IMG/VR virus record: IMGVR_UViG_3300010885_060344
Location: 1 to 36,630 of that record
DNA: 36,630 nt
Direction: 5' to 3' (one strand)
Origin: a virus
Shown here: piece by piece, positions 1 through 36,630 of the stretch
How the letters are laid out: each line of letters opens with the position of its first letter
Numbering within the stretch: position 1 is the first letter of the stretch
Translations under genes and position numbers: made by a program
Notes under the pieces: model-generated
Databases searched by the model: none
The model's input: the letters and a program-made list of their open reading frames with translations, nothing else
Told to the model about the DNA's origin: nothing

Positions 1-11
1 TCACTTTCCAT
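1..11 (-). CDS. start of a truncated downstream gene
   Basis: Downstream of tRNA-Thr, the minus strand has a strong Shine-Dalgarno sequence (AAGGAG) about 7 nt before an ATG at 9-11. Only the first three codons are inside the window, so the product cannot be named. The start is inferred from the ribosome site and the spacing alone. Confidence 0.4.
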
Positions 12-34
12 GACAGTTCTCCTTTTAAAAAACT

Positions 35-109
35 TGGTGCCCCAGGAAGGAATCGAACCTCCGAACCCTGCTTACAAGGCAGGACCTTTGCCACTAAGGA
101 TACAAGGGC
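35..109 (-). tRNA. tRNA-Thr (anticodon TGT)
   Basis: The cloverleaf folds on the minus strand with a 7-bp acceptor (GCCCTTG with CTGGGGC, one mismatch), a 5-bp anticodon stem around CTTGTAA, a TTCGA-type T loop and an encoded CCA end. It is the last tRNA of the array in the transcription direction. Confidence 0.9.
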
Positions 110-113
110 TTGT

Positions 114-187
114 TGGTAGCGGGAGGTGGTAACGCTCCACCCTCGATATGGCTTATGAGACCATTCGGGTCACTTGACCTTCCCGCA
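114..187 (-). tRNA. atypical tRNA-Met-like gene (anticodon CAT)
   Basis: An anticodon stem-loop with loop CTCATAA reads as CAT. The acceptor pairs from position 2 (GCGGGA with TCCCGC), while position 1 against 72 is T-T, so the end is open as in initiator tRNAs. The three G-C pairs typical of initiator anticodon stems are absent. The T loop reads AGCGTTA instead of the usual TTCRANN, and the D arm (GGTC/GACC with a 4-nt loop) lacks the GG pair. CCA is encoded. It could be a divergent initiator, an elongator Met, a lysidine-type Ile tRNA, or a decaying gene. Confidence 0.55.
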
Positions 188-192
188 ACAAA

Positions 193-267
193 TGGCTCCA
201 GAGGCAGGGATCGAACCTACGACCAATTGATTAACAGTCAACTGCACTACCGCTGTGCTACTCTGGA
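193..267 (-). tRNA. tRNA-Asn (anticodon GTT)
   Basis: A full cloverleaf on the minus strand has a perfect 7-bp acceptor (TCCAGAG/CTCTGGA), anticodon loop CTGTTAA, discriminator G and encoded CCA. Confidence 0.92.
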
Positions 268-275
268 ATAAAACT

Positions 276-350
276 TGGCGACTCGTGGGAGAATCGAACT
301 CCCATAATCGGATAGACAATCCGAAGTAATGACCATTATACGAACGAGCC
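276..350 (-). tRNA. tRNA-Asp (anticodon GTC)
   Basis: The anticodon stem TCGGA/TCCGA encloses TTGTCTA. The acceptor GGCTCGT/ACGAGTC has one wobble pair, the discriminator is G and CCA is encoded. Confidence 0.92.
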
Positions 351-357
351 AAAAAAC

Positions 358-443
358 TGGTGGAGGCGGATGGATTTGAACCACCGCGCTTTTTAGGGGC
401 CAGATTTACAGTCTGGTGCAATCAACCACTCTGCCACGCCTCC
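358..443 (-). tRNA. tRNA-Tyr (anticodon GTA)
   Basis: The anticodon stem CCAGA/TCTGG encloses CTGTAAA. A long variable arm of about 15 nt is present, as expected for a bacterial class II Tyr tRNA. CCA is encoded. Confidence 0.93.
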
Positions 444-451
444 ATTTAACT

Positions 452-528
452 TGGTGCCCCAGGAGAGACTCGAACTCTCAAAATTTGGCTTCTAAGACCA
501 ACACGTATACCAATTCCGTCACCGGGGC
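452..528 (-). tRNA. tRNA-Leu (anticodon TAG) with a short variable loop
   Basis: The anticodon stem TTGGT/GCCAA encloses CTTAGAA, reading TAG (Leu CUA). The acceptor GCCCCGG/CTGGGGC pairs fully and CCA is encoded. The D arm resembles bacterial Leu tRNAs, but the variable loop is only about 5 nt (ATTTT) where bacterial Leu tRNAs carry a long class II arm. Total length is 77 nt. The structure is otherwise intact. Confidence 0.85.
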
Positions 529-531
529 ATT

Positions 532-684
532 ACCATTTGTTTAGTGCTATCGTGCCAATTTGTCAACAATGTAGCTAGCACTGACAAGCGAGTAGCAGTT
601 ATATCAGACAGTTTCGGTCGCACCCTTACTGTCGCGTAGTCTATGCGTCCATAGACGATACCTTGATAGCACTAAACAAATGGT
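532..684 (-). ncRNA. candidate structured RNA closed by a 20-bp inverted repeat
   Basis: A perfect 20-bp inverted repeat (532-551 with 665-684) encloses three further hairpins: 560-565/582-587 (TTGTCA/TGACAA), 607-612/628-633 (GACAGT/ACTGTC, with an inner GGT/ACC) and 639-645/650-656 (GTCTATG/CATAGAC, 4-nt loop). The layout is a multi-branched RNA of about 153 nt with no coding sequence. It lies between tRNA-Leu and tRNA-Glu and would be made from the array transcript or from the promoter at 959-987. T4 has two stable RNAs of unknown function (C and D) at its tRNA cluster, a positional parallel only. The strand is inferred from the neighbours. Confidence 0.5.
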
Positions 685-862
685 GTAGGCTACGTTTTTC
701 ATGTCGCCCCTACTTGAGTTTACAACCCTGTCGCCACCTTTACATAATTCCTATGCGTGGATCATCATACCAGATTCTGCTTACGTCTGCGCTATCGGTC
801 TTCTGGACACCGGATCTCTATCGTATAATCAAACGCTTACTTCACGTAGTAAGAACGGAAAT
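685..862 (-). ncRNA. non-coding stretch with several local hairpins
   Basis: This 178-nt stretch between the candidate RNA and tRNA-Glu has no convincing gene. Short hairpins are visible: 836-841/848-853 (CTTACT/AGTAAG), 685-689/709-713 (GTAGG/CCTAC) and a CGGT/ACCG pairing near 795-812. TGTCGC recurs at 702-707, 729-734 and, in the neighbouring element, 630-635. It may be part of the same RNA, a second stable RNA, or a precursor spacer. Low certainty. Confidence 0.25.
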
Positions 863-937
863 TGGTACACGGTAGGAGAATCGAACTCCTCTTATGCGGA
901 TGAAAACCGCATGTCCTAACCGATAGACGAACCGTGC
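863..937 (-). tRNA. tRNA-Glu (anticodon TTC)
   Basis: The anticodon stem TGCGG/CCGCA encloses TTTTCAT. The acceptor GCACGGT/ACCGTGT has one wobble pair, the T loop is TTCGATT and CCA is encoded. Confidence 0.93.
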
Positions 938-958
938 ATTAATCTTAAATCATGATGC

Positions 959-987
959 ATTATATCCTTGCTTCGAAAATAAATCTA
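959..987 (-). promoter_or_regulatory. promoter inside the tRNA array
   Basis: TATAAT (959-964) lies 17 nt from TAGATT (982-987) on the minus strand, followed upstream by the TATTTT tract seen in the other early promoters of this window. It would start transcription just before tRNA-Glu and the structured island. Confidence 0.6.
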
Positions 988-1002
988 CTACTTTTTATGT
1001 CG

Positions 1003-1077
1003 TGGAGCACGTAGTAGGAATCGAACCTACGAACATCAGTTTTGCAGACTGCTACCTTACCATTCAGTCATACGTGC
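1003..1077 (-). tRNA. tRNA-Cys (anticodon GCA)
   Basis: The anticodon stem (4 clear pairs) encloses CTGCAAA. The acceptor GCACGTA/TACGTGC pairs perfectly, the discriminator is T as usual for Cys, and CCA is encoded. Confidence 0.9.
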
Positions 1078-1078
1078 A

Positions 1079-1155
1079 TGGTACCCCTCCCCCGACTCGA
1101 ACGGGGAACACACTCCTTTTGAGAGAGCCGCGTCTACCAATTGCGCCAGAGGGGC
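1079..1155 (-). tRNA. tRNA-Leu (anticodon CAA) with a short variable loop
   Basis: The stem GCTCT/GGAGT encloses CTCAAAA, reading CAA (Leu UUG). The acceptor GCCCCTC/GAGGGGT pairs, the D arm is Leu-like (GCG, 11-nt loop, CGC), the T arm is canonical and CCA is encoded. As in the TAG tRNA of this array, the variable region is only 5 nt (GTGTT), so this Leu tRNA also lacks the class II arm. Confidence 0.82.
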
Positions 1156-1160
1156 ATTAA

Positions 1161-1238
1161 TGGTCTGTGTGGTTGGATTCGAACCAACGGCCTCCTCGTT
1201 CCAAACAAGGGAGTCTGACCAGACTGACTTACACACAG
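1161..1238 (-). tRNA. tRNA-Pro (anticodon TGG)
   Basis: The stem CCTTG/CGAGG encloses TTTGGAA. The acceptor CTGTGTG/CACACAG pairs perfectly, the T loop is TTCGAAT and CCA is encoded. Confidence 0.92.
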
Positions 1239-1245
1239 TTAAATT

Positions 1246-1320
1246 TGGTGGACCGACGGGGGATCGAACCCCGACTAAAGGCTTGCAAAGCCCCTGTGCT
1301 CCCATTATCACTATCAGCCC
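1246..1320 (-). tRNA. tRNA-Ala (anticodon TGC)
   Basis: The stem GGGGC/GCCTT (two wobbles) encloses TTTGCAA. The acceptor GGGCTGA/TCGGTCC pairs with wobbles at positions 3 and 5, and CCA is encoded. Confidence 0.9.
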
Positions 1321-1373
1321 AAATTTGTGACTTACTACTTTTCCTATTATACGCCATAAGTCAAGGCGAGGTT

Positions 1374-1461
1374 TGGCGGAGAGTATTGGATTCGAACCAA
1401 TGCGACCTTTTCAGGACGACAGTTTAGCAAACTGTTGCAATAACCACTCTGCCAACTCTCC
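1374..1461 (-). tRNA. tRNA-Ser (anticodon GCT)
   Basis: The stem ACAGT/ACTGT encloses TTGCTAA. A long class II variable arm is present, the acceptor is GGAGAGT with ACTCTCC, the discriminator is G and CCA is encoded. Confidence 0.93.
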
Positions 1462-1465
1462 AATA

Positions 1466-1553
1466 TGGCGGAAGCGGTGAGATTCGAACTCACGGACCCT
1501 TTCAGATCGCTGGTTTTCAAGACCAGAGCCATAGACCACTCGACCACACTTCC
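1466..1553 (-). tRNA. tRNA-Ser (anticodon TGA)
   Basis: The stem CTGGT/ACCAG encloses CTTGAAA. A long variable arm is present, the acceptor begins GGAAGTG, the discriminator is G and CCA is encoded. Confidence 0.93.
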
Positions 1554-1560
1554 TTAATTC

Positions 1561-1635
1561 TGGAGCAGGATATCGGGTTCGAACCGATGACATTCTCGTT
1601 GGCAACGAGACATTCTACCACTGAATTAATCCTGC
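1561..1635 (-). tRNA. tRNA-Gly (anticodon GCC)
   Basis: The stem TCTCG/CGAGA encloses TTGCCAA. The acceptor GCAGGAT/ATCCTGC pairs perfectly, the discriminator is T and CCA is encoded. Confidence 0.93.
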
Positions 1636-1642
1636 AATACTT

Positions 1643-1719
1643 TGGCCGGCCCTGAGAGACTCGAACTCCCAACCTTATGGTCCGTAGCCATACGCTCTAA
1701 TCCATTGAGCTAAGGGCCG
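1643..1719 (-). tRNA. tRNA-Arg (anticodon ACG)
   Basis: The stem TATGG/CCATA encloses CTACGGA. The acceptor CGGCCCT/AGGGCCG pairs perfectly and CCA is encoded. A34 would be converted to inosine by host TadA. This is the first tRNA in the transcription direction. Confidence 0.92.
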
Positions 1720-1738
1720 ACTTTATCGTGTTTCTAAA

Positions 1739-1772
1739 TTGTTAAAGAGCGTTATTACTTTGCTAAAGAGCA
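1739..1772 (-). promoter_or_regulatory. boxA-like antitermination leader before the tRNA array
   Basis: On the minus strand the leader contains CGCTCTTTAACAA (1739-1751), which matches the boxA element of bacterial rRNA operons. Just upstream is TTTGCTCTTTAGCAAA (around 1757-1773), a second boxA-like string that can also form a 5-bp hairpin. In rrn leaders boxA recruits NusB-S10 and makes RNA polymerase resistant to Rho, and a boxB hairpin precedes boxA. The same order is seen here, 20 nt before tRNA-Arg. Function is inferred from the match. Confidence 0.6.
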
Positions 1773-1777
1773 AACAA

Positions 1778-1806
1778 AAACCCCAGGTTTTTTAGGCCTG
1801 GGGTTT
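1778..1806 (-). terminator. rho-independent terminator before the tRNA array
   Basis: A perfect 10-bp stem (1778-1787 with 1797-1806, AAACCCCAGG/CCTGGGGTTT) is followed on the minus strand by a T-rich run (TTTTTGTTTG). It would stop transcripts coming from the 2011-2517 gene before they enter the tRNAs, unless the competing pairing with 1834-1842 forms. Confidence 0.75.
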
Positions 1807-1842
1807 GCGTTTGGTCTCGAGAACTGACTACATGCAAACCCC
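1800..1842 (-). promoter_or_regulatory. possible antiterminator pairing
   Basis: GCAAACCCC/GGGGTTTGC (1834-1842 with 1800-1808) forms a perfect 9-bp stem that uses the first arm of the terminator stem. On a minus-strand transcript it is made first, so terminator and antiterminator are mutually exclusive, as in attenuators. No ligand, leader peptide or binding protein is evident. Confidence 0.45.
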
Positions 1843-2010
1843 ATTTGGTGGATACTCATTAATACTTGTGGCATCAAATGAGCGACCACACTGTCCCCAT
1901 GATGTACCTAGTACGTCTGTGGAATGTTTTAGCGGTGTGGGTTTGAGTATTTGTCTCATAATTGTATATAGCTCATTTGTTGTGGGAGGCCGAAGCCTCC
2001 CGTTCTTTTT
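1843..2010. other. intergenic stretch with nested inverted repeats and a plus-oriented terminator
   Basis: CAAATGAGC/GCTCATTTG (1875-1883 with 1971-1979) encloses CCACAC/GTGTGG (1886-1891 with 1935-1940). Next comes GGGAGGC-CGAA-GCCTCCC (1984-2001) with a T run to its right, which is a rho-independent terminator for plus-strand transcription. On the minus strand the same hairpin has a TTCG tetraloop directly after the 2011 stop codon, but no T run. No plus-strand gene or clear promoter was found, so this could be a small plus-strand RNA or a structured 3' UTR. Confidence 0.4.
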
Positions 2011-2517
2011 TTACTTAGTCAAATCTTTCTTAACCAAGTACACGTAGGTGTAAGCGTTCTGAACAGTAACATCCAGAGCCTTAGCAATCAAATCAATGAT
2101 TACTTTATCACCCTTGTCTTTGTTCTCCAGGTACAGTTGCTTAGCGACTTCTCGCTTAGAACCTTTCTTGCTTCTAGGCTTACCGTTCGGAGTAACTTGT
2201 ACTTCGACAGGCATTTCTAGAGCACCTGGGCCCATAGATGCGGTGATACGCTCCATAGAAACGTTTGCACGGTCCATGATTGCTTTCGGATCAAGACTCT
2301 CTTGCTTTACAGCTCGTTCAATTGCAGCCATAGCAAACACATATGCTTTACGCTTATTGGTCTCAGGTTTGAGATCAAAAGCGGACATAATGCGATTGGC
2401 AGCTTGCAAAGAATCTGGCTGGTTATCAAGAAACTCTCGAACAGACTGCACCGCACGAGTAGGGGACATGCCCGGAACCAATTGCAGCTTTGACATAACA
2501 GCGCTTTGCGTCTTCAT
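2011..2517 (-). CDS. small basic phage protein, possible C-terminal helix-turn-helix
   Basis: This 168-aa protein is rich in Lys and Ala and is not recognised as a named family. The N-terminal half (about residues 15-90) looks all-helical. A basic, Gly/Pro-containing linker (about 105-120, with KPRSKKGSKR) leads to a C-terminal region (125-168) that could be a helix-turn-helix. A DNA- or RNA-binding role is inference from composition. It is the only gene between two tandem early promoters and the tRNA array, so its mRNA probably leads into the tRNAs. The start has an SD (GAGG). The stop is followed by a stable TTCG-loop hairpin. Confidence 0.75.
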   Translation of the reverse strand: MKTQSAVMSKLQLVPGMSPTRAVQSVREFLDNQPDSLQAANRIMSAFDLKPETNKRKAYVFAMAAIERAVKQESLDPKAIMDRANVSMERITASMGPGALEMPVEVQVTPNGKPRSKKGSKREVAKQLYLENKDKGDKVIIDLIAKALDVTVQNAYTYVYLVKKDLTK

Positions 2518-2548
2518 ATAAACCTCACTTTATTCATGTTGAAATACA

Positions 2549-2577
2549 ATTATATGGTATTTGAGAAATTAAATCAA
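2549..2577 (-). promoter_or_regulatory. early promoter for the 2011 gene and tRNA array
   Basis: TTGATT (2572-2577), a 17-nt spacer and TATAAT (2549-2554) lie on the minus strand. The extended -35 block GTTGATTTAATTTC is identical to the promoter at 2624. Confidence 0.8.
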
Positions 2578-2623
2578 CTGTTTTTTTTCACAGTGGAAAT
2601 AGCTTCCCTCACATAACGACATC

Positions 2624-2652
2624 ATTATAGTATGTCTAAGAAATTAAATCAA
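2624..2652 (-). promoter_or_regulatory. second, tandem early promoter
   Basis: TTGATT (2647-2652), a 17-nt spacer and TATAAT (2624-2629) lie 75 nt upstream of the other promoter, with the same GTTGATTTAATTTC block. The -35 overlaps the stop codon of the upstream nuclease gene. The ~45 nt between the two promoters holds nothing else recognisable. Confidence 0.8.
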
Positions 2653-3344
2653 CTGTTATTGACATGGTATTGATTGAAGATTTCTATGACTTTATCGCGA
2701 TAGAAGCTGGTTTTTTTATTGAAGTATTGCAAGCCCTCGTGCTCAACAGCAATTAAAATACAAATCTCAGGAACTGTTACTTTGTAGCGCTCTTCTATCA
2801 TCATTGCATAAGCAGTTGATTGTAGGAAGTAACCCTCAATCCATGCTTCGGTTTTAGGCTTGGAGGCAGACTTAAAGTCAGCAATGGTATTAGTACCATG
2901 CATACGACAAAACAAATCAGTAGCACCTGCTGTCTTTAACTTATCTGAGTATAGGAAAAGCTCAATGCCGTAGATGTTGTCTACATATTTGTCTAGGTAT
3001 GGTTGAATTTGCTTGAATAGATCAATGTTAGATGGCATGTGACCAATTAGGTAACCATCTTCATTCTTTACGTAGCTTTCACAAATAGCATGCATCTTAG
3101 TGCCGCGTGTAGCAGCTTGTTGACGTATCTTTTGTGCTACTTCTTTACCAATCCTATCTTCCCATTCCTGTATGCCGGCCTTAGACAGGCTAGAAAGAAT
3201 GGTAGTTACTGAGGGATATTTCTCCCCTGTTTCAGTAACATAGAATCGTTTACCATTCTCCGATATTCTTTCAAGTCTAATTTCTGGTAAGAGTTTATGA
3301 TTGAAGTATTTTTCACGAGGATGGTTTGTATCAAATTTTAACAT
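2649..3344 (-). CDS. PD-(D/E)XK (RecB/Cas4-like) exonuclease
   Basis: This 231-aa protein probably cuts DNA during phage recombination or repair. The nuclease core is visible: AGATDLF around residue 138 supplies the first acidic residue, IADFKSA around 155 gives the D-x-K pair, and QSTAYAMM around 175 matches the QxxxY motif of RecB-type nucleases. An N-terminal region with YPSVTTIL (44-51) is typical of phage nucleases of this group. The start overlaps the previous stop (TAATG), so translation is probably coupled. No helicase domain is attached and the length fits a stand-alone exonuclease. Confidence 0.82.
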   Translation of the reverse strand: MLKFDTNHPREKYFNHKLLPEIRLERISENGKRFYVTETGEKYPSVTTILSSLSKAGIQEWEDRIGKEVAQKIRQQAATRGTKMHAICESYVKNEDGYLIGHMPSNIDLFKQIQPYLDKYVDNIYGIELFLYSDKLKTAGATDLFCRMHGTNTIADFKSASKPKTEAWIEGYFLQSTAYAMMIEERYKVTVPEICILIAVEHEGLQYFNKKTSFYRDKVIEIFNQYHVNNS

Positions 3345-3643
3345 TAAATTTTTATATGTTTGTTAACTACAGCCGCCGTCTGTACTTCTTTAATAGAGCG
3401 CGATACTGTTTTATTAGCTAATGTGCTATTAGGATGAGCTTCAGATACTTTAGAAAGTACTTCTTTCCATCCTTGATCGTTTTTAATACCCCCTACACCA
3501 CCAACAATATTAAGTGCACTACCAGGGGTATAGTATCTTTCTAGATTAGGATTATCTTTAGCAAACTGGTCGTAGTCAACCATTTTAATAGAGTGTTCAA
3601 CTATTTCATCAGTTTCTTTATTACGAAATGTATAAGTCGCCAT
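3344..3643 (-). CDS. FmdB-like small phage protein lacking the zinc ribbon
   Basis: This 99-aa protein starts MATYTFRN and continues with acidic and beta-rich sequence, as in the FmdB-like proteins common in T4-type aquatic phages. The CxxC pairs of true FmdB zinc ribbons are absent. The second half (GWKEVLSKVSEAHP, residues 58-71) resembles the conserved tail of these phage homologues. Function is unknown. It sits between the nuclease and small basic proteins in one minus-strand run, 4 nt before or overlapping its neighbours. Confidence 0.6.
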   Translation of the reverse strand: MATYTFRNKETDEIVEHSIKMVDYDQFAKDNPNLERYYTPGSALNIVGGVGGIKNDQGWKEVLSKVSEAHPNSTLANKTVSRSIKEVQTAAVVNKHIKI

Positions 3644-3644
3644 T

Positions 3645-3863
3645 TTATTTGCTACGAGGAGCTCTTTTCCTAACAGGTTTCTTTGCAGGGGTAGGTGAGG
3701 GAGTATTTACTTCAGAAGCCTTTACAAGCACTGGCTCTTGTTGTTTGATTTTCGTAATTACTTCTTTCTCAGCTTCTCTACGTTTTTTCCAGACGTAATT
3801 AGTAAGTCCTACTAACCCGCGTTCGATAACATCCACTACGGGATTGTGCCAAAACCATTTCAT
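3645..3863 (-). CDS. hypothetical protein with basic Pro/Lys tail
   Basis: This 72-aa protein is not recognised. The N-terminus (MKWFWHNPVVDVIERGLVG) is hydrophobic and aromatic and might be a membrane-associated or helical segment. The C-terminus after about residue 45 is a disordered Pro/Lys/Arg tail. It has a strong SD (AAGGAG). Confidence 0.65.
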   Translation of the reverse strand: MKWFWHNPVVDVIERGLVGLTNYVWKKRREAEKEVITKIKQQEPVLVKASEVNTPSPTPAKKPVRKRAPRSK

Positions 3864-3879
3864 GCTTTTCTCCTTATGG

Positions 3880-4065
3880 TTATATTTCTTCGTACTTTAG
3901 CATCATATCTAGGTTCTTTGCTTTGATAGCATTTTCAAAATTTTTTTTATGTTTACCTTCAAAGATAATTTTACGTCTATGTTTGAAGTTATGATTAGAA
4001 GCTTCTTCGTAATACTCAGTGTATTCTTTTTTACGGTAGTTACTTCTTTTTTGTGTTTTGCTCAT
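3880..4065 (-). CDS. small basic hypothetical protein
   Basis: This 61-aa Lys/Arg/Asn-rich protein has no recognised motif. Its start lies 26 nt inside the end of the upstream gene with a good SD (GAGGGG, 5 nt spacing), which supports a real, coupled gene. The charge suggests nucleic-acid binding, but that is only inference. Confidence 0.6.
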   Translation of the reverse strand: MSKTQKRSNYRKKEYTEYYEEASNHNFKHRRKIIFEGKHKKNFENAIKAKNLDMMLKYEEI

Positions 4066-4483
4066 CTGACCCCTCGGACAAAAGATTAGGAAATGCTTGC
4101 CTTACGATCTTTTCATTTATAGATTTAAAAGGCAGTTTTTTGTCTTTTACAGCTACTAAAAGTTCAGCATCTTCTTTATCAATTGATTCAAGTAACTGTA
4201 TGAACAACATTTCACGTTTTAAGGTAGTAAGGTTAGGATTACCACCTTCAACGAATAGATACAATCTTCTTAATTCTGAATATAACCTACCCTCTTGATC
4301 TAATACCTCTGCCGGTTTAAAGGGAGCAGGTCCATCAGGTAGTAAAAATTTAATGGCAGGATCAAAAGCGTGCTTTAGGATAACCTGTACTGCACCTGAG
4401 CCATTTTGTTGTAGTAGGGAAACTCTTTCGGCAGGGGTTTTGCCTTCAGAGCATTCTTTAAGTATCTTGTAGAGGGTTTTCAT
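4040..4483 (-). CDS. conserved T4-like phage protein (DUF6433-like)
   Basis: This 147-aa protein resembles a family of unknown function common in T4-like aquatic phages, which I recall as DUF6433. Typical features are the N-terminal helical MKTLYKILKE, a central GAVQVILKHAFDPAIKF block (about residues 30-46) and a Lys-rich end. Its ATG overlaps the stop of the upstream rnh gene (ATGA), with an SD inside rnh, so it is probably made from the same transcript. Family assignment is from memory; function is unknown. Confidence 0.65.
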   Translation of the reverse strand: MKTLYKILKECSEGKTPAERVSLLQQNGSGAVQVILKHAFDPAIKFLLPDGPAPFKPAEVLDQEGRLYSELRRLYLFVEGGNPNLTTLKREMLFIQLLESIDKEDAELLVAVKDKKLPFKSINEKIVRQAFPNLLSEGSDEQNTKKK

Positions 4484-5334
4484 AGAAATTCATCCAAGTG
4501 TTCTAGTAAAGAGGCAAGCTTAGTACTCTCAAAGTATGGTTTAATTTTATCTTTGGGTTTATTAGCTTGCAGTTCATATTCATTAATAATTTTAAGTCTG
4601 ATATCTTCTGGAGTAAAATGTAGATCAATCAGCTGCTCGTTACGAAGCCAATTTTTAAGCATTTCACCTTTGAAGTATAGTCTCGGATTAATGACGTCCA
4701 GGTACTTCTCCACACGCATGGGCTTTTGACGCTCGCCTTTGACGATACAATCATCAGGAGAGAGAATATTAGGTATACCATCTCCTCTATCGCCTTTGAG
4801 AATAAGCTCTCTGGTAAACCGAAGAGGGTCTTCATGTGTGATTTTCTTCTTGCGTACAGGGTCATATTGAGATACATTACCATACACGTGTAATTGTGCA
4901 AAGTCCTTATCGCCCGAAAGAATTAGTATGGGCTCACCAGTATTTAGCAGAGTGCCAAATTTATGAGCTAGAGTGGCAATTACATCATCAGCTTCGGCTG
5001 CTTCTATTTGAATTACCCTATATGGAGTAAACTCCTTAAGTTCATTCTTAATTTTAGTAAGAGTATTAAAGATAAGATTCCAATCCAACTCAGATTTTTC
5101 TCTATCCTTTTTACGGTTAGCTTTATAGTATGGAAATACTTTCTTTCTCCATACGTTTTTATCACCACATGCAATGATAACTTCACCGTACTCACTAAAT
5201 TTAGTTTTACACGAACGAATAGAGTTCAGCACCATATGTCTGAACAACCCTTCGTCAAATTTTAAGTCGGTATGATTTCCAATCTGCGCCATGAAATTGG
5301 AGATCATTACTTGGTTTAGGTCTATGATAATCAT
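4480..5334 (-). CDS. rnh: RNase H, T4 Rnh-type 5'-3' exonuclease (FEN-1 family)
   Basis: This 284-aa protein would remove RNA primers and flaps from lagging-strand fragments, as T4 Rnh does. The metal-binding acidic residues of the FEN family are visible: IDLN (D5), EAAEADD near residue 110, SGDKDF near 140, and KGDRGDGIPN near 180, which also marks the helix-hairpin-helix region. Length is close to T4 Rnh. The first ATG is needed to keep D5, yet it lies only about 6 nt after the -10 box of the promoter at 5341, so an mRNA from that promoter would be nearly leaderless. Read-through from gmhA could supply a normal leader. Confidence 0.9.
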   Translation of the reverse strand: MIIIDLNQVMISNFMAQIGNHTDLKFDEGLFRHMVLNSIRSCKTKFSEYGEVIIACGDKNVWRKKVFPYYKANRKKDREKSELDWNLIFNTLTKIKNELKEFTPYRVIQIEAAEADDVIATLAHKFGTLLNTGEPILILSGDKDFAQLHVYGNVSQYDPVRKKKITHEDPLRFTRELILKGDRGDGIPNILSPDDCIVKGERQKPMRVEKYLDVINPRLYFKGEMLKNWLRNEQLIDLHFTPEDIRLKIINEYELQANKPKDKIKPYFESTKLASLLEHLDEFL

Positions 5335-5340
5335 CAGACG

Positions 5341-5369
5341 ATTGTACGCTCTTTAGTAAAATAAATCCA
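5341..5369 (-). promoter_or_regulatory. early promoter for rnh and following genes
   Basis: TGGATT (5364-5369), a 17-nt spacer and TACAAT (5341-5346) lie on the minus strand, followed upstream by the usual TATTTT tract. It begins where the sugar cassette ends and would start the rnh transcript at or next to the ATG. Confidence 0.6.
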
Positions 5370-5990
5370 CTACAAAATAATGTCTTTGTCATGAGAGTCA
5401 AGATGACGTACACGAATGTATTGTGCAAGGGAGTGCATAATTGATTGATGACAGTCTTCTACTACCCCGTAATTATCCATATTGACATGTAGGGGGATGT
5501 TTGCTATTTTGGAAGCTTGTCCTCCATCGAACCCAGTTAATGCAATGACGTACATATCTAACAGCTGTGCAGTTTCAATTACCTTAATAATGTTCTTTGA
5601 ATTGCCGCTTGAACTGATGCACACCAATACATCTCCCTTGTTACCTAGGTACATGAGCTGTCTACTAAAGACCTCATCATAACTAATATCGTTAGCGATA
5701 GCGGTAATGAGGGACATATTGCTGGCCAGACTGATGACTCTTGGAAATAAATTAGTATCTGTAGAGACACCTTTACAATGATCACAAGTCATATGTTCTG
5801 CAATTGCAGCTGATCCCCCATTACCGCAAACGAAAATTTGTTTGTTGGTTAGCATAGCATCCTCAAGGGTACTTGCTGCTAGTTCAAACTGAACACTGTC
5901 TATAGTACTTAACGCCTCTTGAAGTAGCTCTTGATACCTAGCAAAGCTATTGTACGCTGGTAGGTTAGTTGAATCTTGTTGTTCTATCAT
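5370..5990 (-). CDS. gmhA: sedoheptulose-7-phosphate isomerase (GmhA-like, SIS domain)
   Basis: The protein has 206 aa from the chosen start, close to bacterial GmhA (~190). It would convert sedoheptulose 7-phosphate to D-glycero-D-manno-heptose 7-phosphate, the first step to activated heptose. SIS-domain hallmarks are visible: CGNGGSAAIAEHM (phosphate loop), ISSSGNSKNI, and the later GVVEDCHQSIMH, which carries a metal/catalytic-type His. The ATG at 5988-5990 has a good SD (AGAGG, 9 nt). An upstream in-frame ATG at 6044 would overlap hddA by 80 nt and has no SD. hddA follows directly upstream, supporting the pathway. Confidence 0.87.
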   Translation of the reverse strand: MIEQQDSTNLPAYNSFARYQELLQEALSTIDSVQFELAASTLEDAMLTNKQIFVCGNGGSAAIAEHMTCDHCKGVSTDTNLFPRVISLASNMSLITAIANDISYDEVFSRQLMYLGNKGDVLVCISSSGNSKNIIKVIETAQLLDMYVIALTGFDGGQASKIANIPLHVNMDNYGVVEDCHQSIMHSLAQYIRVRHLDSHDKDIIL

Positions 5991-6963
5991 TGTAAACAAC
6001 CTCTGTACCTTGCTCAGTGAAGTTAAAATCGTCGAATTCTTCATAATCTTGCATTGCTACCTTTACTCTATCTCGTTTTTTTAATGGTACGTAAAGCAGC
6101 ATGAAGCCTCCACCACCTGCTCCTATAATCTTACCCCCTAATGCACCAGCCTTTATAGCCTTACTATACATCTCATCTATAGTATCATTTGTAATATCAT
6201 TGGCAAGTTCTTTTTTATATTTCCAAGCTTGATCTAACATTTTTCCAATTTCGTCCATGTTAGATTGCTTACCAATTAGACAATCTTCAGCGTGTATGGC
6301 AAGTTCGACAATTTTGTCTAAAGTGTTGATATTTTCTTTTATATTTTGTGCTTGCTGTACTAGGATATTATTTGCAACCCTTTTGATACCAGTATAGTAT
6401 AGCATGAGGTTATCTCTAAGAGCATTCATGTTGCTTCTAGAAATAGCAGTAGGAGCAACGTCAACAGACCCATCGGCATGAAATGTAAACTTATTAAACC
6501 CACCAAACGTTGCAGCATATTGATCCTGCTTGCCTAGATTTTCATTACATTTTACTCTTTCAATATCATAAGCAAGTTCAGCAATTTGAAATTTAGTAAG
6601 CATTTCGTTTTCTGAAGCATCTAAGGCCTTATTCAACCCAACAGTAAATGTAGAGGATGAACCTAATCCAGTACCCTTGGTGGGCATCTCACAAAATGAT
6701 GCTATCTCAATTCCGTTTCTAATACCCCATATCTTCAATGACTCTCTCACTCTATCATGTGCTAACTCATTAACACTATCTACAGTTTCAATTCTATCGT
6801 AAATTGCTTTAACGTAGTGTTTTGGAGTTTTATTGATAGTGATATACATAAATTTATCAATAGTAAAGTTAAGTACTGCACCAGGTTTTTTAGTGTAGTA
6901 CTCAGGCAAATCAGAACCACCACCAAATAAGCTAATGCGAAGAGGGGTCTTAGTTACGATCAT
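5965..6963 (-). CDS. hddA: D-glycero-D-manno-heptose 7-phosphate kinase (HddA-like, GHMP kinase)
   Basis: This 332-aa GHMP-family kinase would phosphorylate C1 of heptose 7-phosphate. Motif 1 is TPLRISLFGGGSDLPEY (residues 5-21), the ATP loop is GTGLGSSSTF (about 97-106), and motif 3 is KIIGAGGGGFMLLY (about 281-294). GGGSD near the N-terminus is characteristic of HddA and fucokinase-like members, and the neighbouring gmhA favours heptose. The start overlaps the glycosyltransferase stop (ATGA). Confidence 0.87.
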   Translation of the reverse strand: MIVTKTPLRISLFGGGSDLPEYYTKKPGAVLNFTIDKFMYITINKTPKHYVKAIYDRIETVDSVNELAHDRVRESLKIWGIRNGIEIASFCEMPTKGTGLGSSSTFTVGLNKALDASENEMLTKFQIAELAYDIERVKCNENLGKQDQYAATFGGFNKFTFHADGSVDVAPTAISRSNMNALRDNLMLYYTGIKRVANNILVQQAQNIKENINTLDKIVELAIHAEDCLIGKQSNMDEIGKMLDQAWKYKKELANDITNDTIDEMYSKAIKAGALGGKIIGAGGGGFMLLYVPLKKRDRVKVAMQDYEEFDDFNFTEQGTEVVYNDRTTRFN

Positions 6964-7976
6964 TGTTGAAAGGCTTGCATTGTATCATAAACAAAAGATG
7001 GAGCTTTTGGCATACCTCTCTTAGTAGGATCTGGATGCTTTGCAAGTAGACCTTCCATTAAATCTTTCCACTGTGCTTCAATCTTTGGCCAAGCAAATCG
7101 AGTATCAGCAAAAGCTTTCTGTACACGAAGATAGGTTTGAATATCATCGTTGTTAACAATCTTAACTGCATGATCTAATGCATGATAGAACATTTGAGCA
7201 TGCTTTTGTTTATCCTGAGAGCCTTGATATTGGAAAGTAATACCACCACTAGTATCAATTAGCCCACCGTAGTTAGGATGTACGCAGAGTGCTTTTGCAG
7301 ACATTGCTTCGATTAAACTTCTACTGTTACATTCTAACCAGGTACTTGGATATGCAAAGATATGACTCTTAGCTACATGTTCACGTACTACCTCGTTAGA
7401 AGTAAATCCGTGGTAGGTCATTTGAGGGTGGTTTCTAATTCTATCATATAGTGGCTCAAACTGTTTATCAGCATCATCCCATCCGTAGATCTTGAAGCTT
7501 GAGAACACGTGGAGATGAACGTTCTTATGGGTCTCTGCTAGGCGTTCGAACACTGGTACTAGTACATCTAGGCCACGCTGGGGGGTAGATGTATAGATTA
7601 GATTAATAACGTCGGTAGGTTTAACAATCTCTTCATGCGTGAAGGTATTAATTGGTGTCTCAATTACCATCGAGTTATCGTCGTACGGTACACCAAGCAA
7701 GTCACGGAAACGATTATATTGCCAGTTACCACAGAATACTAGTTTATGAAAACGATTTCTGCTATTAAGATCCTTTAGGTGGTTACATTCTGGATCTTCA
7801 GGTAAGTCATGTAACCAATAGATGCGAATTTTTGACTCATCTATCTCTCTTACTCTAGAGCAAATAACTTGAAAGTTATCAATTAAGTCAGGAGACAGTC
7901 TACTGGCGAGTTCACGTTTTACTGACTCAGTTCCACCTTTACTGTTCTTACTAATTTCATTTTCTTCAAAAGACAT
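6960..7976 (-). CDS. GT4-like glycosyltransferase
   Basis: This 338-aa protein has a GT-B fold glycosyltransferase layout. NLIYTSTPQRGLDVLVPVFERL (just after residue 120) is the inter-domain nucleotide-sugar region. HVFSSFKIYGW, a TYHGFTSNEVVREHV block and ECNSRSLIEAMSAKALCV (about 240-258) form the donor-binding half, with the E-x7-E-like acidic motif of GT4. It probably transfers the sugar activated by the adjacent genes to a glycan, a protein or DNA; the acceptor is unknown. It has an SD (GGAG) and its ATG directly follows the upstream stop. Confidence 0.85.
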   Translation of the reverse strand: MSFEENEISKNSKGGTESVKRELASRLSPDLIDNFQVICSRVREIDESKIRIYWLHDLPEDPECNHLKDLNSRNRFHKLVFCGNWQYNRFRDLLGVPYDDNSMVIETPINTFTHEEIVKPTDVINLIYTSTPQRGLDVLVPVFERLAETHKNVHLHVFSSFKIYGWDDADKQFEPLYDRIRNHPQMTYHGFTSNEVVREHVAKSHIFAYPSTWLECNSRSLIEAMSAKALCVHPNYGGLIDTSGGITFQYQGSQDKQKHAQMFYHALDHAVKIVNNDDIQTYLRVQKAFADTRFAWPKIEAQWKDLMEGLLAKHPDPTKRGMPKAPSFVYDTMQAFQQ

Positions 7977-8954
7977 TTATTTCTCCACTGATTGTTGATA
8001 ATGATCCCATGCTGTTTTAATTGAGTGCTTTAGATCGGTTTGATATTTAAATTCTGCATCTTTGGCAAATGCACTACCATCTGCTACTAGGAATATAGGG
8101 TCACCTTTACGTTGTGGGCACTCTACAGCATTTATTTTTTTGCCCGTTACTTCTTCAAACATATGGATTAGTTGTTTAACAGAAGTACCCTCAGATGTAC
8201 CTAAGTTATACACTTTATATACATCAGACTTATTGTAATCGGTTGCTCGAATAAATGCTTCACAGATATCCAATACATCAATAAAATCTCTTACACATGA
8301 ACCATCTATGGTATTAAGATTTGTTCCGTACATTTCAAATTCTGAATTATTAAAAGCAGCTTTACATAGTTTTTGTAATACGTGACCGGAGTCAAGATGA
8401 TCTCCTACCTCACCGCAAGCACCTACAACATTAAAAAATCTGAATACTGTAGTATCGATGTGTGACAGTCTTGATATATCTTCTATAATAGCCTCAGCCA
8501 TTAGTTTACTTCTACCGTAAGGGTGACCTGGGCCTAGTAAGTGATTTTCTCTGTATAGATCATTGCTCTGATAATATACTCCAGCTGATGAAGCAAATAC
8601 CAGTTTACCTCTCCACTCAATTTCATTTAAGTTATTGATTAGATCAATTGTTTGACTAACATTGTTATGATAATAATGAGAAGGTCTTAGAAAACTGTCT
8701 GGAACGCTTGCTACTGCTCCTAGATGAAATACAAAATAAATATCATGAGTTTTAAAATTTTCTAAAATCTTTCTATCACCAGCACCATTAGTATACATGG
8801 CATCTACGTAAATATTATTAACATCCTTAACAACATCTACTCCAATAATAAAACTATCATTAAAAGAGCTCTTAATATACTTACAAAGAATTTTTCCAAT
8901 ATAACCATTGCAACCGGTAATTAGTACATTAAAGGGTTTATTTTTTTTAATCAT
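7977..8954 (-). CDS. NAD-dependent sugar epimerase (GalE-like SDR)
   Basis: This 325-aa extended short-chain dehydrogenase has an N-terminal Rossmann GxxGxxG (TGCNGYIG, residues 13-20), a catalytic Ser region (FASSAGVYY) and YxxxK in HPYGRSK (about residues 145-151). TIDGSCVRDFIDVLDI and the following YNLGTSEGTSV are signatures of UDP-glucose 4-epimerases. In this cassette it could instead epimerise a heptose nucleotide, as WcaG/DmhB-like enzymes do. The exact substrate cannot be told by eye. Confidence 0.82.
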   Translation of the reverse strand: MIKKNKPFNVLITGCNGYIGKILCKYIKSSFNDSFIIGVDVVKDVNNIYVDAMYTNGAGDRKILENFKTHDIYFVFHLGAVASVPDSFLRPSHYYHNNVSQTIDLINNLNEIEWRGKLVFASSAGVYYQSNDLYRENHLLGPGHPYGRSKLMAEAIIEDISRLSHIDTTVFRFFNVVGACGEVGDHLDSGHVLQKLCKAAFNNSEFEMYGTNLNTIDGSCVRDFIDVLDICEAFIRATDYNKSDVYKVYNLGTSEGTSVKQLIHMFEEVTGKKINAVECPQRKGDPIFLVADGSAFAKDAEFKYQTDLKHSIKTAWDHYQQSVEK

Positions 8955-9375
8955 TATTTCCTCTCGCAGAAGCTCCTGCTACTCTCTGTCTTAATTCAGT
9001 GGTACTGAATCCGTGATCTCTATTATTATATCGTATTTCTATTTTGCGATCCACACAAACATTTTTACCGGTAAAGTTTCTACCAATATAATCGCTTCCA
9101 ACAAAGCGAGTATCAATCTTTCTTGATGAAAGAATTTGTAGAATTTCTTGTTCGTAAACGTAAGGGATTATTTCATCAATATACTTGACGGACGCAAGTT
9201 GCACGTACCGTTCGTATAAAGATTGTATGGGCTTATTTTTTTCTTCTCGCTCCATACTAGGATCGACCTGTAGACCTACTATCAAAAAATCACAGTATTG
9301 TTTGCAATCGGCAAACATAAGAACATGACCTGCATGACATAGATCAAAGGCACCAAAAGTAATTCCAATATTCAT
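8947..9375 (-). CDS. HIGH-family sugar-phosphate nucleotidyltransferase (TagD/HldE-C-like)
   Basis: This 142-aa single-domain cytidylyl/adenylyltransferase carries GAFDLCHAGH (residues 8-17), the GxFDxxHxGH active-site motif, and ends with STTELRQRV, the second conserved motif. Length fits glycerol-3-phosphate cytidylyltransferase (TagD) and the C-terminal domain of HldE, which makes ADP-heptose. Next to gmhA and hddA, heptose 1-phosphate is the likely substrate. Which nucleotide is used is unknown. It overlaps both neighbours. Confidence 0.82.
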   Translation of the reverse strand: MNIGITFGAFDLCHAGHVLMFADCKQYCDFLIVGLQVDPSMEREEKNKPIQSLYERYVQLASVKYIDEIIPYVYEQEILQILSSRKIDTRFVGSDYIGRNFTGKNVCVDRKIEIRYNNRDHGFSTTELRQRVAGASARGNND

Positions 9376-9677
9376 AGTTCAAATTTAACAGATGTTATGC
9401 TATCTAGGCGGAATGATCTCCAACCATTATTATCTAGGTCCCAAACTGCTAATGTTTCCATCGTTACATTTCTTTTATCTTCACTTTTACTGACGACTTT
9501 CTTCTCAGCTGGAATAAGTTCTTCCTTAAGTGTGCAATTCATTTTACGAGTTGTACCGTCCTTCTTAGTAAAGACTACTTCTATAGGTCCCATAACTAAA
9601 TGTGACTTGAGCCAATTTCGACCTAACTCACTGTTGAAGGCGTGTTCTGGTGCTGCAACGCTGAATTCGTTTTCCAT
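9372..9677 (-). CDS. DUF2693-like phage protein
   Basis: This 101-aa protein matches a small phage family of unknown function (DUF2693) as I recall it. The VVFTKKDGTTRKMNCTL block (about residues 34-50) and the end WDLDNNGWRSFRLDSI (about 80-95) are the conserved parts and suggest a small beta-barrel, perhaps nucleic-acid binding. It is first in the sugar cassette operon, after a terminator, and overlaps the nucleotidyltransferase (ATGA). SD GAGGAAAG is present. Confidence 0.72.
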   Translation of the reverse strand: MENEFSVAAPEHAFNSELGRNWLKSHLVMGPIEVVFTKKDGTTRKMNCTLKEELIPAEKKVVSKSEDKRNVTMETLAVWDLDNNGWRSFRLDSITSVKFEL

Positions 9678-9695
9678 TCTTTCCTCACAAAAAAA

Positions 9696-9715
9696 GAGGG
9701 GCGCGCTGGCCCCTC
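9696..9715 (-). terminator. rho-independent terminator
   Basis: GAGGGGC/GCCCCTC (9696-9702 with 9709-9715, 6-nt loop) is followed on the minus strand by seven T residues. It ends the transcript of the 9739 gene and isolates the sugar cassette, whose own promoter was not identified; some read-through is probably used. Confidence 0.88.
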
Positions 9716-9738
9716 GTTCTCACAAAACTACGATGTGA

Positions 9739-9993
9739 TTAAACCAAGCCGGCTGCAAGAGCACGATAACCTGCAGCAATTACTTTACGGCTAGGTGTTC
9801 CAAGACGGAACTTATTAGTCTCACGACCCTTGGTATCTACATGCTTGTTGCAGTAGATTGGAAGACCGTCTTCCAGACGAAGGTTAGAGATAACCTTAGT
9901 TGGTGATGCAATACCGTACTGGGCACGGATTTGCTTGCTGGTGAGCTCAGCACCGTTAAAAAACGCTTTACGAAGTTTCTCTTTTTGGCTCAT
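9739..9993 (-). CDS. small winged-helix/HTH protein, putative regulator
   Basis: This 84-aa protein has a helix-turn-helix-like segment at residues 15-38 (ELTSKQIRAQYGIASPTKVISNL minus its ends), followed by a beta wing (GLPIYCN to ETNKFRLG). Such small proteins are frequent in T4-like aquatic phages and probably bind DNA. It has its own promoter (10047) and terminator (9696), so it is expressed as a single-gene unit, fitting a regulator made in quantity. SD AAGGA precedes the ATG. Confidence 0.75.
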   Translation of the reverse strand: MSQKEKLRKAFFNGAELTSKQIRAQYGIASPTKVISNLRLEDGLPIYCNKHVDTKGRETNKFRLGTPSRKVIAAGYRALAAGLV

Positions 9994-10046
9994 TATGTTT
10001 CCTTTTCAGTTATAAAAAAATGCCATAAGCAAGTTACGACCAACAT

Positions 10047-10075
10047 ATTGTAATATATTCATTGGCCAGAATCCA
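10047..10075 (-). promoter_or_regulatory. promoter for the small HTH gene
   Basis: TGGATT (10070-10075), 17 nt and TACAAT (10047-10052) lie on the minus strand in the 104-nt gap between the 10098 and 9739 genes. It is weaker than consensus but has the same spacing as the other early promoters. Confidence 0.5.
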
Positions 10076-10097
10076 CTCTAACCTGAACTGACATGTA

Positions 10098-10286
10098 CTA
10101 ACTCTTTTTTGTTATAACGTAAGAATCTTTTGCAAGTTTTAAAACGCGATCATTCTTAGCAACAACAAAATATTGTTTACCATCGATAGTATCTTCATTA
10201 ATAATATCACATACAAAATGTTCTGTATTCAGAATATTTTTTAATGTAACATTATGCATGCGTTTAAATTGCACTTGCTTTTTCAT
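10098..10286 (-). CDS. hypothetical small basic protein
   Basis: This 62-aa protein, basic and rich in beta-forming residues (VTLKNILNTEHFVCDII, then a YFVVAKNDRVLKL strand), has no recognised family. It follows the resolvase gene by one nucleotide and probably shares its transcript. Confidence 0.65.
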   Translation of the reverse strand: MKKQVQFKRMHNVTLKNILNTEHFVCDIINEDTIDGKQYFVVAKNDRVLKLAKDSYVITKKS

Positions 10287-10287
10287 T

Positions 10288-10839
10288 TTACTTTAAATTA
10301 TAAGTTAGTCCAGCTTTAATGACATAGTAACTGTCAATTATGTCCGATACTGGGTTAGATATGGACTTGGATAATTGTAAATGCTTTCTAATATCAAATC
10401 CACTCTCAGCTATGAATGAAGCTTCTAAGACGTCTTTTTTAGAGTTTCCCTTACCTGTCGCTACCTTCTTAACCACAGTAGGAGGTATAGTAGAATATGT
10501 GATGTTGTTTCTCCACAGGATATACTTAAGTATCCCGCAGTTTTCAGCTATGTTAAATACTCTCCCAGTGGATGCAAATGAATAATCTTCTATGAAGATG
10601 TGTTCAGGAGATTCGTGATATACAATATTTAAGATCCAGGTAGATATAAAGTTATACCGCTTCATATCGTTACCTTCATGATCTTCAAATAGAGTACCTG
10701 TAAAGGGATGGGCTTGGCCAGCAAGCTTATTTACTTTAGTTAGATAATAAAATTTACAACCGTTAAAGTTTAATTCGTCACCTTCAAAACTGCAGACAGC
10801 AGGGCTTGTTAACGATAGGTCAATGCCTAGTATCTTCAT
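10288..10839 (-). CDS. RuvC-like Holliday junction resolvase
   Basis: This 183-aa RNase H-fold endonuclease probably resolves branched DNA before packaging, in place of T4 gp49. Acidic residues of the fold are visible: GIDLS at the N-terminus, IEDYSF in the middle and NPVSDIIDSYY near the end, with ATGKGNSKKDV in the position where RuvC has its Lys/Asp helix. The ATG at 10837-10839 puts MKILGIDLS at the start and has SD GAGGA; an in-frame ATG seven codons upstream is less likely. It overlaps the end of the zinc-ribbon gene by 20 nt. Confidence 0.78.
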   Translation of the reverse strand: MKILGIDLSLTSPAVCSFEGDELNFNGCKFYYLTKVNKLAGQAHPFTGTLFEDHEGNDMKRYNFISTWILNIVYHESPEHIFIEDYSFASTGRVFNIAENCGILKYILWRNNITYSTIPPTVVKKVATGKGNSKKDVLEASFIAESGFDIRKHLQLSKSISNPVSDIIDSYYVIKAGLTYNLK

Positions 10840-10990
10840 CTTCGTCCTCATCTTCATCATCTAAGTCTGGATCATCTACTATGTCTAGTTCTGATCCGCA
10901 ATAAGGACAAAAAGCTACCGGTGCTTGTGTCTCGTAATAAGATTGTACTTTAAATTCTTCATCACAATCAAAGCATTGAATGAAATGCAT
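10820..10990 (-). CDS. small zinc-ribbon protein with acidic tail
   Basis: This 56-aa ORF holds CFDC (residues 6-9) and CPYC (28-31), a four-Cys zinc ribbon. It then runs into an acidic tail (39-53, almost all Asp and Glu). SD GGAG lies in the end of the dCMP deaminase gene, whose stop directly abuts this ATG, and the 3' end overlaps the resolvase start. The acidic tail may mimic DNA or bind a basic partner; that is inference. Function is unknown. Confidence 0.78.
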   Translation of the reverse strand: MHFIQCFDCDEEFKVQSYYETQAPVAFCPYCGSELDIVDDPDLDDEDEDEDEDTRH

Positions 10991-11470
10991 TTATTTCTCC
11001 TGTACTGTTTCTATACCGCATTTAGCTAGCAACTCTAGCCCCTCGGTACTTCTATATTGCTCACCCCAGTATACTTTCTTTATACCAGAGCTTATAATTA
11101 ATTTAGAGCACTCCACACACGGGGCGTGCGTAATGAACATAGTAGAGTCTTCAGCACTATTGGTAGAGCGAGCTAATTTAGCAATCGCGTTAGCCTCGGC
11201 ATGAATAACTTCTGAGTTGGTTTTTAAATTATACGGATGCCCGCTATCTTCTTCTTGATATTCCCATTGACTATTATTAATAGACCATTCATTAGCATAT
11301 ACTTTATGTTCACAGTCATTATCCATGCCAGCTGGCATACCATTATAACCAAACGCAATAACATTACTATCTTTAACAACTACTGCACCTACTTTCAGTC
11401 TTCTAGCATGAGAAAGGTTTCCCGTCTCTTTTGCTATATCCATGAAGAATTTAACAAATTTAGGTTTCAT
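10991..11470 (-). CDS. cd: dCMP deaminase
   Basis: This protein has 159 aa from the ATG at 11468-11470, which immediately follows the nrdB stop. It deaminates dCMP to dUMP, feeding the thymidylate synthase encoded nearby. The zinc site is plain: HAEANAI (His ligand and catalytic Glu) and APCVECSKLI (two Cys ligands). GYNGMPAGMDNDC near residue 45 is typical of phage and bacterial dCMP deaminases. A longer in-frame reading into nrdB has no basis. Confidence 0.92.
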   Translation of the reverse strand: MKPKFVKFFMDIAKETGNLSHARRLKVGAVVVKDSNVIAFGYNGMPAGMDNDCEHKVYANEWSINNSQWEYQEEDSGHPYNLKTNSEVIHAEANAIAKLARSTNSAEDSTMFITHAPCVECSKLIISSGIKKVYWGEQYRSTEGLELLAKCGIETVQEK

Positions 11471-11471
11471 A

Positions 11472-12458
11472 TTACGCCCAAATATCTTGCCAGTTACCTT
11501 TAAGTGCTCCCTTAGCATAGTCGGTAGCACGGTTCTCAAAGAAGTTAGTATGGGTGGGTGCATTAATCATTTCTTCTACCCAAGGTAATGGATTTCTTTT
11601 TACCTTATTAATACCTTTTAGTCCAAGACTAATTAGTCTCCTATCAGCAATATATCTAATGTACTGCTTAACTTCTGCACTAGTTAGACCTTCCATTTCG
11701 CCCATTGAGAAGGCTAGGTCGATAAACTTATCCTCTAACTGTACCATTTTTTCTGCAATGGTGTATATTCTAGACTTAAGATCATCATTCCATATCTCAT
11801 TATTTTCTTCAATGTATGTTCTAAATAATCTGATCATAGATTCAGCATGCTGAGTCTCATCAACAATTGACCAAGTAATAATCTGACCCATACCCTTCAT
11901 CTTTCCATGTCTAGGGAAGTTTAATAGCATAATAAAAGAGGAGAACAACTGCATCCCTTCAGTGAATGCACTGAACACGGCGATGTGGGTTGCAGTGTTC
12001 TCTTTTGTTGAGTTCTGCGCAGACAAGTTCATGACATAATCATGTTTGTCTTTCATCTCTTGATATTCTAAGAACTCATTATAAGTTGCTTCAGGTAGAC
12101 CTAGCGTTTCAATAAGATGAGAATAAGCAGCAATATGTAAGGCCTCTCTTGCAGCAAATCCCATCAACATCATCCTGATCTCAGGCTGAGGAAAATAAGG
12201 CAGGTAATTACGCACGTAACCCCCAGCCACATCAATGTCTCCTTGCGTAAAGAATCTAAAAATATGCGTAAGAAATGTTTTTTCATTTTTGGTTAGCTTT
12301 TTCTTCCAGTCCTTGACATCTTCAATCATTGGTACTTCTGTATGCAGCCAATGTGATTGTTCGTGCTTTAACCAGGCATCATATGCCCAAGGATAGTTAA
12401 ATGGTTTGAACGAGGTACGATCATCCGTCAGTTTTAGTTCTAATTTTTTGGCGCTCAA
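11472..12458 (-). CDS. nrdB: ribonucleotide reductase class Ia small subunit
   Basis: This 328-aa subunit houses the diiron-tyrosyl radical. Iron ligands align with E. coli R2: D74, E105, H108, then E167, E201 and H204. The radical tyrosine is Y112, with EALHIAAY giving the right spacing. The start appears to be TTG (12456-12458) with an AGGG SD in the end of the preceding oxygenase gene; no ATG is available nearby. It is unusual in being separated from nrdA by an oxygenase gene. Confidence 0.95.
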   Translation of the reverse strand: MSAKKLELKLTDDRTSFKPFNYPWAYDAWLKHEQSHWLHTEVPMIEDVKDWKKKLTKNEKTFLTHIFRFFTQGDIDVAGGYVRNYLPYFPQPEIRMMLMGFAAREALHIAAYSHLIETLGLPEATYNEFLEYQEMKDKHDYVMNLSAQNSTKENTATHIAVFSAFTEGMQLFSSFIMLLNFPRHGKMKGMGQIITWSIVDETQHAESMIRLFRTYIEENNEIWNDDLKSRIYTIAEKMVQLEDKFIDLAFSMGEMEGLTSAEVKQYIRYIADRRLISLGLKGINKVKRNPLPWVEEMINAPTHTNFFENRATDYAKGALKGNWQDIWA

Positions 12459-12462
12459 TGTC

Positions 12463-13254
12463 TTATCCCTGTATCTGCTTGTTTACGTTACGTTGTACTT
12501 TATACTTGAAGTACGGCATATACACCGTCTTTGCAATATTGTACAATACTTTTTTTGTTAGAGTAAGTTTGGTCCCCTCTATTTGCTGCCTATACTCTTC
12601 AGCTTGTTTAATAAAGTGCTTAATATTATAGTTGTATTTAAAATTTTTAGTTATACCGTTGGTATCATATGCATCACAAATAATATGATACCTATCTATT
12701 TTAGATGTATTTCGTATTTGATGCAAGTTGTTGACCCATAGCATGTAAGCTGAGCCGTCAGCTGGCATATGAAACTCACCATGCTCCGTCCAATGTATAC
12801 ACTCTTCATTAGTTATAATAGGTATGTGTATTCTTGCAAGGTACTGATCGGCGGGAGCGTCACGATGTATAATACTCTTAGAGTTAGCTTTTAGAACTGT
12901 CAACCTCATTCTACGTGGATAGAAGCCAAGCTCTGTTAGTTGATCAACAAGCTTACTGTAGGGGCCAACACAAGCCTGAGTCTTATTAACATGTTCAAAA
13001 GGTAGAGATAGGTTAAGAAACTTAGCTAGAGGGTAATTATAGGTGCCGTCTTTATTTTGACATAACTCGTATCCCATTTGAAACCCATCTCTCCAATCCC
13101 CAGTCCTACTTTGTAAATTCCATCCACCGAAATTACTATAACCAAATTCTGAACCTTGGAATACAGGAGGTCCAAGTTTTGTTATGTGGTTATGAAGACT
13201 GTTACTAAAAAGCTCAACATTTGCCTTGAAGGGCAATTTTTCCATAGCTTGCAT
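12463..13254 (-). CDS. 2OG-Fe(II) oxygenase, aspartyl/asparaginyl hydroxylase-like
   Basis: This 263-aa protein probably is a non-haem iron oxygenase. IIHRDAP (about residue 128) gives the HxD pair, RIHIPII follows about 12 residues later as in aspartyl/asparaginyl beta-hydroxylases, and LHQIRNTSKIDRYHI (about 180-194) supplies the distal His and the Arg that binds 2-oxoglutarate. The C-terminal ~50 residues are Lys/Tyr-rich. It sits between nrdA and nrdB with short spacing on both sides. The substrate is unknown: protein, nucleotide or a tRNA/DNA modification are all possible. Confidence 0.72.
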   Translation of the reverse strand: MQAMEKLPFKANVELFSNSLHNHITKLGPPVFQGSEFGYSNFGGWNLQSRTGDWRDGFQMGYELCQNKDGTYNYPLAKFLNLSLPFEHVNKTQACVGPYSKLVDQLTELGFYPRRMRLTVLKANSKSIIHRDAPADQYLARIHIPIITNEECIHWTEHGEFHMPADGSAYMLWVNNLHQIRNTSKIDRYHIICDAYDTNGITKNFKYNYNIKHFIKQAEEYRQQIEGTKLTLTKKVLYNIAKTVYMPYFKYKVQRNVNKQIQG

Positions 13255-13257
13255 TGA

Positions 13258-15057
13258 CTACCCCTCGCAGGCAAGACATACTTCATCTGATTGTGCGAGT
13301 TGTTTTAAGTCAATTTCTTCAATAACTTGACGTTCAATGCGTCTGGCTACTTTATCAGCCTTTCCTATCTTTTCACTTCTGCAATAATAAAGAGTTTTCA
13401 ATCCTTGTTTCCAAGCTTGAAAATGTACTGCGTGTAAGTACTTAATATTTACATCAGGTCTAAAGAATAGGTTGAGTGACTGGGCTTGATCGATATACTC
13501 TTGCCTGTCTGCCGCATGCTGTACAAGCCATCGCTGGTCGATTTCCATAGATGTTTTAAACACATCTCTTTCCCAATCACCTAGCCATTCTAAATGTTGG
13601 ACCGACCCGTCGTTGGCTATAATACTAGACCACACTTCATCAGCCCAACCCGCCGGATGAATCTCAGCATGTTTCTGTATGATTCTATCTAACCATTTAT
13701 TTTTAGCTAACGAAGAGCCCGATAAAGTATCCTGCCTATAAGCATTGGCACGAAAAGGTTCAATAGAAGGACTAGTGTTGCCCATAATAATGGAAGAAGA
13801 AGCATTGGGAGCAATAGCCATAAGATGACTAAAGCGACGGCCAGTACCTTCTGCATCAGGGGCTTCGCCTCGTAAAGTACCCAGCTCCAGATTAGCTTCA
13901 TCCAACTTACTCCTTATGTGATTAAATATTTGTTTATTACGTCCTACAGCCAGTGCCGATTCCCACGGTAAGCTATTTTTTTGCAAATAGGCGTGCCATC
14001 CAAGAGCGCCGATACCGATGCTTCTTTCACGCATGGCTGAGAATTTTGCACGTTGAATGGTGTCAGGCGCATTAGAAATAAAATACTGAAGAACATTATC
14101 AAGCATTTCTGCAATATCACGAAGGAAATTAGGATCTTTTCTCCATTCATCATAGTACTCCAAATTAACAGATGACAGGCAACAAACAGCAGTACGAGTC
14201 TTATCTGTAGCTAAAGTAATTTCAGAACATAGATTAGACTGCTTAATAGATAGACCAAGTTTCTTTTGAAAGTCTGGTAGTGCTTTATTAGATGCATCAA
14301 TAAAATGAATGTAAGGTTCCCCTGTTTGCATTCTTAGTTCTAGGATACGTTGCCATAGTTCTTTAGCTGAAATAGTATCTCTTACTTGCTTGTCGTGAGG
14401 GTCAATCAACTCCCATGTATCATCAATGTCTGGATCAACCATAGCCTGTTCAATAAGGTGCATGAACTTATCGGTAATATTAATTCCGTGATGTAAATTC
14501 AAGGCTCTCATATTAGGATCACCGGTAGGTTTTCTCATTTCTAAAAATATGAGTACATCGGGGTGACTAATATCCAAGTATGCAGCATATGAACCCCGGC
14601 GTGTACGACCTTGTCTATACGCAAGTGAGGATGCATCATAAGTGCGAAGGTGAGGCATAATTCCTGTAGACTTATCATCAGCTGAACGAATACCAATCCC
14701 GATCCCTATTCCGCCCCCTAGCATGGAAAGCCAATTTACTTCGGAAAGGGTTTCAACTAATCCTTCTGCAGAATCATCCAGAAAAGGCAAGAAACAAGAG
14801 ATAGGGAGACCACGAGCGGATCGCCCAAATGAAAGTATAGGAGTAGAGTAGCTAAGCCAATGCTTAGAGCTATAGTCGTAGAGTCGCTGGGCGTGCTCGG
14901 GGTTTGTCGAGAAGGTTTTTGATACATATGCAAATCTTTCTTGAGGTGATTGTTCGTCATCCCTCATGTAACTTTCTTTTAGTCGTTTCAGGCCTAGTTC
15001 ATCAAACAAATTATCGCGCGAAAAATCTACCCTGACACCGTGAACGACATCTTTCAT
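13258..15057 (-). CDS. nrdA: ribonucleotide reductase class Ia large subunit, no ATP cone
   Basis: This 599-aa subunit is shorter than cellular NrdA (~750) because the N-terminal ATP-cone activity-control domain is missing, so it should resist dATP shut-off. Active-site residues are visible: C88 (PISC), N275-x-C277-x-E279 (SNLCSEI), the second redox Cys at 292/293, the radical-transfer pair Y557-Y558 and the C-terminal CLAC (594-597). It has SD GGAG. It is the first RNR gene in the transcript, followed by the oxygenase and nrdB. Confidence 0.95.
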   Translation of the reverse strand: MKDVVHGVRVDFSRDNLFDELGLKRLKESYMRDDEQSPQERFAYVSKTFSTNPEHAQRLYDYSSKHWLSYSTPILSFGRSARGLPISCFLPFLDDSAEGLVETLSEVNWLSMLGGGIGIGIGIRSADDKSTGIMPHLRTYDASSLAYRQGRTRRGSYAAYLDISHPDVLIFLEMRKPTGDPNMRALNLHHGINITDKFMHLIEQAMVDPDIDDTWELIDPHDKQVRDTISAKELWQRILELRMQTGEPYIHFIDASNKALPDFQKKLGLSIKQSNLCSEITLATDKTRTAVCCLSSVNLEYYDEWRKDPNFLRDIAEMLDNVLQYFISNAPDTIQRAKFSAMRERSIGIGALGWHAYLQKNSLPWESALAVGRNKQIFNHIRSKLDEANLELGTLRGEAPDAEGTGRRFSHLMAIAPNASSSIIMGNTSPSIEPFRANAYRQDTLSGSSLAKNKWLDRIIQKHAEIHPAGWADEVWSSIIANDGSVQHLEWLGDWERDVFKTSMEIDQRWLVQHAADRQEYIDQAQSLNLFFRPDVNIKYLHAVHFQAWKQGLKTLYYCRSEKIGKADKVARRIERQVIEEIDLKQLAQSDEVCLACEG

Positions 15058-15075
15058 ACTTACTCCTGGTTATTA

Positions 15076-15855
15076 TTATTTTTGAACGAACTCTCGTACT
15101 AAAGGAAATACTTTGGATATGACTTCAGCGCATGCTTTAGCAATTTCACAATGCTCTTTTTGGGTTCCGTTTGCGGAACGTAGTTGTATATAGTGTATCC
15201 AAGACCTCATTGTCCCATTGACGTACAAGCGACTAGTTGTGTTTCCTTCCGGTAAAACGCACCTGGCTTGCTCCTTGGCAATACCCTTTTCTACTGCCCA
15301 TGTGTAGGCATTTTTTGCCTCATCTATTACTCGTTTTTGCATCATTTCCCATTGGTAAGCTAAGACCCTGTGCTCATCATTACCGCTTGAATCTATCTCT
15401 ATACTAGCTTGTCTATTTTTTGTGTCCTGTAACCGGCATTCTCTAAGTACAAAATCGAGCTCTTGAGTAGGGTCAGCATATCGTTGGCTGAACTCTTGGA
15501 AGGAGAAGGAGCGGTGTCGGAGTAGTTGTCTGGCAATGTCTCTTGTGGTGGTAATTTCGAGGCACATTGAGACCATTTCCAATGGGGACCAATGTTGGTG
15601 CTGTATAAGGTATCGGATGAGTCGTTCCGAGGTTTCCTTATTGGATTGATTGGTTGGATTGGAGACACGGGCACAGAATGCGATGAGTTCGGCCATGTTC
15701 TCGACAAAGTATACGTCTGGTTGGGAGTAAGAGATAATTTGTACATTAAAGTCCTTCACCAATGCATCCTCGGTTGTTAGTTGATCGTAGTACTCATTTT
15801 TAAGCCATGCAGCTGCTTGCTTATCACCTTCAGTCATTATATTCATATTCTTCAT
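15076..15855 (-). CDS. thyX: flavin-dependent thymidylate synthase
   Basis: This 259-aa ThyX makes dTMP from dUMP with FAD and methylene-tetrahydrofolate. The signature RHRSFSFQEFSQRY (residues 113-126) fits RHRxxSxxxxSxR. The C-terminal RSANGTQKEHCEIA is the usual nucleotide-binding helix. Two starts are possible: 15855, or the ATG at 15835-15837, whose reading frame overlaps the upstream stop. Neither has a strong SD. It is placed between primase and RNR genes, completing the dNTP pathway with cd and nrdAB. Confidence 0.93.
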   Translation of the reverse strand: MKNMNIMTEGDKQAAAWLKNEYYDQLTTEDALVKDFNVQIISYSQPDVYFVENMAELIAFCARVSNPTNQSNKETSERLIRYLIQHQHWSPLEMVSMCLEITTTRDIARQLLRHRSFSFQEFSQRYADPTQELDFVLRECRLQDTKNRQASIEIDSSGNDEHRVLAYQWEMMQKRVIDEAKNAYTWAVEKGIAKEQARCVLPEGNTTSRLYVNGTMRSWIHYIQLRSANGTQKEHCEIAKACAEVISKVFPLVREFVQK

Positions 15856-16012
15856 TCTTGATATTTGATATATTTTTTTCTAAGCGTTTAATTTCCAATA
15901 CTGAATCAGCTTTACCTCTAATGAAGTCTGCTACGTCATCAATACTTTTGAAAAATTTAAACACCATGAATTTATCTAACAAATAGCATACTTTATACAA
16001 CGGGGTTTCCAT
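15830..16012 (-). CDS. small hypothetical protein
   Basis: This 60-aa protein is read from the ATG overlapping the primase stop (TAATG), which has a GGAG SD; a start four codons earlier is possible. It has a hydrophobic/aromatic front half and a Lys/Asn/Glu-rich end. No family is recognised. Confidence 0.65.
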   Translation of the reverse strand: METPLYKVCYLLDKFMVFKFFKSIDDVADFIRGKADSVLEIKRLEKNISNIKNEEYEYND

Positions 16013-17010
16013 TATTTTCTCCATGCGGTTAGTCTAAGCTTTGCCTCTAGACCTTTAAATGAGTTCTCGGCAATTACTTTCTTAACATCAATACCTTCTA
16101 GCACCATATCATTAATATCTTTCAGCTGAACAGATTGAGGCCATATAACAACATTATAGCCTTTCTCAATCATATACTCCACCTTCTTAACAATCTCTTT
16201 ATTTCTCGGTTCATTATCATAGCATACAGTTACATTTTTATTATCACCTAACACCTTGGTTAAATCTAAGTCTGACCCAGCCATGGCTAAACAATTATCT
16301 AAGAACAAAGAATCTATAGGACCTTCGGTCACGTAAACGTGTTTGCTTAGGTCTATAGTATCTAATCCAAATACTTTTGGAGCATCTGGATTGACCATTA
16401 TAGTAATATATCTTAACCCGTCTTTACGGAATGATCTACCTTGAAACCCATACATCTTTTCTTCTTTATCTAAGAAAGGTATAATGAGTCTTGGTTCGTC
16501 ATCCTCTGTATTAAACTTCTCCGGAATTATTGTATTAACCCAGCTTTTAAATTTAGGGCAATAGAATAACTTATAGTGTGTCTTAGGGGGTATTTTTCTT
16601 TTGTCTACGTACTTCTTAGCCGGATGATCCCACTTCAATTGACTGATTTTTTTCAATTGAGATAAGGGGGATTCAATGCGGTATAGAGGAGTATGTATCT
16701 TGGTGATGTCCACTTGAGATACCGGGGTCTCTCTGGTCTTCTCCAGGAAATTCTCTTGTACGTACTCCTTATAGAGACCTTGATCAAGATACTTAATAAA
16801 GTTACCTAACTGCATCGATGCATGGCAGTTATGGCAATAAAATATGATCTTGTCTTGCTTCTCGAGCAAGTAGCCACGCGTCTTGTATTTGTTCTTTTGG
16901 GAGTCACCGCAGATAGGACATCTGAAGGTGTACGCTTTTGGATTCTTACGGGAGAACCGTTCCAATCGCGAAGACAATAACCCCACATACTTATGATCAA
17001 TAAAAAGCAT
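16012..17010 (-). CDS. 61: DNA primase, T4 gp61-like
   Basis: This 332-aa primase makes RNA primers at the replication fork. An N-terminal zinc finger (CPICGDS, then CHNC about 30 residues later) is followed by a TOPRIM domain with VTEGPIDSLF and VCYDNEPRNKE. The layout and length fit T4 gp61 rather than a full DnaG. The ATG at 17008-17010 is chosen because the earlier in-frame TTG at 17034 lies essentially at the transcription start of the promoter at 17039. It is followed without gap by the 60-aa gene and thyX. Confidence 0.9.
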   Translation of the reverse strand: MLFIDHKYVGLLSSRLERFSRKNPKAYTFRCPICGDSQKNKYKTRGYLLEKQDKIIFYCHNCHASMQLGNFIKYLDQGLYKEYVQENFLEKTRETPVSQVDITKIHTPLYRIESPLSQLKKISQLKWDHPAKKYVDKRKIPPKTHYKLFYCPKFKSWVNTIIPEKFNTEDDEPRLIIPFLDKEEKMYGFQGRSFRKDGLRYITIMVNPDAPKVFGLDTIDLSKHVYVTEGPIDSLFLDNCLAMAGSDLDLTKVLGDNKNVTVCYDNEPRNKEIVKKVEYMIEKGYNVVIWPQSVQLKDINDMVLEGIDVKKVIAENSFKGLEAKLRLTAWRK

Positions 17011-17025
17011 TATATTATTCCATGA

Positions 17026-17067
17026 ACCCGACAATACGATTATATATTAGTCGGGTCTGGAAATCAA
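17026..17067 (-). promoter_or_regulatory. promoter for primase with an inverted repeat over the -10 box
   Basis: TTGATT (17062-17067), 17 nt and TATAAT (17039-17044) lie on the minus strand. A 7-bp inverted repeat ACCCGAC/GTCGGGT (17026-17032 with 17050-17056, 17-nt spacer) flanks the -10 box. This is the position expected of an operator, and the transcribed arm would also lie at the mRNA 5' end. The promoter call is firm; the operator is inference. Confidence 0.7.
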
Positions 17068-17076
17068 CTGGACATG

Positions 17077-17316
17077 TTAGAAAAACCTATCTAGTTTAAT
17101 GTGAGCAAGAACGTATCCAATAACGACAGCAGCTCCTAGAAGCATCCACCGCCATTGTTCAACAATCTGAATACGTTTATCCATACCCGTCATTTTATTC
17201 ATGAGGGCGTCATGCTGCTCTTTTTGCTCCTTACGTATTTCTCTTACGTCAGAGGCTATGTTTTTGACTTCGTTTTCCAAAACGGCTATTCTTTCGCCTG
17301 TTTCAAAAGTTTCCAT
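17077..17316 (-). CDS. coiled-coil plus C-terminal membrane segment (XhlA-like)
   Basis: This 79-aa protein has an amphipathic heptad-rich helix (residues 8-50) followed by one membrane span (about 56-73, WMLLGAAVVIGYVLAHI) and a short basic end. The layout resembles XhlA-type haemolysin/holin partners. It lies next to the 3-TM holin, so a lysis role is plausible. SD AAGGGGG is strong. Confidence 0.68.
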   Translation of the reverse strand: METFETGERIAVLENEVKNIASDVREIRKEQKEQHDALMNKMTGMDKRIQIVEQWRWMLLGAAVVIGYVLAHIKLDRFF

Positions 17317-17325
17317 ATTGCCCCC

Positions 17326-17796
17326 TTATAATGCTGGCTGCTCTTCCTGGGGAGGAGCTTTCAGAATTGGTTTAGGGGCAGCTGCTACAGGAACAGGTGC
17401 TACAGGAACAGGTGCTGTAGCAACAGGGGCAGGTCTAGGAGCAATAGGGTTCATTGAGGGTACTGCTGATGGCGTGGGTGCACCTGGTAAAGCAGCTCCT
17501 CCATTGTTAGCTCCTGCTAATTTTTCTTGTGTACGACCAAGTGCGGCGATACCAAGCACAGCGCCCATTGCAATATGGAACAATCCCGCACCTTGTAGGG
17601 TGAGAGGATTCCATTGTGTAATAGGTACGTGAGCAAGCGTTTGTAGCAAGCTCCATAAAATAGGAAATACTACGAAGTCAGTAATACAAGTTACCATGTA
17701 CATCCAACCCATCATTGGACGCCATTTACTGTTCATCCAATCTTCTTTTTTCTTTTCACTGTCGCTCATGCTCTTATATTCTTCGGCAGTGGTCAT
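17326..17796 (-). CDS. holin, 3-TM GTA-holin type, with Pro/Ala-rich tail
   Basis: This 156-aa protein is read from the ATG at 17794-17796 (SD AAGGA, 6 nt); an ATG two codons earlier is too close to the SD. An acidic/basic lead and WRPMMGWMYMV open the membrane region. Hydrophobic spans at about 28-50 and 65-85, with ITQWNPLTLQGAGLFHIAMGA (minus its last residue) between, resemble the holin family with three membrane segments. The final ~60 residues are a low-complexity Pro/Ala/Val tail. It probably forms the timing pore for lysis. Confidence 0.75.
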   Translation of the reverse strand: MTTAEEYKSMSDSEKKKEDWMNSKWRPMMGWMYMVTCITDFVVFPILWSLLQTLAHVPITQWNPLTLQGAGLFHIAMGAVLGIAALGRTQEKLAGANNGGAALPGAPTPSAVPSMNPIAPRPAPVATAPVPVAPVPVAAAPKPILKAPPQEEQPAL

Positions 17797-17805
17797 TTCC
17801 ATTCC

Positions 17806-18012
17806 TTATGCTAATGCTTGTACAGCTTGTTTAATACCTATAAGAATTTTTTGATGTTCAATGTTTTCTTCTAGTTCCAATACATCTTTGGAAATTTGAG
17901 CTTGTTGTTCTGCGTCAGCAGCTAGAGAATAAAACTCTTCTAAGGTAATTTCTTTATTGTCTAGTAGGTTTTTCAACTCCACTGATCTTTGTACGAAGTC
18001 ATGTACTGTCAT
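17806..18012 (-). CDS. small helical hypothetical protein
   Basis: This 68-aa protein is predicted mostly helical with Glu, Leu and Ala. No motif is recognised. It is in the lysis block between holin and lipoprotein genes, overlaps the lipoprotein stop (ATGA) and has SD GGAG. Confidence 0.65.
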   Translation of the reverse strand: MTVHDFVQRSVELKNLLDNKEITLEEFYSLAADAEQQAQISKDVLELEENIEHQKILIGIKQAVQALA

Positions 18013-18425
18013 CTTTGTCTCCTGGCTATAGCTTTTTGAATTTGTTCTGCGGAATCAGAAATAGATTGAAGTTTTAGTTCACAATATGTTTTACTAACCT
18101 CAACATCACTATTGTAACGTTTGTATAGATCTATTGTCTGGGCATGTAATATAGTATTTAGTTTTGCAGATTTCTCATTATTAGGTATATGGGAGCTGAA
18201 GTTCTCTAGTTCAGCTGACCATTGATATAGGTTTATTGCTACTGGTTTTATTTCAGCTGGTATAGTACAATTGGGTTTAGCTAGCCTAGCATGTACATTA
18301 ATTTTGTTAACCAATGCATGTTCATTAGTATCATATCCAGCAAGCATGTAGGAATCATAGAGCTCACCTACAAAGGCGCAACCTGATAGTGATAATGCTA
18401 ATAATAAAGCTATAACATTTTTCAT
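18009..18425 (-). CDS. phage lipoprotein, possible outer-membrane spanin partner
   Basis: This 138-aa protein has a clear lipoprotein signal (MKNVIALLLALSLSGC), with the lipobox Cys at residue 16. The mature part is helical with one further Cys pair. Its place between the holin and the i-spanin-like gene suggests a role in outer-membrane disruption, but it is longer than most o-spanins and lacks their Pro-rich stretch, so this is tentative. The ATG at 18423-18425 overlaps the upstream stop. Confidence 0.7.
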   Translation of the reverse strand: MKNVIALLLALSLSGCAFVGELYDSYMLAGYDTNEHALVNKINVHARLAKPNCTIPAEIKPVAINLYQWSAELENFSSHIPNNEKSAKLNTILHAQTIDLYKRYNSDVEVSKTYCELKLQSISDSAEQIQKAIARRQR

Positions 18426-19042
18426 CAGCAGTTCCACTTTCTCAATGATTTATTAATTCTTGAATCTGGATCTCTGGCAGTTTTTGCCGAGGTTAATTTC
18501 TTTTTCATACCACTCATTCTTGCACAGAATGATTTACGACGGTTAGCAGCTTTAGAATCTTTTTTAAGTTTAGATGGTTTGGTAGTGACTGCCATAGATA
18601 ATTTTGAACCTGGATTCTCACGTCTATAAGACATAATACCTTTGCGGTTCAAACCGCCTTCTGGATTTTTTCCTTCTTTACGCTGCCATGCAGCAGACTC
18701 ATCTAAGTCTTCTTTATGCATATTAAGATACCAATGGGCTAGTTGCTTACTTCTTTTGGATGCAGTATCAGACGATCTAATTTTTCTAAGTTCTGCTTTT
18801 GATTTTCCCTTCAGTCCATGGCGCGCCATATCGCCCTTGTCCTGTGGATTCTTTCCATCCATAAAGTTTTCTTTTACGGAAGTCTTTTGAGCATCTTTAA
18901 AATTTTGTTTAGTAGGAGCACCTTCAGAACCAGGTGCGCGCATTTTTTCACCAGAACCAGATGCTATTCTTTTTCGTTTAGCATGGATATTATCCCATAG
19001 TCCGTTCTTTTTTTCATCGAGAAATTGTTTGAATGTTATCAT
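18425..19042 (-). CDS. internal head protein candidate with DUF6321-like domain
   Basis: This 205-aa, very basic protein starts MITFKQFLDE, matching the style of T4 capsid-targeting sequences (MKTYQEFIAE in internal protein III). LDE at residues 8-10 fits the T4 gp21 cleavage rule (I/L)xE. A second LDE followed by S (about residue 113) precedes a conserved block (AWQRKEGKNPEGGLNRKGI) recalled as a phage family, DUF6321. The product is probably packaged in the head and processed. It is embedded between the lipoprotein and spanin genes, overlapping both. Confidence 0.65.
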   Translation of the reverse strand: MITFKQFLDEKKNGLWDNIHAKRKRIASGSGEKMRAPGSEGAPTKQNFKDAQKTSVKENFMDGKNPQDKGDMARHGLKGKSKAELRKIRSSDTASKRSKQLAHWYLNMHKEDLDESAAWQRKEGKNPEGGLNRKGIMSYRRENPGSKLSMAVTTKPSKLKKDSKAANRRKSFCARMSGMKKKLTSAKTARDPDSRINKSLRKWNC

Positions 19043-19632
19043 TTTACACTCTCAAAAATTTTCTTTTGCTCTTTATACCACTCTTGAAAGCCTATTAACT
19101 GTTCTCTTACTTGGTAATAGGTTCCGTAGTTTTCGGTGACAGTTCTGACGAGCTCACTGGCTTTAACATCGGAGGCTCCTTCATTAGTCGCTCCGGTACT
19201 TCCGGCCACTTCATTACGACTGGCACTGTCGTGGAGCACGATAGCAGCATTAGACAAGGTACACTTATCATCATACTTCGTAACAATCCTGTCCACATAC
19301 TGTATGTTTGCATTTGTTGTCTCCTTAACTACTTTTATTCTTTCAACTATTTTAGTTTGTATTTTAACGTTAGTTTCCTTTGACTGTTCTTCAGCCACAG
19401 CAACCTTTTCTTCTACTTCTTTTACCTTAGCTTCCCACTCGGCGTTCACACCGACACCTCCTTCAAGCCAAATCCCACATAGTAAGACTATGAAAGAAAA
19501 TATCTTGATAGGAAGTGTATAAGCAGCAATAAAGCGAAAAGAACCAAAAAGGCTCGTGAGAAATACACCTAGTGCTCCTAAAGCAACAATTAAATGTATA
19601 ATGTATTCGGGCAGGAAACTAATTAACCACAT
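19039..19632 (-). CDS. i-spanin-like (Rz-type) protein
   Basis: This 197-aa protein has hydrophobic spans at about 9-27 and 40-58, then a long periplasmic coiled coil (about 65-120, Glu/Lys/Val-rich). The C-terminal part has a Cys (CTLSNAAIVLHDSA) and ends ENYGTYYQVREQLIGFQEW, which resembles the conserved end of Rz-like proteins in proteobacterial phages (LHD..., NYGT..., QL..LQ.W). It would link the inner and outer membranes during lysis. The start overlaps the upstream stop by 14 nt. Confidence 0.75.
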   Translation of the reverse strand: MWLISFLPEYIIHLIVALGALGVFLTSLFGSFRFIAAYTLPIKIFSFIVLLCGIWLEGGVGVNAEWEAKVKEVEEKVAVAEEQSKETNVKIQTKIVERIKVVKETTNANIQYVDRIVTKYDDKCTLSNAAIVLHDSASRNEVAGSTGATNEGASDVKASELVRTVTENYGTYYQVREQLIGFQEWYKEQKKIFESVK

Positions 19633-20098
19633 TGAATTTTCTCTTTAACATTTTTGAAATAACAGGGGACTTCTTTTTCGTAACACCTGGTTCACCTTGA
19701 GGACCAACACCGGCACCAGCCACGTTACCACCACCTACTACATTGGCAATCTCTTCAGTTATTTCTTTTTCATATTCACTAAAAAATAACTCAAGAGATT
19801 CTTCGTCAAACGTTTGTAAATCTTTATGCTCTTTCATAAGCAAAGCTGCAGCAGCAATTGTACCCAGCTTAGATTTACCACCTGGTACTTTAGCTAAAAG
19901 TTTTTTAAGATTAGCTGTTACTATATCAAAATACCCCCATGCAGATCTTTCCTCATCAGTACTAAGAGTTTTTCTTTTACGTAATACCTTACCTTCATCA
20001 TCAATGATGCCAAGCTTATACGCCTTCCATTCATCAAAAGGTGTAATCAGTCTTTTTACAAACTGATAGGTAGTAAATAAATCAACTGGCTGGGCCAT
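19619..20098 (-). CDS. conserved T4-like virion-region protein
   Basis: This 159-aa protein of a type common in aquatic T4-like phages starts MAQPVDLFTTYQFVKRL and contains FKL/YKLGIIDDEGKVLRKRKTL-like sequence (about 27-45) and KLLAKVPGGKSKLGT (about 66-80). The C-terminus has a short Gly-rich part (GGGNVAGAGVGPQGEPG) and then a basic end. The function is not known. It lies within the late structural run. Confidence 0.65.
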   Translation of the reverse strand: MAQPVDLFTTYQFVKRLITPFDEWKAYKLGIIDDEGKVLRKRKTLSTDEERSAWGYFDIVTANLKKLLAKVPGGKSKLGTIAAAALLMKEHKDLQTFDEESLELFFSEYEKEITEEIANVVGGGNVAGAGVGPQGEPGVTKKKSPVISKMLKRKFNVVN

Positions 20099-20495
20099 TT
20101 TGTATATCTCTTAAAACGTTAACTATGTTAGGATCCATGATAATATCTGTCGTTAAAACAGTCTTACCTTCTATACCAATATTAACCACCCGTTCGGGGA
20201 GGTAGTTCAAGAATACTAAAAAAGGTTTCAAACAATGATAGAAACCTTTTAATTTAAAAAATAATAAACGTGTTGCTGCTTCCACGCCAAACAAATTATA
20301 CAAAATAATAATATGATTTAAAATCAGTCGTTCTTTTAATTCCCCTGACTCTTCATATCTACTAAACAGCCTCTTTATGTATTTGAATCTGTTTAAATCT
20401 TCGTAAAATTCTAACGTATCAAAGCAAGCCGGATTATCATAATACTTTGCAGCATATAATAAAAAGTTTGTTTCATCCAATTTTTCATTATGCAT
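20082..20495 (-). CDS. conserved T4-like phage protein of unknown function
   Basis: This 137-aa protein has the pattern NFLLYAAKYYDNP, EFYEDLNRFKYIKRLFSRY and LKERLILNHIIILYNLFG (about residues 10-72), familiar from uncharacterised proteins of T4-type aquatic phages (DUF7207, as I recall). It is all-helical and soluble. It overlaps the next gene by 17 nt. Confidence 0.7.
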   Translation of the reverse strand: MHNEKLDETNFLLYAAKYYDNPACFDTLEFYEDLNRFKYIKRLFSRYEESGELKERLILNHIIILYNLFGVEAATRLLFFKLKGFYHCLKPFLVFLNYLPERVVNIGIEGKTVLTTDIIMDPNIVNVLRDIQNGPAS

Positions 20496-20508
20496 ATTTA
20501 ACCAATAA

Positions 20509-21333
20509 TTATCCTATAATTCTATAGTATCCACCATCGCACACCCATGTGCGAACAGCTCCTGCTGCTGACATACTGTACTCTATAACAAACGAACCAG
20601 TACTTACATCCTCTATACGATTGGTTGCATCACTACTTCCTACAATTAGGATCTTGCCACCAGGGGCAATGTTTTTAACAGTATAGGATTTGCCGTTAGC
20701 TGCAGTTGATGGTAAAGTAATTGTAATGTTAGCACCAGCAGCACTCGGGCTGCAGAATATAATATCATTAGTAGAATTAGCGGTATAGGTGGTGGTGTTA
20801 ACTGTTATAATATCTCTTAAAGATAAGGCAGCTACTGCTTGCTCACCCTTAGACCCAGTATCGCCTTTAGCTCCAGTGTCACCTAACGATCCTTTATCAC
20901 CTTTAGCCCCGGTCGATCCCGTAGTACCTATTTCACCTTTGGCACCCTTAACCCCACTAACGTAAGCATTAGAGGTAGCATCAGAAGAGGTAAATGTTAG
21001 AGTATTATTTGCATCGGTATAAATGATACCGGAAAATACTTCACCCTTTTGACCCTTAGTTCCAGCTGAACCAGCAGAGCCTTGAGCGCCTGCGGCACCC
21101 TTATCTCCTACTTCACCCTTACTACCTGTATCACCCTTACTACCAGCGGCACCAGCCGCGCCTTTTTCTCCTTTGTTAACCAAGCCAACAAAATATGTTG
21201 CCATATTATTGGCTGTTATTTTCTTCGTCTCGCTTGCAGAGACGTCTACAATGATGAAGAGGTCACCGTTAGCCACACTATTAGAAGCTAGTGCAGCTAA
21301 TTCGGTAACTTTTCTAGCGCGATCTTGTGCCAT
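20509..21333 (-). CDS. collagen-like tail fibre / virion protein
   Basis: In this 274-aa protein the N-terminal ~50 residues form a conserved tail-attachment type domain (VTELAALASNSVANGDLFIIVD). Two Gly-X-Y collagen-like stretches follow (about 54-98 and 128-166, many GDK, GAK and GSK triplets), separated by a beta-rich insert. A C-terminal beta domain (about 170-274) is typical of trimeric fibres. Probably a trimeric fibre or whisker contacting the host. Confidence 0.8.
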   Translation of the reverse strand: MAQDRARKVTELAALASNSVANGDLFIIVDVSASETKKITANNMATYFVGLVNKGEKGAAGAAGSKGDTGSKGEVGDKGAAGAQGSAGSAGTKGQKGEVFSGIIYTDANNTLTFTSSDATSNAYVSGVKGAKGEIGTTGSTGAKGDKGSLGDTGAKGDTGSKGEQAVAALSLRDIITVNTTTYTANSTNDIIFCSPSAAGANITITLPSTAANGKSYTVKNIAPGGKILIVGSSDATNRIEDVSTGSFVIEYSMSAAGAVRTWVCDGGYYRIIG

Positions 21334-21341
21334 ATTTAATT

Positions 21342-22181
21342 TTAACTATCTGGTAGGATTGTATCGTCGGAAGCATCACTAGTCATAGATCCCATAGCAA
21401 CTAATGTTTCGTAGTGTACGCGACCAGCTCGACCACCAGTACCTTCTCTACGAATTACCCAACCGGCGTGAGTTAGTGATGAACGTCCACCAACAGTAAC
21501 GTTTGCAGTAGCTGTTTGACCAGTGAATGTGTGACCGGCTTGAGCTCCTGCAGGTACGGCGGTCAAGTCAATTGCAGAACCTGTGGCAGTTAATGATAGT
21601 TGGAATGCTGTTGTGTTAGCACCGATAACGTAATACGTTGCGTTATTAGTTAATCCAGTAACAGCTGTGTTACCTGCAGCAACCAAATATCTTACTAAGT
21701 CACCGTTTGCAAAGAATGCACCGTTTGAACCTAAAGTAATATAATCTGTGGTGATATTAACACTAGTTGAATTACCAGCAAAAGCAAGCGCTGATGGTGC
21801 AGCAATAGCGATTGTAGGTGGTACTTTATATCCTGAACCAGCTGTAGAAATGTTAATAGCAGAAATTCTACCAGTAGCATTGGAGGTAGCGTTAGCAACA
21901 GCGGAAGTACCGCCGTTAACTGCAGTAATTGTAACCGCAGCATTAGCACTATAACCAGAACCGGTAAAGGTAATAAAACCATCAACTACAGGGCCCCCTG
22001 TAATTCCAATTTCTGTACCATCTACACCGTACATACCGATTGTTTCTCCGGTACCATAACCATTAGCGGTCGTGTTACCGAACATTAAGTTTGCATTAGT
22101 TCTAGTAGGTGCTTTGGCGTGACTTGAAGGTCCCCATAGTACGCTATTAGAAGCAATGTCTGTTTTACCCCATTGACTCAT
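21342..22181 (-). CDS. virion structural protein
   Basis: This 279-aa protein is rich in Thr, Ala, Gly and Ser and is beta-structured. It starts MSQWGKTDIASNSVLWGPSS and ends with GRAGRVHYETLVAMGSM, a terminal block recurring in structural proteins of aquatic T4-like phages. A central repeat-like region (AVTITAVNGG, then SGYKVPPTIAI) suggests Ig-like or jelly-roll folds. It has a strong SD (AAGGAG) and its own late promoter box, consistent with an abundant virion protein. Confidence 0.75.
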   Translation of the reverse strand: MSQWGKTDIASNSVLWGPSSHAKAPTRTNANLMFGNTTANGYGTGETIGMYGVDGTEIGITGGPVVDGFITFTGSGYSANAAVTITAVNGGTSAVANATSNATGRISAINISTAGSGYKVPPTIAIAAPSALAFAGNSTSVNITTDYITLGSNGAFFANGDLVRYLVAAGNTAVTGLTNNATYYVIGANTTAFQLSLTATGSAIDLTAVPAGAQAGHTFTGQTATANVTVGGRSSLTHAGWVIRREGTGGRAGRVHYETLVAMGSMTSDASDDTILPDS

Positions 22182-22207
22182 TTTTAACTCCTTTGTTAAA
22201 GTATATG

Positions 22208-22423
22208 TTATTTATTGTTTCTTTTTGCAGCAAGCATATCACGTAAAAAAGCCGACGATTTTTTAACTATAGTAAAATTATCACTAGAACTCTCTTCAAC
22301 TGTCTCTGTTTCAATGACAGGATTATGTACTATACCACCCTCTCTTGCAGTTTGTAAGTTAGTTCTAGAAGCATTTTGTCTTTGCAATGCTTGTTCGTTC
22401 GGATTTTTTAAGATCAGTGGCAT
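22208..22423 (-). CDS. small hypothetical late protein
   Basis: This 71-aa protein is polar and apparently disordered in the middle (ETETVEESSSDN), with a basic C-terminal helix (SSAFLRDMLAAKRNNK). SD GGAGGC; the ATG abuts the stop of the 727-aa gene. No family is recognised. Confidence 0.65.
   Translation of the reverse strand: MPLILKNPNEQALQRQNASRTNLQTAREGGIVHNPVIETETVEESSSDNFTIVKKSSAFLRDMLAAKRNNK
22209..22216 (-). promoter_or_regulatory. late promoter box AATAAATA
   Basis: AATAAATA on the minus strand, matching the T4-type late -10 box (TATAAATA) except at the first base, ends 28 nt before the ATG of the 21342-22181 structural gene. It overlaps the stop of the 71-aa gene. Confidence 0.55.
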
Positions 22424-24606
22424 TATTTGCCTCCAGACACCATTTTATGTACTTGCATGAAATTATCATGTGACTTAGCAATATGTGCATGAAGCTCGTT
22501 TCTTGTTTCTGGCTTTACTTTAGATAATGCATCTAATACGGACTTAGCATGTTCCGATTTAACAAAATGAGTTCCTTTGTCAAACTTAACATCTGCACCA
22601 CCTTTAGTCTTAAAACCTTCTTTACCCTTCACCTCGTGATGGGCGGCATCTTTAGCTTTTGAAAGTTGTACGTGAATATGCTGGTCTGGCTCTTTACCGG
22701 AATCCTGGCCACCGTACTCATGTTCTTCGTCATCGCTTGATTTAGCTTTACCACCTTTTGACCATTTAGGGTCAGTTGGGTTTTTACGAGGGCGTCCGCG
22801 ACCCTCATCTAAATCATCCATAAATTGATTAAATGTTTTTTTCATATTACTCTCGTCAAAATGTTTATAGTCTACTGTAGTCTTATCGCTGTTTGCTCCA
22901 TGAGATACTAAATGTACTTTGTCACCTTCTCTTGTTGCATGTACCATACGACCAGTTTCATCTTTAAAATGTGTCTTGGAATGTTCCCCTGATGGACGTA
23001 GGCGCTTAATAGCAGCTTGATGTTCTGGGTGTAACGGATAAGAGGTATCAGCACCCTTATGAACGGTAATCATTTTACCCCAACTATAGTTAGCCTTTTT
23101 AACTGTAACTGCTTCTTCAATCTGTTCAACTTCTTCCATGTTATTCTGAGCTTTAAAGTCATCTACTTTTTTCTGGGATTTTAACTTTTGTAATCTGGCT
23201 TTATTAAGGCTATCCATATCTTTCTCAAAATAAGTAGAAGATTCATTCATGCCTTTTTTGGCAGATAAGAAAGCAGCTATTCCCATAACACGTTTTTTCT
23301 CTTTAGACTTACCTTTGAATTGAGGTGCATCAGATTTTTCAAAATCTTTAATATATTTACCGGCACCCATTGACGGTTTCAATTTTTCATCTACTTGTTC
23401 TTTTTCTTCTTTATGCACAGTTGCACCTTTAATTTTCTTTGCTACATTGGTAGCATGGGATTGAGAACCGAAAGACTTCCACTTTTTGCCATTAATATGT
23501 ACGGCATGTGGTTCATCTTTTACCATAGGCTTAGAACGTCTATCTACAGGATCTGGAACATGATATTCATCATCTTCTCGTTCACGTTTTGCAAATCCAG
23601 TTCTATTATCATCATAACGGGTTCTGTGACCTTCAGTTAAGCCTTTAAACTTATTCCAATCAGATGCATCAGTAGATACTACATGGTTAAGAGGTACTAC
23701 ATGACCTAACTTGGAGGTAGTGTGAATCTTAGTACCAGCACCTCCGCCAGTTTTATGAGATACCTTACTCATGTAATGTTTGCCCTCATGCTTGTAGATA
23801 ACAGTACCACCATTTGCTATATCGTCTTCAGCATAACCCTCTTGTACAGCTTCTTCATTGACTTCACTTTGCATGTAATCAGCAACAGTACTGATATAGT
23901 CCGCAGCTAGAGTAATCTTACTTTGCACCCATTCAGCTATGTTGGTGTCAGGTTTGAGCATATCGTGAACTTGCTTTGCATTAGCAAGGATACTACGTAG
24001 CTGACCACGGGCCATATCGCCTTCGTAATCATATTCGGTCTTTTCCTTTGCTTCTCCAATCACAGTCTCTTCAGACATCTGTTTGTGTTTAGCAAGCAAC
24101 TCTCTATTCTTAGCATAATCAGCTGTCTTCATAGCAAACTTGGCAGTACGAGCATTGTCTAGATGATAGGTTTTTTTCTTATCGTCACCGCGCTCGGCCG
24201 CTGCAATAGCTTTATCCATATGGTACTTAAATGTACCTTCGTCTAACTCTTCATCTTCTTTCAATGCTTTACGCTTGGCCAACTCTTTAGCTACTTTTTT
24301 CAATTGAGCTGCAAACACAGGAGATGCACCAGTTTGATCTTTATGACTGTCCCAGTGCTTCTTCAGCTTTTCTGTAGACATTTTAGAAAGATCCTCATCC
24401 AACTCTACTTCTTCTCTATTGAGATTCTTCTTAATATCTGCGGTTGTTTTTTCTATCTGCTTACCGGTAGCCTTCATAATATTTGCCCAACGGTTAGTAG
24501 ATTGTCTGTACTGACCTTTAGATGCAAGATCATCTGCAGACTTCTTAGCCTTCGCTTTATAGCGATCTAGCAGGTTTGCGCTAACTTCGTTGATATTTTT
24601 ACTCAT
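22423..24606 (-). CDS. large head/core protein, possible polyprotein with prohead-protease sites
   Basis: This 727-aa protein is charged and His/Lys-rich with no enzyme motif. It appears built of modules of about 50-100 residues separated by sequences fitting the T4 gp21 rule (I/L/V)xE followed by a small residue: LDE 71, LDE 123 (before G), IGE 185 (before A), VQE 256 (before G), LTE 325 (before G), VDE 407, IEE 498 (before A) and LDE 601 (before G). Residues 588-601 (MKKTFNQFMDDLDE) look like an internal capsid-targeting sequence. In T4, core and internal proteins are cut in this way during head maturation. Function of the modules is unknown. Confidence 0.72.
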   Translation of the reverse strand: MSKNINEVSANLLDRYKAKAKKSADDLASKGQYRQSTNRWANIMKATGKQIEKTTADIKKNLNREEVELDEDLSKMSTEKLKKHWDSHKDQTGASPVFAAQLKKVAKELAKRKALKEDEELDEGTFKYHMDKAIAAAERGDDKKKTYHLDNARTAKFAMKTADYAKNRELLAKHKQMSEETVIGEAKEKTEYDYEGDMARGQLRSILANAKQVHDMLKPDTNIAEWVQSKITLAADYISTVADYMQSEVNEEAVQEGYAEDDIANGGTVIYKHEGKHYMSKVSHKTGGGAGTKIHTTSKLGHVVPLNHVVSTDASDWNKFKGLTEGHRTRYDDNRTGFAKREREDDEYHVPDPVDRRSKPMVKDEPHAVHINGKKWKSFGSQSHATNVAKKIKGATVHKEEKEQVDEKLKPSMGAGKYIKDFEKSDAPQFKGKSKEKKRVMGIAAFLSAKKGMNESSTYFEKDMDSLNKARLQKLKSQKKVDDFKAQNNMEEVEQIEEAVTVKKANYSWGKMITVHKGADTSYPLHPEHQAAIKRLRPSGEHSKTHFKDETGRMVHATREGDKVHLVSHGANSDKTTVDYKHFDESNMKKTFNQFMDDLDEGRGRPRKNPTDPKWSKGGKAKSSDDEEHEYGGQDSGKEPDQHIHVQLSKAKDAAHHEVKGKEGFKTKGGADVKFDKGTHFVKSEHAKSVLDALSKVKPETRNELHAHIAKSHDNFMQVHKMVSGGK

Positions 24607-24607
24607 G

Positions 24608-25108
24608 TTACTTCTTCTTATGGTTACCGTGAGACTCTTGTACTAAGATTTCAAGATTTTGTACTGGTACTTTTTTCTCAATACCATGCTCAAACATAAC
24701 ATCATACCATGCAATGTTTCCATCTGCATCAGGGGTAGCATGTTGAGTAGATAATGTCTTACCTTCACCAAGCTTAGAATGCTTGACGTGTACTGCACAC
24801 ATATGTTGTCCGGGTGTATCTCTATTAGCTTCTTCAACTGGTTGAGATGCTTCTTTATTTACGTTTTTCTTCTTAAGTAACTTAAAATCGTGTGCATCTA
24901 CTTTGCCATTTTTATTGGCATCAATCTTATGTTGATTACCAACTAAAGCCTCAGAAACAGCTTTAGTGACTGGTTTAAAGTCACCATACTTTTTCTTTTC
25001 TGCATCAGCTAGTTTTTGCTGACCAACTTTACGTTGATCAATGGATTTAGTTACTACCTCTTGAATAGCTTTTAAAACACTATCACTTACTTTGTCTCTT
25101 AATTGCAT
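24608..25108 (-). CDS. late protein with an EF-hand-type calcium loop
   Basis: In this 166-aa protein, DANKNGKVDAHD (about residues 63-74) matches the EF-hand/dockerin calcium loop (DxNxNGxxDxxD). VSE (about 53) before A and VEE (about 93) before A could be prohead-protease sites flanking it. The C-terminal domain (GQHMCAVHVKHSKLGEGKTL onward) carries beta-rich sequence also typical of phage head-core modules. It has a strong SD (AAGGAG). Its place in the late run suggests an internal head protein. Confidence 0.65.
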   Translation of the reverse strand: MQLRDKVSDSVLKAIQEVVTKSIDQRKVGQQKLADAEKKKYGDFKPVTKAVSEALVGNQHKIDANKNGKVDAHDFKLLKKKNVNKEASQPVEEANRDTPGQHMCAVHVKHSKLGEGKTLSTQHATPDADGNIAWYDVMFEHGIEKKVPVQNLEILVQESHGNHKKK

Positions 25109-25123
25109 TTTTTTGCTCCTTGG

Positions 25124-25756
25124 TTAATCGTTATCAATAATCTTAAGTTTACGCTGAATCTTTATGCCTCTAGAAAGTCTAAATTTATCGTTATCACTAT
25201 CTCTATCTGGTGGCTCTTTTGTCGGGTCGTATGGCTTACTAGCAAAACGTTTTGTCTTTTCCATTTCAAATCGATCCGCCTCGACTGGTTCACTACCTTT
25301 AGGGTCCAATAGCTTTCTAATTGCATTAACATGGTCATCTAAGTAGCCATGCTCTTTTTCTAAATTTAATTTTTTAGCAAATCCTTTGACATTTTGCGCA
25401 AGCTTTTCCGCTTCAGTAACATCTGCATCGGTAGCACGTTGCTTACCCTTAACTGATTTATGAATACCAAATAGCTTATCCTGATCGATCATAGCGCGCT
25501 CAGCCATTGCAGTATCTACATCTTTTGGTAGATTTTGGGCATAGAGTTTTTGAGCTTGAGGTTCCATTTCAAAGTGTTGAGTTTTGTAGCTACCGGTAGA
25601 TACTTGATCTCTAAAGTCTTTCTCAACATAAGTTTTATCTTTATGTGACTTTGCTTCTAAAATTTTTCTGATAGCGTGTTCCATAGATGTAACAACCCGG
25701 CTACCGGTTCTACCATTTAGTACTTCTCTAATTATTTTCTCTACTGGTTTATACAT
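25124..25756 (-). CDS. late protein with prohead-protease-like N-terminus
   Basis: This protein has 210 aa from the ATG overlapping the dps stop (TAATG). A short helical N-terminus ends in RKILE before AKS (about residue 34), fitting the (I/L)xE cleavage rule, so it may be a capsid-targeting leader. The rest is a charged helical protein ending in a basic RKLKIID segment. No family is recognised. Confidence 0.62.
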   Translation of the reverse strand: MYKPVEKIIREVLNGRTGSRVVTSMEHAIRKILEAKSHKDKTYVEKDFRDQVSTGSYKTQHFEMEPQAQKLYAQNLPKDVDTAMAERAMIDQDKLFGIHKSVKGKQRATDADVTEAEKLAQNVKGFAKKLNLEKEHGYLDDHVNAIRKLLDPKGSEPVEADRFEMEKTKRFASKPYDPTKEPPDRDSDNDKFRLSRGIKIQRKLKIIDND

Positions 25757-26199
25757 TATCTTACACCTTGTACCGTTGACTTGATCATCCAAGCAAGCTT
25801 TTTATGCGCATCATACCTGTCTTGTAAGAAGTTTGAAAGCCCTATCTCATCAGCTGCCTCAGCAAGTGAGTATGTCTTTTTAATTTCTGCTAGCATTTTA
25901 TCGTTGTCGGCTAATATAACTCTAAACATTTCTAAGGGTTCTAATATTCTTTCTTCGTCTTGAATAAAAGATAATTCCTTCATTCTACCAACGGAGCCCG
26001 GGGCATAAGCATCTAGTGCTCTTATTTCTTCAGCAATAGGATCTAATACACCATACAACTCCGAATAAATTTTTTCTAAGAAAGTATGGTATTGATAAAA
26101 ATCAGGGCCTTTAATATTCCAATGAAAGCCGTGTACCTTAAGATACAGGGAAAAGGATCCCCCAAGTAGCACCTTCATTTGTTCAACCAACTTATTCAT
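25756..26199 (-). CDS. dps: Dps-like ferritin (DNA protection during starvation)
   Basis: This 147-aa protein has the Dps ferroxidase residues with exactly the spacing of E. coli Dps (H51, H63, D78, E82): H26 (HGFHWNIKG), H38 (YQYHTF), D53 and E57 (LDPIAEE). APGSVGRM follows, as in bacterial Dps. It would form a dodecamer oxidising and storing iron and perhaps binding DNA. The basic N-terminal tail of E. coli Dps is short here. The ATG at 26197-26199 has SD AAGG and overlaps the previous stop. It sits among head genes. Confidence 0.85.
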   Translation of the reverse strand: MNKLVEQMKVLLGGSFSLYLKVHGFHWNIKGPDFYQYHTFLEKIYSELYGVLDPIAEEIRALDAYAPGSVGRMKELSFIQDEERILEPLEMFRVILADNDKMLAEIKKTYSLAEAADEIGLSNFLQDRYDAHKKLAWMIKSTVQGVR

Positions 26200-27964
26200 T
26201 ATCACTGCCTTTAATTTGTTTTAATGCATCTTCAAAGTTTTCATTTACTAAAGATTTTTTTTGTTTTAATTCTTGAGTAATCGCTTTAGCTGAAGTCGAA
26301 TCCCCTCTACGTAAAGCCATTGCTATTTTTCTATGAATAGAAGCAAGCATGGGTTTACCTTGCTGTTGTAGTTTAGTTGCAGCAGCTTCATGGGAGGAAG
26401 GATCAGCTGCTTCTTTTACAGTCTTTTTACCAACAGGGGAGACTTTATGTACTACCATTTTTTTGAATCCCTTCATATCGTAATACTTACGAGCTCTCTC
26501 AGCAGCAGCTTCATCCGAGTCAGCTTGCACGTTTAGGTCTTTAACTATACGGGCCTGTATTCCTGGATTCAAAGGATCATGCATATGCATAGTTACTGTA
26601 TGAGTATGTTTAGCTACTTCTACAGGCTGATGCTCCATTTTTTTAGCTTTTAAATTAACCTTCTCGGCTAAGTCACTATCTTCATTATGAAATGTATCGC
26701 CTCTGTTTAGAAAAGAATTAACTCTATTAAAACCAGCTTGCTGTGGTGTAATAGAAGTATCACCGCTTAACTTCCATTCATCTACTCCACGCTTATAAAC
26801 CTCTGCAATAATATGAAAAGACATATTTGACTTTTCTGCTTTTTTATCCAGAGATTTTTGTTCTTGTTCTGTTAAAGAATTGTTAACAAGTGTGTCATAG
26901 ACCTTACCAACAAATGCTAGTAATTTTTTCTCTTGTAAGTCTTCTCCTGTTTCGTGATTATAGGAGAAGGACATAAAGTTACCAATTTTTTGAGCTGGTG
27001 CCTTTTTATGCATTCTATGGAACTGTAGACGCTTCATCTCTGCTTGTCTAATTTTAGGAACTAGACGTAGTGCCATCTTTTTAATATTTTTTACTTTTGG
27101 ATCAATTAACCTATCTACATTCACCTTGTCGGAAGGTGACATACGCTGGTATTGCGCACCTCGTTGACCGGCAAACCTAACACGAAGCACACTCTTAGCT
27201 TTCTTAGCTGCTCTTCGTTCTAACGACTGTTGGGAGGCCATTCTATTGGATGCAAATTTTCTTGCACGAGTAAGTCTAGATTTTAGTCTTCTCATCTGCA
27301 TGGCTCTTTGACGACGCTGAACTAACGTTAGAACGCGCTCAAATAACTCATCAGCTGATTCTTTAATAGATTGAACATGGTGCATGATTTCATCTGCATG
27401 TGGGTGAAGAGCTTTTGGAAGTCCAGATTTAAACTCTTTTTTATTACCAGCTCTTGCATGTTCGCGCATCTTAGTACCAGACATACCCTCTGCGCCTTCA
27501 GCATCAGGGTCTCTGTGACCGGCTGATACTACTTTGATAGATTTAAAATTATAATGACCGTGTTTACCCTCAACATTATTATATTTCTCAAGTTTTTCTT
27601 TATACTCATCTACACGATCAGAGCCTGCTACAACTACCAAGTGCTTATGGCCTTGGGCGTGTAATTTGGCTACGGCATGAAAAATAGATGGTTCAGCTTT
27701 AGAGGATCCAGAGACACTCACGCCTGTTCCCCCAACCTTTTTAAGGTATTCTATTTTTTTCTTTTGTGGGAGTGGGTCTTTTGATGTACCTTCTGAATGA
27801 CTGGCTACTATATGGGCCTGACCGCCATGTTCTTTAGCAACATCTTTTACTTTATTAATAAGCTTCTCATGGCCGATTGTTGGAGGGTTATATCTTCCAA
27901 AAGCCATAACAGCTGTAGATTCTTTTGATTCTGACATAGTCCTAGAACCTGATCCATCATCCAT
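26192..27964 (-). CDS. NMNAT-like nucleotidyltransferase fused to a long basic region
   Basis: In this 590-aa protein, residues 15-195 form a HIGH-type nucleotidyltransferase: FGRYNPPTIGH (22-32) and MSGTKMR (161-167) correspond to the (H/T)xGH and ISSTxxR motifs of NMN adenylyltransferases and pantetheine-phosphate adenylyltransferases. The remaining ~390 residues are highly basic and modular (Arg/Lys-rich 215-330) with possible cleavage sites such as LQE, LTE and VKE before A. It may make NAD or another adenylylated product and be packaged in the head. The reading frame seems to begin in the overlapping upstream ORF, one frame away (see 27847-28122). Confidence 0.72.
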   Translation of the reverse strand: MDDGSGSRTMSESKESTAVMAFGRYNPPTIGHEKLINKVKDVAKEHGGQAHIVASHSEGTSKDPLPQKKKIEYLKKVGGTGVSVSGSSKAEPSIFHAVAKLHAQGHKHLVVVAGSDRVDEYKEKLEKYNNVEGKHGHYNFKSIKVVSAGHRDPDAEGAEGMSGTKMREHARAGNKKEFKSGLPKALHPHADEIMHHVQSIKESADELFERVLTLVQRRQRAMQMRRLKSRLTRARKFASNRMASQQSLERRAAKKAKSVLRVRFAGQRGAQYQRMSPSDKVNVDRLIDPKVKNIKKMALRLVPKIRQAEMKRLQFHRMHKKAPAQKIGNFMSFSYNHETGEDLQEKKLLAFVGKVYDTLVNNSLTEQEQKSLDKKAEKSNMSFHIIAEVYKRGVDEWKLSGDTSITPQQAGFNRVNSFLNRGDTFHNEDSDLAEKVNLKAKKMEHQPVEVAKHTHTVTMHMHDPLNPGIQARIVKDLNVQADSDEAAAERARKYYDMKGFKKMVVHKVSPVGKKTVKEAADPSSHEAAATKLQQQGKPMLASIHRKIAMALRRGDSTSAKAITQELKQKKSLVNENFEDALKQIKGSDNE

Positions 27965-28122
27965 TTTTGGATTAATATCGATTGGATTTGGCTTTTACCG
28001 GTCACAGTCTTGCCACTGCCCTTCTTGGCAAGTTTATCTGTTATTTTATTAGAGACGCCAGATATCGTCGATTTTGGTGATTGCTGGATAACTGCGTTAT
28101 CAGCATTCGAATTAGAAGCCAT
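27847..28122 (-). CDS. N-terminal part of the NMNAT-like gene, in another frame
   Basis: This 91-aa ORF has a good start (ATG, SD AAGGA) behind a late promoter box. Its first ~45 residues (STISGVSNKITDKLAKKG onward) look like a real phage leader. The rest, from about 27990, is a shadow of the nucleotidyltransferase frame. A -1 change within 27962-28005, for example at the A run just before the 590-aa ATG, would join the two. The 590-aa ORF has no SD of its own. Programmed frameshift, a natural mutation, or a one-base assembly error are all possible. Confidence 0.5.
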   Translation of the reverse strand: MASNSNADNAVIQQSPKSTISGVSNKITDKLAKKGSGKTVTGKSQIQSILIQKWMMDQVLGLCQNQKNLQLLWLLEDITLQQSAMRSLLIK

Positions 28123-28167
28123 ATGTTTTTTCCTTAGATCAGGTTTACCTAAGCCTAACTGACCTTT

Positions 28168-28175
28168 TATTTATA
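28168..28175 (-). promoter_or_regulatory. late promoter TATAAATA
   Basis: A perfect T4-type late box, TATAAATA on the minus strand, lies 46 nt before the ATG at 28120-28122, leaving a leader of about 38 nt with SD AAGGA. It would drive the NMNAT-like, dps and core-protein run. Confidence 0.75.
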
Positions 28176-28191
28176 ATTTACTTAAATACTA

Positions 28192-29364
28192 CTATCTTTC
28201 TCTTGATAAGAAGTTAGCTCTACTGAATTCTGCTCTATCTACGAATTTTGTTGGTCGACCACCTCGCACAGCTACAAATCCTTCCGGTTTTGTCTTTTGA
28301 CCGGCAATAGAGTGTTCATATGTTGGACTATCTGCCATAGCATGTGTCAGCACATCTTTTGCCTTTTGAAGGTGGTGATGCATTTTAAGAACGCTGGATA
28401 TATGGCTTTTATCTTGATCTATGCTGGATAGATGTTGGTTCATGGCTTGTGTTTTCTGCTCAATACCTTTAGCAGATTTCATCTTCCCCACTTCCTTTAC
28501 CATCTTATTTTTGACGTGCTCTTTGAAGCCTTGATGAGTAGGAGTAGATCCATCTTTAACAGTAGCGTTAATATAAGTCTTTAAATGATCAGCATGATGT
28601 TGACCTGCATCAAAAGTTTCATCTGGTGCTTTATTAAACTCTTTAGTTGCTGCACCAATGTGCTTCTTATACTCATCCTCTTGTTCTGGAGTAAATTTAG
28701 TCTTCTTAAAATTCTGATGAATAGGTAGCATATGGACATCGTCATGCTCCTTAAACCCTTCTTCTTTAGGGTTCATATTGTAGTTTGCTTTCATACTTTC
28801 TAAAGTCTTACCTTTGTAAGATGTATGAACTGCTACACCAATTTTTGCTTTTTCTATTTTTTTACCTTCCTCCGAATTCTTTGGAGTAGAGTAAGTAATG
28901 GTATTAGGTTTAAAATGATATTTGTTACCTTTATCTTCAACCTCGTGTTTAGAATACATTAGGTCACCTTGATATACGCCTTGCTTTGGAGCGGTCTTTT
29001 TCAGATGTACCAATGCTTCTCTTAGTTTGGCAACAAGTCCAGGCGCATGTCCATGATTTTTTTCAATGTCTTCATTAGTATAATTAATCTTAGGATCTTT
29101 ATTAAATATAGATTTAGTAGATACAAAGAACTTACCGGTCTCAGGATGATGTCCGAAAACAATTGAAGGAGAACCATCATACTTAACAGACACAGATGTC
29201 TTGTTGTGCTTGCCTTTAAGTAACCCGTGAACGTCTTCTAGGTTATGGAATGCATGGGCATACCCCTTTTTACCAGCATTCATCACATGGTCTTCTAGAT
29301 GCTCTAGGTGGGTAAGTTTACTTTCGTCAGAGACAGCTTCAGTAATAAATGTTAGATAATTCAT
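28192..29364 (-). CDS. KxDG nucleotidyltransferase (ligase-like) with capsid-targeting N-terminus
   Basis: This 390-aa protein starts MNYLTFITE before AVSDE; ITE at 7-9 fits the prohead-protease rule and the start resembles T4 internal-protein leaders. Ligase/capping superfamily motifs are seen: KYDG (61-64, with the Lys that would carry AMP or GMP), QGDLMY (132-137, motif III-like), IGVAVHTSY (175-183), EGFV (361-364, motif IV) and PTKFVDR (371-377, motif V). It probably forms a covalent nucleotidyl-Lys. It may correspond to a phage family of unknown function (DUF6267, from memory). Substrate unknown: RNA, DNA or protein. Confidence 0.7.
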   Translation of the reverse strand: MNYLTFITEAVSDESKLTHLEHLEDHVMNAGKKGYAHAFHNLEDVHGLLKGKHNKTSVSVKYDGSPSIVFGHHPETGKFFVSTKSIFNKDPKINYTNEDIEKNHGHAPGLVAKLREALVHLKKTAPKQGVYQGDLMYSKHEVEDKGNKYHFKPNTITYSTPKNSEEGKKIEKAKIGVAVHTSYKGKTLESMKANYNMNPKEEGFKEHDDVHMLPIHQNFKKTKFTPEQEDEYKKHIGAATKEFNKAPDETFDAGQHHADHLKTYINATVKDGSTPTHQGFKEHVKNKMVKEVGKMKSAKGIEQKTQAMNQHLSSIDQDKSHISSVLKMHHHLQKAKDVLTHAMADSPTYEHSIAGQKTKPEGFVAVRGGRPTKFVDRAEFSRANFLSRER

Positions 29365-30431
29365 TTTCGTATCTTTATCTTAGTGTCGTTAGGATATTCG
29401 CCTGCTTTTGAGTTACGCAATTCTACCAAATACTTATCCCCGGCTTGAGAATGACATTCTATAGAAATTTGTTTGGATTGTAAGGTTGGATATTTAATAT
29501 TATCAATTATTATGCCTTTAGTAAGTTTATCTAATTTAGCCCTATCCAACCAAAATACCTTCCAACCGTTAGTCTCTTTCTTTACATAGAAATAATTCAT
29601 ACCCCAGGCACGTTCAAAAATAGCTTTAAGTTTATTAGTATCTGGACGCTTAACTGCTATTTTCTTTCTTACCTTTTTAACGTTATTACGTAAATCAAAG
29701 CCTGCCTGTACTTGATTTAAATCGGCTCCAAAGGCATCTAAGAACTCAGCACCTGCTGAGTTTGGAACTATATCTCCATCATTAAATAAACTAGCGGCAC
29801 CGGAATAAGAGCTAAATGTATATCCGTTTACATCTTTAAGAGAGATGAACCAATCTTTACCTGTAGAATCTGTAAGTACTATATCACCAATAATAGCACC
29901 TAGTTTTTCAATGGGTATACCTTCTTTTTTAGTAGAGCCGGTGCGCTGTTTAATGGATACTATATCTACCTTATCAAATGCTTTATTTTTACTAAGCTCC
30001 CCTATCAGTATTTTCATATCTGCAGATGCATTCTTAGGCAACTTAAATGCACTTGCAAGATTAGTAACAGTAGCCTTTTCAAAATTCTCACCTTTGTTAG
30101 CGCCTCTGGCTATTACTAGGTCTATTTTATTATCAAATAGAGAAAACTCAACACTAGGAAATTTTGAACTGTTAGGAGAGAGGCTATTAGATTTTATAGA
30201 TTTAAATTCTTTTATCTTTTTTAAATCTCCGGGTACCCCGGCAATTGCATTATCAGACGTATCTTTTTGAGTATTAATAAGCTGTAATCTAAATTCACGG
30301 TCATAACCGCCGGCTCTGGGTTTGCCACCAGCCGGTAGTTTAGGTGCTATTTGATAGTTGTATTTTTTAAGTAAGGTGTTAAGCTGAATACCTAGTGTCT
30401 TGTAATCAGCCACAGATAGTGCTTGGGCCAT
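29361..30431 (-). CDS. late protein, possible PD-(D/E)XK-type nuclease
   Basis: This 356-aa protein of unassigned family is mixed alpha/beta. The segment E115-E118, then IGD (182-183) and WFISLKD (K199) is reminiscent of the E...D-x(n)-(D/E/S)xK core of restriction-like nucleases, here with SLK in place of ExK. That reading is tentative. It is translationally coupled (ATGA) to the KxDG gene, and starts a late unit after a terminator, behind a CTAAATA box and an AGGAG SD. Confidence 0.55.
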   Translation of the reverse strand: MAQALSVADYKTLGIQLNTLLKKYNYQIAPKLPAGGKPRAGGYDREFRLQLINTQKDTSDNAIAGVPGDLKKIKEFKSIKSNSLSPNSSKFPSVEFSLFDNKIDLVIARGANKGENFEKATVTNLASAFKLPKNASADMKILIGELSKNKAFDKVDIVSIKQRTGSTKKEGIPIEKLGAIIGDIVLTDSTGKDWFISLKDVNGYTFSSYSGAASLFNDGDIVPNSAGAEFLDAFGADLNQVQAGFDLRNNVKKVRKKIAVKRPDTNKLKAIFERAWGMNYFYVKKETNGWKVFWLDRAKLDKLTKGIIIDNIKYPTLQSKQISIECHSQAGDKYLVELRNSKAGEYPNDTKIKIRK

Positions 30432-30447
30432 AATTTCTCCTGTATGG

Positions 30448-30454
30448 TATTTAG
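30448..30454 (-). promoter_or_regulatory. possible late promoter box CTAAATA
   Basis: CCTAAATA on the minus strand lies just after the terminator and 17 nt before the ATG of the 29361-30431 gene, with the SD in between. The same box occurs twice before the plus-strand virion gene at 35850. It resembles the T4 late box but is one or two bases off. Confidence 0.45.
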
Positions 30455-30456
30455 GA

Positions 30457-30482
30457 GAAAAAAAATCCCGCCGAAGCGGGAT
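30457..30482 (-). terminator. rho-independent terminator (TTCG tetraloop)
   Basis: ATCCCGC-TTCG-GCGGGAT on the minus strand (30465-30482) is followed by a run of eight T. It ends the accessory early unit (phosphoesterase) and separates it from the late genes. Confidence 0.9.
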
Positions 30483-30485
30483 AAA

Positions 30486-31406
30486 TTAGACTTCAATAAT
30501 TTTAGCGTAATACGGATGATCTTTTTGAGACTTTCTCTCATAATTAACATACCCGCGAGGATTACATACCACTGTAGTTTCCCCTACTTTATATTCAAAC
30601 TCATCGTGGGTATGTCCATGAGTCCATACTTTAATCTGAGGGTGGTCAATAATGAATGAGGTAAGGTCAGAAGAATACCCTCCATTCATTAACACATCAT
30701 CCTGATATTGAGGTTTAGTAGATTGCTTAGAAGGTGCATGATGTCCAACCACTACAAACTTCTGATCAAATTTACCTTCAATCATTAATCGAATAAATTC
30801 AATCATTGCTTTGTGATCATCAACCGCATCTTCAGTAGTGAAGGCTTTAGACCGCTCAACAAACTTAAATCCACTCTCCTTAGCTTTCCTATAACCATCT
30901 TCCTCAGTATAAAGGATTGTACCATCTTCATCTCTCTCATACTCTGGTACACGTATCTGTTTGGTACCATTACCAACAATTCGGAAATCGTTCATACAAC
31001 CTGAAACATGACGATGGGTGGAGATATCGCCTCCGTTCATATCAGTCCAGAGCGTGCCTCCAATGAATGTTACATCTTCCACTTGAAGTAACTCTTTATC
31101 CAAAAGATGCACATTAGGTAGATTAACTAAAGCTTGTTTGATCCATTTAGCCGAATGCTGGTAGTCACCGTTATAGTGCTCATGGTTACCCATTACATAC
31201 ACTACGGTTTTATACTTGGCGGCGGCGTTGCTGAAAAACTCCAAATACCTTTCACCACGATGAGTAAAAGCAGATTGAGTTTCTGTATCGAAATCAACAG
31301 CTGTACAAATATCACCAGACAAAATTAGTACGTCAGCCTCTGGCTGATCGTCAAAGTCAAGCATACCAAATTCTAAATGTACATCTGACATTAATGCGAG
31401 TTTCAT
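30486..31406 (-). CDS. calcineurin-like metallophosphoesterase
   Basis: This 306-aa phosphoesterase is read from the ATG at 31404-31406, which has SD AAGGA; an in-frame upstream codon is less likely. All metal-binding motifs are present: MSDVHLEFG (DxH), LSGDIC (GD), VMGNHEHY (GNHE), VVGHHAP (GHH) and WTHGHTHDEF (GHxH). It hydrolyses a phosphate ester; substrate unknown (nucleotide, DNA or protein). It is last in a run of small accessory genes, followed by a terminator. Confidence 0.88.
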   Translation of the reverse strand: MKLALMSDVHLEFGMLDFDDQPEADVLILSGDICTAVDFDTETQSAFTHRGERYLEFFSNAAAKYKTVVYVMGNHEHYNGDYQHSAKWIKQALVNLPNVHLLDKELLQVEDVTFIGGTLWTDMNGGDISTHRHVSGCMNDFRIVGNGTKQIRVPEYERDEDGTILYTEEDGYRKAKESGFKFVERSKAFTTEDAVDDHKAMIEFIRLMIEGKFDQKFVVVGHHAPSKQSTKPQYQDDVLMNGGYSSDLTSFIIDHPQIKVWTHGHTHDEFEYKVGETTVVCNPRGYVNYERKSQKDHPYYAKIIEV

Positions 31407-31417
31407 AATATCCTTTC

Positions 31418-32257
31418 TTAAGTCCAAAGACTGTTTCTTACTTTAATGAGACGGATTAACATCTCATCGTCTTCTTTTGCGTACGCTTTCTCAATCTTAG
31501 TAGTAAGTTTAAGCGCCTTATCAGCCATTTTTTTCATCTCGAGAGTTTTATCAGCACCCAAACTTGCCCAAAGGCTTCCACCGTTAGCCTTACGGCTTAA
31601 TTCACAGTACTCACTCCAGCCACTAGCATCATGGGGGTCAGGACGGTTAGGGTAAACTTCAGTCCACCACTTATACAGGTCCAATATCTCCTGTGCTGCA
31701 ATTGCCTGCTCAGTAGGTTTGCCAAAATTAGGGTCATCTTTGTTAGTATACTGCTCATCTCTTACAAGACTAGCTTGCCATGCAAGATTGGCAAGCCCGC
31801 ACTCCTTACTACGCCATATACGCCAGCGAAACCAACCACTAGCATACCACGGTGCTTGGAATTTTTTTCGTGCTTCCGTATCCCATGCAATATGCCACCA
31901 GGCTAGTTCTACTTCAACAAACTCCACCAGCTCATTAAACAAGCATGGAAGAAACCTATTACCCACGTCACACCAACTACCAGGGCTGATATCGCGAGCA
32001 TGGGCAGTAAGAGCATGAGTACGAGTAACCCATCGATTATTAATATAATATTTTGCTGCATAAATTTTATCTGGTACATAGTAAATAAATTTCTGAATAA
32101 AGTCTAGACCCTCTTCAGCCAACCACCAGCGAACGGGGTAGGACTTTTTAGCTCTAGTCTCCCATTCATCCCATTGCTCAGCCGTACCACTTTTGAGTTT
32201 AGTAGTACCACGAAGCCAATCGGCAAACTTACTGCATGTCCAATAGTTACTTCTCAT
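31418..32257 (-). CDS. Trp-rich conserved phage protein
   Basis: This 279-aa protein is exceptionally rich in Trp and Tyr (PVRWWLAEEGLDFIQKF, ASGWFRWRIWRSKE). Similar proteins occur in large and T4-like phages with no function assigned that I know of. The first half looks globular and the C-terminal 70 residues are a charged helical region. It overlaps the 32-aa membrane peptide gene upstream. Confidence 0.7.
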   Translation of the reverse strand: MRSNYWTCSKFADWLRGTTKLKSGTAEQWDEWETRAKKSYPVRWWLAEEGLDFIQKFIYYVPDKIYAAKYYINNRWVTRTHALTAHARDISPGSWCDVGNRFLPCLFNELVEFVEVELAWWHIAWDTEARKKFQAPWYASGWFRWRIWRSKECGLANLAWQASLVRDEQYTNKDDPNFGKPTEQAIAAQEILDLYKWWTEVYPNRPDPHDASGWSEYCELSRKANGGSLWASLGADKTLEMKKMADKALKLTTKIEKAYAKEDDEMLIRLIKVRNSLWT

Positions 32258-32345
32258 TATCCATATACTCCAATGCTTTAACTATCATTGCCACAATCAC
32301 AAAAGCTATTCCAATAAAAACTAGCCCCTCGATTATGAAATTCAT
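32247..32345 (-). CDS. 32-aa membrane peptide
   Basis: This short ORF with SD GGAG encodes a single hydrophobic span (GLVFIGIAFVIVAMIV) and a charged tail. The start follows the previous stop by 4 nt and the end overlaps the Trp-rich gene, the usual packing in this region. Function is unknown. Confidence 0.6.
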   Translation of the reverse strand: MNFIIEGLVFIGIAFVIVAMIVKALEYMDNEK

Positions 32346-32349
32346 GTAG

Positions 32350-32508
32350 TTACTCCTTGTTGTTAGCGTCCAGTGAATGGAGACCGGAGAATAAAAACAG
32401 TAGACCTGTCATTATTACAACACTCCATTGGGCGAAGGTAAATCCATCACCAAGAAAAGCTATAAACATCAGTAACAACCCTATTGTTACTCTTCCCATA
32501 CCAATCAT
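32350..32508 (-). CDS. 52-aa protein with two membrane spans
   Basis: This small ORF has AAGG as SD and an ATGA overlap with the previous gene. Two hydrophobic stretches (TIGLLLMFIAFLG and WSVVIMTGLLFLFSG) are separated by a short polar turn, suggesting a hairpin in the inner membrane. Function is unknown. Confidence 0.65.
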   Translation of the reverse strand: MIGMGRVTIGLLLMFIAFLGDGFTFAQWSVVIMTGLLFLFSGLHSLDANNKE

Positions 32509-32720
32509 GTTTTTGACCTTATTTTATCTAGCACTTCATTAGCAAGCGTGAAGTCATTTTTTTTATCTATCTTCTTATCAATGAGATCATACTTATGGCA
32601 CAATAACAGCTCCATACAATACTGTTTATCATCATCTTCAAGAGTGTTGTACCATCTAGGAAAATCATCTTTAGATAATGAAAGAACAAAACTTAAATTA
32701 TCAATATCTCTCTTGCGCAT
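32505..32720 (-). CDS. small hypothetical protein
   Basis: This 71-aa protein is charged and helical (FVLSLSKDDFPRWYNTLEDDD), ending with Lys/Asp-rich sequence. The strong SD (AAGGAG) lies in the end of the 51-aa ORF. No family is recognised. Confidence 0.65.
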   Translation of the reverse strand: MRKRDIDNLSFVLSLSKDDFPRWYNTLEDDDKQYCMELLLCHKYDLIDKKIDKKNDFTLANEVLDKIRSKT

Positions 32721-32856
32721 GGTAAGTCTCCTTATGCTTTGCTTTTCGGGAATACCTCACCTTAGACTGCTCTGCTCTCGCCTGAAAAGGAAGGTTCCTA
32801 TCAAACAAGACACGGTGAACACGCGTCTTACTTATTAATTTGATTTTGATTTTCAT
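32701..32856 (-). CDS. 51-aa basic protein
   Basis: This Arg/Lys-rich ORF contains RVLFDRNLPFQARAEQSKVRY minus its last residue; the DRNLPFQ..., K..Y..K pattern recalls small uncharacterised T4-phage proteins. It is the first gene after the promoter at 32890 and carries the SD of the next gene in its tail. It has no convincing SD of its own. Confidence 0.5.
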   Translation of the reverse strand: MKIKIKLISKTRVHRVLFDRNLPFQARAEQSKVRYSRKAKHKETYHAQERY

Positions 32857-32889
32857 GATAATATTTAGTACTCAACGAATGTTATATTC

Positions 32890-32918
32890 ATTATAGAGTA
32901 TTTACGAAATTAAATCAA
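32890..32918 (-). promoter_or_regulatory. early promoter of the accessory unit
   Basis: TTGATT (32913-32918), 17 nt and TATAAT (32890-32895) lie on the minus strand, with the GTTGATTTAATTTCG block nearly identical to the pair at 2549 and 2624. It drives 32856 down to 30486. Confidence 0.8.
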
Positions 32919-32929
32919 CTACTTTTTAT

Positions 32930-32959
32930 CATAAAAAACCCATGTCGCGACATGGGTTT
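32930..32959 (-). terminator. rho-independent terminator
   Basis: AAACCCATGTCG/CGACATGGGTTT (32936-32959) is a perfect self-complementary stem followed on the minus strand by TTT and a T-rich run. It ends the 32976 gene just before the next promoter. Confidence 0.82.
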
Positions 32960-32975
32960 AGAGGAGCAGTTCTAC

Positions 32976-33194
32976 TTACTTCCTGTCATTACCAGAAACA
33001 AATTCATTGAGAAGCTGGGCTTCAGTAATGACGTCTTGGGCGTTGGGGAACTTTTTCTCTTTGATGAACTGTTTTAGAAGGTCAGGATCATCCAATGCCT
33101 TCTTTGCTTCTAGTTCGGTGTAGTACTCTTGGGAGAGTCTGTCGCGGGCCATGTTTAACAGCTCGGTGCGAATTTCAAATGGTGTCTTTGTCAT
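32976..33194 (-). CDS. small hypothetical protein
   Basis: This 72-aa acidic/basic helical protein (FEIRTELLNMARDRLSQEYY, then DDPDLLKQFIKEKKFP) is seen in several T4-like phages without a known role. SD AAAGGA lies downstream of a structured intergenic hairpin (33221-33271). Confidence 0.68.
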   Translation of the reverse strand: MTKTPFEIRTELLNMARDRLSQEYYTELEAKKALDDPDLLKQFIKEKKFPNAQDVITEAQLLNEFVSGNDRK

Positions 33195-33220
33195 GTTATT
33201 TCCTTTATGTGTGTTGTGTG

Positions 33221-33271
33221 AATACCTATTAACAGGCTATCAATTACTCAATTAGCCTCTTTATAGGTATT
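33221..33271 (-). other. nested intergenic hairpin
   Basis: AATACCTAT/ATAGGTATT (33221-33229 with 33263-33271) encloses AGGCTA/TAGCCT (33234-33239 with 33253-33258) and an inner AATT/AATT. It lies between the stop of the 48-aa gene and the 32976 gene. There is no T run, so it is not a classic terminator. It may be an mRNA stabiliser, a processing site or a translation regulator. Confidence 0.45.
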
Positions 33272-33418
33272 TTATGTAGCTTTGTATTCCCTTGAGCGAT
33301 AGTATCTCCACATCTTCACATAATGGGCAAATCGAATAGGTTCATGAATGGGGTGTGGTAGGGTTCCCATTACGCGCTCCATATCAATTAAAATAACATT
33401 TAAATCGTCATCCGTCAT
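33272..33418 (-). CDS. 48-aa hypothetical protein
   Basis: This small ORF starts at a TAATG overlap with the upstream gene. It contains VMGTLPHPIHEPIRFAHYVKM minus its ends and an Arg/Tyr-rich end; DLNVILIDMERVMG at the front is helical. Its stop touches the nested hairpin. No family is recognised. Confidence 0.6.
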   Translation of the reverse strand: MTDDDLNVILIDMERVMGTLPHPIHEPIRFAHYVKMWRYYRSREYKAT

Positions 33419-33588
33419 TACTTAACCACTACATACGTTGAATCTTGTGGTAGATCAGCTACGTTAACGGTATACGTATTCTGTACAGGAAATGTTGGGT
33501 TGTATTCGTAGTAGTAGCTCTTTGTATTGTCTAATTCCATGCTCGAACCATCATCATAAAAAAATACAGTTTTAACTAGTTGTTTCAT
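33418..33588 (-). CDS. 56-aa hypothetical protein
   Basis: This ORF with SD GGAG has beta-rich, Tyr-rich sequence (SYYYEYNPTFPVQNTYTVNV). It is coupled to the 48-aa gene by TAATG. Function is unknown. Confidence 0.65.
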   Translation of the reverse strand: MKQLVKTVFFYDDGSSMELDNTKSYYYEYNPTFPVQNTYTVNVADLPQDSTYVVVK

Positions 33589-33590
33589 AA

Positions 33591-33806
33591 TTACTCCAAA
33601 TATTTTTGTTTGATTGCGTCTTGAATTCGTTCTTGTGGAAAAGTTTCTGCCCCATACGACTTTACAATCTCAATACAATCCAAGGCTGTTTGTTGAATTG
33701 CATTGTTGATTTCATCAACAGCTTCTTCTGAGTTCATCCATCTACCAGATGTGTCCAATCCTTGTAGATCGGCAATTTGACGTTTGCGCCATCCAACGGC
33801 TGTCAT
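33591..33806 (-). CDS. small hypothetical protein
   Basis: This 71-aa protein is predicted helical, with SD GGGGAG in the end of the cupin-like gene. ERIQDAIKQKYLE forms the tail. No family is recognised. Confidence 0.65.
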   Translation of the reverse strand: MTAVGWRKRQIADLQGLDTSGRWMNSEEAVDEINNAIQQTALDCIEIVKSYGAETFPQERIQDAIKQKYLE

Positions 33807-33807
33807 A

Positions 33808-34290
33808 TCAATTCTCCCCTATTCTAAAATTACGCTCGGTCATTTCCGGAGACGGAAATTTCCAATTCTTATGTACACTGGTAACAGGAATATCTATCCA
33901 ATGTTGAATAGATAGAAACACACCGCCTAACTCACCAAATGTAGCCCCGTGCCAGTCGGTAGGCAGTACTCTGAAAAAAAGACCGGTTCGGTTGCATTGA
34001 CCGTCTTTTTTTTGGCGAACGGTTCTTAATCTGGTTAGTTTGGTACCATTGTGTCTAAACTCAATTTGTCCCCCCACATACACCTCAAAACTATCTACAC
34101 TAGGATGTACGTGATCTGCAATTTCGGTAAACGGCATTGCGGTAATCATTTGTACCTGAAACTGACCTTCCCTGTACAGTGTGGTAGTTATAACACTCCT
34201 GTCGTGATAGAGAAGATCCTCAGTAAAGGGGGCCCGAAACGGGCGTTTACTCAACCATCTATCCTTGAACCTCTCCAACTCATCTACCAT
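33808..34290 (-). CDS. cupin-like protein
   Basis: This protein has 160 aa from the ATG at 34288-34290, just after the upstream stop; a TTG six codons earlier is an alternative and neither has a strong SD. Two cupin-like blocks are seen: ADHVHPSVDSFEVYVGGQIEF (minus its first residue), with HxH and a following Glu, and TDWHGATFG with a further His. This suggests a double-stranded beta helix binding a metal. The reaction is unknown. Confidence 0.68.
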   Translation of the reverse strand: MVDELERFKDRWLSKRPFRAPFTEDLLYHDRSVITTTLYREGQFQVQMITAMPFTEIADHVHPSVDSFEVYVGGQIEFRHNGTKLTRLRTVRQKKDGQCNRTGLFFRVLPTDWHGATFGELGGVFLSIQHWIDIPVTSVHKNWKFPSPEMTERNFRIGEN

Positions 34291-34291
34291 A

Positions 34292-34489
34292 TCAAACAAT
34301 ACGTCCAAGGTGCCTGTGGATTAACCCATCCAGTTCATCCTGATATTCTTTCCCTTGTCTACGCTTCTCAAAGATAGTATTTAACAATGTAATACTGACA
34401 CCATCAAACCCTATCAACCCTCTTTGCTCAAGGGCATCAATTAGATCATCGGTATCAATTTCATTTAGATCTATCTCGACATAGGGCAT
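34292..34489 (-). CDS. small acidic hypothetical protein
   Basis: This 65-aa protein has an acidic front (DLNEIDTDDLIDALEQRG) and a helical, basic end. Similar short pieces (ALEQRG) occur in other phage proteins, but no function is known. It has a strong SD (GGAG). Confidence 0.65.
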   Translation of the reverse strand: MPYVEIDLNEIDTDDLIDALEQRGLIGFDGVSITLLNTIFEKRRQGKEYQDELDGLIHRHLGRIV

Positions 34490-34490
34490 T

Positions 34491-34638
34491 TTAATCTCCT
34501 GACTTATGTTTAAGGGTCATCATAAAGAGAAGGGTAAGGAGAAAGGTCCACGTTGACCAATCGTACTCCTGTACCAGATAGGCAGTTCCTGCCACAAGGG
34601 TTAGGTTGTATATTATGAGAAAGATACTTACAACCATC
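34491..34638 (-). pseudogene. frame-disrupted small membrane protein
   Basis: From the ATG at 34636-34638 the reading goes MVVSIF and then, one frame over after a TTTT run (about 34621-34624), continues as LIIYNLTLVAGTAYLV and WTFLLTLLFMMTLKHKSGD to the stop at 34491. This is a natural-looking membrane protein of about 48 aa. In the given sequence the frame is broken by one extra T. Decay, programmed slippage or sequence error cannot be separated. Confidence 0.4.
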
Positions 34639-34665
34639 CTACTTAGTTCACTTACCACTTTCTTC

Positions 34666-34785
34666 TACCTTTTTTTCTATTTTGGGAGGGGATTGGGGTA
34701 GGTAGGGATCAATGACATAGTAATTGGCGCCCCACCATCCAATGGCTGACAAAAAGCCAATACCAATATAGGCGAACGCGATCAT
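34666..34785 (-). CDS. 39-aa membrane peptide
   Basis: This short ORF overlaps the upstream stop (ATGA). One hydrophobic span (AFAYIGIGFLSAIGWWGA) is followed by a Pro-rich, basic end. It is supported by its position in the coupled run; function unknown. Confidence 0.55.
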
Positions 34786-34997
34786 AGTCCAAAGTGTTTC
34801 TGAATGGCGTGAGAACATAATACGCGCTGATACTTGGCCGCCGATGAAGGTCCTTCGTCACTGAACTTCAGATTCTCACAAATATCCATACACTTCATAA
34901 TGACTAATTTAATAAGTTCCATACCCTCATCTTTTATAGAGCCGGTTACAATATCCTCGGCCTGCTCTATAAGTTCTGCAATAACTTCTTCTTTCAT
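34782..34997 (-). CDS. small hypothetical protein
   Basis: This protein has 71 aa from the ATG at 34995-34997, which has a near-perfect SD (GGAGG) and overlaps the stop of the 50-aa gene; the reading seven codons longer is rejected. It is helical and acidic at the N-terminus. No family is recognised. Confidence 0.65.
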   Translation of the reverse strand: MKEEVIAELIEQAEDIVTGSIKDEGMELIKLVIMKCMDICENLKFSDEGPSSAAKYQRVLCSHAIQKHFGL

Positions 34998-35149
34998 TAT
35001 ATCCTCCAAATAACCCAATCAATAAATTTATCAATCCATTCTTGAATAACACCCAGAATTCCTGAGAGTAGGATGAGTGGTAAGAAGAAGGATGCCACCA
35101 ACATGAACCATACCAGAGTCTTAATTGTGAACCAGAAACTATTCTTCAT
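34997..35149 (-). CDS. 50-aa membrane protein
   Basis: This ORF with one long hydrophobic span (TLVWFMLVASFFLPLILLSG) is followed by an aromatic amphipathic tail (EWIDKFIDWVIWRI). TAATG overlaps the next gene. SD is weak. Function is unknown. Confidence 0.62.
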   Translation of the reverse strand: MKNSFWFTIKTLVWFMLVASFFLPLILLSGILGVIQEWIDKFIDWVIWRI

Positions 35150-35151
35150 AG

Positions 35152-35577
35152 TTAGTACCAGGTGCGATGGGCTTCGGCAATATGTTCGTTGCCATCGTAC
35201 TCTTCAATAACGTATTCAACATCATCTGGAATATCAACAATAGCAAGCTCAGCATGTCCCCCATTAGCTTTATCTCCCAGTTCTTCCACTACCTGAACCA
35301 AAGCTGGATCATGGCGTTCGATATCTCGCTCGTAGACAGTTTGTTCGGAATGTGCTTTATTGTAAGTAATACGATCTTCCATGGACATTGCATAGAACGC
35401 TTTACCTTCTTTAGATTCAATACGGTCCTCTGGCTTAACTAACCAGTAAGTCCAGAACTTCCAATTATCATTACTTTGTTCTGGGTATACGGTGATGCCT
35501 TTGATCTCAAAGTACCGCATGCATGCATCGTGGCTCAAGCCAAAGCCGCCAAAGCAACGATTGATTACCACTTTCAT
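35152..35577 (-). CDS. conserved phage protein of unknown function
   Basis: In this 141-aa protein, MKVVINRCFGGFGLSHDACMRY at the start (given minus its ends elsewhere) and DPALVQVVEELGDKANG plus DIPDDVEYVIEEYDG near the end are typical of a widespread uncharacterised phage family. The family's function is not known to me. It has SD AAGGA and lies behind the 54-aa membrane protein gene. Confidence 0.78.
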   Translation of the reverse strand: MKVVINRCFGGFGLSHDACMRYFEIKGITVYPEQSNDNWKFWTYWLVKPEDRIESKEGKAFYAMSMEDRITYNKAHSEQTVYERDIERHDPALVQVVEELGDKANGGHAELAIVDIPDDVEYVIEEYDGNEHIAEAHRTWY

Positions 35578-35578
35578 A

Positions 35579-35743
35579 TTAATCCTTTTTGAATTTAAAG
35601 GTATTGTATAATTTATCCCAAATTAAGTCCACCCATTTAGGGGTGGAGCCGTAGGTGCCGAACCATCTGAACATGACAGTAGCTATCGTTCCCACAATGA
35701 GTTGGAAGAGAATGAGGCCTACAATTATCCAGAATATCGTCAT
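35579..35743 (-). CDS. 54-aa membrane protein
   Basis: This ORF has SD GAGGAG and an N-terminal hydrophobic span (IFWIIVGLILFQLIVGTIA), then an aromatic, basic tail ending FKFKKD. It is the first gene after the promoter at 35762 and ends within 5 nt of the next ATG. Function is unknown. Confidence 0.7.
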   Translation of the reverse strand: MTIFWIIVGLILFQLIVGTIATVMFRWFGTYGSTPKWVDLIWDKLYNTFKFKKD

Positions 35744-35761
35744 ATTTAAGCTCCTCAATGA

Positions 35762-35790
35762 ATTATATAATGTATGAATAAAAAAATCAA
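35762..35790 (-). promoter_or_regulatory. early promoter reading leftward
   Basis: TTGATT (35785-35790), 17 nt and TATAAT (35762-35767) lie on the minus strand. It drives the small-gene run 35743-33272. Confidence 0.8.
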
Positions 35791-35793
35791 CTC

Positions 35794-35824
35794 CTAAATA
35801 ATAGGAATAGGGCTCACCTAAATA
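35794..35824 (+). promoter_or_regulatory. possible late promoter boxes CTAAATA reading rightward
   Basis: CCTAAATA occurs at 35793-35800 and again at 35817-35824 on the plus strand, the second 26 nt before the ATG of the virion gene. The box equals that at 30448 and resembles the T4 late -10 element. It lies back-to-back with the leftward early promoter. Confidence 0.5.
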
Positions 35825-35849
35825 TAGTAAAACTAACGAGGGACTTTAA

Positions 35850-36188
35850 ATGGCCGCCGATAACACAATCGATATTGTTATTAACCAGAAAGCAAGTTTT
35901 GAAGTGACGTTCAATATAAAGGACGGAGCTTCTGCTTTAAATTTGACTGGATACTCCACATCTGCTAAATTAAAAACTGATTTTAATACCCCAGATACTC
36001 AAGCTATCACCTTTACAACTGCAATTGCAAATGCTGCTGCTGGTCAGGTAACAATGTCACTTACCCCAGCACAAACTGCTAATCTATCAATTCAAAAATA
36101 CTTTTACGATCTTTCTATAACTTCAGGAGCAGGATTTAAGACCCGGGTTGCTGAGGGTGCTGTGAAAGTTAGTGGTGGGGTAAGCTAA
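35850..36188 (+). CDS. BppU-like N-terminal domain virion protein
   Basis: This 112-aa protein with an IVINQKASFEVTFNIKDGA start and NLTGYSTSAKLKTDF resembles the N-terminal fold of baseplate/tail proteins (BppU-like) seen in many phages, where a small beta-sandwich attaches fibres. The SD is GAGGG. It is the first plus-strand gene, coupled to the next by TAATG. Function is inferred from the domain style. Confidence 0.68.
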   Translation: MAADNTIDIVINQKASFEVTFNIKDGASALNLTGYSTSAKLKTDFNTPDTQAITFTTAIANAAAGQVTMSLTPAQTANLSIQKYFYDLSITSGAGFKTRVAEGAVKVSGGVS

Positions 36189-36630
36189 TGGCAACAATTA
36201 CAACAACTCTTGTATCTGGACAGAACGCATATGTAGGGGCTGTATCAAGTCGCGACGTATATACTGTATCAGCAAGCAGTGGAGTGCAAGGACCAGCAGG
36301 GGCTAACGGAGCAACTGGTAATACTGGTGCAAATGGTGTTACTGGTAATACTGGTGTCAGTGTAACAGCAGCAAACGTTGCATCTGGTAATTTAATAATA
36401 ACTCTTTCCAACACATCAACAATAGATGCAGGTTCTGTAGCTACCAACGTTGCTGCTCCATACTCATGGACAAACACTCATACATTCTCTAACACAGTTA
36501 CTATTAATGGTGATCTTACTGTTAACAACTACGTAATAGCAGCAAATGGTGCAACATCAGCATATGCAACAAAATACCTTGTAGAGTATAATCCAACTAC
36601 AAAAGATCTCACATACTCCAGCAGACCAGA
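36188..36630 (+). CDS. tail-fibre-like protein with short collagen-like stretch, truncated by window end
   Basis: The ATG at 36188-36190 overlaps the previous stop. The first ~30 residues form a beta domain. GPAGANGATGNTGANGVTGN then gives a short Gly-X-Y run, followed by Thr/Asn-rich beta sequence (HTFSNTVTINGDLTVNNYV) typical of fibre shafts. It is read to the end of the window without a stop, so its length is unknown. Confidence 0.75.
   Translation, partial: MATITTTLVSGQNAYVGAVSSRDVYTVSASSGVQGPAGANGATGNTGANGVTGNTGVSVTAANVASGNLIITLSNTSTIDAGSVATNVAAPYSWTNTHTFSNTVTINGDLTVNNYVIAANGATSAYATKYLVEYNPTTKDLTYSSRP

Follow-up and report, generated by a model that had tools for sequence, protein, structure and literature searches.

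The tRNA array and element A

The analysed stretch of DNA (the window) is a 36.6-kb IMG/VR virus record with 14 tRNA genes in its first 1.7 kb, all of them on the minus strand. Between tRNA-Leu(UAG) (452-528, minus strand) and tRNA-Glu(UUC) (863-937, minus strand) lie 334 bases devoid of tRNA genes. They comprise element A (532-684, minus strand), a structured RNA of 153 nt including its full closing helix P1, and, directly upstream of it in the transcript, element B (685-862, minus strand), an apparently structured RNA of 178 bases separable from A. tRNA-Leu(UAG), the next gene downstream of element A, starts 3 nt past P1, while tRNA-Glu(UUC), here upstream of element B, is situated directly upstream of element A in many relatives.

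The preliminary description of this region, made from the letters of the window, reported a perfect 20-bp inverted repeat closing a 113-nt interior, and such a repeat is indeed present, with its arms at 532-551 and 665-684. It is the sole exact inverted repeat of at least 16 bp within 300 nt in the whole window. The predicted folding energy of 532-684 is -58.9 kcal/mol for the plus and -59.3 kcal/mol for the minus strand (z = -7.3 and -6.5, respectively), and none of 200 shuffled sequences folds equally well, in agreement with the earlier opinion that the design is unlikely to be due to chance. The absence of coding potential was also borne out: neither an AUG nor a reading frame is conserved among the homologues, whose sole recurrent AUG, in CUAUGCGG, is missing from the window copy (CUACGCG), and element A was therefore ruled out as a coding sequence. 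All the tRNA genes are on the minus strand and, read on that strand, the homologues show 123 G-U cells versus 19 A-C cells, an excess which would appear as A-C mismatches on the other strand; element A is thus a minus-strand RNA.

Secondary structure

The closing helix P1 is formed by the 5' arm ACCAUUUGUUUAGUGCUAUC (665-684, minus strand) and the 3' arm GAUAGCACUAAACAAAUGGU (532-551, minus strand), the UGGU end of the latter pairing with ACCA at the 5' end. The arms form an exact inverted repeat in the window, and of 73 distinct homologues nearly all have a P1 of 17-24 bp. P1 is joined to P2 by the conserved strand AAGGUAUC (657-664, minus strand), which was partly fixed by the search motif described below; it is kept in six members recovered without that motif, in one of them without the C. 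The P2 hairpin (639-656, minus strand; GUCUAUG-GACG-CAUAGAC) has 7 bp and a GACG loop, with both-sided changes in five of the seven pairs, and the P3 hairpin (607-633, minus strand; GACAGU/ACUGUC with inner GG/CC) shows such changes in seven of its eight pairs. The P3 loop provides the first strand of a pseudoknot, GCGA (618-621, minus strand), which pairs with UCGC (588-591, minus strand) located 5' of P5, both strands being supported by covariation. The P5 hairpin (560-587, minus strand; UUGUCA/UGACAA) carries an apical CUAGCUA loop, and all three pairs tested in it change on both sides. The short helix P4, formed by UGC (595-597, minus strand) and its partner GCA (553-555, minus strand), is less well supported, with 76% of cells paired and one subgroup of the aligned members offset by one column.

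The three interior hairpins of 6-7 bp described previously correspond to P2 (7 bp), P3 (6 bp with the inner 2 bp), and P5 (6 bp), all with compensatory changes in the homologues. The architecture proposed earlier was thus right as to the arms and hairpins, but the pseudoknot (618-621 with 588-591) and P4 had been overlooked.

The element A family

The seed loci were found by searching with one arm of the repeat and with a 168-aa protein encoded beside the array (2011-2517), which matches no PHROG and has relatives (38-58% identity) in seven IMG/VR contigs. Three loci (L003, L004, and L006) carry element A in differently arranged tRNA arrays; an exact arm match in L005 lies within a protein gene and was discarded as a chance hit. 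The motif GTATCG...GACG...ACTAYG, comprising P2 and its flanks and taken from the seed loci, was found in 108 IMG/VR stretches. The same motif matched five times in 257 Gb of contigs from bacteria and archaea; none of the five has the P2 pairing or any other part of the core, and the covariance model found nothing in them, indicating that the viral matches are not due to chance. No true element A match was obtained among 84,980 bacterial and archaeal genomes. Covariance model R1 recovered 109 sequences in the fetched loci, nearly all within tRNA arrays, and it also matches nine further loci gathered via element B, from which six distinct sequences were aligned. Among the 82 distinct viral cores that could be checked, a blind search finds the long closing helix in nearly all, its letters being very varied. 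The IMG/VR records are fragments, and the carriers of element A are uncultivated.

A search of Rfam 15, proposed in the preliminary description, was carried out and identified no known family: element A has no match even at E <= 10 on the 334-base slice 529-862, in which the lone line (SNORD49, E 7.2) falls inside element B and was taken as chance. Neither did Rfam 15 match anything in L024, and on 14 loci it gave tRNA and tmRNA matches only. No match was found by blastn with ten diverse element A members against 50,697 phage records, and a BLAST search of cultured phages gave nothing meaningful. R1 has no match in the cultured T4-superfamily phages T4, DLP_6, phiM12, and S-RIM32 or in the jumbo phage XacN1, so a phage with a tRNA array does not in general require element A. 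No description of this RNA was found in the open-access literature.

Covariation

In the alignment of 49 members, 97.0% of the 1,811 base-pair cells are standard pairs, a value that falls to 37-40% when the 3' partners are slid as a control. Double-sided changes are seen in 30 of the 37 pairs, and the covariation score is 0.514 versus 0.170 for shuffled sequences, i.e., the compensatory changes go beyond both the shuffled and the slid controls. The preliminary description had let its reading depend on such substitutions, and it passes this test strongly: of the 12 inner P1 pairs examined 11 show them, as do 30 of the 37 pairs overall. P1 to P3 and the base of P5 are also recovered independently by RNAalifold; of its 32 pairs, 26 are compensated. 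The pseudoknot occurs in the 49 members as GCGA/UCGC (36), GCCG/CGGC (11), and GCGU/ACGC (1), with one member, L089, not matching it in that alignment; in distant members it takes the forms GCAU/AUGC, GCCAU/AUGGC, GCUUU/AAAGC, and GCUG/CAGC. Many unpaired bases of the core are conserved as well, those in alignment columns 20-46 being partly imposed by the search motif and hence by the choice of hits. The fold is maintained in the six members reached via element B, independently of that motif. Since base pairs change in matched pairs across more than 100 virus fragments, the shape of element A is under selection, and on this comparative evidence element A almost certainly represents a real structured RNA family.

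Genomic context and carriers

At least one tRNA or tmRNA gene accompanies element A in 102 of 104 loci, and the nearest tRNA or tmRNA genes are invariably on its strand (190 of 190). The commonest upstream neighbour is tRNA-Glu, while the downstream one is variable (tRNA-Leu, -Tyr, -Lys, -Cys, -Asp, -Asn, -Met, or protein genes). The 12 large records (66-355 kb) have exactly one element A each, and never more than one confident copy was seen in the fetched loci, whose arrays reach about 27 tRNAs. In one record a second, partial match lies at the opposite end, consistent with a terminal overlap.

The T4-type capsid protein gp23 is encoded in 10 of 18 large records bearing A or B, and the RNase H of the window is nearest to that of T4-superfamily phages (about 47-49% identity to T4-like phages). 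The arrays of several element A carriers also contain permuted two-piece tmRNA genes (L015, 2004-2390; L018, 486-845; L074, 2128-2515; L080, 9579-9995; L096, 1654-2049; L145, 6265-6783), with the tags ANDSQFALAA, ANDERFALAA, ANDEQFALAA, and ANDEKFLMAA. Tags such as ANDSQFALAA and ANDERFALAA point to betaproteobacteria as the probable hosts.

P1 and the CCA end of the upstream tRNA

From position 2 to position 17 of P1, 97-100% of the 73 distinct members are paired, and pairing reaches the background level past 20-24 bp. In 36 loci with a tRNA end no more than 13 nt away, P1 extends through the CCA of this tRNA (31-34 of 36 per position) and in 29 of them pairs the discriminator base too, in A-U, U-A, G-C, and G-U forms, to dwindle into the acceptor stem of the adjacent upstream tRNA. 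The part of P1 over the CCA and discriminator co-varies, e.g., U-CCA/UGG-A and G-CCA/UGG-C. In these 36 loci the CCA and the discriminator are thus shared by two RNA genes, that of the tRNA and that of element A. In the window it is element B that lies upstream of A in place of a tRNA, yet the ACCA is retained. With its 17-24 bp, P1 is of a length compatible with an RNase III processing stem.

Element B

Element B, of about 180 nt (e.g., L006, 9078-9254; L036, 12780-12963; and L162), is recognisable at about 40 places among the element A loci, and its motif is found in at least 120 virus stretches. It may adjoin A, lie at another place in the array, or occur in the absence of A, and the 524-kb record behind L162 contains two copies. 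Several compensated pairs are seen in its alignment. Apart from the chance line mentioned above, it has no Rfam match, and none was found in cultured phages. Six large records have A without a B match and ten have B without A; this separate occurrence rules out A and B being halves of one RNA and indicates that they are separate genes.

Comparison with known RNAs

Phage tRNA arrays have been studied for their tRNAs, and the function of RNAs C and D of T4 remains unexplained (PMC3014915, PMC9697503); both RNAs have been detected on Northern blots (PMC9697503). Element A resembles these two RNAs (rnaC, 139 nt, and rnaD, 119 nt; locus L013) in being small and non-coding and in lying at the tRNA cluster, on the tRNA strand, of a T4-superfamily phage. 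It differs from T4 RNA C in lacking the tRNA-like T-arm sequence found at the 3' end of the latter, and from both RNAs in its long closing helix and pseudoknot core. Moreover, R1 (the E-values of which, like those of R2, are rough) has no match in the whole of T4 at E <= 10, nor in L013. The proposal that element A is an analogue of T4 RNAs C and D stands as regards the placement, the T4-type RNase H of the window phage, and the T4-type capsid protein of several carriers, but element A is not their homologue. The compensatory changes lend good support to the broader claim that the tRNA transcript carries a non-coding RNA.

ROOL and GOLLD are structured RNAs of phages and prophages, with unknown functions, known from metagenomes and often found near tRNA islands (PMC12286853). 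GOLLD often exceeds 800 nt, as compared with about 150 nt in element A, and element A matches neither of their Rfam covariance models. Two-piece tmRNAs, like element A, are non-tRNA RNAs encoded in phage tRNA arrays, in several contigs near A. However, element A lacks both a tag frame and tRNA-like ends, and neither ARAGORN nor Rfam reports a tRNA or tmRNA across it; it was rejected as a tmRNA piece, the tmRNA being a separate gene in the same arrays. With Y RNA and YrlA it shares a long stem formed by both ends below a branched head. Rfam gives no YrlA match at element A (a lone weak YrlA line lies over the tRNAs at 213-327) and no Ro/TROVE protein was found in 17 carrier records, so a Y RNA identity was rejected too. 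The conserved GGUAUC of element A matches the 790 loop of 16S rRNA; six bases in 1.5 kb are expected to match by chance in about one case in three, and this match was discounted. Element A is homologous to none of the known RNAs in these comparisons, and we regard it as a new family within a known kind, the phage tRNA-array non-coding RNAs.

Proposed role

We propose, with a probability of roughly 0.6, that element A encodes a structured RNA which forms part of the tRNA transcript, is processed from it, and acts in trans during infection. It would be co-transcribed with the phage tRNAs, and P1, a perfect duplex of some two helical turns, would serve as a processing stem cut by host RNase III, while RNase P would free the tRNA immediately downstream. 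The released product would be compact and pseudoknotted, about 115-135 nt long, with the inner pairs of P1 closing it. Where a tRNA lies immediately upstream, P1 extends over its CCA end, so that the same cut would free that end too. By analogy with what is expected of T4 RNAs C and D, the mature RNA would most likely bind the ribosome or a protein of the host; neither a protein partner nor a target of element A was found. That a processed product acts in trans is probable. RNase III, suggested by the length of the helix, is a plausible nuclease to which we would give slightly less than even odds, and none of 17 carrier records has an RNase III gene, so the host enzyme must be assumed. It is possible, if doubtful, that element A serves as the decoy or scaffold of a host factor related to translation or to tRNA.

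The relation of P1 to the upstream tRNA allows a reading in which element A acts solely in cis, P1 masking the CCA and separating neighbouring tRNAs. It is favoured by the exact run of P1, with compensating changes, into the CCA and discriminator of adjacent upstream tRNAs, and by the downstream tRNA often beginning a few nucleotides beyond P1. We nevertheless regard it as rather improbable, since arrays of up to about 27 tRNAs contain at most one copy, P1 is kept in many loci without a tRNA directly upstream, and a conserved pseudoknotted core of more than 100 nt would be superfluous for such a role. It is quite improbable that this core acts directly on tRNAs, either with the UGGN-NCCA pairing gating the maturation or charging of the upstream tRNA or with the mature core being a ribozyme or a sensor of tRNA 3' ends; if so, it would be a functional phage RNA of a new class. 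A ribozyme in general, self-cleaving or acting in trans on tRNA precursors through a catalytic pseudoknotted core, is very unlikely: the compact multi-helix core, the pseudoknot, the many conserved unpaired bases, and the position between RNAs that require cutting would suit it, but Rfam shows no catalytic RNA match, each array has a single copy, and the base conservation in columns 20-46 was partly set by the search motif.

Neither do the neighbouring genes favour a riboswitch or leader regulating the next gene in cis. At a few loci, e.g., L003, an open reading frame does lie within tens of bases downstream, but the next gene is usually a tRNA, the identity of which changes from locus to locus (in the window, tRNA-Leu, 3 nt beyond P1), and this variability argues against cis-regulation, which is strongly disfavoured. 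A mobile or repeat element of the MITE type, with the repeat as a transposon end, could account for the 20-bp terminal inverted repeat and the varying position in the array. It is refuted by the covariation pattern: the arms co-vary among homologues instead of having fixed shared ends, and the G-U pairs mark selection at the RNA level; moreover, there is one copy per record, the orientation is always that of the tRNAs, and no flanking duplication was seen.

Element A is a compact RNA with a firm secondary structure, known here from more than 100 sequences of a wide range of large uncultivated phages and accompanied by a further conserved RNA. The family supplies approximate ends, a fold, and testable point mutations (in the pseudoknot, and P1 swaps), making the role of non-tRNA RNAs in phage tRNA arrays approachable via a natural family rather than a single phage.

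Other features of the window

A tRNA-like cloverleaf with a CAT anticodon, a 3' CCA, and a T-loop without the usual TTC is located at 115-187 on the minus strand; missed by both ARAGORN and Rfam, it may be a divergent tRNA-Met/Ile or a tRNA-like RNA. A strong GC-rich hairpin, CCCCAGG...CCTGGGG (1775-1810), is situated upstream of the tRNA array and is probably a terminator ahead of it; L006 has a similar region. The block at 11472-17034 is devoted to nucleotide metabolism and comprises the genes for the large and small subunits of ribonucleotide reductase and a ThyX-type thymidylate synthase; it also encodes a protein matching aspartyl/asparaginyl beta-hydroxylase.
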